In this document: in pieces, positions 1-64,000 of the stretch | How positions within the stretch are numbered: position 1 is the stretch's first letter | Layout: the number at the start of each line of letters is the position of its first letter | Assembly (NCBI GenBank): GCA_015680905.1 | Contig: CM027381.1 | Location: 63,725,501-63,789,500 of the forward strand | Direction of reading: 5' to 3' | DNA length: 64,000 bases | Source: Coptis chinensis | Lineage: Eukaryota > Streptophyta > Magnoliopsida > Ranunculales > Ranunculaceae | Translations under genes and position numbers: made by a program | Notes under the pieces: model-generated | What the model saw: the letters and a program-made list of their open reading frames with translations, nothing else | What the model was told of the DNA's origin: nothing | Database searches by the model: none

Positions 1-287
1 CTTTGTTTGTTGGCCTATTGGGGATCATTAGGTGTCCAGGTGTCGTAGACTTTATGAGTCTAGTAGTATATATTTTGCAAGGGTATGTATTGGATATATA
101 TTTATTTTGTTAATTATGGTCACTTATGGGAATGCAATTAAAACTTGCTTAATTGAACATGTGTTTGTTCTATGTATTTAATGAGAATGCAAAACTTGTT
201 TGAACATGAAGTTTGTTCTATTTATGCAATGAAGTAGTATTTTTATATTTGCTATGAAAATTATGTTTATTAGGTGTTATATAATAC
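1..287. other. AT-rich sequence with a diverged direct duplication
   Basis: No gene is recognised here. Two adjacent diverged copies of a segment of about 50 bp are visible at roughly 130-182 and 185-232; both start GAATGCAA and carry ACTTG, TTGAACATG and GTTTGTTCTAT in the same order. The function is unknown. Confidence 0.5.
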
Positions 288-306
288 AACTTAAATATAC
301 TATTAG

Positions 307-691
307 GGTTAAAAATATGTCTAAATGAGGGGCTGTTGAAAGTAGAAGTTGACTCAGACTCATTAAGAGCAGTTAACGTGATTAATAAGAAGGAAAAGCC
401 TCCTTGGTACTGCCTGGACATAGTCATGGCTATCCAACTTATGTGCCCTCTTTTTGAGTTCATTTCCTTTCGACATGCAGTCAGAGAAACTAACCGGGCA
501 GTAGACTTTTTAGCTTCTATTAGTCAAGCCTTTTATGTAAATTTTCCTTCCTTTATACCACCCCTTGATGAGACCCTCAACAACATTGTTAAAGAGGATG
601 CACAAGGGAGAGTTTATGTAAGAATTTCTTAAGTAATACAACAGGTGAGGGCCTGCCAAACCCTAGCTTAACTTTCAAAAAAAAAAAAAAA
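307..691 (+). mobile_element. 5'-truncated LINE, 3' end with RNase H C-terminus and poly(A)
   Basis: The open frame 336-632 encodes the last part of a plant LINE RNase H domain; PPWYCLDIVMAI and a terminal EDAQGRVYVR are close to the equivalent parts of the LINE at 34357-34617. The coding end is followed by the shared 3' tail ACAGGTGAGGGCCTGCCAAA and an A tract (677-691). A perfect 19-bp target-site duplication, AACTTAAATATACTATTAG, flanks it at 288-306 and 692-710, so both ends are exact. Only about 385 bp were copied, which is typical 5' truncation during target-primed reverse transcription. It cannot move by itself. Confidence 0.93.
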
Positions 692-710
692 AACTTAAAT
701 ATACTATTAG

Positions 711-1035
711 CTTAATAAATATGTTGACAGGGCTATAGTATGTCTGACGACTCTGATAAAGAAGATATGATAATGCAAACAGCATGTGTTACTACCATGT
801 TAACGGCTAGTTATTATCAATACTAGCTATTGTGTACGTGGTATCCACGTGGGATTCAAAGACTTTTTTTTAAACTTAAAAATGTTAAATTACTATTTTA
901 CCCCTAAAAAAATTTAAAAAATAAATAAAAAAAGTGAAATGACCAAAATGCCCCTACGTCCACACACATTACTGTTCACTCGACCCCATATTTTTCTATA
1001 TATTAAAGATTATGTCAGTAAAATTCCTTGCCACA
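711..1035. other. no gene seen between LINE and PIF transposase
   Basis: AT-rich sequence without a recognisable coding segment. It may be the 5' flank or an upstream part of the PIF/Harbinger element that follows. Confidence 0.4.
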
Positions 1036-2203
1036 CTTCGGCTCTTAGTGGCACAGAGTGGGTTGAAGAAGTGCTTACTGGACATGGTGCGCAGTGCCAA
1101 GAAAACTTTCGTATGGAAAAACACGTGTTCTTGTGATTGTGTGATATTTTACAAACGAAAGGTCTACTCACTCACTTTGATACAGTACAGGTCGAGGAAC
1201 AACTAGCAATATTTATGTATACAATTGGTCATAACGAACGTAATTGAACCATTCAAGAACGTTTTCAGCATTTTGGAGAAACTATTAGCCGCCACTTCAA
1301 CAATGTCTTGAATGCAATAGTAGCACTATCTGAAGATTTTCTACAACCAGCAGGATCTAGTACTCCTCCTGAAATTCTTGCAGGTGGTTATAGATTTTAT
1401 CCGTATTTTAAGGTATTGACTACGTATGATTATAATTTTTTTAAAACTTAAATTGCATGATACATTTTAAATAGTTTGTTTTTTTTATTACTTAAAATAT
1501 ACTTCTATTAGGATTGTGTTGGAGCAATAGATAGAACTCATATCCCTGCATTGATTGGTTCAAATGAGAGAGTTCCTTTTATAAATAGGAAAGGAATTGT
1601 TACGCAAAATGTTTTGGTGGCATGTTCGTTTGACTTGCAGTTTCAATATGTTCTTGCCGATTGGGAAGGTTCGACTACAGATTCACGTGTTTTAAATTCA
1701 GCACTAACAAGGGAAGACAAATTGCAAGTACCTGAAGGTACATAATGCTTATTATTATGTTAAATCTTGTGGATTCTTTTGTCATGCTTAATATTCCAAA
1801 ACCCTTTATACTATTTGAACATGTTTATGATCATAATGCTTAATTTTATTTAATTTGAAATGTAGGTAAATATTATTTGGCTGATGCGGGCTATGCCAAT
1901 GCACCAAATTTTATTGCTCCATTTCGTGGCACTCGTTATCATCTAAAAGAATTTGGAGTGTTGCATCCTACAAATTACAAAGAGCTATTCAATCTTCGTC
2001 ATTCATCTTTGAGGAATACTGTTGAACGTATCATTGGAATCTTGAAAAAGCGGTTTGCTATTTTGGCTCTTCCACCTCCATATCCGTTTGAAACACAAGT
2101 AAAGATAGTAATAGCATGTTGCATTCTAGACAATGATGAATTTTTTAATAAGGATCAAAGAGAGCAAGAAGAACTTGAAGGAGACTCTGGAATGAGGAGA
2201 TAA
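1036..2203 (+). pseudogene. PIF/Harbinger transposase (DDE_Tnp_4, HARBI1/ALP1-like), decayed
   Basis: Three coding blocks joined by two plausible introns (1413-1511 and 1738-1865, both GT..AG) give a near-complete PIF/Harbinger nuclease. Block 1 has the N-terminal features EEVLTGHGAQC.ENFRM and VEEQLAIFMYTIGH and ends with FYPYFK. Block 2 starts DCVGAIDRTHI, holding the first catalytic Asp, and includes WEGSTTDSRVL, holding the second. Block 3 (KYYLADAGYANAP...) ends with RNTVERIIGILKKRF, where the catalytic Glu lies. In-frame stops at 1134-1136 and 1245-1247 break block 1. Relatives include both transposases and domesticated ALP1-type host proteins; the stops and the transposon-like terminus at 2660-2674 favour a dead element. 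The family is confident, while the start is approximate. Confidence 0.9.
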
Positions 2204-3034
2204 GATCTAGAAAACCTTAGTAGAAATAGAATACGAGAAATTGGATCAGATTATAGAAAGTCTATTGCCATTGCAATGTAGAATGACTATTGTGACTATC
2301 ACAATGCAAATTGATGTAATACTTTTGATTTTGCTTTGGATTTGTTTCATGTTAATAATGAAATGACCGGTTATACTTGTTTCTAATTAAATATTTTGTG
2401 GAACTTTTTTTTTTTTTGGTGAGAATATAGACATTGTATTTAAGTTATTATTTTCTTTTTGATTTATAATGTTCTATTATTTTTTTCAAATATGTAACAG
2501 GTTATCAGTGTAACAGATACAATGTGAACCAAATAGTGGGCACACTGAACTTGTGACAAAACGATTGGCAGCCAAACAGCTTCTAGATTAATCTGCTTTA
2601 AGTTGCACATCTACAGAATTAGATCAGCTAATCTAGGTTGGCTACTATGAATTTTTCTACTGCCAAACAGAGCCTTATGCTTGAAGCAGTTGTTCCATGT
2701 CATCGTTATTAAAACGGGAATTCCTTTCCCTATTAAAAGGGGAAATTCAAGCAAAACTAACACGGGAATCCTTCTCCTACTAAAATGAGAATCACAATTC
2801 TAAATTAGGTCAACTATTACAACGAGATCTCTTCCCAATTAAAAGCTTAGGTTTTTAAAGGACAGTTAAATGATTTTGTCACAAAATTTGTATATGTTCC
2901 TAAGCAAGTTTTCAAACCTACAAGCTAGTATAGAGTATAGGGTAGAGTGGTAGACAGTTACTGGGGTAAATCTGAATTATGAGCACACAAATGGGTAGAT
3001 AGTGCAGATCGATATCCTTTGAAAGGCATATTAT
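2204..3034. other. 3' flank of the PIF transposase and intergenic DNA
   Basis: The first part (to about 2300) continues the decayed transposase C-terminus (frames with NRIREIGSDYRKS). The rest is AT-rich with no open frame of interest. Around 2705-2845 there are loosely repeated pieces of the type TTAAAAnGGGAAnTTC. Confidence 0.4.
2660..2674. repeat. candidate right terminus of the PIF/Harbinger element
   Basis: CTGCCAAACAGAGCC followed by TTA (2675-2677) fits a PIF/Harbinger end: its reverse complement GGCTCTGTTTGGCAG is of the usual form, and the family duplicates a TWA target. A related motif, GGCAGCCAAACAG, lies inside at about 2567. The matching left end was not found and may lie upstream of the window. 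Confidence 0.45.
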
Positions 3035-4388
3035 TCAATTCCAAAGTGGTTGCAAACTTGCAATGGTCGGCTTAATCAAAATTGGGGGACACCACTTCGT
3101 AATGGCTTTCACTTGGTCATATTCAATTTTGTCCATCAAATTAAATTCAATTTTGTCCATCAAATTAAATTCAGTTTTGTCATTCAATTTAAATTTAGTA
3201 TTCACGAAGCCTTCGGACTCCAATAGGATAAGTGGTTCATATCGTTTGTTATCCATGTTGAAAACTCCCAATTCATGATTCATATTTCCATATCCATACG
3301 TAGAGAAGGATGCGACCAAATGGATGCAATTTGGTTTCCATCCTAGGAAGTCTGAAGCTGATAGGGAGAATGAGCAAGTATCACCAACAAACACCATACG
3401 ATCGCAAAGGCTCTTCATCTCAACCCACTGAAGCTCAACAAGGTCCAGCTTGAAGACAAGAAATTCAGGAGTAAAATCATTTTCGTCTTTCTTATAGTCA
3501 TTGTCATCGTTATTGTCATTGTTTATGCGCATATCCCTATTCCTTTTGAATAGGAACCGATCCAAGTCATAGTAACAATGTTCCATAGCCCTTTTAATTA
3601 GTATCATCCCCAGCAGACTCTACAAGATACTTGGGGGTAAAAGTCTCACAGCTAAAAGGGCATGGTGCGACGGTTGCCAGCATGGCCTCGCTGGAATTGT
3701 TTAGGTCACAAGAAAAAACATCTCCTTTTTTATCGACAAAGCAAAACTGATCTCGATAACAAATAATGTCTTTCACTGGTTCATAATCCAAGTGTACGTG
3801 GGTCCAAGCATTGTCACCTGGCCTGCAGAAGACTAATCTGCCTTCACCAGCGATTGCCATGACTAGAAAGTTGGGATCTGATGCTGGGTTGGCAGACAAA
3901 AAAGCTTTTTTAAGACAGTCTGTCAAAGTTTCAATAAAAGGGAGTTGGATCTCATTATCAACGGATAGGAACGGATTGAGTAGACAAACATCACCGTAGT
4001 AGTCAACAGTTACCAACCATCCACGTCTAGAACCACATATCTGCAAATTACGGGGTACATGTAACTTGGATTTGTAGACTCTTTTCTCATTAATGTTGTA
4101 CAAACTTTGTGTTTTAATGTCGTTGAGTTGAGTAGGAAGCATGAGCATAGGAACTTGGCGGGGTATATGGTGACGAATGTTGTGATAAACAGATTGCCAT
4201 AACTTACAAACTGCACCAAACCTGATGTAATCCTTGGCATCGACCAATTTACGCCCAATTTCATAAAAAATATGGTTAGGAAGTTCCGACCAGTGAACCA
4301 CTCTAACAACATCATCACATGGGGTATTGGGCAGGAAAAGAGCCGCACTTCCAAAGCATGTTGCCTCTCCATCTTTAATCTGATCCAT
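3035..4388 (-). pseudogene. F-box/DUF295 family gene, split by one frame change
   Basis: Two overlapping open frames form one DUF295-type F-box protein. The upstream part (4388-3594, 264 aa, ATG start) has an F-box at residues ~32-70 (WSELPNHIFYEIGRKL... VCKLWQSV) and then the beta-propeller-like DUF295 repeat region. The downstream part (3607-3035, 190 aa) continues with FLVFKLDL.ELQWVEMKSL and CSFSLSASDF, the conserved C-terminal DUF295 block. They overlap by 14 nt in different frames, so a single indel near 3600 explains the split. Such proteins normally bind SKP1 and act as substrate receptors in SCF ubiquitin ligases. The gene appears intronless and is the only non-transposon gene in the window. 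Whether the split is real or an assembly error cannot be told here; without it the protein would be about 450 aa. Confidence 0.85.
3121..3192. repeat. three tandem copies of a 24-bp unit inside the F-box gene
   Basis: Copies at 3121-3144 and 3145-3168 are identical (ATTCAATTTTGTCCATCAAA + TTAA), and 3169-3192 differs at a few sites. On the coding strand the unit encodes the repeating peptide NLMDKIEF, so it adds eight residues per copy and keeps frame. Confidence 0.9.
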
Positions 4389-4490
4389 TAAGATGAGAAG
4401 ATCGGAATCTATATATGTTATGATAATACTACTAAGATATTATTATTAGAAAGAAAAGACGACGTACGTTCTTCTACAGTATCACAAGGC

Positions 4491-4505
4491 ATAATATATA
4501 TAACT
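4491..4505 (-). promoter_or_regulatory. possible TATA element of the F-box gene
   Basis: On the minus strand AGTTATATATATTAT lies about 105 bp upstream of the F-box start codon, a reasonable place for a TATA box. There is no other support. Confidence 0.3.
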
Positions 4506-4847
4506 CGGTGAAGCTAAGAAAAAGTTCCCTAATCATGCACAGATACTAATTCCCTAATTGTACTCTAATAACAAAACTATGATACTTACATCCCGAATAA
4601 ACTGTAACCCACATATACTGTCATACGAGAAGACAATAAGCAAGCCTACCTCAAAAGACCAACGAAACGGATCCTCCTGAATCTTGATTGATCCCTTGGT
4701 TGGACTTAAACACACTAGGCCTTGTCGGCTTCCCATTAAGAAAATAATCCCATGGTCCATTAAAGAAAAATAGCTACAGCTCGGTTAGAACTATCTAATA
4801 CTTATAAAATTAGAAAACAAGTATGAAACCGTACTGTGCATCGCTCT
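4506..4847. other. no recognised gene upstream of the F-box gene
   Basis: A minus-strand open frame of 68 codons (4554-4760) is present but has no recognised domain. The remainder is AT-rich. Confidence 0.35.
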
Positions 4848-4920
4848 CAGATAGGGCCCCACTTGAAAAGGGGCCCCGGTCCCCCAGATAGGGCCCTACT
4901 TGAAAAGGGCCTCGTCCCAT
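4848..4920. repeat. GC-rich tandem duplication of about 37 bp
   Basis: CAGATAGGGCCCCACTTGAA (4848 on) and CAGATAGGGCCCTACTTGAA (4885 on) begin two adjacent copies that continue AAGGGGCCCCGGTCCCC and AAGGGCCTCGTCCCAT. It stands out as GC-rich in AT-rich DNA, 50 bp from the MULE1 insertion site. Confidence 0.85.
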
Positions 4921-5455
4921 CCCCCCGAATGAAGTTTATGGATCAAACTATATATATGTGTTGCCTATTATAAGAGAAAGGGAAAAAAATGAATTTCTGG
5001 GCATCAAACTAGGCTTAATTACAGAAATATGTAACGTACTTAGGTCCATTTAACACTTGTATGAATATACAATTTTTTTTAACAAACATATCAATGTATT
5101 ATATTCGATTTCACAAAAATAGCAATCTGTTAACATCCGTCAGTTAAGTGATGATGTGTCCATTTTTTTTCAATTTCGTTTTATTTGTATTTTCCACTCC
5201 GCATACCACATCAGCATTTCTACCACCTCAGTGCCCGAAACTAACCCATATAACCCATTTTCGAACCCATTTACATATAGACCCATTTACCAAAAAAAAC
5301 TAAACTTGGCCTCATTTGTTGGCACCATAGCCGTCTTTAATTCAAATACTTTAGTAAAAAGCAACTTCAACTACTGAGGGAATATAAGTGGCCAGTTTGT
5401 TTTGGTTCCTTTATGCAGACTGGGTGAATATTTGGAATCACAGTCTGGAGTAGGA

Positions 5456-5545
5456 ATTTTTTTTATTTTTTATTATTTTTTTATTATTTATTTTTTATTT
5501 TTTTTATTTAATTTATTTATTTTTTTTTATTTATTTATTTATTAT
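5456..5545. repeat. T-rich low-complexity tract
   Basis: About 90 bp of almost only T and A (runs of TTTATT). Simple sequence; no coding value. Confidence 0.9.
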
Positions 5546-6308
5546 CAAAATGTGAGTGATCTACTGGTTAGAACCTTACACTTTGTTCATTTTAATACAT
5601 AAAACCTTTGAACTGGCGGCGGCTGCCTTTTAAAGGCACTATCGTCGGAACTCTTCTTCTCATCTCTATTAGAAGTCATCTTGGTGCAATTCTTATGCAC
5701 TTTGAGAAGATTCTCATTGAGGGATGTTGGATTTGATTTGATTTCTGAATGGAAAACCAATTATGTATGTAAAGGTACAAGTTTTCATTGATCATGGGTA
5801 GAGAGGATAGGTTTGATTCCTCATGATCCGTGGAAGTCCTACTCAGATCGAGTTGTGAGAAAGCATCGCTCCATTATCGTGGTTGTTCTTGGAGTTTTTG
5901 AGTTAAGTAGAGTTTGTATCTGGGGTGAGAACTAGAGATGGCAGGCTGAGAAGGTTTGAAGGCTAAAGTTTGGGACTTGATTCAAAGCTGTGTTTGGCTG
6001 GAAACAAAAGAGGAGATCGCAAGTAGTGGCTGTTTTTTAAAACAACTGTTCTCTATGGGCGGATAATGTAGATAGATTGGGATTGAAAACTTGTATCTTG
6101 GTTGATGAACATTGATATTATGGTTGAGTTTGGGTTTTTGATGAGAGGAGTTAAGGTCAAATTTCTATTTTTTAAGCTGCTTTTTTAATTTTGAGCAAAT
6201 GTAGCAGATCTGATCTTAAAAACTGAATAGAGTTCAAAATCAGGTTCTTAAATATTTGTTTGGAGGCTACAAAGGGGTACTTTGAACGTGAAATTTGTAT
6301 TAGCTTCT

Positions 6309-7789
6309 TGATATACGTAAAAAATGATAGTTCTACTCACGAATAAATGATGAAATTCAAACGGAAGTAAAACTAAAACTGAACTTAGACTATATTTATC
6401 AAAGATTTATTCTACTCTCGAATCTATCGAATAGGGTTTAGTAAAAGATTCGTTCCACTCCTAGTTCTTTAGCATTCAATGTTTTCTAATATTGCGAGTC
6501 TATCCAAAGTTAGTGAGAGTAATGGTGGGAATTTATGCTACGATGTGAATTCAAATAACAAGATACGCTAATTCAAACTACGGAAATGCTAAATTGATAC
6601 TATATGATAAGGAATTAGGAGGGATTGATTCCACCTTAACTCGACTTAATCAACTAATAAAGATTCACCGTGATCCAAATTTCAATGCTTTCGCATATCA
6701 AAATGGTAATTCTAATCCCTAATTATACATGGCAATATCTACCAATTAATAACTAGCATATGAAGCAACCAAACCCATTCTCATGGTGAACTAATTACTT
6801 TCTAAAATTGAATAGATTATCACTACGATTTCTAAGTTAACAAAAATCAAGCTTCATCAACCCCCTCTAATGGAGGTTTAGCCTAGAATCATTATGCTAT
6901 CATTTCTTATTGAATTCAAACAAGACATCATATAAATGTTCTAACTTTACTAAATTGAACTAAACAATAATTCAAATCTAAATTAACAACTACGAAATAA
7001 TTAACAACTAAGAATCAAAATTAGATCTAAGTATTTAAATAAATCAAAACCGAAATTATGAAGAACTCACTATTTTTATTAATCTAATGAAGGAATAATA
7101 ATGATTCAATAATCTAAATTAGAACAAGGTATGAAAACTAATTAATGAAATGAAAACTAGATCTAAAAACTATCTCTAATGGCTACCTTCTATCTAACCT
7201 CAGTATCTCTTAAGAGCTAAGTCTTGTGTGTGGAAATGGAGGAGACCAGATCCACATTTTCGTGCATGGGCTGAGGAGCCATGTTTTGGGCTGGAAAATT
7301 GAGCCCAAAACCCAATCTCTTCAGTCCACAGGGCCCTTTTCAGTTGGATCTGACTTCAGTGGGATTTTTGTCCACTTTTTCTCCTCTAATTAGGTCAAGG
7401 TTTGGACCATTGGAAATCTCTTTCTGAGCCGGTCGTTTTGACATAAGGTAGGCCCAATTCCGAGGACTAAGTCCAAAGATACGGTCTTTGGAAGTTCTGC
7501 TGACTTTTGTGTGCTGTTTCTGCCCGCGTTGACTTTGACTTTTCAGCTTTTGATCGGGCTTTACAAAGGCTTTTTCTCCTTGAATCTTGGCATTTAATCA
7601 TAGAACTTCTTAGCAACCAACTCTTGCTCCTTTATCTCGCCAAAGTGGCACATTTCTGCACATAATTGACTTCAATGCCTGAAATACATAAAAACATGTA
7701 ATCAGCATTAACTCTTATTTATTACTCGCATAATTAGTCTAAAAGTATTATTGTTAAGGGGTTAAAACTACAATTTTGGGCTCTTATCA
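6309..7789 (-). mobile_element. solo LTR of an Athila-type element
   Basis: Starts TGATATACG and ends GGGCTCTTATCA, flanked by the 5-bp duplication CTTCT (6304-6308 and 7790-7794). The 1,481-bp length and the end GTTTTGGGCTCTTATCA-type sequence match the reverse complement of the Athila LTRs at 49262 and 25747. Internal landmarks (GTTCGTTCCACTCCTAG-like, TCATCAACCCCCTCTAATGG, CTCGCCAAAGTGGCACATTT) appear in the same order but diverged, so it is an older or separate subfamily. No internal region is left, the usual result of recombination between two LTRs. Confidence 0.92.
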
Positions 7790-8506
7790 CTTCTAGATTT
7801 GGAAATTTCAAAGCTTTGAGATGGGGTTGAAACCAACTAAGGAGCTGGTTGCAGGCGGGTAGGGATGGCGGAGTTCGGGTCGCACAAATCCATATTCAAT
7901 CCTTACGCCTGAAACATGTTGGGCTCATAGCAATACATAAAGTCTTGGGCTTTATCAGTCTTTGGGCTTTGCTATGTTGGTATTAACCAAGTTAACCATG
8001 GCCACAGCAACTTAAAACATGATGGACCAGGATACTACTGGAGAAATCTCACTACAACATCACTCATATTTGGAGGGAAGCTGATTTCAGTGCAGATTCG
8101 GCAGCAAGCAAGACATGGAGCAACACTGGAGAAAGAACAACTAGAAAATCTAGATCAGTTATACTTTAGATTCATCTAGAGTCCATACAGATCAATTGCA
8201 TGTAACCCCCCTGGTACTGTAATGATACTCTGGTTGCCATAGAATCTAAGAAATCCGAATTTAGTTTCATTTCTTTTAACCATGTATTTCACGAGGTTAA
8301 TAGAGTTGCAGACTAATTAGCTAGTATAGTGAAGGAAAATAGCATTTGTACGGTCCATTTTGGGCCTCCTCTAGATAAATATTTACAAGCCTATGTAAAT
8401 GAGGATGCCAGCGGACAAGTCTATGGCAGAAGTCTTTGAATTTAATACAGGTGAGGGTCTGCCTAACCCTAGCTTATTTGTGGAAAAAAAAACTTCAACT
8501 ACTGAG

Positions 8507-9026
8507 AATTAATTCTTATCGGTCCTTGCTTTTAGTGTGATTATTATTCTAATACGTCTTATATAAATTATCGGTGTTCACAAGTTAGAGGGTGATTGCA
8601 ATCACATGGTTTTCTTTCAAGTTTTGATATTGGGAGGGGAGGGGGGTGGTGGGTGGGGGGAGGAGGACAATATCAATAAATCTGGGCACAGAATACATCA
8701 AGACCAGAGCAAAAAAGCATTAAAAGAATGAGAGAGAGTGTTAGAAGTAATGCGAATGCAAGTGTGCACGTTGATGATTTCTTGTTTTGCATTCGTGAAT
8801 ATCTACTATTGCTTCTTGCCATTGTTTGAGTTTTTTTTAGATCTGGTTAAGTGGTGTGTGTGTGTTAGAAAAAAAAGAGACTAAGGAAGTAACGTTTACA
8901 TTTCTAGCTCATAGAAATATATAAAATGCGACATTTCAAGAAGACTCTGTTTCTTTGGCTTGGGCAAGGATGCGGCGACGCGGCGAAGTATGTGGGAATT
9001 CAGTTTACATGAACGGCTGCACAGAC
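8507..9026. other. MULE2 internal sequence without a gene
   Basis: No coding region recognised. It contains the G-rich tract at 8632-8667, a short TG repeat near 8857 and a GC-rich patch (GCGGCGACGCGGCG, about 8972). Confidence 0.4.
8632..8667 (+). other. G-quadruplex-type tract
   Basis: GGGAGGGGAGGGGGGTGGTG continuing GGTGGGGGGAGGAGG has at least four runs of three or more G with loops of 1-4 nt, a classical G4 pattern. It lies inside MULE2 between the LINE insert and the right TIR. Confidence 0.75.
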
Positions 9027-9855
9027 AAATAAAGACGGCTACGGTGCCAACAAATGAGGGCAAGTTTAGTTTTTTTGGTAAATGGTTCGAAAATGGGTGA
9101 AAGAGATGATGAAAATGGGTTATATGGGTGAGGTGGTATGCCAAGTGAAAAATACAAATAAAATGATAAGAGTTAAATGAATAGTCTACCTACGAAATGA
9201 ACTACGAATCCAAAACGTAAGTAAACTAAACTTATCCTTTTACGTGTCTATTATCAAAGCTTCTACTCTCGATGCGAATTGCACTAAATGGAGTACGAAG
9301 TTCGTTCCACTCCTAGTTCCCTAGCATGGATTGTTTTCTAAGTCTAACTAGTCACTCTTAAGTCAATGAGAGCTTTCTGAAGGGTGTTATACTCGATGAA
9401 ACTAAAATGAGTCTACGTTGAATTTAACTACGAATACTATGGAAATATGCTTGTTTTGAATCTAGATAAAGGATTAGAGGGGAATTGAATCCACCTCGAA
9501 TCCAACTTAATAACCTAGTATAGATTCTTGTATCTCGATTCTCACGTTCTTACGGCAAGAAATTCGAGTTCTAATCCCTAGTGTTCATGGCATTTCTACC
9601 GAGTACTAACTAGCATGTGAAGTCGTCTACCCATTCTCATGGCGAAACACGACTTTCTAGAGTGGAATAGAATCTACAAACAATTCTACACTAACAACTA
9701 AGTTTTCATCAAGGCTTCATCAACCCCTCTAATGGAGGTTTTAGCCTTGATTCATCAAACTAACAATTCCCATTAAATCTAAACTAAACATAATGAAAAG
9801 ATTCTAACTTTATGCGATTTCACTAAACAATAATCGAAATCTAATTAATAACTAT

Positions 9856-10230
9856 CACTACACCATATGGACTGATTTGTAACGGATATGCATCCGTCAC
9901 TAAAAATATTAGTAACGGTTATCTTGCGTTGACACAAAAAAAGTGACAATCTACATAATGAGATATTAGTCCGTTTATTTTCCGTTACTAAAATTAGTCA
10001 CGGATAATATACGTTACTGAAATTAATTTCAGTGACATATAAAAACCGTTACAATTCATTTCCAACGTTTATTAATTTCGCCCAACGTTTGTTTGCAACT
10101 GATAAAGTGTTGGTATTTTCCGTTTCTGACATTTACTAACCGTTACTAATTTTCCATTACTAACGGTTATATATCCGTTACTAATTATTTACATTCCTAA
10201 CGATTTTCTATCCGTTACTAATTATTTCTC
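9856..10230. repeat. CACTA left subterminal repeats
   Basis: Many copies of a short motif in both orientations: GTAACGGATATGCATCCGTC near 9889, CCGTTACTAAAATTAGTCAC near 9972, ACCGTTACTAATTTTCC near 10140 and ATCCGTTACTAATTATTT twice near 10170 and 10210. Such subterminal arrays bind the CACTA transposase. The right subterminal region (about 18003-18110) has AACGGTTGAGAG, GCTAACGGATTA and GTAACGGATGTGTAACTG. Confidence 0.85.
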
Positions 10231-10489
10231 ATTTATTAAAAAAAAATGGTTTTTCTGGCCCTTTTATGTGAGGTCACCTGCACTCTTTTCAGTCTACAAT
10301 GTATCAATTAAATTCTTTCATTCATCAATAACTCAATCTAACAATTAAATTCTTTCTATTCATCCACAACGAAAAGTAATGAAGAACAACATAGATGTTC
10401 TAAACACCCCGCCCCGCCAACCAAGTAAAATAGCAAAGTTTACACAAAAAGACATTTTGCGGCGAAGTTAGTTCCCTATTTGCTGATAT

Positions 10490-10700
10490 TATTGCACCTA
10501 GATTTGAAAGTGGCGGCACACTTCAAAGGTATACTTCTCCATTACTATATCCAGCAACGACTTTACTTCCAAAGGGGCATGCCCAACATGAAGAAGTAAC
10601 TTTCTTTGTTTCATTCGATTATGACAGCATGTTTCCACCCATAAGAAGAATTCCCTTACTTTCTTCAAGTCCCCATAATACAATAAGACCATCTCAGAAA
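10490..10700 (-). pseudogene. captured exon of a tomosyn/Lgl-type WD40 protein
   Basis: On the minus strand one frame reads DGLIVLWGLEESKGILLMGG and, further on, SCWACPFGSKVVAGYSNGEV then YL(stop)SVPPL. This is the well conserved WD40 part of plant tomosyn-like (lethal giant larvae family) proteins, which in the host act in SNARE regulation. In-frame stops make it non-functional. It lies at the far end of a row of exon fragments on the same strand inside the CACTA. Family recognition is by memory of the CWACPFGSKV...GYSNG block. Confidence 0.75.
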
Positions 10701-10821
10701 ATTATAAGTACCCTACATAGAAACAAGAGTCACAAAACAATATAGGAGATCATAGATTTGCCAAAGCAAGGATTGAAAAACGAAACTCTTCAATCTTTAT
10801 CGTTTACTGTTACATTATTAC

Positions 10822-10963
10822 CTGACATGGGTGTTGTTGTCGCCATGCTTGGAGCTCTCCTCCGTATCTTTGTCCCCACGATCTAACTCGGCTTGAGGCT
10901 TTGAGACGTTATCATCAATAGTGGATAAGGATAAGGAAGTCGCACAGCTTACTGCACAATTAT
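10822..10963 (-). pseudogene. exon-like segment of unknown origin inside the CACTA
   Basis: A 142-nt open segment (SLSTIDDNVSKPQAELDRGD is part of it) bounded by a good acceptor (TTTACTTGCAG just upstream) and a good donor (CAG|GTAATA). The splice-site signatures on both sides suggest a host exon copied with its intron edges. The peptide is Ser/Asp/Glu-rich and not recognised. Confidence 0.45.
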
Positions 10964-11056
10964 CTGCAAGTAAACAAGATGGCATCAGAAAAAAAAATGT
11001 AACATGTGCTCCTACCTTCAGGAGTTTGTAGAACCTTAATTGTTGTTCATGCTTAC

Positions 11057-11232
11057 CTAATTGCGTCATAGGACTACTCTGACCAGGTGAAGATGTCGGA
11101 ATCATGAAATTCTGATTGACATAGGTGTGGGAGTGAATTGGGGAGGAACGAGAACCAGTTCCAATAGAAAGATTGCGACGATGGTGCTTATTACCATCAA
11201 AAAGGTGCAGGCCCATCAGTAAAGGGTGTTCA
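11057..11232 (-). pseudogene. exon-like segment of unknown origin, fused to the CHX fragment
   Basis: Open segment reading HHRRNLSIGTGSRSSPIHSH and ending at a clear donor (TTAG|GTAAGC). It follows directly after the CHX-derived sequence and does not resemble CHX proteins, so a junction between two captured pieces lies near 11232. The product is not recognised. Confidence 0.45.
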
Positions 11233-11508
11233 TACATCTACACCATTGGAAATAGTTTTACGGGGAGTAAAAGAATCTCCAATTCCTAAAGCAAATGGTA
11301 CGCTAATCCCTGCAACAGCAGTGGCAAAGGCTTTCTTTCCAGTTTGACGTACGGACTTTGGGTCTCATTCTACGCCGACCAGGAAGCGAAACAAGAGAAG
11401 ACTGATGTTGGCTAAAGTATCCAACACTGTGAGGCTCTAGCTTGGCAGGAAAAACATGATGAAAATGAGATTTATCACTGATGGTCCTAGCAATACACCT
11501 CCCTGGCA
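11233..11508 (-). pseudogene. captured fragment of a CHX cation/H+ antiporter gene
   Basis: On the minus strand a frame reads GGVLLGPS, then SLTVLDTLANISLLLFRFLV, then DPKSVRQTGKKAFATAVAGI and SVPFALGIGDSF. This order is the N-terminal transmembrane region of plant CHX (CPA2) proteins, which move K+ or Na+ against H+ at endomembranes. Two in-frame stops (after FLPS and after VGVE) and the abrupt switch to unrelated sequence at about 11232 show a fragment, not a gene. It corresponds to roughly residues 60-155 of a protein that is normally about 800 aa. Confidence 0.85.
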
Positions 11509-12179
11509 TTACGTAAAGAAAGCATCTAACATTAAAGAAAACAAAGTATTTTATTATGTAAATTCCATCAAATAATACAATTTTAACAGCAAATAGAGAT
11601 ATATGTCAATCATACATGTATTATGCTTTTAGCTTTTAGCTTTCAAGAAGCATCAATGCACTATTATTCAAGTTTGACTTGGCTAATGACTAGGAAAACT
11701 CGCCTAATTTAATTGCATATTTGTCAACCCAGTAATTTTTTATCTTCATTCTTAAAAATTGTCAGAATAGAAATCAAGGTAATGTAATTAAAATCAACAG
11801 AAAATACTTACAATAATCTCAGCGATTACACGAGGCTGTCTCATAGGCTTTAGAAGAAGCGCAAGAGTGGGAGACGAAAAGTACAAGACATATTTGCAAA
11901 ATGATAAGAGGGAGTGAAAAATGAAGAGGATTATCACCGTGGAATACTCCACTAGATCGGATGTCGCCTCGCTTCATTGGTAATGGGCATGGCTGTCTGT
12001 AACATTAGCCGCCATTGCACCACCAAGATTCACAAGTATTAAATTCTTATTCTTTCAATTCAATACCTGTCCAAAAGAAACAACCATCAAATATAATCGA
12101 AAATTTCCTGCCATAAGACCATAACTCTAATAAACTCGATCAAACTAGTAGTATCATTCTAGTTTGTAAATATATTTAC

Positions 12180-12398
12180 CTTGAGTATGTCTGTCATTTC
12201 CACTCCAGCCACCTGCCTTTGTTTCTTCAGCCTTTTTAACCCTTGGATCAGAAGGCTCCATCTGGGGAGTCTCCTGAGATTCCAATGAATTCCAGTTACC
12301 GGTTCTAGGGGACTCACTTGATGATTTTATTGTGTTCCAACCAACAGATTTAGACGACTCCGACTCACGGGACTCATTTGGTTGACCCCGCCGAGATT
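12180..12398 (-). pseudogene. exon-like segment with WG/GW-type motifs inside the CACTA
   Basis: A 219-nt open segment bounded by an acceptor (ATATAG|AATC) and a donor (CTCAAG|GTAAAT). The peptide is Ser/Glu-rich and has GW or NW pairs in a loose repeat (SVGWNTIKSSSES, TGNWNSLESQE, AGGWSGNDR). This resembles ARGONAUTE-hook segments such as those of the Pol V largest subunit or SPT5-like factors, but that identity is only a suggestion. It is intact over the whole exon and keeps phase (73 codons). Confidence 0.45.
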
Positions 12399-14093
12399 CT
12401 ATATGGTATTAGCAATGTAACCAAACAATCAAGAACAAGCATAATGAAGCATTGACAAAGCACGTTTTTACAAGTCAGTAAACAGTGCCCCTTCATATCC
12501 ATTACTTTCCCCATGTATGGAGTGCACAATCTTAATCTCAAAGTTCTCTTGTGTACTAGTTTGAAAAATACATATCAGAATAGACAACAAGCAAGTTTAC
12601 AAGTACACAAGTTACAAGTATACATGCTGAGCAATGCTAACAGACATTGTATCAAAAAAATAGAAAAGAAAAGCTTAATGTTATCTTCCTCATCCTCGTC
12701 ACTTCAATTTTCCATATCATCATTAAACGACAACCTCAAATTCCCGTAAGATTGGCCATTCAGTGCTCTCTTTCTAACTTGCATTGAATATAGAGTAACA
12801 AATAGATATGATCAAAATAGATTGGATACATAAAGTATTTCACTCAAACAACAAATAGATGAAGAAGGCTAACCATTTACAAGAAAAGGAGTCTTAGAAC
12901 ATAAATAACTTTAGTACCAAAGACCTTCAAATAGAATGAAAGAGTAGCTATCAAACAGCAGAGGACTAACCCTGTTCGGAAGTCTACAAGTGCAAATCAT
13001 CAGGCCTTATATTCATCAAAGAGTGATACTTTAAAATTCTAAGCTAGAGGCGGACTATTACTACCACGCACCAAAAAGAAGGGATCGTCTTCCAAATTCT
13101 ATCGGCTTTTAGATTCTCAGTTCTCATTACACAAATCAGATCACATTATACCGGCCAGATAATAAATCGGCATCAATCAAGTATTACAGAACATATCAGG
13201 TGATTCTAGGTTTCAAGTCTACTAAAACTCGGACCATGCCAATAAGCAAGCTTGCCTCAATTTAAGAGTGATAGATATATTCAAAATGCTTTACCTAGAA
13301 TATAGCAAGTAAAATATATGCGATTGTCGCGGTAAACCGCATAAAACACAACAGAGAAAAAGCTTATAAGACTTGAAAGGCCGAGATTGCCAAGGTAATA
13401 CATCAAGACATCCAGGGCCAAACCTAGTGACAGACTTTTATGATTTTTTTTTTCCCCAAGATTTTTACAGTTATTTATTGCCCCATTTCCTCCCTCTCTA
13501 GGTTAGGGGACAGGGGAAGTAAAAGTGTATCATTAGAACATTATTCAAATAGCAAGTCCATTGGTTATAAGCTTCATGACATTCTTAGCTTTGTTTACTG
13601 AAGTTTCTGACAACACTTCCCCTCTTTTCCCCTCCCCATAAAAGAAAAAGAAAAATACCAACACAAACAACAATGGTTGAGTGATCTTTTCTGAAAGCTA
13701 GACATGAAATAGGTGATTAAGAGGGTCCATGTTCCACACTTCCTACCTAAATGCTTAGCTTCAGTGGTTTTCATAACCACATACCAAATCAAGCATGAAC
13801 CTAGAAATAATAATATAAAAGCTTTACCTGGTTATAGAAATGCGTTGGCATCGACATGAGAAGAATGAAAGTATTTAGCTCCATCGCGCATCATTGCCAC
13901 CGACAATAAGCTTATTTTCATCAAAGCTAAGTTGAGGGTCCTCTAGTGGTGAGCTGTGTGCCTATGCATCAAATAGCCAAATTAAAACCTGGTCATTGAA
14001 AGGAAATAGTGAAGCTAATCCATGGTACAAGTTTATTTTGTAAATTATATAAGCTATCCATGAGACCATGACATAATAGTTTTTAGTTAGTGG
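12399..14093. other. CACTA interior with no recognised gene
   Basis: Mostly intron-like AT-rich sequence. Short open pieces on the minus strand, such as one reading SSPLEDPQLSFDENKLIVGG near 13910-13960, look like further exon scraps in line with the neighbours, but I cannot name them. Confidence 0.35.
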
Positions 14094-14727
14094 CTATGAA
14101 GCACGGACACTCCTCTAAGGGTAATGTATCCGTGTAATGGGACACGTATCCGACACCGACACTCCCGATAGGCCTCCGACACATGGCGTCGGATACTTTC
14201 GATTTGGAGTGTCGGTTTATTAATTAATTTATAGAATTTCCGACCTCCATGGACACATTGGGGACACGGGGACACTTCTACATTTTACTCTAAATTTTAA
14301 AAAGTGATTAAAATACTTAAAAGAAAAACATGACTTGGTAGGAGTTTTATTTCACTCTTGAAATAAGGAGGCACAATGCACAACTGCACACTTTTGATGA
14401 TTGCCAAGTTCTTTTTAAGTTTTTATATATATTTATTATGAATCTTCTGTAATTGTTATTTATTTCGTTGGCATTAGCTTGCATTTTTGGACATGTATGT
14501 TGTTTAATCTTTTAGAGTTAGACATGTTCAAAACTAGTTTTCATATTTTGATTTAAACTTAGTGGAGAGGGTTAAATTTCATGAAAATATATATATAAAT
14601 TTTCTTTAACGTGTCCATGACGTATCCGGGCTACGTATCCGTGTCCACGTAATTTTTGAATGATGTCGTGTCCACGTATCCGTGTCGTGTCATATCCGTG
14701 TCGCGTGTCGGTGTCCGTGCTTCATAG
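14094..14727. mobile_element. hAT-like MITE, 634 bp
   Basis: TIR CTATGAAGCACGGACAC at 14094 and its complement GTGTCCGTGCTTCATAG ending at 14727. The flanking direct repeat GTTAGTGG (14086-14093 and 14728-14735) is 8 bp, as expected for hAT elements. The inner flanks carry many copies of CGTATCCGTGTC-like motifs. No coding region is present. Confidence 0.88.
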
Positions 14728-14832
14728 GTTAGTGGCCCATCTGCTTAGTGGCCTTATCTGCTTTGAACATTAAATCTTATGATTTCTGTTTCTTATTTAA
14801 ATGCCGGCCTATTATTATTTGGAAGGGATAGT

Positions 14833-15145
14833 CAGATGGACTGGTGATGACCCATGAGCTGTGAAATTTTCTTGATTGGAATAGATATTCTGAGGATTTT
14901 TGTTAGATTACTATGAAGGCAATGAAACTTGATATGCTAAAAATATCCATATTCTAGCACAAGAAACTTACTGAAAAAACATACTGCCAACAAAATATCC
15001 ATAGGGATTGGTGCTGACTCGTGAGGTTTTGTTGATTGAAATATATATTGTGAGGATTTCTATTAGATTATTAGGAAGCTAAACTTGATATGTTATAAAT
15101 ATCCATATGCAACACAAGAGACTTGGTGAAAAACACACTGATGAC
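14833..15145. repeat. diverged tandem duplication of about 150 bp
   Basis: Two consecutive copies (about 14833-14985 and 15000-15145) share, in order, TTGATTGGAATAGATATT / TTGATTGAAATATATATT, GAGGATTT..TTAGATTA, AACTTGATATG and AATATCCATAT. They lie in what appears to be intron-derived sequence beside the PHT4 fragment. Confidence 0.8.
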
Positions 15146-15198
15146 AAACATAATTAAGTAATAACTAAGAGGACCAGAATTCCCTCGAGATGGAATTT

Positions 15199-15690
15199 AC
15201 CTTACTAAGTCATATAGCAAACCACACGGTTCTAAGAGAGCCAAGGGAGTAAAATACTGATGGCCATCCAAACTTATGTATCAAAAAAGGGGATAATGCT
15301 AGGCCAGTTACTGAACCAAGGTACATCCCAGTATCCCACTATATACAAGAGCTAACGACTGACTTCTTTTTTCTGCTACAGGAACCCACTTTGATAGAAT
15401 ATTATTCATTGCAGGCATGGCAACACCCCAAGGTATTAACTGAACATAGCCAAACAGAACGAGACTATAAGATATGAAATTTATGCTAAAGCAAAAAATA
15501 AAATGTGAGGAATATTAAGTTATAAAACTGGCCTCACCAATCCCCATGAATGCACGCACAACAAGCAAAAAAGGCAAAACGAGTTTAGCAGCAATAGGCA
15601 TGAGAGCTGTGGCAATAGACCACCAGATTACGGCAAATCCCAATACAAACTTCCCACCAACTGTAATGCTGCCCATATACCTCCAGCAAC
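15199..15690 (-). pseudogene. captured two-exon fragment of a PHT4-type anion/ascorbate transporter
   Basis: The first exon piece (about 15690-15537) reads AGGIWA, then GGKFVLGFAVIWWSIATALM and FLLVVRAFMGIG, and ends at a GTGAGG donor. The second (about 15420-15199) reads GVAMPAMNNILSKWVPVAEK, then SLALVYSG, after a frame change MYLGSVTGLALSP, and then HKFGWPSVFYSLGSLRTVWF before a GTAAAT donor. This is the core of plant PHT4 (SLC17-like, chloroplast phosphate/ascorbate) transporters, closest in memory to PHT4;4. The intron between the exons is still present, so capture was at DNA level. Indels break the frame. Confidence 0.9.
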
Positions 15691-16329
15691 CTTTAATCAA
15701 ATTAGTATTAGCCACATGTTCATTGCAAGATAAGTTTGGAGTTTGTAATGTTCATTACAAGAATGTCTTCTTTTCCACAAGTTTTTCACAAAAAAATTGA
15801 AACCTTTTGGTTTCTTTCAATTATGGTTCAATTAGCTAGTGAAGACTGAGAAAGACCTAACAAAACATAAGCCAGGCATCAAAGCTTAACACCATAGATC
15901 TGAAATTCCCAACCCATTAAAAAAAAAAAAAAAAACTGGATATGTTGGAGTTCAATAACATGAAGAGATGAACAGAGAGAAGAAAATCAAAACTTACCCA
16001 TTCCACTATCTTATATTCGGATTCGAGTTCGAGTGAGAAGAATGGTTATGGCTTGTTGAAAACGAGAAGATGAAGTGGAGAGGACAGGATCGAGATGGAA
16101 AGAATATGTACTAAAGATGGATGGGGACAAGTGGCTGAGATGAAACTGTAGGAATTATCAGGAAGGGGGTGAATTAGGTTTGCAAAGGAAGCAGGAGTCT
16201 AAACGCGTTTGTGTATCCTAGTAGTTATTTTTAGTGGAGTTGTGGCCCATGGGACCGAAAACTAAATAGGTCATATAAGACGGTGACATAATGTGAGGGA
16301 GTATGTAACTGTTTTGGGAGAATAGTCAC
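15691..16329. other. CACTA interior, intron-like, no recognised gene
   Basis: It contains an A tract near 15915-15935 and a minus-strand segment rich in CTT/TCT (about 16000-16100) that could be a captured 5' leader. Nothing can be named. Confidence 0.3.
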
Positions 16330-16420
16330 ATATAATCGTCAATACATGAACCCTTTCCTAGAAAAAGGATTTGTGACGGTTCTAGATGCAACAGTCACAA
16401 AGCCCATTTCTTTACTAGTG
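16330..16420. repeat. terminus of a second, different CACTA element
   Basis: The sequence ends GGGC-complement ...AAAGCCCATTTCTTTACTAGTG; read on the other strand it begins CACTAGTAAAGAAATGGGCT and is followed by TTGTGACTG and GAACCGTCACAAATCC, the usual form of plant CACTA ends with subterminal GTGACGGTT-type repeats. A matching opposite end was not found. It is either a truncated CACTA inside the larger one or the relic of an earlier fusion of two elements. Confidence 0.55.
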
Positions 16421-17823
16421 GTCCTACATCATACCACCTATTTCTTAAGCAATAAAATCAAATAAATATAAAAAAAATAAGCCACCATATAATATCTAAT
16501 AATGATTTCACAATAATGCAACAAATATCCTTGCCTAAACAAATATCCACTAAGCAACAATCTTACTACCTGGAAAGAAACTAAGGACTTATATTCAAGA
16601 GAATGGATAAGCAACAAAACAATGGAAAAAAAAAAACTTTAGCCTAGTACCAAAAGACACTACCAAAAACTGAAGGCCACAAGAAGACCTAGCTTGTTTA
16701 ATGTGCATATAACACATCGGATAAATATCTCAACCCTTAAATGCATAAGCCTGCACAATAATATCAAGTAATATACATAGCTATTTGATCCAAATCCAAC
16801 CTTGACATCAAAGACCAAAAGTTTTATATTGGAAAGTCCACGAAACAATAAAATAAGATGACAATTTATCTGCCTTAATAATATACAAAGTGTTATGTGA
16901 TGCAAGACTTAGCATGAGTAATGAAACCACATTCCAAACAAAAAAAGCCGTTCACACCAACACAAAAACTATACTTCATTAACTGAAGCTTGAACTTAAA
17001 GTTGAAGCACAAGTAATTACTAGTTGCTAACGATGATTTTATTTTTTGATGTGAATCTAATGCTCTAGTCCAAGACAGTCCTACATTAAGCTACAAGAAT
17101 ATTTTTTAAACATATATTATCTATCAAACAATGCCAATATTATTTAGAAAAACCTCACTGATTATAAAACCTGACAATAAACTGAACATGAGAACACCAT
17201 ATATGAAGCTATAAAGATGCAATATTTTACTTAAAAATTTAAAGTTTAACCAAACCCATAAGCTACAATCTTAATGTCAAAAACACTACCTTAGGGTTGT
17301 TACCTTGAGTAGATCAAACACTTAGTAAGAAGCAAGAACAGCAACGACAACAAGCACCTTCAAAATTTTAGAATATTGAACCCCAAATCATGAATTCAAA
17401 GCATTAGAAATTCAAAGCAACAACCAATAAGAGAAATTGGTACCTTATGAACAGAGAACTGGAAAAGCTATAAGCTTGCTTGATATCTGAATTAGAACCT
17501 TAAGAAACATAGATAAACTTGTTACTTAGAAACTTAGATATCAATCTTTAACTAAATTTAATCAAAATGTCATTTTTTTTTTCATTTTAAAAACAATCGT
17601 TTACTGGATTCTTTAAAAACAAGCAGCCAAAAATTAAAAATGCTCGGCAGATAAGGAAAACCCTAAAACCGTGACCAACAATTACTTACTTCAGTGGAAG
17701 AGATCATTTGCTCAATAGATCGAACAATTAACCCTAAAATGAAAATATCGAAACCCTAGCCATACAAAATCAAAACCCTAAATAATTTGAACAAAGAGGG
17801 AAGAAGTGGAGAGGACGACTCAC
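16421..17823. other. CACTA right interior, no recognised gene
   Basis: AT-rich, with several CCCTAA/CCCTAAA interspersed boxes around 17650-17770 that on the minus strand read AGGGTTT, common in plant 5' leaders and first introns. No protein similarity recognised. Confidence 0.35.
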
Positions 17824-17855
17824 CTGCTAGTGAGGAATAACTCGTCCAAGCTCAT
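17824..17855 (-). pseudogene. possible first exon of the CACTA-borne chimeric transcription unit
   Basis: On the minus strand ATG opens a short frame, MSLDELFLTS, that stops at a near-perfect donor, AGCAG|GTGAGT (17824/17823). The intron that follows begins with a pyrimidine-rich and AGGGTTT-bearing stretch typical of plant leader introns. It lies close to the right terminus and points toward all the captured exons, so it may supply their start codon. The evidence is limited to these signals. Confidence 0.35.
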
Positions 17856-18818
17856 TGTTTTCTCCTATTTTTCAGATGAGCGCGAGAAGTGAAAAACTCC
17901 CGCTTGAGTTCATTTTTTTTTTTTTCGTATTTCTTTGTTTTTTTCTTAGTTTCTAACATATCTCTAAACGTCACTAAATATCTGCATAAATGTTAGAAAA
18001 TAATTCAACTAATTTAGCAACGGTTGAGAGTATTGCTAACGGATTATAAGTGTGATTAACTTCGTAACGGATGTGTAACTGTTACTAATGATAAATTCTA
18101 ACTGTGGCCAATTCACCCAAATGGTGTAGTGTATGAAATGATAACAAACAATAATGGAATTTAGATCTATAAATCGAAATGGACAAAATAACTATTTTTA
18201 TTATCTAATCAATCAAGAACAATAATTTGAGAGTTTAATCTAAAACAAGAATTGAAATGAAATTAAACTTAATTAATCTAATGAAAACTAGATCTAGAAT
18301 TAAGGTTTAATGGAGGCTAACTAATCTAATTTATTTTCTAACCTAACTATCTACCATTAACAAAGAATGAAGCTTTTGTTTTATACATTCAGATCCAAAA
18401 TCGTGCATGGGCTTGGAGCCATGTTTTGGGCCGAGAATCGTGCCCAAAACCCAATTCTTTTCAAATCCAAAAAGGCCTCTTCAGCTGCAGTTGACTTCCA
18501 CAGACTTTTCGTCCACTTCTGCTCCTCTGATTGGGTCAAGGCTTGGACCATTGCAAAGCTCTTTCGAGCCGGTCGTTTTGACATAAGGTAGGCCTCAATC
18601 CGGGAGTCTGAGTCCAAAGATATGGCATTCGGAAGTTCTCTTGCGACTTTTGCTCCTTTATCTCGCTAAAGTGGCACATTTCTCGCACATAATGGACTTT
18701 GAAGCCCTGAAATGCATAAAAACGCGTGAATCGGTGTTAACTCTTACTTATTATTCACATAATTGGTCTAACAAGTATGATTATTAAGGGTTAAAACTAC
18801 AGTTTTGGGCTCTTATCA

Positions 18819-18832
18819 AACCACCCCCCAAA
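18819..18832 (-). other. polypurine tract of Athila A
   Basis: The complement reads TTTGGGGGGTGGTT immediately before the 3' LTR start TGATAAGAG, the position where plus-strand DNA synthesis is primed. The preceding GAGGACAAGCAAAATGCTTT can form a small stem. Confidence 0.85.
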
Positions 18833-21800
18833 CAAAGCATTTTGCTTGTCCTCAAGCAAATATGAGAAATTAGAATAAGTGACCAAAAATGGAGTTCTAA
18901 CTACTCGTTTATTTGAGTGCGATTGCATTGACCATATGCAACAAGGCCTTAAACCACTAGGAATTCCCTAGTGGACGAGTTATAGCCTCGTGAGAGTTTT
19001 CCAGTGAAGGTACTCACAAACTTCATCTATACTACAACGACTAAGAAATAAAACTATTGTATCCTTATTCATGCTCAACTATCTATACATCTCTCTAGCA
19101 ATTGAATAAGAATAACCAAGTCAGAAACCTAAGTTAATATATGCATAATAATCTATCATCTACAATAAACATATACACAATGAGTAGTACTATAAAATGT
19201 TTAGCAGGTTTGTTTCTGAGAACTCGGAATAGCGTCCTTAAGTAGGTTCTCACAATAATAGTCAAGAAACAACACTCTGATTTTTCCACTCAAGTTTCGC
19301 TACTCCAGTGTATAGTGGGCACACTTTACCTTACAATCTCAATGACAACAAGGAAGCCGGGGTCAATCAAGCACATCTGCCACTTACTATCACACTAACC
19401 TATTCCTAATTGAGCTAGAGGTCTTTATTAGGTGTTGCGGGGATTAGGAGATAGTTTAAGAAGGAAGGAAATGGATATTCAAAAGGACAAGTCTGAGATA
19501 ATAGAGTCTTCAGATTATGTAACTTAGAAAAACCTTGTTATTTTCTTTTTGCTTCTACACTTTGTTTCCATCCTTAGCCATATTTTTTTTTTTTTTTTCT
19601 TTGGCTTTTGACTCCCTTTTATTCTATTTTTTTTGAGTTTTTATTTTATTTCTATTTTTCTTTTCTTTGGATGGAAACTTCTTTTCTTTATTTTCCAAGC
19701 AACTAACAATTTTTTTTTTTTTTTTACACGTGTTTTTTCTCTTCTTCTTTCTTCACTCATTCTATTCTCGGACTTATTCTAAATTGGGTAGGTTGATTTA
19801 TTCTTTTTTTTTTTTTTTGTTTTTGTTTTGTAACAGGGGTAAAGGAATTGTGGTTTATGGAAGGGCTAATGAAAGGGCTCGAGTGGCGACTAGCGGAAAA
19901 TAATTCATAGGTTTGAATTTCTGGCTATATCGATCCAAAGGCCTAAATTCTCGCTTAGGATATGGTTTAGTGATCAAGCAAGTGGACGTGTGATTTCTCT
20001 ATCCGGATTTTACTTCTCCCTTGTGTCATTTCTCAAATGTTTCGCTCATATAAGGCTTTAGGCTATATTCTCACGAGATTTGTAGAATAAGTACTCTAGC
20101 CTAGATTTCCAGAAAACTTACTCGCTAACAATCATAGATACTCATGTAATATATTTATAGATAGATGCAAAGATTATTACCTACGATTAACCTAACGTTT
20201 CTAACAATTATTCCCGATGCAACAGCTTACGGAGACTTCTAGATCGTTAAGAGCATGGAGAAAGAAAACAATACCAATATTCCTAAGTGTATAGGATACT
20301 TTTTATTTATATTTTTGAGTTTTTGAAATTTTAACTAGAAAACAAGTGCATATTATACATATCTATATCCTAACAGATGACTTAATTACACGTGTTTCTA
20401 TGCCCCCCCCCAAACAAAAAGCATGCTTTGTCCTCAAAGCATTTAAATAGAGAGGGTAGGAAAAATACCATTGAAGCGCGTGAAATTCAGGAACATCTGT
20501 AAAACAAGGTTAGAACGTACTAATATAGGAAATAAAAATTGACGCAACTCTATAAGAGTTCCACCCATTATGGGGTTAACAGAATGAAATTGCTTGGGAC
20601 ATAAGCAGACACTAACAGAAACTAAAACTTACCTCCACTCCCGGACATGCATATTATCTACCCAATAGCATCATGGGTCTTGTATTTCAGCGGGCATGGC
20701 AAGTCCAAGAACAATTGCTAGCAAGACCCATAAGCGGTTCCTAGCCTACGTGTGTGATCACCTCACGAAACCAAGCACCATAAGTAGTGCTTGGGAACAA
20801 ATCTTTGAAAGACTGTTCGGTATTATTATAGGAGATGTCATCTCAAAATAACGCTCTGAATAGCTATGAATGATCCGAAACTACCCGTGAAAACTGGAAT
20901 TTTTCTGGTCCACGGAGTCGGTGCGAAGGCTCATATAAAAGGCGCGAGTCAGCTCTGAAATTTTAGAATTCCAGTGTTTTAGCGAATGGTCAGCTCACAT
21001 GAAGCGTGCGCCTCTAGGTCCAATGGATGATGAGGCGTGGTCGCGCTCAGCTTGAAACTTGCGCCTCGAGCAAAAATTCAGAACAAAATATACTGAGGCG
21101 AAAAGCGCTCTGTAGAAGCCGAAGCGCTTCGGAGTTGCTGAAAATTGAAAATTGAGGCGAAACGGGAGTGAAAGGTGAGTGATGGAAGTTAGGTGTAGTG
21201 TAGGTTGTGAGTGTAGAATGAATGAAGTTTATATAAAATCATGCTGGAATAGATAACACCACCCCAAACAGTTTGGGAAGGTGGGATCAACATTAACTAA
21301 TCACGCACAATGAAAATAACGACATTATATTCATATTGTCATTCAAACAACATTTCACTACAAAAGTCAAAATTAACTCACGAATTTAACAACGTAATAT
21401 CCTATCTACTAAAAATAATAAAAGACAACATCAAAACAACAAACAAGTAGAAATCTAGCTACTCTTCAAGGGGAGCGAGGGTGGGGGTAAGAATAGGAAT
21501 TTGAGTGATCAAGAATGGAAAAACCAAACACCCCATCCCCAAACAAATTTTGAAAACAGGTTTGTAAAAATTTGTTTTAAAACGCGGGTCTTTTAAAGTC
21601 GATTCGAGACTTGCTAGATTACTATTTTTATATATCTTTACACTTTTTACTTTTTATGAATTAGGTTTAATATAAAGGAAAACAATAAGCAATAAAGACA
21701 TAATTCACACCATAGAGAAACATGACTCAAAAATCGAGAAAACATGCAAGAGTGGAAAACGTGAATTATGTGAAAACGTGGACTTAGGATCCGGTACTTA

Positions 21801-22439
21801 CAGCCACACACTCCATAGGGAGGGCCCGGTTACCTGAATGGTGCACTCAATAATATATTGAAATGAAAGGAAGTGCACCAAACACAGAAATTGAGTCGTT
21901 TATAGTCAGATACTCGAGACTTTATCTAAACATATGTATGAACATGCAGTTTATCATATATCAACAACCGAAATAGTTGTGGATCATTCCATAAATAAAT
22001 ATCACAGCAAACATATCCAAACACAATCAAGCACCAAGATTTCCTAGGACACAGCCTAGTGGAATGAAAGCGAAGCCGGATAGACCTATAACATAACCGA
22101 GCATACACCTTAGGTTTCATCTTTTGAACGAGAGGGGTGTCCTAGTGAATAAATGTGGAAAAGTGAATGGTTGTGGAAGATATGGTGGATTGGGATAAGT
22201 TTTAGAGAAAAAGCATGGAAAAAATGAGGATGTGGGTTTAGCACAAAACTCATTCATGGTGTAGTTAGGGACTGTCTCAAGTCTGAAAATGAAGGTGTCA
22301 AGTGGTTTATCCTTGGGAAGTATTTGTTTACTAGGTGGATTTAAAAATCATGAAGCACGGGGAGAAACTAAAGGATCGAGTGCAAACTTCGAGGTTCCTT
22401 TGAAAAGGTGGAGGGTGGGGAATATTGGTGATGGAAGGT
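18833..22439 (-). other. 3' non-coding region of Athila A, deleted relative to B
   Basis: Corresponds to 57000-62680 of element B, with large losses. Matching islands include 21770-21850 (end of integrase region, with CTGTAAGTACCGGATCCTAA) and 20400-20660 (intron and GAGGACAAAGCATGC stem). PPT-like motifs lie at 20403-20418, 21259-21270 and 21531-21549. The segment 19560-19830 is T-rich low complexity. No intact ORF from the env position remains. The part 21850-22439 has no clear counterpart in B. Confidence 0.65.
20497..20632 (-). other. predicted small intron in the 3' region of Athila A
   Basis: Donor GGAG|GTAAGTTTTAG at 20632 and acceptor TTCTAACCTTGTTTTACAG at 20497, with the branch-point-like CTAAC well placed (136 nt). 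The same donor and branch site are present in element B (60906-61047). Conservation in two copies supports a real, used intron. Confidence 0.5.
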
Positions 22440-25117
22440 GAATGATTCTCATCTAGCTCTCAAGTCCATATCATCGAAATCTTGATATATGCAAGACATT
22501 CCTCAATAGGTGGGTCAAAAGGATCACCGGGATAAAGATTGAAAAATTCATCTTCCGTCATAGCATCAAGTGATGAATGGTTGTTGGCAAGGGGGACTCG
22601 CTGAAGTGGTAAAGAAGTGGTGCAAAAGAGTTCGCGAGAATTCTTCTTCGATTTAAATCTACTACCGTGGAGTCATTGTTAAAGTCGAATTTCGAAGGAA
22701 AGGAATTTGTTAATCTGTTTCTCACGGAAACATGTTTTGAAGTAATCTTGAGCTAAGCTCTCGATCATGCTAACCTCTCCATTTGTAGAAGAATCGGGAT
22801 CTTTGTGGTCCTAGTTTTGAAAACATTTACCTCAACGAAAGATGGGCCAAGGACAAGGACATCGAACCATCGCGGCAGTTTATGGCGGTTGGCGTTGGCG
22901 TGAAGGGGCGCCCTAAAATGATAGGTACAGAGTCGTTAGTGAGTTCTCGTGGTCTAGGACAACGAAGTCGGCCGGGTAGTAAAATTTTGGACTTTAACTA
23001 GCACGTTTTCAACCACACCCTTAGGGATACTTAATAGACCGATCGACTAATTGCAATGTCATTTTAGTAGGTTGCATCTCCTCTAGACCTATTTGTTTAT
23101 ACAAATAAAATGGGGAGTAAGTTAACACTAGCCCCCGTGTCTAATAAGCGGTCGTCGTGTGAGAATCTCCTAAGGTGCATTGTGCGATAGGATGACCGAG
23201 GGGTCCTTGTACTTAACAATTCCATTATTTTCGGATAAGCGTTGGGAATTGTTACGTTAAAAAGGCGTCTTTTGGTATATTGGTCTTACGCCTAGTAGTA
23301 CACAACTCCTTAAGAAACTTAGCATGGTGTGGTAGCTTTTAATAGCTTGAGAAAGGGAAGGTTTATAGTTAGATTTTTGAAAACGTTCCTAATCTCCTCA
23401 TAATTTGTATCCCTAGTTAACATGGCTAATTTTTGGGGAAACGGTGTTTTCTCTCTATAATTAGCATATGGATCAACGGGATGTTTAACCTTGGCTTTTT
23501 GTTTCTTAGGTTGTGGTTTAACCGGGTACCTCTACGGTTGTAGGCTCTTCGGTTTCTATTTCGTTATCTAGTTCGATATCCGTTGTAGGGAGTATCTTGA
23601 TGGGGTAACTATAGGCATAGTTACTTTGTTATCAACCACTCTTCCGAGGGAGAGGTGATGGCATTTAGCTTCACCCACGTTTGTAGTTTCCGCACTAATA
23701 TTACCGTTTACCTCAAAGGCTGTGTTCTTTGTTCTAGGGTTGGGTATCGCTTGGCCGAAACCGCCTTTTGGTTGGGCTTTCTCTTGGGCTAACTGTTGGT
23801 TTAAATTATTAACAGATTGTAGAATGTGTTGGTTAGATTGAGCCATGGTTTGGAAGAGTTGTTGGCTCACTTGTATGAAGGTGTCAAGACGATCCGGTTG
23901 TGTGGGTGTAATAGTCACGGGTGGTGTGGACTGAACTATCTCGCGTTGATTATTTATAATGCGTATTGTGATAGTTATTATTTACCGAACGATACCTCTA
24001 TTAGCATTATAATTATTATAACTATATTGACCTTGTGCTTGACCTTGTCGAGGTTGTGCTTGGTTGTTATAATTATTATAATTACCACCACCAATCCTTG
24101 TCACCGGTGTAGCTTGGTTTATAATCGTGTGGTGGCCTAACATATTGATTATTGTACCACGGAGGTGTGATTTGTTGGTTATTTCTCCAACCGAAGTTGG
24201 GATTTTGTCTCCAAGGGCGTTAGGTTCACTATTAATAGAACAAGAATGTTCATAGGCTATAGGGCGATGGGAGTCGGGATGCTCGGGACTCAAATGAAAA
24301 CTACATGGATTTGAATTTACATTCATGGCGGGGATAGGCTTTTGTTGTACGAAAATGGCCTCAACCTTTTTAGTTAGAGATTCGATTAAATTTTTAAGTT
24401 CTAGATCGGGTTTAACCTCAAACATCTTGGTAGCCTTAACGTGGAAGAAGAACTAGCGAGCGGGAGTAATCGTCACTACCCCCAGTTGTTATTTAAGCTT
24501 TAGTTTGATCCTCTAAAAAATTTGTAAGCCTCATTGGCTCCTTTACTTAGGAAACTACCCCCATTCATTATGTCAAGGACTTCTTTATGGTGGTGTAGAA
24601 GTCCTTTGAAAAAGGCACAAACTAACGTGTCTTTAGCTAAGTTATGGTGTGGACACTCTATAAGCAGATCGGTGAAACGATTCCAAGCCTCAGAAAATGA
24701 TTCATGAGGATTTTGTCGGAAAAAATGAATCTTGGAAAGCATCTCATCCGTCTTTAGGGGTGGGTAAAAATGTTCCATAAACAGCTGAACAAGTTTGGCC
24801 CACGAGTCCACAGAATTAGGCGCTTGGGCAGTTAACCAAGACGCCGCCTTATCGGCTAAGGTGAAGGGAAATACCCTTAGTTTAATCTGTTCCGTACCAA
24901 CGGTAGGATGATGGAATGTTGTAAGGACTTGTTCAATCCTACGCATGTGTTGGTAAGGTTTTTCATGGTCTAGACCATGGAAAACGGGTAACAGATTAAA
25001 TATGTTTGGGGGAATTCGAAAATCCCCCGTTGGGTCTGCTAGAACGATGCAAGATTTAGGGCTATCGCTCAAAGCTTTATAAAAGTCAGAGAGAGGAGTC
25101 TCTCTTTCTTCAGCCAT
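22440..25117 (-). pseudogene. gag and partial protease of Athila A, broken
   Basis: The gag frame starts at ATG 25117 (MAEERETPLSDFYKALSDSP) and holds the retrotransposon-gag domain (WLTAQAP, LFMEHFYPPLKTDEML, NPHESFSEAWNRF). It breaks at 24500, where B continues in frame. The next pieces (24425-23982 and 23918-23568) hold the zinc-knuckle region, but two of its Cys residues are replaced (CSFHLSPEHPDSHR against CNFCLSPEHPDSYC in B). Further left, around 22880-22920, the protease-end block PIILGRPF can still be read. RT and integrase are absent. Gag forms the virus-like particle core; this copy cannot make it. Confidence 0.85.
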
Positions 25118-25746
25118 AATATCAGGTGTAGTGTGTGAAATTCTAGATAGGCGTGTTGTATTTATTTCTATGAAAAACAAGCCTGATTATACTAGAATTA
25201 AAACTCCTCCGACGAGAAGGTCGAGAGAGGAAGAAAGAGGAGTACCTGAATGCCTCCTTTCTACGCTGCGTTTGAATATAGCGTCTTGTTTACGGCGTGT
25301 TCGGTGTATATAAGAGATTAGAACACTGAAAAACTTGACAACTTCGAAGTTCGAATCAAACTGGGGAAATCCAGAAATTTCAGCTAAGGCTGGCGGCCAT
25401 TCTATCTTAAGTAGCCTTCGGTTAAAATTCGAAGTTCGATAACTTAGCGCGAATTCGCTCTCTTGCTTTGGCTTCCTGCGTGGTAGAAGAAAGTTACATA
25501 ACTTAGCGCGGGTCGGCGCTCTTTTTGAAGCTGGCCTTCGGTGTATTGATGAAATTCGAAGAACATAGCGCTGGTCGCGCTCTCCTTGAAGCGCCGGCCT
25601 CCGTTATTTTTTTTTCGATTTTTCGACAAAAGCGAATAACCCAGTATGAATCAAACAAGGGTGGGTGGGTTTAATGGGACTTAAAATGACTACTTCTACA
25701 AAGAAAACAATGCTAAAGTGCAACTAAGATGGCAAATGATGCCATT
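25118..25746 (-). other. 5' leader of Athila A with damaged primer-binding site
   Basis: In element B the LTR is followed by a PBS of over 30 nt. At the matching place here (about 25726-25746) the sequence reads GATGGCAAATGATGCCATT, so roughly 25 bp of PBS core is gone and only its edges remain. Downstream is a leader without ORFs, apart from short frames. Confidence 0.75.
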
Positions 25747-27123
25747 TGATAAATGTAAAATGAGTAGTTTACCTACGAAATGAACGATGAATTCAAAACG
25801 TAAGTAAACTAAACTTATCCTTTTATGTGTCTATTATCAAAGCTTCTACTCTCGATGCGAATTGCACTAAATGGAGTCACGGGTTCGTTCCACTCCTAGT
25901 TCCCTAGCATGGATTGTTTTCTAAGTCTAACTAGTCACTCTTAAGTCAATGAGAGCTTTACGAAGGGTGTTATACTACGATGAAACTAAAATGAGTCTAC
26001 GTTGAATTTAACTACGAATACTATGGAAATATGCTTGTTTTGAATCTAGATAAAGGATTAGAGGGGAATTGAATCCACCTCGAATCCAACTTAATAACCT
26101 AGTATAGATTCTTGTATCTCGATTCTCACGCTTCTTACGGCAAAGAAATTCGAGTTCTAATCCCTAGTGTTCATGGCATTTCTACCGTACTACTAACTAG
26201 CATGTGAAGTCGTCTACCCATTCTCATGGCGAAAAACACGACTTTCTAGAGTGGAATAGAATCTACAAACAATTCTACACTAACAACTAAGTTTTCATCA
26301 AGGCTTCATCAACCCCTCTAATGGAGGTTTTAGCCTTGATTCATCAAACTAACAATTCCCATTAAATCTAAACTAAACATAATGAAAAGATTCTAACTTT
26401 ATGCGATTTCACTAAACAATAATCGAAATCTAATTAATAACTATGAAATGATAACAAACAATAATGGAATTTAGATCTATAAATCGAAATGGACAAAATA
26501 ACTATTTTTATTATCTAATCAATCAAGAACAATAATTTGAGAGTTTAATCTAAAACAAGAATTGAAATGAAATTAAACTTAATTAATCTAATGAAAACTA
26601 GATCTAGAATTAAGGTTTAATGGAGGCTAACTAATCTAATTTATTTTCTAACCTAACTATCTACCATTAACAAAGAATGAAGCTTTTGTTTTTATACATT
26701 CAGATCCAAAAATCGTGCATGGGCTTGGAGCCATGTTTTGGGCCAGAGAATCAGGCCCAAAACCCAATTCTTCAAATCAAAAGGCCTCTTCAGTTGCAGT
26801 TGACTTCCACAGACTTTTCGTCCACTTCTGCTCCTCTGATTGGGTCAAGGCTTGGACCATTGCAAAGCTCTTTCCGAGCCGGTCGTTTTGACATAAGGTA
26901 GGCCTCAATCCGGTGTCTGAGTCCAAAGATATGGCATTCGGAAGTTCTCACGACTTTTGCTCCTTTATCTCGCTAAAAGTGGCACATTTCGCACATAATG
27001 GACTTTGAAGCCCTGAAATGCATAAAAACGCGTGATCAGTGTTAACTCTTACTTATTATTCACATAATTGGTCTAACAGTATGATTATTAAGGGGTTAAA
27101 ACTACAGTTTTGGGCTCTTATCA
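25747..27123 (-). repeat. 5' LTR of Athila A
   Basis: TGATAAATG ... GGGCTCTTATCA, 1,377 bp, directly flanked by the target duplication TAAAA on the right. On the minus strand it has the TATA-like GTATAAAAACAAAAGC near 26694. It aligns with the interrupted 3' LTR. Confidence 0.93.
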
Positions 27124-27667
27124 TAAAACGAAATTGAAAAAAAACGGACACATCATCACTTAACTGACGGATGCTAACATATTGCTATTTTTATGAAATC
27201 GGACATAGTACATTGATACGTTTGCTAAAAAGAATTGTATGTTGATACAAGTGTTAAATGGACCTAAGTACGTTACATATTTCTGTAATTTAGCCCATCA
27301 AACTATGGCCAATTTCACATAGTGGGCAACCAATTTTTTTTGTTAACACTTTGGGTATCCAACTTTTCAATTTTAACAATGTGGGGATTCCGTCAGTTTT
27401 CCATCCAAATTAACTTAACAGTTGCATTTTTTTAAAAAAAATCATCAAAAATTAAGAAATTAATCTATGTGGCAAAATTATAATGATGTGGCAAATGTGG
27501 GAAAACAGAAGTGAACACCTTTACGTGGGAAATCACCCAATTTCTTGTTCTCTCGTAATCCTTTATCCCCAATTTGGAATTCCCCCCAATTTTTCAAAAC
27601 TTAGAACCCTAAAAAACGAAAATCTCAATATTTTATCTCTAATTGGGAAAACCGCACACAATTTGCT

Positions 27668-30600
27668 ATGGCTTCAAGTAAATGGTTATTCTTTTGCTCT
27701 CTCCTTTTATGTTAGTTTATTGTGATACTGTTTAAACTATTAGTTTTAATTGAATTCTTTATATTAGGTGATGAGTTTGTGTTAACACTGTGGCATGGGG
27801 GTAGATTTGATATTTATACCAAAGAATTCTATAATGGCAACAAGTTTGTGAAGAAAGATGTCCAATACTATAAGCATGGAAAAATTTAATACTACACAGA
27901 AATACACCCTGATAAGATGTCTTACTTTGAGCTAAAGGGTATAGTTGATGACTTGAAAATAAAGAACATGACTAATACGTACTATTGTGATCCTTTGTTA
28001 CTTTTGTTGTCTGGTCTTACATTGATTGGAGATGACACACAGACAAATGAGATGATGAATATTGCCAAACTTAGAGGAAGAGTTTAGGTGTACATTGAAC
28101 ACTACATAGAATAGGATGATTTGAATGAAGACAATTATGTGGTAAGTGTATTGGAGGGTCAAACTGAATCTGAAAGTGATGTTGAAAGTGAACATGAAAG
28201 TGAGGCTACAAGTTTGGATAATGTTTCTTCTGATGATGAGGAGTTGATTGAATGTAGGATCAAAAAACAATCTAGGAAAAAAAAAGGAAAAGAAAGATAA
28301 AGGAGTGGTGACTGATGATGGTAATGATGGTGTGGTGGGAACTATGGATTCAGGACCATGCATTAACAGTCAGGGATATGAAGATGCCTTGGGGAGACCA
28401 ATTGCAACTGGATTAGAGTATGAGTCAGACTATCTAGTGCCAGATGATTATGATACCCTTGAATTTGATTCAAGTGATGAAGATGAAGATGGTGTTCAAG
28501 TACGTGGTGAACTCAAGGAAGAACTATCCTACATTTAATCCTAAGACTAACATGAAAAAAATTGAACTAGAGGTAGGGTTGAAGTTTGCAGATTGTGAAC
28601 AACTAAAATAGTGTATCATGAATTTTACTGTGGCATTTGGATATCCACTTAGATTTAAGAAGAACAATTGCAATAAACTATTAGTTAGATGTGCTCCTAA
28701 CTGTGGATTCAGGTTGTGGGCTTCATACATGAAAGATGAACACACTTTTCATATTAAGACACTCAAAATTGTACATGCATGTGTGGGACATTGGAATATC
28801 AGAATTGCTAATTCAGTATGGTTGGAAAAAATGTATTATGAGAGAATACTTGATAATTCCTAGTGGAAGTTAGCAGATTTCCAAAGAGATGTGTTGCACA
28901 ACTATTCTTTGCATGTGCATTTAATGACATGTTCTAGGGCTAAGAAGAAGGCATTATGTGAGGTTGAGAGCACTTTGAAAGAAGTTTATGCTAAATTGAG
29001 GAGTTATGCAGCAGAGATCTTAAGGTCAAATCCTGGAACAACATGCAAATTTAAAGTAGAATCTAATCTTACAAATGATGCCGAGGTAACATTTCAGAGG
29101 ATGTATTTGTATTTTGATGCAATCAAGAAGGGGCATAAATTTGGTTGCAGACCTATAATAGGTCTTGGTGGGTGTTTTTTTGAAAGGATTTTATAAAAGT
29201 CAATTGTTAACTGTAGTAGGAAGAGATGGGAACAATCAAATGTTCCTAATTGCTTGGGCAGTTGTAGAATCTGAAAGCAAGGATAGTTGGAAGTGGTTCC
29301 TTGGGTTTCTACTTAGTGAGCTTAACATTTACTGATGGGCTTGGCTTGACAATTATTTTAGATCAGCAGAAAGGACTTATCATTGCAGTGGAAGACCTTT
29401 TGCCTCATGCTGAGCATAGAATGTGTGCAAGACACATTTATTCAAATTTCAGAAAAAAAAAATATACAGGTATAGTTTAATTTTTTGTTCCATTAGTTTA
29501 TAATTGAAAATGACATTGTTTCTTCATTTCACTATATTATATATTGTATAGGCACCCAACTAAAATCCTTGTTCTGGAGAGCTAGCAAGAGTTCTACACC
29601 TCAAGAGTTTGAAATAGTCATAAAAGAGGTAGAAGAAGTATTGTGTCCTGAGGCTACTAACCATCTAAAGAACAAACAAAATCTTATGTGGTGGTGTAGG
29701 GGTTTTTTTAGTTTTTGGAGTAGGTGTGATGTTATGGAGAACAATATGTGTGAGACTTTTAACTCTACCATTGTTGAAGCAAGGCATAAGTCAATTATTG
29801 GAATGCTAGAAGAAATAAGGGTGAAAAACATGGTTAGATTGCAGAAGAAAAGGGAGTTGTTCACAACTTGGGTTAACACCATAACTCCTTATGCTAGGAA
29901 GAAGTTAGAGGAAAACAAAGATGAAGCAAGATTCTGGCAACCCCTATTTGTTGGTGATAGACAGTTTTAAGTGAGAAAGAGTAATGGTGATGGTTATGTT
30001 GTTCATATTGAGAAGAGGAGTTGCACTTGTAGAATGTGGGAACTTAGTGGCATTCCATGCACCCATGCCATATCAGCTATGTTTCTTTCAAAAGAGAATC
30101 CTGATACTTTTGTTTCGAGTTACTTTCAGACAGAGGAATACAAGAAAACATACAGACATTTCCTACAGCCTATAAATGGAGAGAGGTTGTGGCCTACAAC
30201 TTCTTATTCAACAATTCTACCTCCTAAGGCTAGGAGGATGTCAGGGAGGCCCAAAAAGAATAGAAGGATGGAGATGCATGAGGAGAAAAGGAAGACTAGT
30301 CATAGGGTCAATAGAAAGGGGACTCAAATCAGGTGTGGGAGATGTCAAGTACTTGGTCATAACAAAAAGAATTGTACAACTGAACCTGTTGCACCCAATT
30401 GAAATGTGAGTAATCTAATTCATAATGGATTCCTAATCTAATAGGTAGTTATATTTATTTAGGACTATCATACATAATTAATTTTTTTGGCTGTCTATAT
30501 TTATATTACGGTTGTTTTACTTTGTTGTGAAGGAAAAAAGAAGAAACTATGCAAAACCATCAAAGACAAGAGGTAATCAACAAAGCAGAAAAGGAATTCG

Positions 30601-31384
30601 AAGAGGAAGAAAATTAAAAGCACTTGCTGAAGAGCCTAGCAATACAACACCATCATAACCTGACAATGCTCCACTACCAACTGACAATGCAACCTCACCA
30701 GACAATGCACCACCACCACCAAGTAACAATGCACCACCACCACCAGACACTACACCACCTCCTAAAAGATCAAGGAAACGTAAGAGACCTGCAACTCTAC
30801 CACCACCACCAAGTAACAATGCACCGCCACCATTAGCAGACACTACACTGCCTCCTAAAAGATCAAGGAAAAGTAAGAAACTTGCAAGTGCACCACCAGT
30901 TGACAATGCACCACCATCTTGAAGAGGTGGTGGGAGAGAGGTGATTCCATAAGGATATGGGTAATACATATCTCCTTTCACCAGTTCCTCATTTATAAGG
31001 GTATGTATATTAGTTTATTTTCCTATCTTATGTGTTTATTAGGTTATTATTTTAGATTATTTTTTGTTCTCTTAGTGTCAATTCTTTGCTATGCTATTCC
31101 ACAGATCCCAGACTAAAAAGAACATGCCATGTTAGAAAAATGAAACAAGTACAAACCAAAAGGAAAAGCATCTTCCACAAAACTGAGTTCAACACCATCT
31201 TTGTCTATCTCAAGTTCTGCACCAACATTGTCTATCTCAAGTTCTGCACCACTAGCTCCAATTGTCAATCCTCCAAATGAAGCAACTACAAATGAAACAC
31301 CGGCTAAGAAGAGTAGGACTAAAACAGTTGGGTTGAAGACTAGAACAAGCCCAAGAACAATGACAAAACCTGCTTGGAAATGAA
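27668..31384 (+). pseudogene. MuDR/MURA-like transposase of MULE1, inactivated
   Basis: Exon 1 is ATGGCTTCAA (27668-27677); a GT..AG intron leads to 27768, where DEFVLTLWHGGRFDIYTKEF begins the N-terminal PB1-like plant-mobile domain. An acidic linker (about 28150-28540) and a Cys-bearing MuDR N-terminal domain (28618-28863) follow, then the MULE DDE domain (about 29000-29960, with an intron 29468-29552). A SWIM zinc finger comes next (C-x-C...C-x-H in SCTCRMWELSGIPCTHAISA, about 30018-30080), then a CCHC knuckle (30337-30378) and, after another likely intron, a Pro-rich, Lys/Arg-rich tail (30532-30920 and 31201-31383). Several stops and frame changes break it, and the conserved LDGCF motif that holds the first catalytic Asp reads LGGCF. 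It would otherwise cut and join MULE1-type TIRs. Confidence 0.9.
30690..30900 (+). repeat. tandem repeat encoding Pro-rich plus basic NLS-like units
   Basis: The coding frame repeats APPPPSNNAPPPPDTTPPPK followed by RSRKRK, then LPPPPSNNAPPPLADTTLPP with KRSRKSKK. The unit is about 90-110 bp and occurs about twice, with shorter PDNAP pieces on both sides. The basic blocks look like nuclear-localisation signals at the transposase C-terminus. Confidence 0.8.
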
Positions 31385-31484
31385 GACAATGTGTTATTTG
31401 GATACTTTGTCCTATGTTGTTTTAATTAATATATGTATGTTCCTTTTGGATTTCCAGCAGGGTACTTAGTCTATATTTTGAATT

Positions 31485-31645
31485 GTCAGATAATATTTCC
31501 TTTTGGATTTCCTTTTGAATTGTCAGATAATATTTTGTCTATATTTTGTTCCTATTTTGTCAGATAAATAATATTTTGTACCTATTTTGTCTATATTTTG
31601 CTCCTATCAGATAATATATTTTGTCTATATTTTGCTCTTGTCAGA
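31485..31645. repeat. tandem repeats in the MULE1 transposase 3' region
   Basis: About five irregular copies of GTCAGATAATATTTTGTCTA with TATTTTGCTCCTAT-type ends follow the last coding exon, starting near 31487. AT-rich; possible 3' UTR/termination region between the two convergent genes. Confidence 0.75.
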
Positions 31646-31649
31646 AGAA

Positions 31650-32110
31650 AGAACAATATTTCAAACCTCAAGGATAATGATGGTAGTTGGAAAGACGTAC
31701 ACTAGGAAAGCCTGCCTATTTCACAGAGCTCTTCACTTCTGACCATCCCAACCTTGACACAATACCCTATTAGTCTTGGCAAATAGACTAAATCCCCTTC
31801 TTCATAGAATCATCTCCCTTCCCAAAAATCTTTCCTTTTAGAGGCATTAGCTAGACAAGGGGATCCTCTATCCAATTATCTTTTTATCTTAGCTTCTGAA
31901 ACTATATCATGACTCTTAGCTAAAGCTGAATTTGTTTGGACACCTTCATGGTATTAAGATTAGGAGAAACACCACTCCCATAGCACAATTACTCTATGCA
32001 AATGATCTGATAGTATTTTGTAAGGCTATTGCATATTGAGGAATCAATAACAATGAAACAACTTTTACTGAAGTACTCTGAGATGGCAGAGCAAGCAATT
32101 AATTATGACA
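31650..32110 (+). pseudogene. fragment of a LINE reverse transcriptase
   Basis: Scattered frames read FPFRGI and GDPLSNYLFILASE (RT motif around the finger/palm), then QLLYANDLIVFCKA, which is the catalytic YADD box with D changed to N, then EESITMKQLLLKYSEMAEQA. The family is the same plant L1 clade as at 34293 but the fragment is not a copy of that element's sequence. Many stops. No poly(A) or TSD was identified. It lies between the two MULE1 genes. Confidence 0.75.
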
Positions 32111-33169
32111 AACACATAGTTGATATTCTGACAGAAAACTAAGATAAAAAACTGGTACAATACATAAACATCCACAATCATAATCATAAAACATAAACAA
32201 AAGACTCTTAAAAAAGACTAGACTAGACAACATCAATACTAGACACCATCACTTTTTTTGCAGAGTTTTCATGCACACACCTGCAGCTGCCAGTGCTAAA
32301 ACAATTTCTTTCACTTGCTTTTTAGATGGCCTTGCTTCTGCTGCTAGGGCTGGTGTGCTTGAGGTGCTTGCTTGAAGCCTAGCTTGATCTCCTCTGTGAC
32401 ACAACAGACTTCTGGAATCTTGGTGGTGGCTCATCATCATCATCTAGAACAACATCTTTCTCACTACACAGTAGGGAAGACATTTTTCTGCTTTTCCTTC
32501 TTCCCCAAGCACCTTAATGTAGCACAACTTCTCACACTTATGACAGACTCCAATATCTATATCTCCATCTTGGTACACCATCTCCATGAAAACTTTCCTT
32601 CCCTATGTTGTTTTCATCATTTCACATAGTTTATCATAGGACTCCTTTAACATGGATGTGTCCATCTGAACAGTCTTCAAGGCTCCTTTCACTATTTCAA
32701 AAAAATAGTGATCAACTGATTTCAAATAGTGGTGAAAGTAGAGACTGGTGTGAGTTGAGAGCGAGTTGTTCTTATGTAAGAGATGAGCATTGACATTGGT
32801 ACAAGTAAAGAAATGGCCTACAGAAATTAATACATACTACTACTCAACAACACATTCATTAAGCACAACTTATAATGTAACAAATATCAGATACAATTTA
32901 TCAAAAACAATTCTAAGTCTTCCTTTTAAGTCTTAAGTCAACAATATTAGACTTCTTACATTAATTGTTGCAGTTCTCTTATCACATCATATTTGAATCA
33001 ATATTCAAATATAACCTAGCAAAAAACCCAAAAATATAACCCAAAAGAAAAAATGTAACCCAAAAGAAAAGCCTTGGACTTACATTCAGATAATGTTGGT
33101 TTACTAGCTGCCTTAGTCTTATTTCTAGCTTACGTTCTAGCTTGAATTGGCCTTGCTTAGGCATTGTCA
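32111..33169 (-). other. MULE1 interior with short minus-strand frames, function unknown
   Basis: Minus-strand frames include 32443-32249 (SKKQVKEIVLALAAAGVCMK near its end) and a piece around 32600-32470 reading VYQDGDIDIGVCHKCEKLCY with a C-x2-C pair. A third (33164-32982) has a hydrophobic stretch, LFFWVTFFLLGYIFGFFARL. They could be downstream exons of the GRF gene to the right or a separate small gene. None is recognised. Confidence 0.35.
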
Positions 33170-33179
33170 GATAGAAAAT

Positions 33180-33581
33180 GGAAAAAATGAATTTATGGGC
33201 ATCAAACTATGGCCAATTTCACATAGTGGGCAACCAACTTTTTTTGTTAACACTTTGGGAATTTAACTTTTCCATTTTAATAATGTGGGGATTCCATCAG
33301 TTTTCCATCCAAATACACTTAACAATTGCATTTTTTTTAAATCAACAAAAATTGTAAAATCATCAAAAAAATCATAAAAAAAAGTGAGGCTGCAAGTTTC
33401 GATAATTTTTGATGATTTTTAAAAAAAAAATGCAACTGTTAAGTGTATTTGGATGGAAAACTGACGGAATCCCCACATTGTTAAAATGGAAAAGTTGGAT
33501 GCCCAAAGTGTGAACAAAAAAAGTTGGTTGGCCACTATGTGAAATTGGCCATAGTTTGATGCCAAGAAATTCATTTTTTCT
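33180..33581. mobile_element. 402-bp foldback MITE derived from the MULE1 family
   Basis: Nearly the whole element is an inverted repeat. The left arm starts GGAAAAAATGAATTTATGGG and the right arm ends with its complement; both match the MULE1 TIR for about 160 bp. The 10-bp duplication GATAGAAAAT flanks it (33170-33179 and 33582-33591). The short central spacer (about 33380-33407) contains AAGTGAGGCTGCAAGTTTCG, which nearly equals AAGTGAGGCTACAAGTTTGG in the MULE1 transposase coding region at about 28199. It is thus an internal-deletion product of a MULE1 relative. Confidence 0.92.
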
Positions 33582-33636
33582 GATAGAAAATCAAGCACCA
33601 TTACATCACTCCATTATAGTCACTTAAAAAAACTAA

Positions 33637-33917
33637 AAGAATATGAAACAAGCAAGAATAACAATGATCATTTTCTTCATTTCATTCGCCTTCTACAGCT
33701 CAGAAACTTAGTTCTACATTCTTTCCTTTTCTGTCTCAAGTGCTTTGATCATTTCTTTCTCCAGATCATCCTCCCAAGTGAAGAATTCACACCTTTTTGG
33801 ATAGTATCTACACCCGATGAATTTTCTTCCTAGATTTTTCGGTGTATTTGATGTTCTTATTTTTGTTTCAACCCCACAGAAACAAGAACCTACTGAATTC
33901 GCCGATGCAGTTGACAT
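33637..33917 (-). pseudogene. GRF zinc-finger small protein gene of MULE1, broken by stops
   Basis: From ATG 33917 the frame reads MSTASANSVGSCFCGVETKI, continuing with the GRF zinc-finger pattern (C-x-CG, TS..N.GR.F.GC, C.FFTW) over residues ~11-50, then an acidic/basic helix (EKEMIKALETEKER). It meets TAG at 33716-33714. The same frame continues past three stops and ends with MKKMIIVILACFIFF, a hydrophobic tail that could be a membrane anchor. Plant GRF proteins of this size often have zinc finger, coiled coil and C-terminal hydrophobic helix. It starts just inside the right TIR of MULE1 and points at the transposase gene, the same convergent layout as mudrA and mudrB in maize MuDR, although it shares no motif I recognise with MURB. 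Confidence 0.75.
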
Positions 33918-34356
33918 CTTTGCAAAAAACTTGAAATTGAAAAAAAAAAGGTTCCAAAACAAAATGGAAGAGAATTTGTATTAGTGATAGAATTGATAAG
34001 AATGATAGCTGTGGTGATAGAATTGTGTTGAAGAGAAGATGATGGCTAGGGTTGGAGTCAGAGAAAAGAGTGCTGGAGATTATGACCGTTGTTAGGTTTA
34101 ATGGGTTTAATGCCAACTTATGATCATTGATTAATTTCTTTTTCTTTCTGTGTTGAAAAACTTGTTTTCACGTAAGTAATTTAGTGTCCACATAAGCAAC
34201 TGTTAAGTTAATTTGGATGAAAAACTGATGGAATCCCCACATTAATGTTAAAATTGAAAAGTTGGATGCCCAGAGTGTTAACAAAAAAAGTTTTTTTTTT
34301 TTTTTTTTTTTTTTAAAAGATAAGCTAGGGTTTAGGCTGACCCTCACCTGCATTAT

Positions 34357-37300
34357 TTAACCATATCTTACATAGATAGTACCTCGTGCATCCTCCTCTA
34401 TTAGATTTTGCAATTCTCTATCTAAAGGAGGAATGAACACTGATAACTCTTTACATAGAGATGGGTTTAGCCCAGCAAGAAAGTCTGCCGGCTGGTTAAC
34501 TTCCCTAAATACATGCGAGAAGGAACAAAAACTAAATTGTTCAGCAATCTTTGTTATCTGGGCTTCTATGTCCACGCAAGTCCAAGGTGGTTTTGCTACC
34601 TTGTTGATGATGTTCACTTTGTCGGTTAGTCTGATTCCACTTCCACCTTTTGGATTCCTATCTCATAGCATACCTCAAGCCCAATTCTATCGCTTTTCGG
34701 CTCACGAAGCGGCACCGCTGCTTATCTCCACTTCCCGAAAGCTGCCAAAGCACCACTCCCTCACTATCTCTCGATGATCCCCCATGACCAGCTCCGGTCT
34801 CCGTCAATGCTCCATCGATTATTCAACTTTGCTATACCTTGTTTTGGTGGTGTCCAAATTGCACTCTTTTGCTTCTTTTGCACTTGAAACTCTATTTGTA
34901 AGCCCAGCGACTGGCATAGATTCCTTGCTTCAATGGATTCTGCGACTTCTTTCACTTATGTTTGTATGTACGCCTTTGTCTCTCTAAGTAATCTCCTTCG
35001 CACTACTGCAGCTGGTCTCTCATTGTTCTTGAATCTGCGCCCATTCCTTTCTTTCCAAATTCCCTCTACAGCCGCACAAATATAGACCTTATAGACTTCA
35101 GCCACAACACTCGACCCTTTGCATACTCTCAGCAGTGACGACCATTCTCTGTTTGAACTTCTTCTATCTGCCTTTATTCCCAGCACATTCTTTACGACTT
35201 CAATGATCTCACGTGAATATGTACACTCAAAGAAAAGGTGATTAGAAAACTCTCTACTCTGATTACATAAACAGCAGGACGAGAAGGAGATGATTTTCTT
35301 GTATACTAACCTGTCTTGCGTGGATAAACTGTTAGAGAATAGATTCCATGTAGTAAAGGAGTGTCTTGGTATAACCAATCTACCCCAGACTAGCCTCTGC
35401 CATTTTACTTTTTCAACTTTTCTTCTCAAGGCTTCATACGCGCTGTTCGATGTAAACTTGCCACTAGGGTGAGGTTTCCACACTACTCGGTCCTGATCAA
35501 GATGCTTATTGATCCTTGTATTCAGAATGTCTTCTCGTAGCCTATTACTTTGGATGTTCTGTACCACTTCGTTCCAACTTCCTTCTGATATGAGTTCATC
35601 CACTGTTGCGTTAATAGGAATTTGTAGTTCAGCTACTGCCTGTGCGTTGAACAAGAGAGGACTACTGTTGCACCAGATATCATGCCATACTAGCGTGTCT
35701 CGTCCATTTGAGATAGAGTACAGGATTAGTTCACGCGCTTCTTTTCTTCTCTTTAGGATGTTCCTCCAAGACCATGAACAGTCTTGCGAGATTGCCATAG
35801 TCCACAAGAACTTGTTAGCCAACTGATTTTTCCACACCCAATCAACCCAAATACTACTCTCCTTTGCAGCTACTTTGAATAGCAGCCCACAATAAGCCCC
35901 TGTGTTCCATACTTCCATATTCATGATCCCCAGCCCTCCTTCTTCTTTCGTCTTGCAGATAGTACTGAGGCTTGCTTGATGCACACATCTCTTGTTATCA
36001 GTTCCAATCCATAGAAAAGTTGCACATATCTTTTCCACGTTCTCTAGAACCGTTTTTGGTAGGATGAAGGTTCTAGCCCAGTATATATGCAACGAGTTGA
36101 GCACTGATAAAATCAGTTGTAGTCTTCCTGCATGAGAGAGTAATTTTGCTTTCCAATCCCTGATTCTGCTTGTAACCTTATCTATCAGAGGCTGACATTC
36201 TTTGATACCTAGTTGAGTAGAGAAAAGTGGAAGACCTAGGTATCTTACTGGAGGAGTTACCAGTTCAATGCCTAATATCTGAGCCAAATCTAAGGAGTCT
36301 TGTTTACTCAGTCATAATAGTTGTCTTGTGTGAATTTATCTGTAGGCCAGTCGCTGCACTGAATTCCGACAAGCAATCTCTGAGAGAATGAATTGAATTC
36401 ACTTCACCTTTGCAGAAAATTAGAACGTCATCAGCAAACGCCAGGTGTGTGAGCTGATTTCTCTTACATCTAGAATGATATTGAATAAGTTTGTTTTCAA
36501 TACCCACTCTGATCAGACAACCAAGAATTTCCATGATAAGCACAAACAAATATGGAGACATTGGGTCTCCCTGCCTTAAGCCTCTGCCTCCAGGGAAGAA
36601 TCCTTCCGGAGAGCCATTTATGAGTACAGAATAAGAAGGGGAGCTGATGCACATTTGAATCCACGATCTCATCTTCGGTGGAAACTGGTATCTGTCCAGC
36701 ATGTAAAGGATGGATTTCCAGCTTACCATATCATAGGCCTTCCTGATATCCAGTTTCACGGAGCATCTAGGTGTTCCGTGTCTTCTTTCATAGCCTCTCA
36801 AAACTTCATGAGACATGAGTATATTATCCTGTATCGATCTTTCAGGAATGAAAGTCGACTGATTTTCGTGTACTATCTCAGGCATCACCATCTTCAACCT
36901 GTTAGTAATGATTTTGGCCACACCTTTGTAGATCGTGTTGCACAAAGCTATGGGTCTGAAATCTTCAACTTTGGTGGGTGATATCACTTTTGGGATTAGA
37001 CAGAGGAAAGTTGCATTAATACCCCGAGGCAACTTATGTGTTCTAAACACATTGTTTATCGCATTCACAACATCCATCCCTACTGTGTCCCAGCAGTATT
37101 TGAAAAAGAAAGGATTAAATCCATCCGGTCCTGGCACCTTGTTGTTCTCCATCTCAAAGAACGCTTCCCTTATCTCTGTTTCAGTCACCTCTGCTTCCAG
37201 TATAGCATTCAAACCTAGTTCAATGATTTCTTTAACTTTCAGGTCCATGAAGAAATCTCTGTCACTGACTGAAGGTCCTGTGGCACCCAACATCTGTGTG

Positions 37301-38514
37301 AAGTATTTTACAATACTCTGAGTTACTTCTGCCTGCCCATGCGCTGTGCCACCACTATCATTCTCTATCGCCCATATGCCTTTTATGGCTGCCTTTTCCT
37401 TTAATGAGTTGAAGAAATACTGTGAACATTTGTCACCTTCTGTCATCCATTGGGCCTCAGCCTTTTGATCCATATCTATTGCTTCCGCTCTTGCTAAATC
37501 AACATATTTCTTCATAGCCTCTTTTTCACCTCTTCCAAACCCCACATCAGTTGGACTATTTTGGAGCAGAATCTGTGCATCTTGTAGCTGTTGCTTTGCT
37601 GTGATAACCCGCTCATGTAGATTAGAAAAGTTTTTCCTAGCCCACGGACGAATCCTCTCCTTAAGCATCTTAAGCTTTTGTATGAGAACATACATAGGAT
37701 TTGCATAAATCCTTGTTTTCCAAACTTCTTCTAGAATGATTCTGAACTCTGGTTGATACACCCAAAAGTTGCAAAACCGAAAAGGTGTTGGGGCTCGACT
37801 AAAGTCATGCCATGTGAGGAGCATGGGTGAGTGATCAGATACTCCCTGAGGCAAGAATTCGGCCCCTGAGTTTGGATAAGCTTGTATCCATAGGCTGTTC
37901 ACTAAGCATCTATCTATCCTCGACATAATACTTGTAGCTCCAATAGATTTATTCCACCAAGTATAGAAAAAACCACTAGAGTTTATATCCGTTAATCCCG
38001 CATTCGAAGGCAGTATAAAGTCATGGGCTTCCCTTGGATGCATAGGGTCCCCACCTACTCTTTCATTAGCAGTCCTGATGTTATTGAAATCTCCCACTAC
38101 ACTCCACGGTTTATTTATTGAACCTTGTATCCTCATCAGATCTTTCCACAAAACTAGCCTTTCTTGAAAAGCATTACTCGCATACACCACTGTAAGAAAA
38201 AATACTTATGCCTTGGGCAGGTATTCCACACTACAATGGATGAATTATTCAGACATCTCTATTTTCTGTATCTTCACAACAAAAGGGTCCCAACAAATCC
38301 AAATCCGTCCTGATGAGGCCTTTTCGTAGTTATTTTCTTCCTCCCAACAAGGGCAACACAACTTGCGGATGCTGTCATACTTATCCTTTTTCACTTTTGT
38401 TTCGAGAATCCCAAACACACATAATTTCTTGTCTATCCTCACCTTATTTATCTCTTTGGCTTTCAAAAGGTCATTTGCTCCTCTCACATTCCAAATGCAT
38501 ATAGGACCTATCAT
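34357..38514 (-). pseudogene. LINE ORF2: endonuclease, reverse transcriptase, RNase H
   Basis: Start ATG 38514 (MIGPICIWNVRGANDLLKAK). The APE-type endonuclease carries WNVRG, ILETKV, VVGDFNN, MSRIDRCLVN and SDHSPM (38514-37800). RT spans about 37200-36300 with VPGPDGFNPFFFK, LRQGDPMSPYLF and the catalytic FADD in THLAFADDVLIFCKGE. The zf-RVT and connector regions follow (36287-34956), and a plant-type RNase H ends at 34357. Breaks: in-frame stops at 38244-38242 and shortly after, one frame change at about 36300, a stop at 34958-34956 and further stops in RNase H. It would nick the target, prime on it and copy its own RNA. The level of decay is modest. Confidence 0.93.
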
Positions 38515-40603
38515 TAATGGTGATGTTTTTTATTCCTTGCTCCCTTAGGTCTCCCCTTACTTTTGCTACCTTGCTTTTTTTTCCCACTGGCAGTTTGGTT
38601 CTGTTTTCCTTTGCTTCGAGTCACCACTCCATCTCGAGGTATTGGGGTATGAGTCTCTTGAGATATAGGCAGAAGATTTTTATCCTGAAAATATTCAGTT
38701 TCTTCCTCAGACACTTCGTCGTCCGATATCTCCCCAAGTCGTACACTTTCACTGATGTTGTTGTACTCCTCCTGTTCCTCTTCGTATCGCATCAAAGGAT
38801 TGAAGCCAACCGCTTGTTCAAGGCCTTGTATGCTCTCCACATAAGGCACTAATGTGTTACCATGCTCTTCCATAAACTCCCCTGACAACCTCTCCCTGTT
38901 CTCAGAATCCACCACTCTGTGCTGCTCCTGTACTATCACAGCCCCCTCAGTGCTCTGATCTGTCCTCAATTGATCCCCCAGAACCCCCTCATTACTTTCA
39001 TACCTGTTGTCTCTGTAAAGCCCTTCACTGTACTCAACCCCACTTTCTGACTTCTTTCCTGTTACCACTATAGCACTGCTGATCAGAATCTCTGCCTCTA
39101 TCCGATTGACTGCATTAGCAACGGTTTCAAAAACTCCTTCTGGCCTCTCTATCTCTCCTCTTTTGTCCCTGTTTTCCTCAGACTCACTATACTCTACTGC
39201 TGATGGTTCTGCCACTACCTCCGACCGAATCACAAGCTCTCTTACTGCTATCGATTCTGCACTACTACCTGAGACACCATCTCTTCCTGAACTTCTTCTG
39301 CCCTCTTCCTCATCAGAGTTTCTGTCTAGCATCTCCTTTCTCTCAGCTTGTACCTCTCTTCCTGTCACAACCTCAATCTGGCACACTTCCTCCCTTACTG
39401 CCATAGAGCCTACACTGTTACCTGAGACAACTGCTCTCTCCAAAATCCCCGTGTCCATCTCCTCATTAATGTTGCAACCTGACTGCTCCTCTACCTCAGC
39501 TGGTACCTCTCTCTCAGCTGATTCCTCTCTCTCTTTTGTCTGCATCAACTGCTCCACTCTCTCATTTTGGGTTTGTTCTGCTGTAGCTTCAAGAAGACTG
39601 GTGATTTCTTCCACTCTATCATTTCTAACCATGCTACTCTTAGGTATGGTTACAGTATTTTCTACCTGCACCTCCTTTTGACCTCCAGCCCCTATCGTGT
39701 TCACTCTTCGCAAACACCCTTCAGTCTTATGCCCAAATTTATGACAGTAATCACACATCTTTGGGATCCATCCATATTCCACTTCTATCCGTCTAATATC
39801 CTCATCACCCATATCTATCTCAAAGGTACTAGGTAATTCTGCATCAAACTCTACTAGTACATTAACTCTCGCAAATGCCAATCTTTTCCTTGTGGCAGTT
39901 GCTTCATCCATCCTCTGGGGTGTTCCTATTCTGCTAGCCAAAAACCCCAATCCTTCACCAGTCCATAGATCTTTTGGCACGTTGTATAGATTAATCCATA
40001 TCGGGATAGCCTTTACTGTATTCTTTCTCTTCTCTACATCTTGATTCCATTGGGTTACTATGAAGCACTTTCCTGCCATAAAGATTTGAGCCATCCCCAA
40101 GACCTTCCTTTTATCTTCTTCATTGGTGAATTTGAAGTAGAAAAGGTTTGAATCAGCCACCATCTCATAATTCCCCTTTGTTTGCCATTTTTTCCTAAGG
40201 AATTCTCTGACCACTGGGTATGGAAGTTTGTGTTCTAAAAAGAACCCCACAACATAGTCTTTCAATATACTTCGCCTTCTACATATTAAATCCTCTAGAA
40301 CTTGAGTTACCCCACCCAATTGATATTGAGGCAAAACTGTTTGAGACCTGTCTCTAGTGAAGCTCCTTTTTCTCCCTGGAACAGCTCGTTCCAATTTCTT
40401 GTTTGAGCTCCTGGATTTACTGCATTCACTCCTTGCATATGTTGACTATCCACCATGTTGTGTGTTTGTTCTTGTACGTTGGAATGTAAGGATTGGAGAG
40501 GTGGGAAGTTTTGAACATTCAAAAACTGGGAACTCATGGTTCTTCTACAGATTTGTTTTACCATTGTTGAACTCACACTATGTTCAGTGTAGGATTTTAC
40601 CAA
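38514..40603 (-). pseudogene. LINE ORF1: DUF4283 / CCHC zinc-knuckle RNA-binding protein
   Basis: The main frame (40394-38514) carries a DUF4283-type domain (FLEHKLPYPVVREFLRKKW ... FYFKFTNEEDKRKVL ... IWINLYNVP) and then a zf-CCHC_4 knuckle, CDYCHKFGHKTEGC (C-x2-C-x4-H-x4-C). A long acidic Glu/Ser-rich region follows, and a basic tail, SGKKKQGSKSKGRPKGARNK. The likely start lies upstream in another frame, at ATG 40603 or 40537, whose peptide has NWNELFQGEKGAS, the usual N-terminal motif, so one frame change near 40310-40390 is needed. The basic tail just touches ORF2: the stop region overlaps the ORF2 start at 38514. ORF1 proteins coat the LINE RNA. Confidence 0.9.
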
Positions 40604-40945
40604 CAGTGACTAAAACCTTACACTAGGATTGGATGAGTAGGATGATGAACGGTTTTCTTCCACAACGAGAGAGATGTTTTGCCCGAAACGGAAAAGAACA
40701 ACGAAGATTTTTGGATAAGAAACAAAGAACTTGCGTATTTTTTACTAAACGCGGCAAAAAAAAAGGATTACTAGATCATTGATACGACTTAAGTTATGTC
40801 GCATCCTGTCGCCCAAGAAATGGTCCCCATAGATGAAGAACAAACTTGTTAACTTTAACAAAAATTAACAAAAAAAGTTGGTTGCCCACTATGTGAAATT
40901 GGCCATAGTTTGATGCCCAGAAATTCATTTTTTCCTAAGAGAAAG

Positions 40946-42828
40946 GGACCAATCTAAATTATACATGGTTAAGCAAACTTTGTTTAACTGTGTAATTTGG
41001 ATTGGGCAGCAAACTAGAGATCCACTTAGTTCTATTTCTTCCTGCCTTGTGATTACTCCAAGACTCTAATCTAATTAATTTAAGGTTAATGTAAAAATAA
41101 GATAAAATTTGCAATAAATACTATTACTTTGTGGTGCCTATTTTTCTTCATAAAAGAAATGCACATGTCATGAATTGCAAACCATAATGTAATTAAGTCC
41201 TTTTTACATATTGAGCCAATTATTTAAATTTTTACATTTAAGTTTTCATATTTTATTCATAACTGTTCTATTTCATTTCACTATCATTTATAAAGTTTTA
41301 TGTACGATAAAAGAAATTGATATAGTGCACACAAAATTTAATTTATTGATATGAGAAGGCCCATTTTTAACTTTCGCTTAGGGCCTTGGAATGGCTTGAG
41401 CCACCCCTGGTAGCCTGGTTTCTTTGGATTCTAATGTTAGGGGCTAATTATATATCTTCAGTGACATAAGGAAGACTCTTCTATTTTTTTAAAAAATTGG
41501 GAGTATTTATATAATTTTAGTGACCTGAGAGAGGTTATTCTAAATAATTAATAAAATGGGAGTTTGTTATAATTTCAGTGAGGGAGGTACTTTTAAATTG
41601 GACAAATAAGGAGATCCAAAATTGCCTACTCGATAGTGAGGAGGGTGTTGAGGGAAGTCGGCTACCATATAGTGTAGTCGTGTAGAGATTAGTTATATAA
41701 ACTGACTAGTCATGACTCGTGCCTACGACACTCTGCTTTTACAAAAGTGCATACAACATATTTTTGCACTATTCAATTTCACGCTAAACAACTATTTTAA
41801 GCATCTTGAAAAAAAGGTCATCATCTGCATCTCCTTTCACCAAATGATGTTCTTTAATAAGGTGAGTTCAAAAGTTCCAGTTTAATATCACTTGCAACCA
41901 AGACCCGCTACTAAACAAAAAAAGTTTTATCAACTATATATGTTGTCCAACCTTGTTACAGTGCAAGAGAATTCATCACAGTTCCAATAATACATAATAA
42001 TGTTGCAACTAAAGGTAAGGGCAATTCAGTATCAAAGCAATTATATTGGAAATGCATGCATCAACAGTGGAAATTAATTTTTCTAAAGCCTTTACCCATC
42101 GTAAAGTAACAAACTGAACTATTCATGCTGTAATTTATGGAAGGAATGTACATATATAGAGAGATGGGTCAGTGTCAAAATTCAAGAAAACGTACTCAAG
42201 AGAAAACGTAGGTAAAGGATGTGAGAACCCTGAGACACAAAGGAAGCCTATAACCGCCATGAAAGTTTAACACATTATGAGTTGCGTTTCTAACTTTAGC
42301 ACTTCGACTATGAAGGAGGGGGTGAGGGAGCAATGGTACAACTAATCAATTGAGTCTCTTTTTTCTCTAGTTGCTTTGTTTTTTTATATGGGGAAATGAT
42401 ATTGAAGCACTTGTGAACCTTGATAGACCAATTGCAAATATCCATTATGGATTTTATACATGACTTTCTATACTAATAGGATTGTAATTAAGTAGTGTTG
42501 GAGAATGTTGTTCTAAACATAAGTAGTTCAGTACTGCACTATCCATGGAATTCTTGAGAAATACTGAGATCATGTGCCTATACCTACAAATCCAAATAGG
42601 AATGAATAAAGGGACAGACAACTACCTATTACTGTGAATGGAGAAATTGGACGTAATGGATAACAATTGAAGAAGTCAGCAATAGACTAACACAGTTTCC
42701 AAAATTAAGAATTATCTAAGTTGCAATTAGATAGGTTTCTACATAAATTGCGTAGTCTCTACATAAATCTACCACTTAAATTACTAAGTAGATGTTTCAC
42801 AATGAAACTTGGTAGATATTCACTCATA
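40946..42828. other. right flank of MULE1, no gene recognised
   Basis: AT-rich. At 41389-41410 TGGCTTGAGCCACCCCTGG looks, on the other strand, like a hAT-type end (CAGGGGTGGCTCAAG), but no partner end was seen. Part of this may belong to the Helitron to the right. Confidence 0.3.
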
Positions 42829-43075
42829 GGTTCACGACAGTTCTCTTTGCAAATGCTTCACCAAAGCCTTGTCAGACATGACTACATTGACATGTGCATT
42901 AGTAGCCGCTTCCTTCACACAACTTGCAAACAAAAGGGTGCGGGTTTCTCGATTGCTCTGGGTGACTTCTTGCAAGACTGATTGTGCAAATTATGGCAGC
43001 TCTTGCATGGCCTCCCAAGGAACTCTGCAGAATGCGTGGAAGCTTAAAATCTCTATAAGGATGTACATTTTCATC
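42829..43075 (-). pseudogene. fragment of a kinesin-7 (NACK/KIN7-type) motor domain
   Basis: The minus strand reads [36 protein letters not shown], then after a frame change [20 protein letters not shown] and [14 protein letters not shown]. This is the end of the kinesin motor domain (the SKLTRILQ.SLGG.A.TAIICT block) followed by the neck region typical of plant kinesin-7 proteins. The frame change and loss of both sides show a relic of about 80 residues. It lies on the same strand as, and 1.5 kb from, Helitron helicase remains, so it is probably a Helitron-captured piece. Confidence 0.88.
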
Positions 43076-44582
43076 CTTTGTTGCATGCAATAATAGAATC
43101 GCACAACTAAGTACATTATATTCGTATCATTTTCTTTGAGATCAAATTTCCATTAAAACTAAAGTGAAGCAAACAAGACAGGTTAAATAGCTAAAATAAT
43201 TTCCTGAACAAAGTCATACACTTAAACTCTCTTCAGACTAGCTAGAATGTCACATAAAGAGATGAGAAAAATGAAATATGACTTGTGCAATGACTGAGGT
43301 AAGAACCTTTTGACAATCAGAATAGGGACAAATTAAAAACTGAGAATGTTACAACATTGAGTTCCTTATGTGAATGTGGTTCAAGGCACGTATGAGACTT
43401 GGTAACAACCTTGGCAATTAGTGATCGAGTTGGGTATTAGGCAATTAATTGTCGCTTTGGGTATCAATTAGTTTTAGTTTGGGTAGTCCAACACGTCTAC
43501 TAACATTAAAGAAACATATTCACTACAACAATGTTCTCATATTGTCTTTCGTCATAGTTCTACCATTTGTTAGTATACGAATATGTAAAAAATTATCATT
43601 CTTTTGAAACTAACAATTTCATATTGTCTAGCAGATTTACCATCAACTATCAAAAAAATTTAACGCCTTATAAATAGCGTGTAACAGAATCCCATGTGTA
43701 AAAGAAAATGCGTAATCCACATATTAACACCTTATAAATAGCGTGTACACAAAACAATATCTATTAAATTTACTTGGAATAGCAGCAGTCCTCACACATT
43801 TCATTCATCACCAAACACATTAGTTTTAACCGTTACAGCACATCAAAGAGCTTGAACATGAAGTACCTTAATGATTGGATTGAAGGGAGCCTGATCGGAA
43901 AGAGTGGCAAACGAAGAGATTGGCAAGGCAGAGCAAAAGTTAGTACAAAGACTTCATTTCCAAATGAAAACTATTTTTAAAGGAATGCAATGTAGAAATG
44001 AATGGCATGCATAAACTCTCAGTCAGATTCTATAGAAAGAAAAGATGGTTTAATATGAAGAAATTCCATATTGACTATTACTACAATATGAGCATTTTAT
44101 ATAAATATTAAAAATATCAAACAAATCATTCCATCATCACAAAACCAATTAAATAATGGCCAAATTAAAATTTATCAATGTTCAAGTTGTACCCCACATA
44201 AACAGTACTGCTTAGTCTTCACTGATCATGCTTACTCCTTAACTTTCTAGTGCATACACCTTTGGATGCCAACACTCAGGAAAATGACATGATAGGCTTG
44301 TTTCCACATATAGCGAGAGTGTGAGTATCTAACACCATGAATTAGAGTCAAAGATTAAACATCAATACCTTAGTGTGCATTAGTTTGTCATCATATAAGC
44401 AATAACAACTTGTGACCAATAATTAATAATGTGACCAAGTAAATTGCAGAGTTAGTAAACAATTATGTAAGCTTAATTGCATTCTGACCAAGTAAATGAA
44501 ATGTAAAGTAACACTGAAAAATTGATAACATTACCTTTAGAGCAACTAAAGTAGCACTTCCAAATAGACAACGTTAGTTGTT
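43076..44582. other. sequence between kinesin fragment and Helitron helicase
   Basis: AT-rich, no gene recognised. It includes a direct repeat, CGCCTTATAAATAGCGTGTA at about 43665 and ACCTTATAAATAGCGTGTA at about 43729, each with a TATA-like core. Confidence 0.35.
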
Positions 44583-46690
44583 TCATCTAAAGAATCTGGT
44601 GGAAGGATGACACTGATTCTGTTTGAAGAAGTACATCAAGAAAAAAGCGATGTATAGCAGCTGGTCATGACTAAACACAGGGTTCAGCAAATCAATTCCG
44701 ACATACTTAGCAGATTGTCCTTGCGATTTGTTTAATGTCATTGCATATGAAAGGCGAATTGGAAATTGAAGTCTGCTCATTTGAAATGGCAGTTCTTTTG
44801 ATGACGAAGTCAAAGCTATTATGGGGATGCAGGGAAAGTTCCTCGCCTTTTCTCCAGTTAGAATTCGGACTTGGATGACAAGTGGCTTTCAACTCACAAC
44901 CATCAAGCGGGTGCCATTACAGAGACCATCTCTCGGTGCGATATTCCTTAGCAACATTATCGGGCATCCTTCCTTAATTTGAAGCGAAAATGGTGGCAAC
45001 CCTGAAGGATCAAGAGAGTTGAGGTACTCATTTGGATAACAGTTCACAGTAGCACAGTCGCTTAAGCTTTCAACTTTCAACCCCTAACTTGTCAGTAGCC
45101 AAATAAACAATAAGTTCTCCACGAAATAAATCTAATGTGACAAAATTAATTACTGCAACATCATCATTGTGTGCAGAAAGAATTGTTTGCTCAGTAAGAA
45201 AATTTTGGTCAGTTTTACTCATGGATAAACTGAAGATATCACTTTTTGAATATCCCTGCATTTATGAATTGTTGAGGGCAATTGAGCAACTTCTTGCGAG
45301 CCTGTCCTAACCTAAAAAGTCATAATAAAATGGAAAGTCTCAGGTTGATGAATGTTTGAAAAAGAACATTTATAATGTACAGTATATAATGGACAATTAA
45401 AAATAATTGGAGGAGTTTATGCCGCTTTACCTCTATTAAATAATGAGCAAACGCCACATTTTCAGGTAATGAACTATCCAATCTCATATTCTGCACCAAT
45501 GTCAAAACCTTTACATGTTTCTAGAGCGATCTCAAACATTCATCACCAAATATTACTAGGGATCACAGTCGTACTAGGTGGTGACCATTAATTTACATGT
45601 TTCCTGATTCCAAAAGATACTGTTCCAAAAGATGCAACCCATAATCTCTACTTGCTTCTCGATCTGTCGGATTGGGATATTGATTGGGGAAGATAGTGTG
45701 TATCTTGTGCGCCAAATCATCACATATACTTGCTGAGAATTTTGCCCATAACTCATGAGGTTGTGTTGGGTTGCACTCTAGCAAAATAATACTTAATAGT
45801 CTTCTCAACTAGTGTCCCATAGTCATTATAGATGCTTCCTCTAGACATTTGTATCCACTCCTTATCATCTTCAAGAAGTCCACATGCGACACATGTTGAC
45901 TTGAAAGTAGAGTGGGGAATACCATCAACTGTTCGCAGATTTTCAAACGATGTTAGCCCATTCACAAAAGATAATAGTAAACGTAGATATAACCTCTCCC
46001 TTTCATTAAGCTTAGCAAAATACATTCGGTCAATTGCATATCTCTTGTTCCATTTCTGTTTGGTCCATATCCTTGTCTTGTTTATGCCAAACAAAGTGCT
46101 GAGGAAATTCTTGGTAAGTATAAAATCGGGCTTCAAGATCTAAAGCACAACACTCAAAGAATGCAGTTAGACTTGACTTTTGGTTTTTTGCTCTAGCGCG
46201 AATCTTCTCAAGTGGATCTTTTGGGTTATACACAACATGATGCATTCCTTCTAAATGAAGGGATACCCGTACATCAGTGGAGAACTCTTCATGTAATGAA
46301 TATCCATATATCCTCCAAGCAGCTTCAGATGGTCCGATATATCTAGCATCAATGTACTACTGAATCTCACCTCCACCGGCCAACACTAATGTTGTTCGAC
46401 CATGATGTTTGTATATGTACTTCAGTATGTGTGGATATACCTCACACAATGCAAACCAGCACAAACTTCAACATTGATATGATAGTTAAGCATTCTTGCT
46501 AATTGAGGATTATATGGAACGATGACCCCATTGTCAACTTCTAGAAACACTTGTCATCACGACGCATATAGAGGGGATATCTATTTTTAGCTATAGTTGT
46601 CACATTAGCAAAGCGCCAAATCTCTCGTAAATTTGTTTTCTGATTAAAAGAGTTGTAATTAGAGCACACTCTCATTTAAAAGGCAACATG
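44583..46690 (-). pseudogene. Helitron Rep/helicase protein, heavily decayed
   Basis: Read leftward: Rep C-terminal region (YPLYMRRDD, VPYNPQLARMLNYHINVEVC, KYIYKHHGRTTL) at about 46690-46400; DARYIGPSEAAWRIYGYSLH and the following linker (46390-45753, e.g. KRYAIDRMYFAKLNERERLY, YLRLLLSFVNG); then PIF1-type helicase pieces ([77 protein letters not shown]). Between 45570 and 45510 about 200 residues with the Walker A/B motifs are missing, so there is an internal deletion besides many frame breaks. The Rep HUH region was not found in the window. No Helitron ends could be fixed. Confidence 0.88.
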
Positions 46691-46793
46691 AACAACTCTG
46701 TGGTGGAGCTCCAAATCCTGAGTAAGTTGCGACTTCAACATAAACTGCGAAAAGCACCACAAATTTTAGAATGTTATTGGGGAACATATAACA
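46691..46793. other. short spacer, nothing recognised
   Basis: Continues Helitron-like decayed sequence and ends before the TATAACACCCCG motif. Confidence 0.3.
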
Positions 46794-46822
46794 CCCCGTT
46801 TATTTCTTTTATTTTTCATATT

Positions 46823-46843
46823 ATAATAATAATAATAATAATA
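46823..46843. repeat. (TAA)n microsatellite
   Basis: About seven TAA units in a row (ATAATAATAATAATAATAAT). Confidence 0.9.
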
Positions 46844-48361
46844 GATAAAACAAAAATAGGATAGATATTAGTAAGGATGGGAAACCCAGTAGGGTTAACA
46901 GATAACCCTTCATCCTTGTTTTTCGGAGGGTTTTAAAACAAAAAAAGGGAGTTCACATGTAAAGTTTATTTTTACACAGAGAAGAAAAAAGAGAGTTTTT
47001 CTTCATAGAGGAGAAGAGAGGTTTATTGCTGGAGATTTACTGATAATTGATATCAGCGGATAACAGGAGCGTATCACGAGTGAGTAGTCTGAACATGTCC
47101 TTTTAAATTTTGCTGATCATATATGTTAGTGATTTTCTTATTTAATATATTGGGAAGTTGTGATAAAAATGTTGATTTGATAAAAAGGATTTAATTGCCA
47201 TTCATGTGAATTCAAGCCTCACTGTGGTAAGGCATAAATATGGTTCCTCACTTTGGGTAGTACTGAGTATGTTCTCTGTAGTCAATAGTGCCGACTTTTA
47301 GATAAAATTTTGAAGTACTGTAGTTATATTAAATTCTGACGAAAAAAATCTTATTTTCCTAATTGTTATGCTGTGATGTTGACGAGTATGTGTATTAGTA
47401 AATACCAAATCATTGTTTAATTTGACTCGCATAGATTTTATATTACTAGGGTTTGGTTTTATTGCTCATGCTGGTCTTTAGGATTTTGTTGGTGGTTGGA
47501 AGTGTTTTGTGGTAATGAGATGATCTATATGGGTTTTATGGGTTGCTGGGGAATGATTGGTAGTGGTTGAATTGTTGTTTGAGTGCTGTGAAGCTTTGAA
47601 AAGCCATTAATGGCGTCAATATTGCGATTTTGAAGGGTGAGGGAATTGAAATTTTATTGTATAGAAAGATGGGGTTTTGAGAGAGGAGTAAAACTGTAGT
47701 GGAGTAAGGTTGGGGGATTGTGGTGGTTGATTGGTGGTGGAGGCCCTGGTGAGGTGAGGAAGAAGATGACTAGCAAAATTCTTTTTGCTGTTGGGCATTG
47801 GCCGAAATTAGTTTATGTGGACTTGAGTGTTTTATTTTTCTATTTCACTTATGGGCTTAAGTTTAGATTGGGCTTGGGAAAGGCCAAAGGCTTTGGGGCC
47901 TTAGTCTTTTGGTTTTTGGTTAGATTGACTTTAGGACTGGTTCACTGCTGTTGACCTTTGGCAGGTTGACTTTGACTGTTGACTAGAGTTGACTTTGACT
48001 AGTTGACCAAGTTTGATTTTAACTCGGATTATGATTTGGTCTATTAGAATAGGTCTAGGGCTATTAGCGTGTTTGGCTTTAGGCTAAGACCTTTCTATAT
48101 ATACGTGTGTATGTGTATTAACTACTATGTGATATTTCAGTCTTTTATGATATACGACGCTATGACACTTAGACATCAATATAATTAATAATGCGTAAAC
48201 AATAATATATTAAACAAGATACTCCTCCGTTCTCTGAAAAAATATATGCAATAAAGTTTGATAATGCTTAAACAAATTTACCGCACCCTTTTAGAACTCT
48301 CCATGCCTCAAGTTTTGGAAATGAGATTTTATGACTTATGATGTCATATGTTAGGTGGGCG

Positions 48362-48688
48362 TTTATTGAATGTGCCATAAATGGCCCGTTAGCGTTATAA
48401 AGGAGTATTCATTGACTGTGCCATGAATGAACCGGGTATTCATTGAATGTGCCATGAATGACCAGATTGTTTGGATTGCCCTAGAGAGGAACTAAGGTAT
48501 TTGCCTTGCTGGTTAGTTGTATTCCTTGAGTGTACGGGAATGTAGAGAGGGGTATTCCTTGAATGTGGTGGGAATGACCCAGGGCATTCATTGAATGTGC
48601 CATGAATGGCCCGTTAGTGATATGATAGGTATTCCTTGAATGTGGCAGGAATGACCTAAGGTATTCATTGAATGTTCCATGAATGACC
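48362..48688 (+). repeat. array of eight 27-nt stem-loop units with covarying arms
   Basis: Each unit has the form arm-loop-arm: ATTCAT TGAATGTGCC ATGAAT (copies near 48437, 48584 and 48661; near 48406 with one loop change), ATTCCT TGAATGTGGY RGGAAT (near 48552 and 48629), ATTCCT TGAGTGTAC GGGAAT (48520) and TTTAT TGAATGTGCC ATAAA (48363). Units are followed by GACC or GGCC and are spaced 30-80 bp apart. The arms differ between copies but stay complementary, while the 10-nt loop is nearly constant. No known name. Confidence 0.85.
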
Positions 48689-49261
48689 TGAGTTTTATGC
48701 CCAAAGAGGCTGTGAAATATGTGTATGAAAGCCCAGAGATGGCTATGATATTATAGTAGTCGGTGAGAGAGAGGCACACAGGAATGTGTGATTTGGCAAA
48801 TGTGTGGAGTGCAAATCATGGAGTAGGTACTAAAGGGTGGGTGTATAAGAAAAGTAACTGATTAATTAATAAGATAAATTGATTTGATTGTACGAGTGTG
48901 CTTGGACTTATATTTGAATACTGATAGGATATCTACGTATGTTTATTTAGAATTTCTAACTTTCATTTGCAAGATGGTAGGACTTAATAATATTTTGTGT
49001 AGGGACGCGGTCCTACCCTTATACAGAAGTGGATATCGGTAAGATTTAATTCCATTACTTAGTTATTAAAATGAGTTATTATAATGAGTTAATTGAATAG
49101 AAGTCTTGCTTGGGAAAAAAATATGCCGGTTGAAATGACGGAACTACCTGTCTTCCAAGCTGAGAATAGGAAACATATAAAGTGTATTAGTTCCAAGATA
49201 TGGGTACATATAAAGTGTTTGTTGGATAATTAAAGTCTAGAAATGATTTTATATTGTTAGT

Positions 49262-50736
49262 TGATAAGAGCCCAAAAATATAGTTTTAACCCTGTAACAG
49301 TCCTACTATTAGACCAATTATGTGAGTAATAATTAAGAGTTAACACTGATTACGTGTTTTTATGCATTTCAGGCTTCAAAGTCCATTATGTGCAGAAATG
49401 TGCCACTTTAGCGAGATAAAGGAGCAAAGGTCGGTTACTAAGGAGTTCCGTGATTAAAGGCCAAGATTCAAGAAGACAAAGCCTTTCTAAAGCCCGGTCA
49501 AAAGCTGAAAAGTCGATGGGGCAGAAACAACACACAAGTCAGCAGAACTTCCGAAGGCCGTATCATTGGACTCAAACCTTGGAATGGGGCCTACCTTATG
49601 TCAAAACGACCGGCTCGAAAGGGATTTCCAATGGCCTAAGCCTTGATCCAATCAGATGAGCAGAAGTGGACAAAAAGTCTGTTGAAGCTAACTGCAGCTG
49701 AAGAGGCCTTTTTAGACTGAAAGAATTGGGTTTTGGGCCTGATTCTCTGGCCCAAAACATGGCTCCAAGCCCATGCACAAGTTTTGGATCTAAAACTATA
49801 AAAACCAAAGCTTAACTCTTTGTTAATGGTAGCTAATTAGACCTAAAAACTATATATAATTCTAGATCTAGTTTTTAGTAGATTAATTAAGTTTAAGTTC
49901 TATTTTCAATTCTTGTTTTAGATTAAGTCCTTGAATCATTGTTCTTGATGGATTAAATAAATAAAATAGTTATTTTGTCAATTTCAATTTTTGTCATTTC
50001 AATTTATAGATCTAGTTTTAATTCTTGTTGATTATCATTTCGTAGTTTAAGTAGATTGAAACATTGTTAGTTAAATTAGTTAAGTTAGAATTTTAATCTG
50101 ATGTGTAGTTATAATTCAGTGGGAAATGATGGGTTGATGACTCAAGGCTAAAACCTCCATTAGAGGGGTTGATGAAGCTTTGATGAAAACTTAGTGGTAT
50201 AGTGTAGAAGCGTTGTAGAATCTATTCCACTCTAGAAGGTCGTGATTCGCCATGAGAATGGGTGGACGACCTCACATGCTAGTTAGTATTCGGTAGAAAT
50301 GCCATGAACACTAGGGATTAGAACTCGAAATTCTTGCCGTAAGAATGTAAGAATCGAGATACAAGAATCTATGCTAGGTTATTAAGTTGGATTCGAGGTG
50401 GATTCAATTCCCCTCTAATCCTTTATCTAGATTCAAAAACAATCATATTTCCATAGCATTCGTAGTTTAAATTCAACATAATCAATTTTATATTGTATCG
50501 TTGTATAACACCCTTCGTAAAGCTCTCAATAGACTTAAGAACGATTAATTAGACTAGAAAACATTCCATGCTAGAGAACTAGGAGTGGAACGAATTTGTT
50601 ACTCCACTCTATTTCGATAGAATTGAGAGTAGAAACTTTGATAAAGTATAAGGCACTTAAGATAGTTTAGTTTACTTACGTTTTGAGTTTCATCGTTCAT
50701 TTCGTAGGTAAACTTTTATCATTTTACCTTTTATCA
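49262..50736 (+). repeat. 5' LTR of Athila B
   Basis: TGATAAGAGCCCAAAA ... ACCTTTTATCA, 1,475 bp, matching the visible part of the 3' LTR at 62690 and, in reverse, the LTRs of element A. It holds a TATA box (49796). Several short ORFs inside it are chance frames. Confidence 0.94.
49796..49803 (+). promoter_or_regulatory. TATA box of the Athila B 5' LTR
   Basis: ACTATAAAAACCAAAGCTTA in the middle of the LTR. The same element appears in the 3' LTR (AGTATAAAAACC, about 63222) and in element A, so it is the conserved promoter core that starts genomic RNA. Confidence 0.7.
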
Positions 50737-50738
50737 AA

Positions 50739-50772
50739 TGGCGCCGCTGCCGGGGATCGAACCCGGGTCGCC
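50739..50772 (+). other. primer-binding site, long match to tRNA-Asp
   Basis: TGGCGCCGCTGCCGGGGATC followed by GAACCCGGGTCGCC starts 2 nt after the LTR. From memory of plant tRNA-Asp(GTC), the complement of its 3' part is matched over about 34 nt with two differences, including the whole T-arm, well beyond the usual 18 nt. Confidence 0.85.
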
Positions 50773-51413
50773 GCTGCCATCTTAGTTTCACTTTAGCATT
50801 GTTTTCGTAGTATAATTAGTCATTTTTAAGTCCCATTAAACCCACCCACCCTTGTTTGATTCATACTGTGGTTGTCCGTTTCAGCGTTGAAACGTTTTGC
50901 AAAAATTACACCGAGCCGCGACAGCCTCTAACCGAACCGCACTGCCCCAAATGCTGGAACCTTGGGCGACCCACCCCATCTTGAGCGACCATACTAAAAT
51001 GCTGTAACTTGGAGTTACACGGATGCGATCGAGCAGCCCTACTAAGCGAAGCGACCCACTAAGCTAAATTTTCCGATTTCTACAGTTTTGTTTGAACTTC
51101 GATTTTTAAGTTTTTCAGTGTTCTAACTTGTTATTTACACGAACACGATAAACAAGACGCTATTCATAAAGCGAAGCAAGGACGCTATCAGGTATTCCTT
51201 TCTTCCATACCTCGCATCTCCAGTTAGAGGTTTATACTAAAATATCAAGATTGTTTGGAGTGTTGTCGTGTTTATACTTAGACTTGTATGAGATTAAGGT
51301 CTGGTCAGAGAAAAACACCGAACGTAATTAACCATCAATGTTAACAAACAAATCTATCGAGTATACCAATCACTACACCTCTAGCTACTATTCCACCAAC
51401 CACACCTGATATA
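50773..51413 (+). other. 5' leader of Athila B
   Basis: Untranslated region between PBS and gag without an ORF of note. It holds the repeated GCCGCTGCC just after the PBS and a pyrimidine-rich end before the gag start. Confidence 0.6.
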
Positions 51414-52790
51414 ATGGCTGAAGAAAGAGAGACTCCTCTCTCCGACTTTTACAAAGCCTTGAGCGATAGCCCTAAATCTTGCATCGTTCTAGCAGACCCA
51501 GTGGGGGATTTTCGAATTCCCCCAAACATATTTAATTTGTTACCCGTTTTCCATGGTTTAGACCATAAAAAACCTTGTCAACACATGCGTAGGATTGAAC
51601 AAGTCCTTACAACATTCCATCATCCTACGGTTGGTACGGAACAAATTAAACTGAGGGTATTTCCCTTCACCTTAGCCCGATAAGGCGTCGTCTTGGTTAA
51701 CTGCCCAAGCGCCTAACTCTATGGACTCGTGGGCTAAACTTGTTCAGCTGTTTATGGAACATTTTTACCCACCCCTAAAGACGGATGAGATGCTTTCCAA
51801 GATTCATTTTCTCCGAAAAAATCCTCATGAATCATTTTCTGAGGCTTGGAATCGTTTCACCGATGTGCTTATAGAGTGTCCACACCATAACCTAGCAAAA
51901 GACACGTTAGTTCGTGCCTTTTTCAAAGGACTTCAACATCACCATAAAGAAGTCCTTGACATAATGAATGGGGGTAGTTTCCTAAGTAAAGGAGCCTCGG
52001 AGGCTTACAAATTTTTAGAAGAGCAAACTAAACGCAATAACAATTGGGGGGGTAGTGATGATATCCCCCGCTCTGCTAGTTCTTCTTCAACAGTTAAGGC
52101 CGCCGGTATGTTTGAGATGAAATCCGATCCAGAACTTAAAAATTTAATCGAATCTCTAACTAAAAAGGTTGAGGCTATTTCTGTTCAACAAAAGCCTATC
52201 CCCGTCATGAATGCCAACTCCAACCCATGTAATTTCTGTTTGAGTCCTGAGCACCCTGACTCCTATTGTCCTCTCGCCTATGAACAACAACAATTAGAGC
52301 AAGATAATGTTTGCTCCATTAATAGCTATCATATTCCTAATGCCCCATGGAGACAACATTCTAACTTTAGTTTGCGAAACAATCAACAAGTTACACCTCC
52401 AGGGTTTAATAACCAAAATGTTAGGCAAGAAAACAACTATAACCAAGCTCCACCTAGGCAAGGACAGGGACAAAGTCAGGGAAATTATAATAATTATAAC
52501 AACCAAGAGCAACCATGACAAGGTCTAGCACAAGGTCAGGGTAATTATAATAGTTATAATACCAATAGAGGTATCGTTCCGGTTAACAATAGTAACTATC
52601 ACAACCCACCCATAAATAATCAACGTGAGATAGTTCGGTCGCACCACACCGTGACTACTACTACACCATCACAACCGGATCGTATAGACGCCTTTATATA
52701 GGTTACCCAACAACTTTTCCAATCAATGACTCAATCAAACCAACAGATCTTACAATCTATAAATCAGGGCATACAACAATTAGCCCAAGA
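51414..52790 (+). pseudogene. gag of Athila B
   Basis: Start ATG 51414, preceded by CACCTGATATA as in element A. The retrotransposon-gag domain covers about residues 60-200 (FPFTLA, DSWAKLVQLFMEHFYPPLKT, NPHESFSEAWNRFTDVLIEC). A CCHC zinc knuckle (CNFCLSPEHPDSYC, C-x2-C-x4-H-x4-C) lies at about 52228-52269 and a Gln/Asn/Tyr-rich low-complexity region follows. Breaks: one extra base near 51677 shifts the frame (element A lacks it), TGA at 52516-52518 and a TAG near 52699. The TAG stands where element A has a Gln codon, so a C-to-T change explains it. Gag would form cytoplasmic virus-like particles that package the RNA. Confidence 0.9.
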
Positions 52791-54318
52791 GAAAACCCAA
52801 CCAAAAGGCATGTTTCCAGGACAAGCGATAACAAACCCTAAAACAGCAAACACAGCCTTTGAGGTAAACGGTAATACTAGTACGGAAACTAAAATTGTAG
52901 GTGACCTAAATGCCATCACCACTCTCCGTTTTGGAAGAGTGGTTGATAACAAAGTAATTATGCCTATAGATAGCCCATCAGTACTCCCTACACCGGATAT
53001 CGAACTAGATACCGAAATAGAAACTAAAGAGCCTACCACTGTAGAGGTACCAGTTCAACAACAAACTAAGAAACAGAATGCCAGGGTTACACATCAAGTC
53101 GAGCCATACGCTAAATATAGAGCGAAACCACTGTTCCCTCAGAAATTAGCCATGCTAACCAGGGATACAAACTTTGAGGAGATTAGGAACGTTTTCAAAA
53201 ATCTAACGATAAACCTTTCTTTTCTCGAAGCTATTAAAAAGCTACCTAATCACGCTAAGTTTCTTAAGGAGTTGTGCACTACTAGGCATAAGAACAACAT
53301 ACCTAAAGACGCCTTTCTAACTGAACAGTTCCCAACTTTATCCAAAAATAATGGAATTGTTAAGTACAAGGACCCTAGTAGTCCAACAATAAAATGCACC
53401 TTAGGAGATTCCCACATGACGACAGCTTTATTAGACCTGGGGGCGAGTGTTAACTTACTCCCGTATTATTTATATAAACAAATAGGTCTATAGGAAATGC
53501 AACCTACAAAAATAACGTTGCAATTAGCGGACAGGTCAATTAAGTATCCTAAGGGTGTCGTGGAAAATGTGCTTGTTAAGGTTCAGGATTTCTACTATCC
53601 TGTGGATTTTGTTATACTCGATACAGAAGTTGCTAACGACTCTATACCGATCATCTTGGGGCGTCCCTTCTTGGCAACTGCCAACGCACTTATAAATTGT
53701 CGCGATGGTAAGATGTCCTTATCTTTTGGCCATCTTACTGTTGAGGTAAATGTTTTTAAAATGATGAAACAGTTACTAGATTCGTCTATGGATGGGGAGG
53801 TTAGCATGATCGAGAGCTTAGCTCAAGATTATTTTAACTACACGTTTCCCGAAAACAATATGTACAAATTCCTTTCTTTTGGAACTTCAGATTTTGTAAA
53901 TGACTCCTACTTAGAGGAAGTCAACACCATCCTTGAGTCCACACCAATTGTAGACCCATCAGTTGCTCCATATATTGAGTATGAAGACTTGCTACCTAAG
54001 CAAGTATTCATTATGCAAAATGAGGACCCCGACGAAACATCTATTGATTTTCCTTCCACCCCAGTGCTTAAACCTCTTCCCCCGGAGTTAAAATATATTC
54101 AACTTGATCCGGATGGTAGTCATCCGGTAATTATATCTTCTCTATTATCTAAGAATGAAAAGACACGTTTAATTCGGGTGATTTGGGAACATCGGTCTGC
54201 GATTGGTTGGTCCCTAGCCGACATTAAGGGAATTAACCCTAATGTTTGCACTCATCGTATCCATTTGGAGGATAACGAAGACTTCTCGAACCTCGGTAAG
54301 CTTGAACCACTGCCATGA
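52791..54318 (+). pseudogene. protease region of Athila B gag-pol
   Basis: Frame in line with gag. It contains the segment LTRDTNFEEIRNVFKNLTIN and FLEAIKKLPNHAKFLKELCT conserved in Athila, then the aspartic protease active site, DLGASVNLLP (about 53431-53460), and the closing motif PIILGRPFLATANA (about 53650). A TAG at 53491-53493, just after the active site, interrupts the frame; it is open again from 53497 to 54318. The protease would mature the gag-pol polyprotein. Confidence 0.88.
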
Positions 54319-55625
54319 AAGAGGTGGTTAGGGAAAAAGTCTTACGTTTACTTTCGATCGCGGGTATCATATACCCAATCTCGATAGCGAATGGGTAAGC
54401 CCCATTCATGTAGTTCCTAAGAAATCGGGAGTTACCATGGTACGTAACGGGAAGGGTGACTATGTTGTCACACAAGGTCCTATGAAATAGAGGATCTGTA
54501 TTGATTCTGACGTTTAAATGCTATGACACGAAAGGATCAATTTCCTTTACCTTTTATAGATCAAATGCTTTCGAGCGCCTAGCTGGTCATGCTTTTTATT
54601 GTTTTCTGGATGGCTACTCAGGCTATTTTCATATTATTACTGATATTGATGACCAAGAAAAGACTACCTTCACATGTCCCTTTGGAACGTATGCCTATAA
54701 ACGAATGCCTTTTGCCCTTTGTAATGCTCCCGGTACCTTCCAGTGTGTATGCTTCATATATTTAGTGACATGGCGGGCTTTATGGAAGTTTTCATGGATG
54801 ATTTTTCTATCTATGGAGACTCCTTCACGCATTTGTTTGTCTAACCCGTCTAAGGTTTTGACACGGTGTGAAGAAAAGAGCCTCGTTTTAAAGCTGGGAA
54901 AAGTGTCATTTCATGGTGAAAAGGGCATAGTACTAGGTCACATTGTATCTAGTGATGGCATCGAAGTAGATAAGGCCAAACTAGATAAGATAGTGACTCT
55001 ACCTAAACCACGGATTTCTCGTGATATTAGAGCCTTTCTAGGCCATGCGGGTTTTATAGGCGGTTTATTAAAGACTTCTCAAAAATAGCTAGGCCTTTAA
55101 CTAATATGCTTTTGAAGGATGCAATCTTTGATTTTAATTTTAACTGTAAGCAGGCTTTTGAAACTTTAAAAGCCGCCCTAACCTCTGCACCAATTATACA
55201 GCCTCCCGATTGGTCTAAACCTTTCGAACTCATGTGTGATGCTAGTGACTATGCAGTTGGTGCAGTCTTGGGACAAAAACTAGATAATAAGTCCACTGTT
55301 ATTTATTATGCTAGTAAAACCTTAAACGATGCTCAACGGAATTATTCAACTATCGGAAAAGAATTCTTAGCTGTCATTTATGCTTTAGATAAGTTTCGTC
55401 CTTATTTGGTTGGTTCTAAAACTTTAGTTTACACGACCATCGCGCCCGCTTAAGTACCTTCTTGCAAAGAAGGATGCTAAGCAGAGATTAATCCGATGGA
55501 TCCTTCTCCAGCAAGAGTTCACATTAGAAATAAAGGACAAAAGAGAGGTCGAAAACGTAGTTGCCGACCACTTATCTAGACTCACAAACGACGATAATAG
55601 TGATTCTGAGTCCATACCCGACTCT
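54319..55625 (+). pseudogene. reverse transcriptase and RNase H of Athila B
   Basis: RT motifs occur in several frames: SPIHVVPKKSGVTMVRNGKG (54400), LAGHAFYCFLDGYSGYFHI, TTFTCPFGTYAYKRMPFALC, NAPGTFQ (54570-54740), the catalytic FMDDF (54791-54805, in a different frame from its neighbours) and VLGHIVSSDGIEVDKAKLDK (54935). RNase H: LMCDASDYAVGAVLGQ (55225) and YYASKTLNDAQRNYSTIGKE, then after a frame change LLAKKDAKQRLIRWILLQQE. At least four frame breaks. It would copy the RNA to DNA in the particle. Confidence 0.9.
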
Positions 55626-55659
55626 TTTCCTTATAAGCATCTATATGTTATTTTTTCAG

Positions 55660-57049
55660 CACCATGGTATGCTGACATTATAAATTATTTAGTGGCTGAT
55701 GTTATGCCTTATAATTGGTCAAGAAATGAACGTAAGAAGTTCTTGTACAGAGTTAAGTTATACTACTGGGATGAGCCATACCTTTTTAAGTATTGTCGGG
55801 ATCAGATTATTAAATCGTTGTATTCCCGGTGGGAATATAATGAAGTTCTATCGTTCGCCATGACAAAGAGTGTGGTGGCCATTTTAGTGGGATGAAAACA
55901 GCCGCTAAAGTTCTTCAATGTGGATTTTATTGGCCTACCCTTTTTAAGGATGCCCAAGTGCATTGCAAGACGTGTATTCGTTGCCAACAACTTGGGCGAA
56001 TCACGAAGCGTAATATGATGCCATTAAATCCAATCTTGATAGTAGAAATTTTTGACGTTTGGGGCATTGATTTCATGGGTCCCTTCCATGTTTCCCACAG
56101 TTTCATTTATATTCTAGTTGTCGTGGACTATGTGTCTAAATGGATAGAGGCCCTAGCTTGCCGTAGTAATGACCATAAGACCGTTGTATTTTTTATTAAA
56201 GAATATATTTTCTGTCGGTTTGGCATTCCTAAAGCCATCATTAGTGATGGTGGAACACATTTTTGCAACAGAGTTGTTGCATCCCTAGTGAAAAAGTATA
56301 TAGTTACACACAAAGTAGCAACTCCGTATCATCCACAAACTAGCGGACAAGTAAAAGTTTCTAATAGGGAAATCAAAAAGATTTTAGAAATAACTGTAAA
56401 CCCTGATAGGAAAGACTGGTCGAAGCGTCTATCGGATGCCTTATGGGCGTATATAACTACTTTCAAAACTCCTATAGGTATGTCTCCCTTTAGACTTGTA
56501 TTTGGGAAACCATGTCATTTGCCCGTTGAATTAGAGCACCGTGCTCTGTAGGCTATAAAAAGCCTTAACTTCAATATTGATGAGGCAGGTGTCAAACGCA
56601 AGTTGCAATTGAATGAGCTTGAAGAAATCCGTAGCGATTCTTACGATCTCGCGAAGGATTATAAAGCTAACATGAAACGTGTTCATGATAAGCAAATCTT
56701 GCGCAAAGAGTTTGTGGTCGGTCAAAAGGTCTTGCTTTACAACTCCCGTCTACATATTTTACCAGGGAAACTAAAAACCCATTGGTCTGGTCCTTTTCTG
56801 GTTATTGAGGTCACCCCTTACGGGGCAATCACCTTGGTAAATCCCAATGACAACAGTACCTTTCAAGTTAATGGTCAACAGTTAAAACATTTTCACGAAC
56901 TTCGTCCCGATGTAGAGGAAGTCCTTTTCAGGGACCACCTGTCTATGAGGATTGACCTTTGTCATTTGGTGTACTTCCTTTCACTTCCATATAGTGGTAA
57001 GTGCACCATTCAGGTAACCAGGCCCTCCCTATGGAGTGTGTGGCTGTAA
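55660..57049 (+). pseudogene. integrase of Athila B, catalytic Glu lost
   Basis: The N-terminal zinc domain is split by a frame change at about 55860-55900 (HH part upstream, CKTCIRC downstream). The core is long and mostly open (55892-56551): first Asp in WGIDFMGPF, second Asp in [10 protein letters not shown]. The residue 36 positions later, which is Glu in the family (NGQ.E.SNRE context), is Lys here ([10 protein letters not shown]), so the DDE triad is broken by what looks like a single G-to-A change. A TAG at 56549-56551 precedes the C-terminal domain (56603-57049; LLYNSRLHILPGKLKTHWSG). The GPY/F-like part is present as WSGPFLV. Confidence 0.9.
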
Positions 57050-58003
57050 GTACCGGATCCTAAGTCCACAGTTAACATAATTCACGTTTTCCACTTTTGC
57101 ATGTTTTCGGTTTTGAGTCATGTTCCTCTATGGGGTGAATTATGTATTTATTGTTTTTCATTTTTCTTATAATAAACTAATAAAAAAATAAAAAATTCTA
57201 AATCGTAGAAATAGCAATCCAACAAGTCTTGGGAATCTGACTTTAAACGACCCACGTTAGAACAAATTTTGTGTTTAAAAATTTTTTTGGGGGTGGGCAG
57301 TCGGTCTTTCCATCCGGATTGCTCGAACTTTTCATTTGTGTTGCTTAGGCCCATTACTTGTAGTTCAATTAGGTTGACGTTATCTAAAACTTAGATTTCC
57401 TTCATTCGCATAACTTACGTCACACACGTACTTCGAGGCATTTTTCTACCTTCTTATATGTCACCCGTGGTTGGAATTGAGTGTTTTATGGATCATTAGA
57501 TTGAAAATTCTCTACTGATCATTTCTATAACTCATTCGCCAAAATCGGACCAGTAACGAAGCGGCAAATTGAATTTGAAATTGCGCGAAAAATCGGAAAA
57601 CTCGGAATTCAAATTGGGCTTGGGCCCAAACTGCACACACGTCTGTGCGTCTCCTTCCTTCCCAAAAACGCACAGTTCTTTCCTTTTCCAATCCCGCCGG
57701 TTACCAAAGTTTAAAACAAACCTTGAACACCAAAATAAAAAAAAAAAAAAGAGAGAGAAGAAAACCTAACTACACCCACGCCTAGCATTTAAATCAAATT
57801 GAAATCTTCTCCAAACCATTACTACCACCAAACCTAACAATTTTAAAACTCCGAAAACAGCCACCAATCAAGTTTTCAAACTACCACCGTACCCACCATC
57901 GCCACCACCGTGTCTGTGGTTGTTTTACATCAAACTCGCCTCCCCCACCGTCTACAAACCATTACTTGTCTCAGAAACTTCTATGGCGCTATGACGAAGA
58001 ATT
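57050..58003 (+). promoter_or_regulatory. spacer after integrase with PPT-like motif and AC-rich leader
   Basis: No ORF. It begins at CTGTAAGTACCGGATCCTAA, a possible splice donor conserved in element A. A PPT-like TTTTTTTGGGGGTGGG lies at 57283-57298. From about 57700 the sequence becomes rich in A and C with few G (CCACCACCG..., AACCATTACTACC), the look of an unstructured 5' leader, up to the next ORF. Confidence 0.55.
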
Positions 58004-58965
58004 TTGCCGGAGCACGCGTTTGCTGCCGACAGCTTCGCGCCATTTTACGATGCGGAGATGATTAGGAGGGATTGGAACGGACTGTGGTACCCGCCTGAGG
58101 AGTTCTATCACTATGATTTGGTAGAACAGTTTTATAAGAAGCGAGAATTGGAGGGGGATAGGATTTTCATAAAGGTAGCAGGAACGAGGAGGAAATAACG
58201 AGGCAGGTTGTTGGTCAACTGTTAGGAATTACGGCTTTGAAAGCAACCTAGTAATGACAATTTAGGAATCCCGATTATCTTTGGAGTTCCCGCTTTGATG
58301 AAAGATACCGCGTGGAGGGTGAATACAATCCGACATCTCATTCGTCCCCGATCAACCACGAGAACCAATCAACCGGCCAGGCTCGGTGGATTGGTAGGAA
58401 CATCCTCGGGAAAGACAAAGTCAGCGATATCGGTCTGCAATGTCTGCACGTTCTCTGGATTTTGCAAACAAATAAGTATAATTTCTGCATCCTCGATTTA
58501 ATGTTTAATGTGATTAGAGGAGTGGGAAAGAGCTTGGCGCCTCTTCTCGTATTGATCACTAAGATCATGCTCTCCTTTAGAGCTGTCGCAAAATCTACTC
58601 CTATTAAGATCAAATTGCATTCTAATGCAAGTATCTATACGGATTGCATCTAAGAGACTTGGCCGTTTTCTGAAGGAAAGATGGTTGAGTCGGAGGATGA
58701 AAGGGAGGATATGACATGTCTGGATGACGATGCATTAGATAGTTGTAGTTCTAATTTAGAACGCATACAAGTGTTGCAAACTGCCTTGCGTTGCGTTTAT
58801 GGTATTTGTGAAAATATCCGAGATAGACAGATTGTAGTTCGAAATAAGCAAACGAACCTTCAGACGATACTTGAAATGCTCGAAAGGGGTCAGGACAATA
58901 TCTTGTCTAACTTGGAGACTATCCACCAGTATCACCAAGCCCGGTTATCGATTACTTTCGGGTGA
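58004..58965 (+). pseudogene. Athila ORF in the env position (first), plant-transposon-protein type
   Basis: The start region has ATG at about 57991 with an extra base shifting into the frame 58004-58198, which reads FAPFYDAEMIRRDWNGLWYP, YDLVEQFYKK and IFIKVAGTRRK. This resembles the 'putative plant transposon protein' domain of Athila/Tat ORFs (..VREFYANL...V.VRG..). The C-terminal part (58681-58965) is acidic at first and then coiled-coil-like (LERIQVLQTALRCVYGICEN ... LQTILEMLERGQDNILSNLE). The middle (58300-58650) is open only in shifted frames. No signal peptide or convincing membrane segment is seen, so calling it an envelope protein is not supported. Its function is unknown. Confidence 0.6.
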
Positions 58966-59977
58966 GATGGAAGCCGCGCTTGTTCCGAATAGAGATGCTA
59001 CGACGCATGCCACCCGTGGAAGATTTTGTTTTAGCCGAGTTTGAAAGGCATGAGCGTCATCACCGAAGGACAGATGGTTCAAGACATTCTCCATCCCAGG
59101 GCCAATCTCCATCTCAGGGTCCATCTTCATCACATAACTAGGTGTTCACCATCAGTTTGTGTTCGCTGTTATTTCATGATTTCGTTTTATTAGTTGGATT
59201 TTAATTCAGTTGTTAAATTTAAATATTAAGGTGTTTGTTTTATGTTGTTTGGTTTTAAATTTTAGTTTTAATATAATTGGTTATTTTTGAGTTCTGCTTG
59301 TTTTTATCATTAATCCCACCTTCCCGACTTGTTTGGGGGTGGTAATATTTATACCGATCATAATTCGTTATATGATCATCTGCTGTAAAGTTGTCTTGGA
59401 GGAAATGTTGAGAATTTGGCCGATATCGGCATATCTATGATTTGTGTGGTGGTAGCATGAAATCTAGGAGAGTTTAGAAGTTACTATTCTAAATCTAGTA
59501 TGAAAGATACCAGGATTTTTAGAAAATCAAGAAGATGGTTTGTTTCCGTTTTCGGGTTTTGAATTTTTCTATTTCCGAAAATTGCCTTAAAACAATTTGG
59601 GAACTTGCCGATTCGTTTTGGAAGCTTAGAACCTATTTAAACTCCCTTCATTCTACACTAACAAACCACACTACACCCCACCATCATCCCACACCTTTCA
59701 CTCCAAGCTTTTCCTTCTTTTTCCTGTAAACTTCGTTTTCAAAGCATTTACTGGCCAGCTGCTTCGTTAAAACCACCTAGCATACTGTACACTTTCAGAA
59801 AGTTTACTCAGAGCATGACCCGCGCCCTCCTTGAGCGCGACTCGCGGCCAAACACTGTAATTCCAAAACCCACGAGCGACCCGGCAAAGCGCGCATACAC
59901 CGCCATCTATAAACACGGAAATTCCAATTTTAGAGGGTCATTCCAGGATTTTGGAACTGTTCAAAAGAGTCGTTGAG
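58966..59977 (+). promoter_or_regulatory. spacer with PPT-like motif and possible internal promoter
   Basis: Holds TTGTTTGGGGGTGG (59329-59342). About 290 bp further on is a TATA-like CCTATTTAAACTCCC (59632-59646), followed by an AC-rich leader (CACACTACACCCCACC at 59667). Element A has TATATAAACTTCATTC and the same AC-rich run (about 21190-21235, minus). The order TATA, leader, ORF suggests an internal promoter for the second ORF. Inferred only. Confidence 0.45.
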
Positions 59978-60712
59978 ATGACATCTCCTATTGTCATACC
60001 TGAACAGTCTTTCGAAGACGTGTTGGGAACCGAGACCTATGGACATTGGTTCCGACACAGGATCCTGCAGTTAGGATGGCGTCATCTACTGGTAAGTGAT
60101 GACGATTCATATTCACCACAGCTTACTGCTTATTTCTACGACCACGTTAAATTCTATTGTAATCAAGATGGAGAACAAGAATTCTCCGTCATAGTCGATG
60201 ACACGACACATAAATTCAATAAAAATGTGGTCGCTTTAGTTTCAGGATTACCAATACCTGATCATGTTCACACATGGGCATATATGACCGATAATGAATA
60301 CCTTTATAATTATACATATTTCCATGAGTATTATGGGGGAGGGGTATTTTGAGTAATGGACCAGGGGCGATATAGCATTGCCCTTGGTAGCCTTTCCCTA
60401 AATGTAGGCACCACCATGTTATTCATCCTGATGAATATTTTGGGGGAATGGCAGTTCATTTCTGCAAACAGTACTGCTGGTGACATTTTCCTCGCTTTAG
60501 CTGAGGGACGTCGCCGATATGACATTCCCCGAGTTTTAGTCGCTAGTTTTAAGAGAGCCCAAAGCATGAGGCGTAAGTATCTTCTTATGCCTATTTTGGT
60601 AAGCCACATCATGCGTAGTTGTTTACCTGTATTCTGTGCACAATTCACAGATTGGAAAAGGGTTGAAGTTATGAGACCCACCAATTGGGTGGTTAAGCTC
60701 ATTCGCGAATAA
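59978..60712 (+). pseudogene. Athila ORF in the env position (second), one nonsense codon
   Basis: From ATG 59978 (MTSPIVIPEQSFEDVLGTET) one frame runs to 60712, interrupted only by TGA at 60350-60352, which a single G-to-A change of a Trp codon would explain. That gives 245 codons. FNKNVVALVSGLPIPDHV is like the block seen in Athila/Tat plant-transposon-type proteins; LALAEGRRRYDIPRVLVASF and a Trp/Arg-rich end follow. There is no signal peptide and no clear transmembrane helix, so an envelope role is doubtful. The equivalent region in element A is mostly deleted. Confidence 0.6.
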
Positions 60713-62675
60713 TGACTTGGCGGGATGGCGGTCGCAGCCTCATTTGGTCGCCCCATACATCCCATCGGACATAATAACACTTAACAGGTTAGCATTAGTA
60801 GATGATAAATGGCGGCAAGCTTGGCAAGTTATAATCTTTGGCGGGGATCTTGAAGGAACCTCATCCGTTTCTTGAGGAGGAGGATGTTTAAAAGCGGGAG
60901 ATAAGGTAAGTTTTAGTTTTGTTATTGTGCGCTTATGTCCCAAGCCATTTAATTCTGTTAACCCCATAATGGGTGAAACTCTTATATAGAGTTAAGGTCG
61001 AGATTTTTATTTTCCCTATATTAGTATGTTCTAACCTTGTTTTGCGGATGTTCCGCATTTCACGCGTTTCCATGGTATTTTTCTACCCTCTTTATTTAAA
61101 TGCTTTGAGGACAAAGCATGCTTCTTGTTTGGGGGCATAGAAACACGTGTAATTAAGGCATCTGTTAGGATATAGATATGTATAATATGCATTTGTTTTG
61201 AAGTTAAAATTTTCAAAAATATAAATAAATAAGTTTATGCTATACACTTAGGAATATTGGTATTGTTTTCTTTCTCTATGCTCTTAACAATCTAGAAGTC
61301 TCACGTAGCTTTTGCATCGAATAATTGTTTAGAAACTTAGGTTAATATGTAGGTAATAATCTTTGCATCTATCTATAAATATATTACATGAGTATCTATG
61401 ACTATTAGCGATAAGTTTAAAAATCTAGGCTAGAGTACTTATTCTACAAATCCTGTGAGAATATAACCTAAAGCCTTATATGAGCGAAACATTTGAGAAA
61501 TGACACAAGGGAGAAGTAAAATCCGGATAGAGAAATCACACGTCCACTTGCTTGATCACTATGTCGTATCCTAAGTGAGAATTTAGGCCCTCTTTGGATC
61601 AATATAGCCAGAAATTCAAACCTATGAATTATTTTCCGCTACTCGCCCCTCTGAGCCTTTCTTTAGCCTTTCATAACCCACAAATCCTTTACCCTGTTAC
61701 AAAAACAAAACAAAATAAAAAAAAAAAAAAAATCAACCTACCCAATTTAGAATAAGTCTGAGAATAGAATGAGGAAGAAAAAAGAAGAGAAAAACCGGTG
61801 TAAACAAAAGTTAGTTAATTGCTTCAGAAAAGAAGTTTCCATCCAAAGAAAAATAAAATAAAAATAGAAATAAAATAAAAACTCTGAAAAAATAGAATAA
61901 AAGGAGTTAAAAGCCAAATAAAAAGAAAAAAAAATGGCTAAGGATGGAAACAAAGTGTAAAAGCAAAAGTAAATAACAAGGTTTTCTCTAAGTTACATAA
62001 TATGAAGACTCTACTATCTCAGACTTGTCCTTTTGAATATCCATTTCCTTCCTTCTTAAACCATCTCCTAATCCCATGACACCTAATAAAGACCTCTAGC
62101 TCAATTAGGAATAGGTTAGTGTGATAGTAAGTGGCGGATGTGTTTGATCGACCCGGCTTCCTTGTTGTCATTGAGATTGCAAGGTAAAGTGTGCCCACTT
62201 GCACTTGGAGTAGAAAACTTGAGCGGAAAAAATCAGAGGTTTTTTTGTCTTGACATTTATGTGAGGACCTACTTAAGGACGCTATTCGAAGTTTTTCAAA
62301 AAACGAACCCGCTAGGCATTTCATAGTATTACTTATAGTATATATATTTGTATCATAGATGATTGATTATTATGCATATATTAGTTTAGGTTTTCGACTT
62401 GGTTATTCTTATTCAATTGCTAGTGAGATGTATAGATAGTTGAGACATGAATGAGGAAACAATAGTTTTATTTCTTAGTCTTTGTAGTATAGATGAAGTT
62501 TGTGAGTACCTTCATCGGGAAACTCTCACGAGGGCTATAACTTCGTCCCACTAGGGAATTCCTAGTGGTTTAAGGCCTTGTTGCATATGGTCAATGCAAT
62601 CGCACTCAGCGAAACGAGAGTAGTTAGAACTCCATTTTTGGTCACTTATTCTAATTTCTCATCTTTGCTTGTGCT
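60713..62675 (+). other. long 3' non-coding region of Athila B
   Basis: Contains the predicted intron (60906-61047), the stem GCTTTGAGGACAAAGCATGC followed by the PPT-like TTGTTTGGGGGCA (61103-61137), an A-rich low-complexity stretch (61700-61935) and sequence that mirrors 18833-20660 of element A. No ORF of interest. Confidence 0.7.
60906..61047 (+). other. predicted small intron in Athila B, acceptor damaged
   Basis: Donor AAG|GTAAGTTTTAG at 60906 and branch site TTCTAAC at 61029. The acceptor position reads TTTTGCGG where element A has TTTTACAG, so the AG is lost here (AG to GG). The matching intron in element A is intact. Confidence 0.5.
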
Positions 62676-62689
62676 ATTTGGGGGTGGTT
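62676..62689 (+). other. polypurine tract of Athila B
   Basis: TATTTGGGGGTGGT directly before the 3' LTR start TGATAAGAGCCC, the primer site for plus-strand DNA. Confidence 0.85.
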
Positions 62690-64000
62690 TGATAAGAGCC
62701 CAAAACTGTAGTTTTAACCACATAATGATCATACTTTTAGACCAATTATGTGAGTAATAATTAAGAGTTAACACGATTCGTGTTTTATGCATTTCAGGCT
62801 TCAAAGTCCATTATGTGCAGAAATGTGCCACTTTAGCGAGATAAAGGAGCAAAGGTCGGTTACTAAGGAGTTCTGTGATTAAAGGCCAAGATTCAAGAAG
62901 ACAAAGCCTTTCTAAAACCTGGTCAAAAGCTGAAAAGTCGACGCGGGCAAAAATAGGTCACAAGTCAGCAGAACTTCCAAAGGCCGTATCTTTGGACTCA
63001 GACCTCGGAATGGGGCCTACCTTTTGTCAAAACGACCGGCTCTGAAAGAGCTTTCCAATGGTCTAAGTCTTGATCCAATCAGAGGAGCAGAAGTGGACGA
63101 AAAGTCTGTTGAAGCCAACTGCAACTGAAGAGGCCTTTCTGGACTGAAAGAATTAGGTTTTGGGCCTGATTCTCTGGCCCAAAACATGGCTCCAAGCCCA
63201 TGCACGATTTTTGGATCTGAAAGTATAAAAACCAAAGCTTAACTCTTTGTTAATGGTAGCTAATTAGACCTAAAAACTATATATAATTCTAGATCTAGTT
63301 TTCAGTAGATTAATTAAGTTTAAGTTCCATTTTCAATTCTTGTTTTAGATTAAGTCCTTGAATCATTGTTCTTGATGGATTAGATAAATAAAATAATTAT
63401 TTTGTCAATTTTGATTTTTGTCATTTCAATTTATAGATCTAGTTTTAATTCTTGCTGATTATCATTTCATAGTTTAAGTAGATTGAAACATTGTTAGTTA
63501 AATTAGTTAAGTTAGAATTTTAATATGATGTGTAGTTATAATTCAATGGGAAATGATGGGTTGATGACTCAAGGCTAAAACCTCCATTAGAGGGGTTGAT
63601 GAAGCTTTGATGAAGACTTAGTTGTTTAGTATAGAATTGGTTGTAGAATCTATTCCACTCTAGAAGGTCGTGATTCGCCATGAGAATGGGTGGACGACCT
63701 CACATGCTAGTTAGTATTTGGTAGAAATGCCATGAACACTAGGGATTAGAACTCGAAATTCTTGCCGTAAGAACGTAAGAATCGAGATACAAGAATCTAT
63801 GCTAGGTTATTAAGTTGGATTCGAGGTGGATTCAATTCCCCTCTAATCCTTTATCTAGATTCCAAAACAATCATATTTCCATAGCATTCGTAGTTTAATT
63901 TCAACATAATCAATTTCATATTGTATCGTAGTATAACACTCTTCGTAAAGCTCTCATTTGACTTAAGACCGATTAATTAGACTAGAAAACATTCCATGCT
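62690..64000 (+). repeat. 3' LTR of Athila B, cut by the window end
   Basis: Starts TGATAAGAGCCCAAAACTGT and matches the 5' LTR to the last base of the window (1,311 of about 1,475 bp). Differences from the 5' LTR are scattered substitutions and 1-3 bp indels. Confidence 0.94.

Follow-up and report, generated by a model that had tools for sequence, protein, structure and literature searches.

A hairpin array in a Ty3/gypsy long terminal repeat of Coptis chinensis as part of a probable structured RNA domain

The long terminal repeat and its hairpin array

The window analysed here, a stretch of 64,000 nucleotides from Coptis chinensis (contig CM027381.1 of assembly GCA_015680905.1), carries at 48362-48688 of its + strand an array of seven canonical 31-nt hairpin units and one shortened unit (48521-48541), which forms the middle of a larger domain (48287-48837, about 550 nt) whose ends are joined by P1, a long-range helix of 17 pairs. 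Judged from LTR ends, target duplications, a primer-binding-site-like sequence and matches to gag, reverse transcriptase, RNase H and integrase, the array sits in a Ty3/gypsy LTR of about 3 kb. The features are listed below, with F1, the LTR type of the window, and F2 being two of the three LTR types compared.

46787-49261, + strand: 5' part of the Ty3/gypsy LTR (starts TATAACACCCCGTT), recognised by its start motif and the end of homology and interrupted by a nested LTR retrotransposon
48096-48103, + strand: TATA-like motif, about 170 nt before the domain
48250-48255, + strand: AATAAA just upstream of the domain
48287-48304, + strand: P1, 5' strand of the closing helix
48305-48309, + strand: P2, 5' strand (GCCTC), pairing with 48771-48775
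48330-48348, + strand: hairpin H0, TATGAC...GTCATA (100% of cells paired in 20 sequences)
48357-48387, + strand: hairpin unit u1 (ATTTAT/ATAAAT type; GTTTAT in the window), from repeat finding and profile scan
48403-48433, + strand: hairpin unit u2, from repeat finding, unit-block comparison and profile scan
48434-48464, + strand: hairpin unit u3, from repeat finding, unit-block comparison and profile scan
48495-48518, + strand: hairpin u4, different from the units and located between the unit blocks; T-A in F1 becomes C-G in F2
48521-48541, + strand: shortened unit u5 (ATTCCT/GGGAAT, 9-nt loop)
48550-48580, + strand: hairpin unit u6, from repeat finding and profile scan
48582-48612, + strand: hairpin unit u7, from repeat finding and profile scan
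48627-48657, + strand: hairpin unit u8, from repeat finding and profile scan
48659-48689, + strand: hairpin unit u9, from repeat finding and profile scan
48730-48744, + strand: small hairpin H3, AGCC...GGCT (92.5% of cells paired)
48771-48775, + strand: P2, 3' strand (GAGGC)
48776-48789, + strand: small hairpin H4, ACAC...GTGT (96.2% of cells paired)
48791-48816, + strand: hairpin H5, ATTTG...CAAAT (100% of cells paired)
48817-48837, + strand: P1, 3' strand of the closing helix (CATGGAGTAGGTACTAAAGGG)
48975-49018, + strand: GGTAGGAC...GTCCTACC, a hairpin of its own on the downstream side of the domain, preceded by a 3'-splice-site-like stretch

In 20 compared long loci, the LTR starts with TATAACACC and ends with TGTGACA. 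Among these loci, which were in part checked to a result, target duplications of 5 bp were recognised by eye at L019 (AAATT), L020 (CTGCC), L021 (CAAGT) and L028 (ACAGG), with L009 and L022 showing no perfect duplication; another one was recognised at the F2 copy L067 (AACAC). The primer-binding-site-like TGGTATCAGAGC follows the LTR in 2/20 long loci; in L025 and L027 the LTR runs into the primer-binding-site-like TTTTGGTATCAGAGC, which we take to be an iMet match, at a distance of roughly 850 nt from the domain. The internal part of L027, a region with a second copy 7,080 bp away (99%), matches Retrotrans_gag, RVT_1, RNase H and Integrase_H2C2, and an SH3_Tf2-1 domain is present in fragments of L014 and L022. 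A chromodomain-like stretch was seen by eye in L022, for which fragment Pfam gave just SH3_Tf2-1; a chromodomain at the end of the integrase would be expected of a chromovirus (Tekay/Del-like). The original prediction had placed the array in a probable LTR or leader, of which the LTR is borne out by ends, target duplications and primer-binding-site-like sequence, whereas we infer the leader position.

Homology to other copies stops at 49259-49261 of the window, where a nested LTR begins, and the 3' part of the array's own LTR was not seen in the window. An assignment of the array to the LTR of the element filling 49262-64000 was ruled out, since that LTR match (49261 with 62689) starts after the array. 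This second LTR retrotransposon is inserted in the array's LTR at about 49261, with a 5' LTR from about 49262 and a 3' LTR from about 62690 past the window end (94.6% identical over 1.3 kb) and integrase pieces at 55844-56551. Comparison of 6321-27123 with 49262-63751 gave inverted relatives of the nested element at 73-91% identity, for example 60895-62858 with 20643-18644 at 88%, so the window holds further related elements in the other orientation.

In the canonical unit, a loop of 10 nt tops an inner stem of six pairs, which a bulged G separates from up to four outer pairs (GGGC/GCCC, GGGT/ACCC or AGGT/ACCT); with these four further pairs beyond the bulged G, the stems are longer than earlier described. 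All eight hairpin units with the arms originally named are present, seven canonical and one shortened, namely ATTCAT/ATGAAT in the units starting at 48403, 48434, 48582 and 48659, ATTCCT/AGGAAT at 48627, ATTCCT/GGGAAT at 48521 and 48550 and (G)TTTAT/ATAAA(T) at 48357. Two unit types recur, ATTCAT/ATGAAT on the one hand and ATTCCT with GGGAAT (T.G) or AGGAAT on the other. The loop, described as nearly fixed, is less so: TGAATGTGCC is exact in 3/7 canonical units of the window copy, the others having TGACTGTGCC, TGAATGTGGT, TGAATGTGGC and TGAATGTTCC. Seven units of the window were found by a profile scan, in which L001-L008 were left out because they duplicate L009 onwards and the window; repeat finding equally gave one family of seven copies. 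The array contains a block duplication (48357-48466 vs 48582-48691, 83% match). Throughout the genome (935.6 Mb, 116 contigs), the 29-nt unit pattern has 5,925 exact matches and the reversed pattern none, so the pattern is commoner than chance. At least 40 full-length relatives of the array occur, these being the ones scored among 3,291 first-look candidates; the 39 others match at 94-96%.

The closing helix and the conservation of the domain

In the predicted fold of 48262-48862 the ends of the core pair with each other. Over 59 copies, decay included, the mean pairing probability of the two P1 halves is 0.67 and 0.73 and exceeds 0.5 in 49/59 and 47/59 copies, respectively; these 59 cores (520-645 nt) were kept after several copies with an absent core or one of wrong length had been dropped. 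In 3/3 copies scanned, the best partner of the P1 5' strand within the core is the P1 3' strand, and in four copies 0 to 24 of 2,000 shuffled strands paired as well. Swapping of P1 strands between families did not separate them, as the F2 5' strand with the F1 3' strand pairs best; the F1 3' strand is G-rich and a good partner for F2 as well, so the swap gives no sign of coevolution.

Copies sampled in genome order (the first 100 of the 5,925 matches fall into 43 clusters, of which 20 were used, all on one contig and each with at least one intact unit) comprise six full F1 copies, eight F1 copies without part of the core, four F2 and two F3 copies. F2 does not contain units 1-3 and has the other two unit types arranged in 77-nt dimers; F2 and L058 have an extra insert near the 3' side of the domain. 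Five of the eight partial F1 copies have one common deletion; with eight of 20 genome-order copies devoid of part of the domain, it appears dispensable to partial copies. L049, L050, L055, L057, L061 and the second L020 copy lack the same stretch, about +168 to +522 counted from the array start, which suggests the spread of an LTR form that has lost half the domain. L020 and L014 each hold two LTR-derived copies about 3 kb apart, the neighbour being the deletion form.

Across the types, all seven copy pairs compared have 84-90% identity in the aligned columns of the core (68-89% of the shorter length matched), whereas over the 300 nt upstream of it their alignment is as poor as that of shuffled sequence in 7/7 pairs. 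The 250 nt downstream are barely alignable in 4/5 comparisons with F1 (matched 0.05-0.06, shuffled 0.02-0.03; the comparison W-L062 reached 0.21) and alignable between F2 and F3 (0.71 and 0.77); further out, the F2 LTR by eye resembles F1 again. Equally, among 20 copies picked by array similarity, pairwise identity is 93-97% from about -100 to +500 of the array start and 48-90% outside. The contrast is milder in the six full F1 copies of the genome-order sample (core 95.0%, upstream 86.7%, downstream 92.2%); the four F2 copies gave 92.9% for the core, 89.8% upstream and 88.7% downstream. A module that is common to LTRs with different flanks and ends in inverted repeats, the P1 strands, might also be a former small DNA transposon with P1 as its terminal inverted repeats. 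This origin is highly improbable, considering that the domain lies inside an LTR in 20/20 long loci of the first set (picked by array match) and that the F1 flanks of P1 are mutually complementary and not direct repeats.

Eight F1 copies of the genome-order sample have lost all or part of the P1 3' strand. Compared with the reference L027, 34/288 letters of the P1 5' strand differ in these partner-deficient copies vs 4/216 in the six full copies (Fisher 1.1e-5, an optimistic value because the copies share ancestry), with the upstream sequence differing by 18.3% and 12.8%, respectively. Over 42 full copies, a set excluding L014, L018, L020 and the reference L027, 45/1,512 letters of the P1 5' strand differ. 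The H0 stretch is also more variable (34/450 in partner-deficient vs 8/336 in full copies), and since this neighbouring hairpin varies more, the remaining domain appears to loosen as a whole.

Paired changes and the strand on which they occur

Compensatory change of the arms had been claimed originally. Within the array of L027, units 1-3 differ from units 7-9 in nine arm letters, which amount to four double-changed pairs, one single change with pairing kept and no broken pair; three of the four doubles have a standard pair on both sides (P = 8e-5 for random placement). The same comparison in the window copy gave 11 letters with four doubles (three paired), one kept and two broken, and at least three paired doubles were found in 33/38 scorable copies (2/40 were unscored owing to gaps). 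In the window's own type, F1, there is too little variation of the inner stems (40 copies compared) for covariation to show.

Covariation across types was assessed in an alignment of 20 sequences (eight F1 including the window, two F3 and ten F2) with 126 pairs. Of all cells, 96.7% are paired vs 36.0-45.9% with slid partners. The covariation score, 0.093, exceeds that of shuffled (0.070; 0/500) and slid alignments (0.019-0.041), and double-changed cells number 56 vs 25.1 shuffled (0/500), both measures being blind to kinship. Two of the five covariation measures are without clear excess, namely the pairs with a double change (11 vs 8.0 shuffled, 30/500) and the pair types (47 vs 47.3 shuffled, 372/500). 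The comparison is thus positive for score and double-changed cells, but with little excess in these two measures.

Between F1 and F2, 16 letters differ over 92 scorable pairs (34 were not scorable), giving six doubles, all paired, four singles with pairing kept and no broken pair; the six doubles, two in P1, one in u4, two in u7 and one in u8, were reached by 0/100,000 random placements. The non-unit helices alone contribute three doubles of ten letters with none broken (P 0.002), and the units u6-u9 three doubles of six letters (P 7e-5). F1 and F3 differ by two doubles (one paired), three kept and one broken (P 0.006), F3 and F2 by one double, two kept and two broken (P 0.09). The tests on P1, P2, H0 and u4 are partly circular, since these helices were defined by a consensus fold of the very alignment being tested. 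Conservation of the helices including the closing helix in three LTR types, with family-level differences that keep pairing, is supported by these comparisons. On the level of sequence comparison, the paired changes appear to exceed what relatedness and column make-up would give, as expected for structured RNA under selection. Hence, compensatory change stands between unit blocks and between LTR types, where paired changes exceed random placement, but not for the scattered changes in dead copies, which are mostly uncompensated.

Repetition and paired changes might also arise without any selection on RNA, by tandem duplication, unit exchange and gene conversion of arms in decaying copies. Such processes are visible in the block duplication inside the array and in the 77-nt dimer expansions of F2; unit doubles between LTR types can be unit swaps, so unit exchange could explain the three unit doubles between F1 and F2, half of all doubles, and the decay variants (63 vs 58, see below) are without strand bias. 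As a full account, an origin without selection is nevertheless unlikely in view of the three doubles without a broken pair among ten letters in non-unit helices (P 0.002), of a domain kept while its flanks were replaced and of a P1 that relaxes without its partner. Simple tandem duplication, which with random decay would not keep the pairs according to the original prediction, thus explains part of the repetition as block duplication, and unit exchange could give some of the paired changes, but the doubles in non-unit helices (P 0.002) argue against duplication alone.

The + strand is taken as the sense strand because of the side of the primer-binding site. G-U wobble on one strand only had been proposed as a sign of RNA selection; this does not apply to variants among 435 units (2/437 dropped by score), where G.T occurs 63 and A.C 58 times outside the s6 pair, so sporadic decay is without strand bias, but it does apply to the fixed T.G pair of ATTCCT units, which favours the + strand, and to the fixed single differences between F1 and F2, 4/4 of which are G.U on the + strand. 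Folding energy showed no preference for the sense strand in four copies (z for + and - strand -3.79/-3.61, -1.99/-5.04, -3.35/-5.05 and -1.21/-1.76), both strands folding better than shuffles. About equal folding of both strands, together with arms that are inverted repeats of near-fixed sequence, would fit a function at the DNA level, where a dimeric DNA-binding protein recognises the units as a cluster of palindromes in an LTR enhancer or silencer and the arms co-vary since both half-sites bind the same protein. Such DNA sites would predict neither the complementary changes between P1 strands about 500 nt apart, nor the fixed singles that are 4/4 G.U on the + strand, nor the extra change in one P1 strand without the other, and are judged quite unlikely. 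The target of selection is probably an RNA domain, about 550 nt long and on the sense strand, within the Ty3/gypsy LTR.

Possible functions and related RNA structures

If so, the array would be part of a cis-acting structured domain in the sense RNA transcribed from the LTR. P1, with P2 beneath, would seal off this domain and display its near-identical hairpins side by side, their loop conserved and one G bulged. Transcription of the LTR from the upstream TATA region would place the domain in the R/U5 leader. TATAWA occurs 150-180 nt upstream of the extracted core in 27/39 copies; this spacing is weak and was set aside because the F2 copy L067 has another F1-like TATA region several hundred nt further upstream. 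The repeated hairpins might provide several binding sites for one protein, the likeliest being the element's own Gag in packaging or dimerisation and the next a host protein for export or translation. Packaging or dimerisation of the genomic RNA by Gag is tentatively put forward as the function of the domain, with some doubt.

The surroundings of the domain may bear on RNA processing. AATAAA is located at most 60 nt upstream of the core in 41/41 full F1 copies and on both sides of the core in F2, and splice-site-like motifs just downstream of the domain include CTAACTT..TTGCAG in 13/24 and GGTAAG in 19/24 F1 copies with enough sequence. Directly after the 3'-splice-site-like TTTTGCAG, the downstream hairpin GGGTAGGA[C/T]...[G/A]TCCTACCC is found in L027, L016, L080 and L083 (exact pattern in 3/10 loci tried, L080 by eye), with C-G in F1 and T-A in the F3 copy L083. 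These motifs, and repeated hairpins that fit cooperative binding, are consistent with an R-region or leader fold like that of the HTLV/BLV R region, which would bring AATAAA near a poly(A) site behind P1 or keep unspliced RNA available for export. Plant poly(A) signals are, however, loose, and AATAAA is a common word that in F2 lies on both sides of the core, so a role in RNA processing is somewhat unlikely; as it would be exerted by this very RNA domain, it competes with the packaging step alone. Control of translation by a long hairpin in the leader, past which ribosomes shunt or at which they enter, is improbable: size, long closing stem and probable leader position of the domain would suit it, and shunt leaders are described in plant pararetroviruses (PMC5902531), but several hundred nt separate the domain from the gag frame.

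With respect to known systems, the domain belongs to a known sort, the structured cis-acting RNAs of retroelements, with a hairpin array that appears to be new. Leader packaging and dimerisation elements of retroviruses (HIV-1, MMTV and others), which bind viral Gag by experiment and lie near the PBS, are likewise multi-hairpin structured RNAs near the 5' end that are conserved by pairing; in contrast to these, the domain is inside an LTR of about 3 kb and Gag binding is a supposition. The Rex-response fold of the HTLV/BLV R region and the HIV Rev-response element are large closed multi-hairpin domains as well, the R-region fold also with AATAAA upstream; the resemblance to the present domain is one of overall layout. 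A large modular RNA domain of plant LTR retrotransposons, in which whole hairpins are gained and lost within a conserved closing helix and which serves as a multi-site platform for one protein on the RNA of the element, seems a genuine possibility. Such a platform would be, in its mode of action, a plant counterpart of the response or packaging elements of retroviruses. Provided that a protein does bind there, the domain offers a testable handle on RNA recognition, packaging or export in plant Ty3/gypsy elements, to which many plant genomes owe a large part of their DNA. The thousands of copies with natural losses of hairpins or of one closing strand mean that the genome supplies its own mutants, and the interior of LTRs can hold RNA structure that becomes visible across families within one genome.

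Among plant elements, barley BARE belongs to another superfamily than Ty3/gypsy. Its dimerisation and packaging signals, mentioned as conserved between BARE1 and BARE2, are cis signals on the RNA of a plant retrotransposon as well, without a hairpin array in the account of these signals (PMC3735527). Retrosat2, a plant LTR retrotransposon with LTRs of 3.2 kb and a reported R domain of 2 kb, has in common with the present LTR its length, a long R domain, AATAAA motifs and a short tandem repeat in R, but this repeat is CTTTTT and 'hairpin' is absent from the main text of the report (PMC3485330). Residual conservation in long retroviral R regions has been linked to stem-loops, which preserve both strands of R in a similar manner; this is stated for retroviral R regions, the LTRs of plant Metaviridae being described as too variable in length to model (PMC3601003). 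Functional RNA structures in plant retrotransposons are furthermore reported with the ENE element of Arabidopsis Evade (PMC12501189) and hammerhead-bearing retrozymes (PMC4918200), from which, by these reports, the present domain differs as a hairpin array in a closed domain without an Rfam match.

No named counterpart had been recognised originally, and this was upheld: Rfam 15 gave two matches in 46000-52000 of the window at E up to 1, neither of which overlaps the domain, literature searches, judged by the titles and abstract starts of open-access papers, gave no description of such a hairpin array, and viral contigs have no exact match to a 23-nt unit. Inside the nested element, 51800-51893 on the - strand weakly matches plant snoR71 (29.1 bits, gathering 40; E 0.009), and elsewhere in the window, CACCACC-rich tandem repeats are located at 30658-30898 within a likely coding region.
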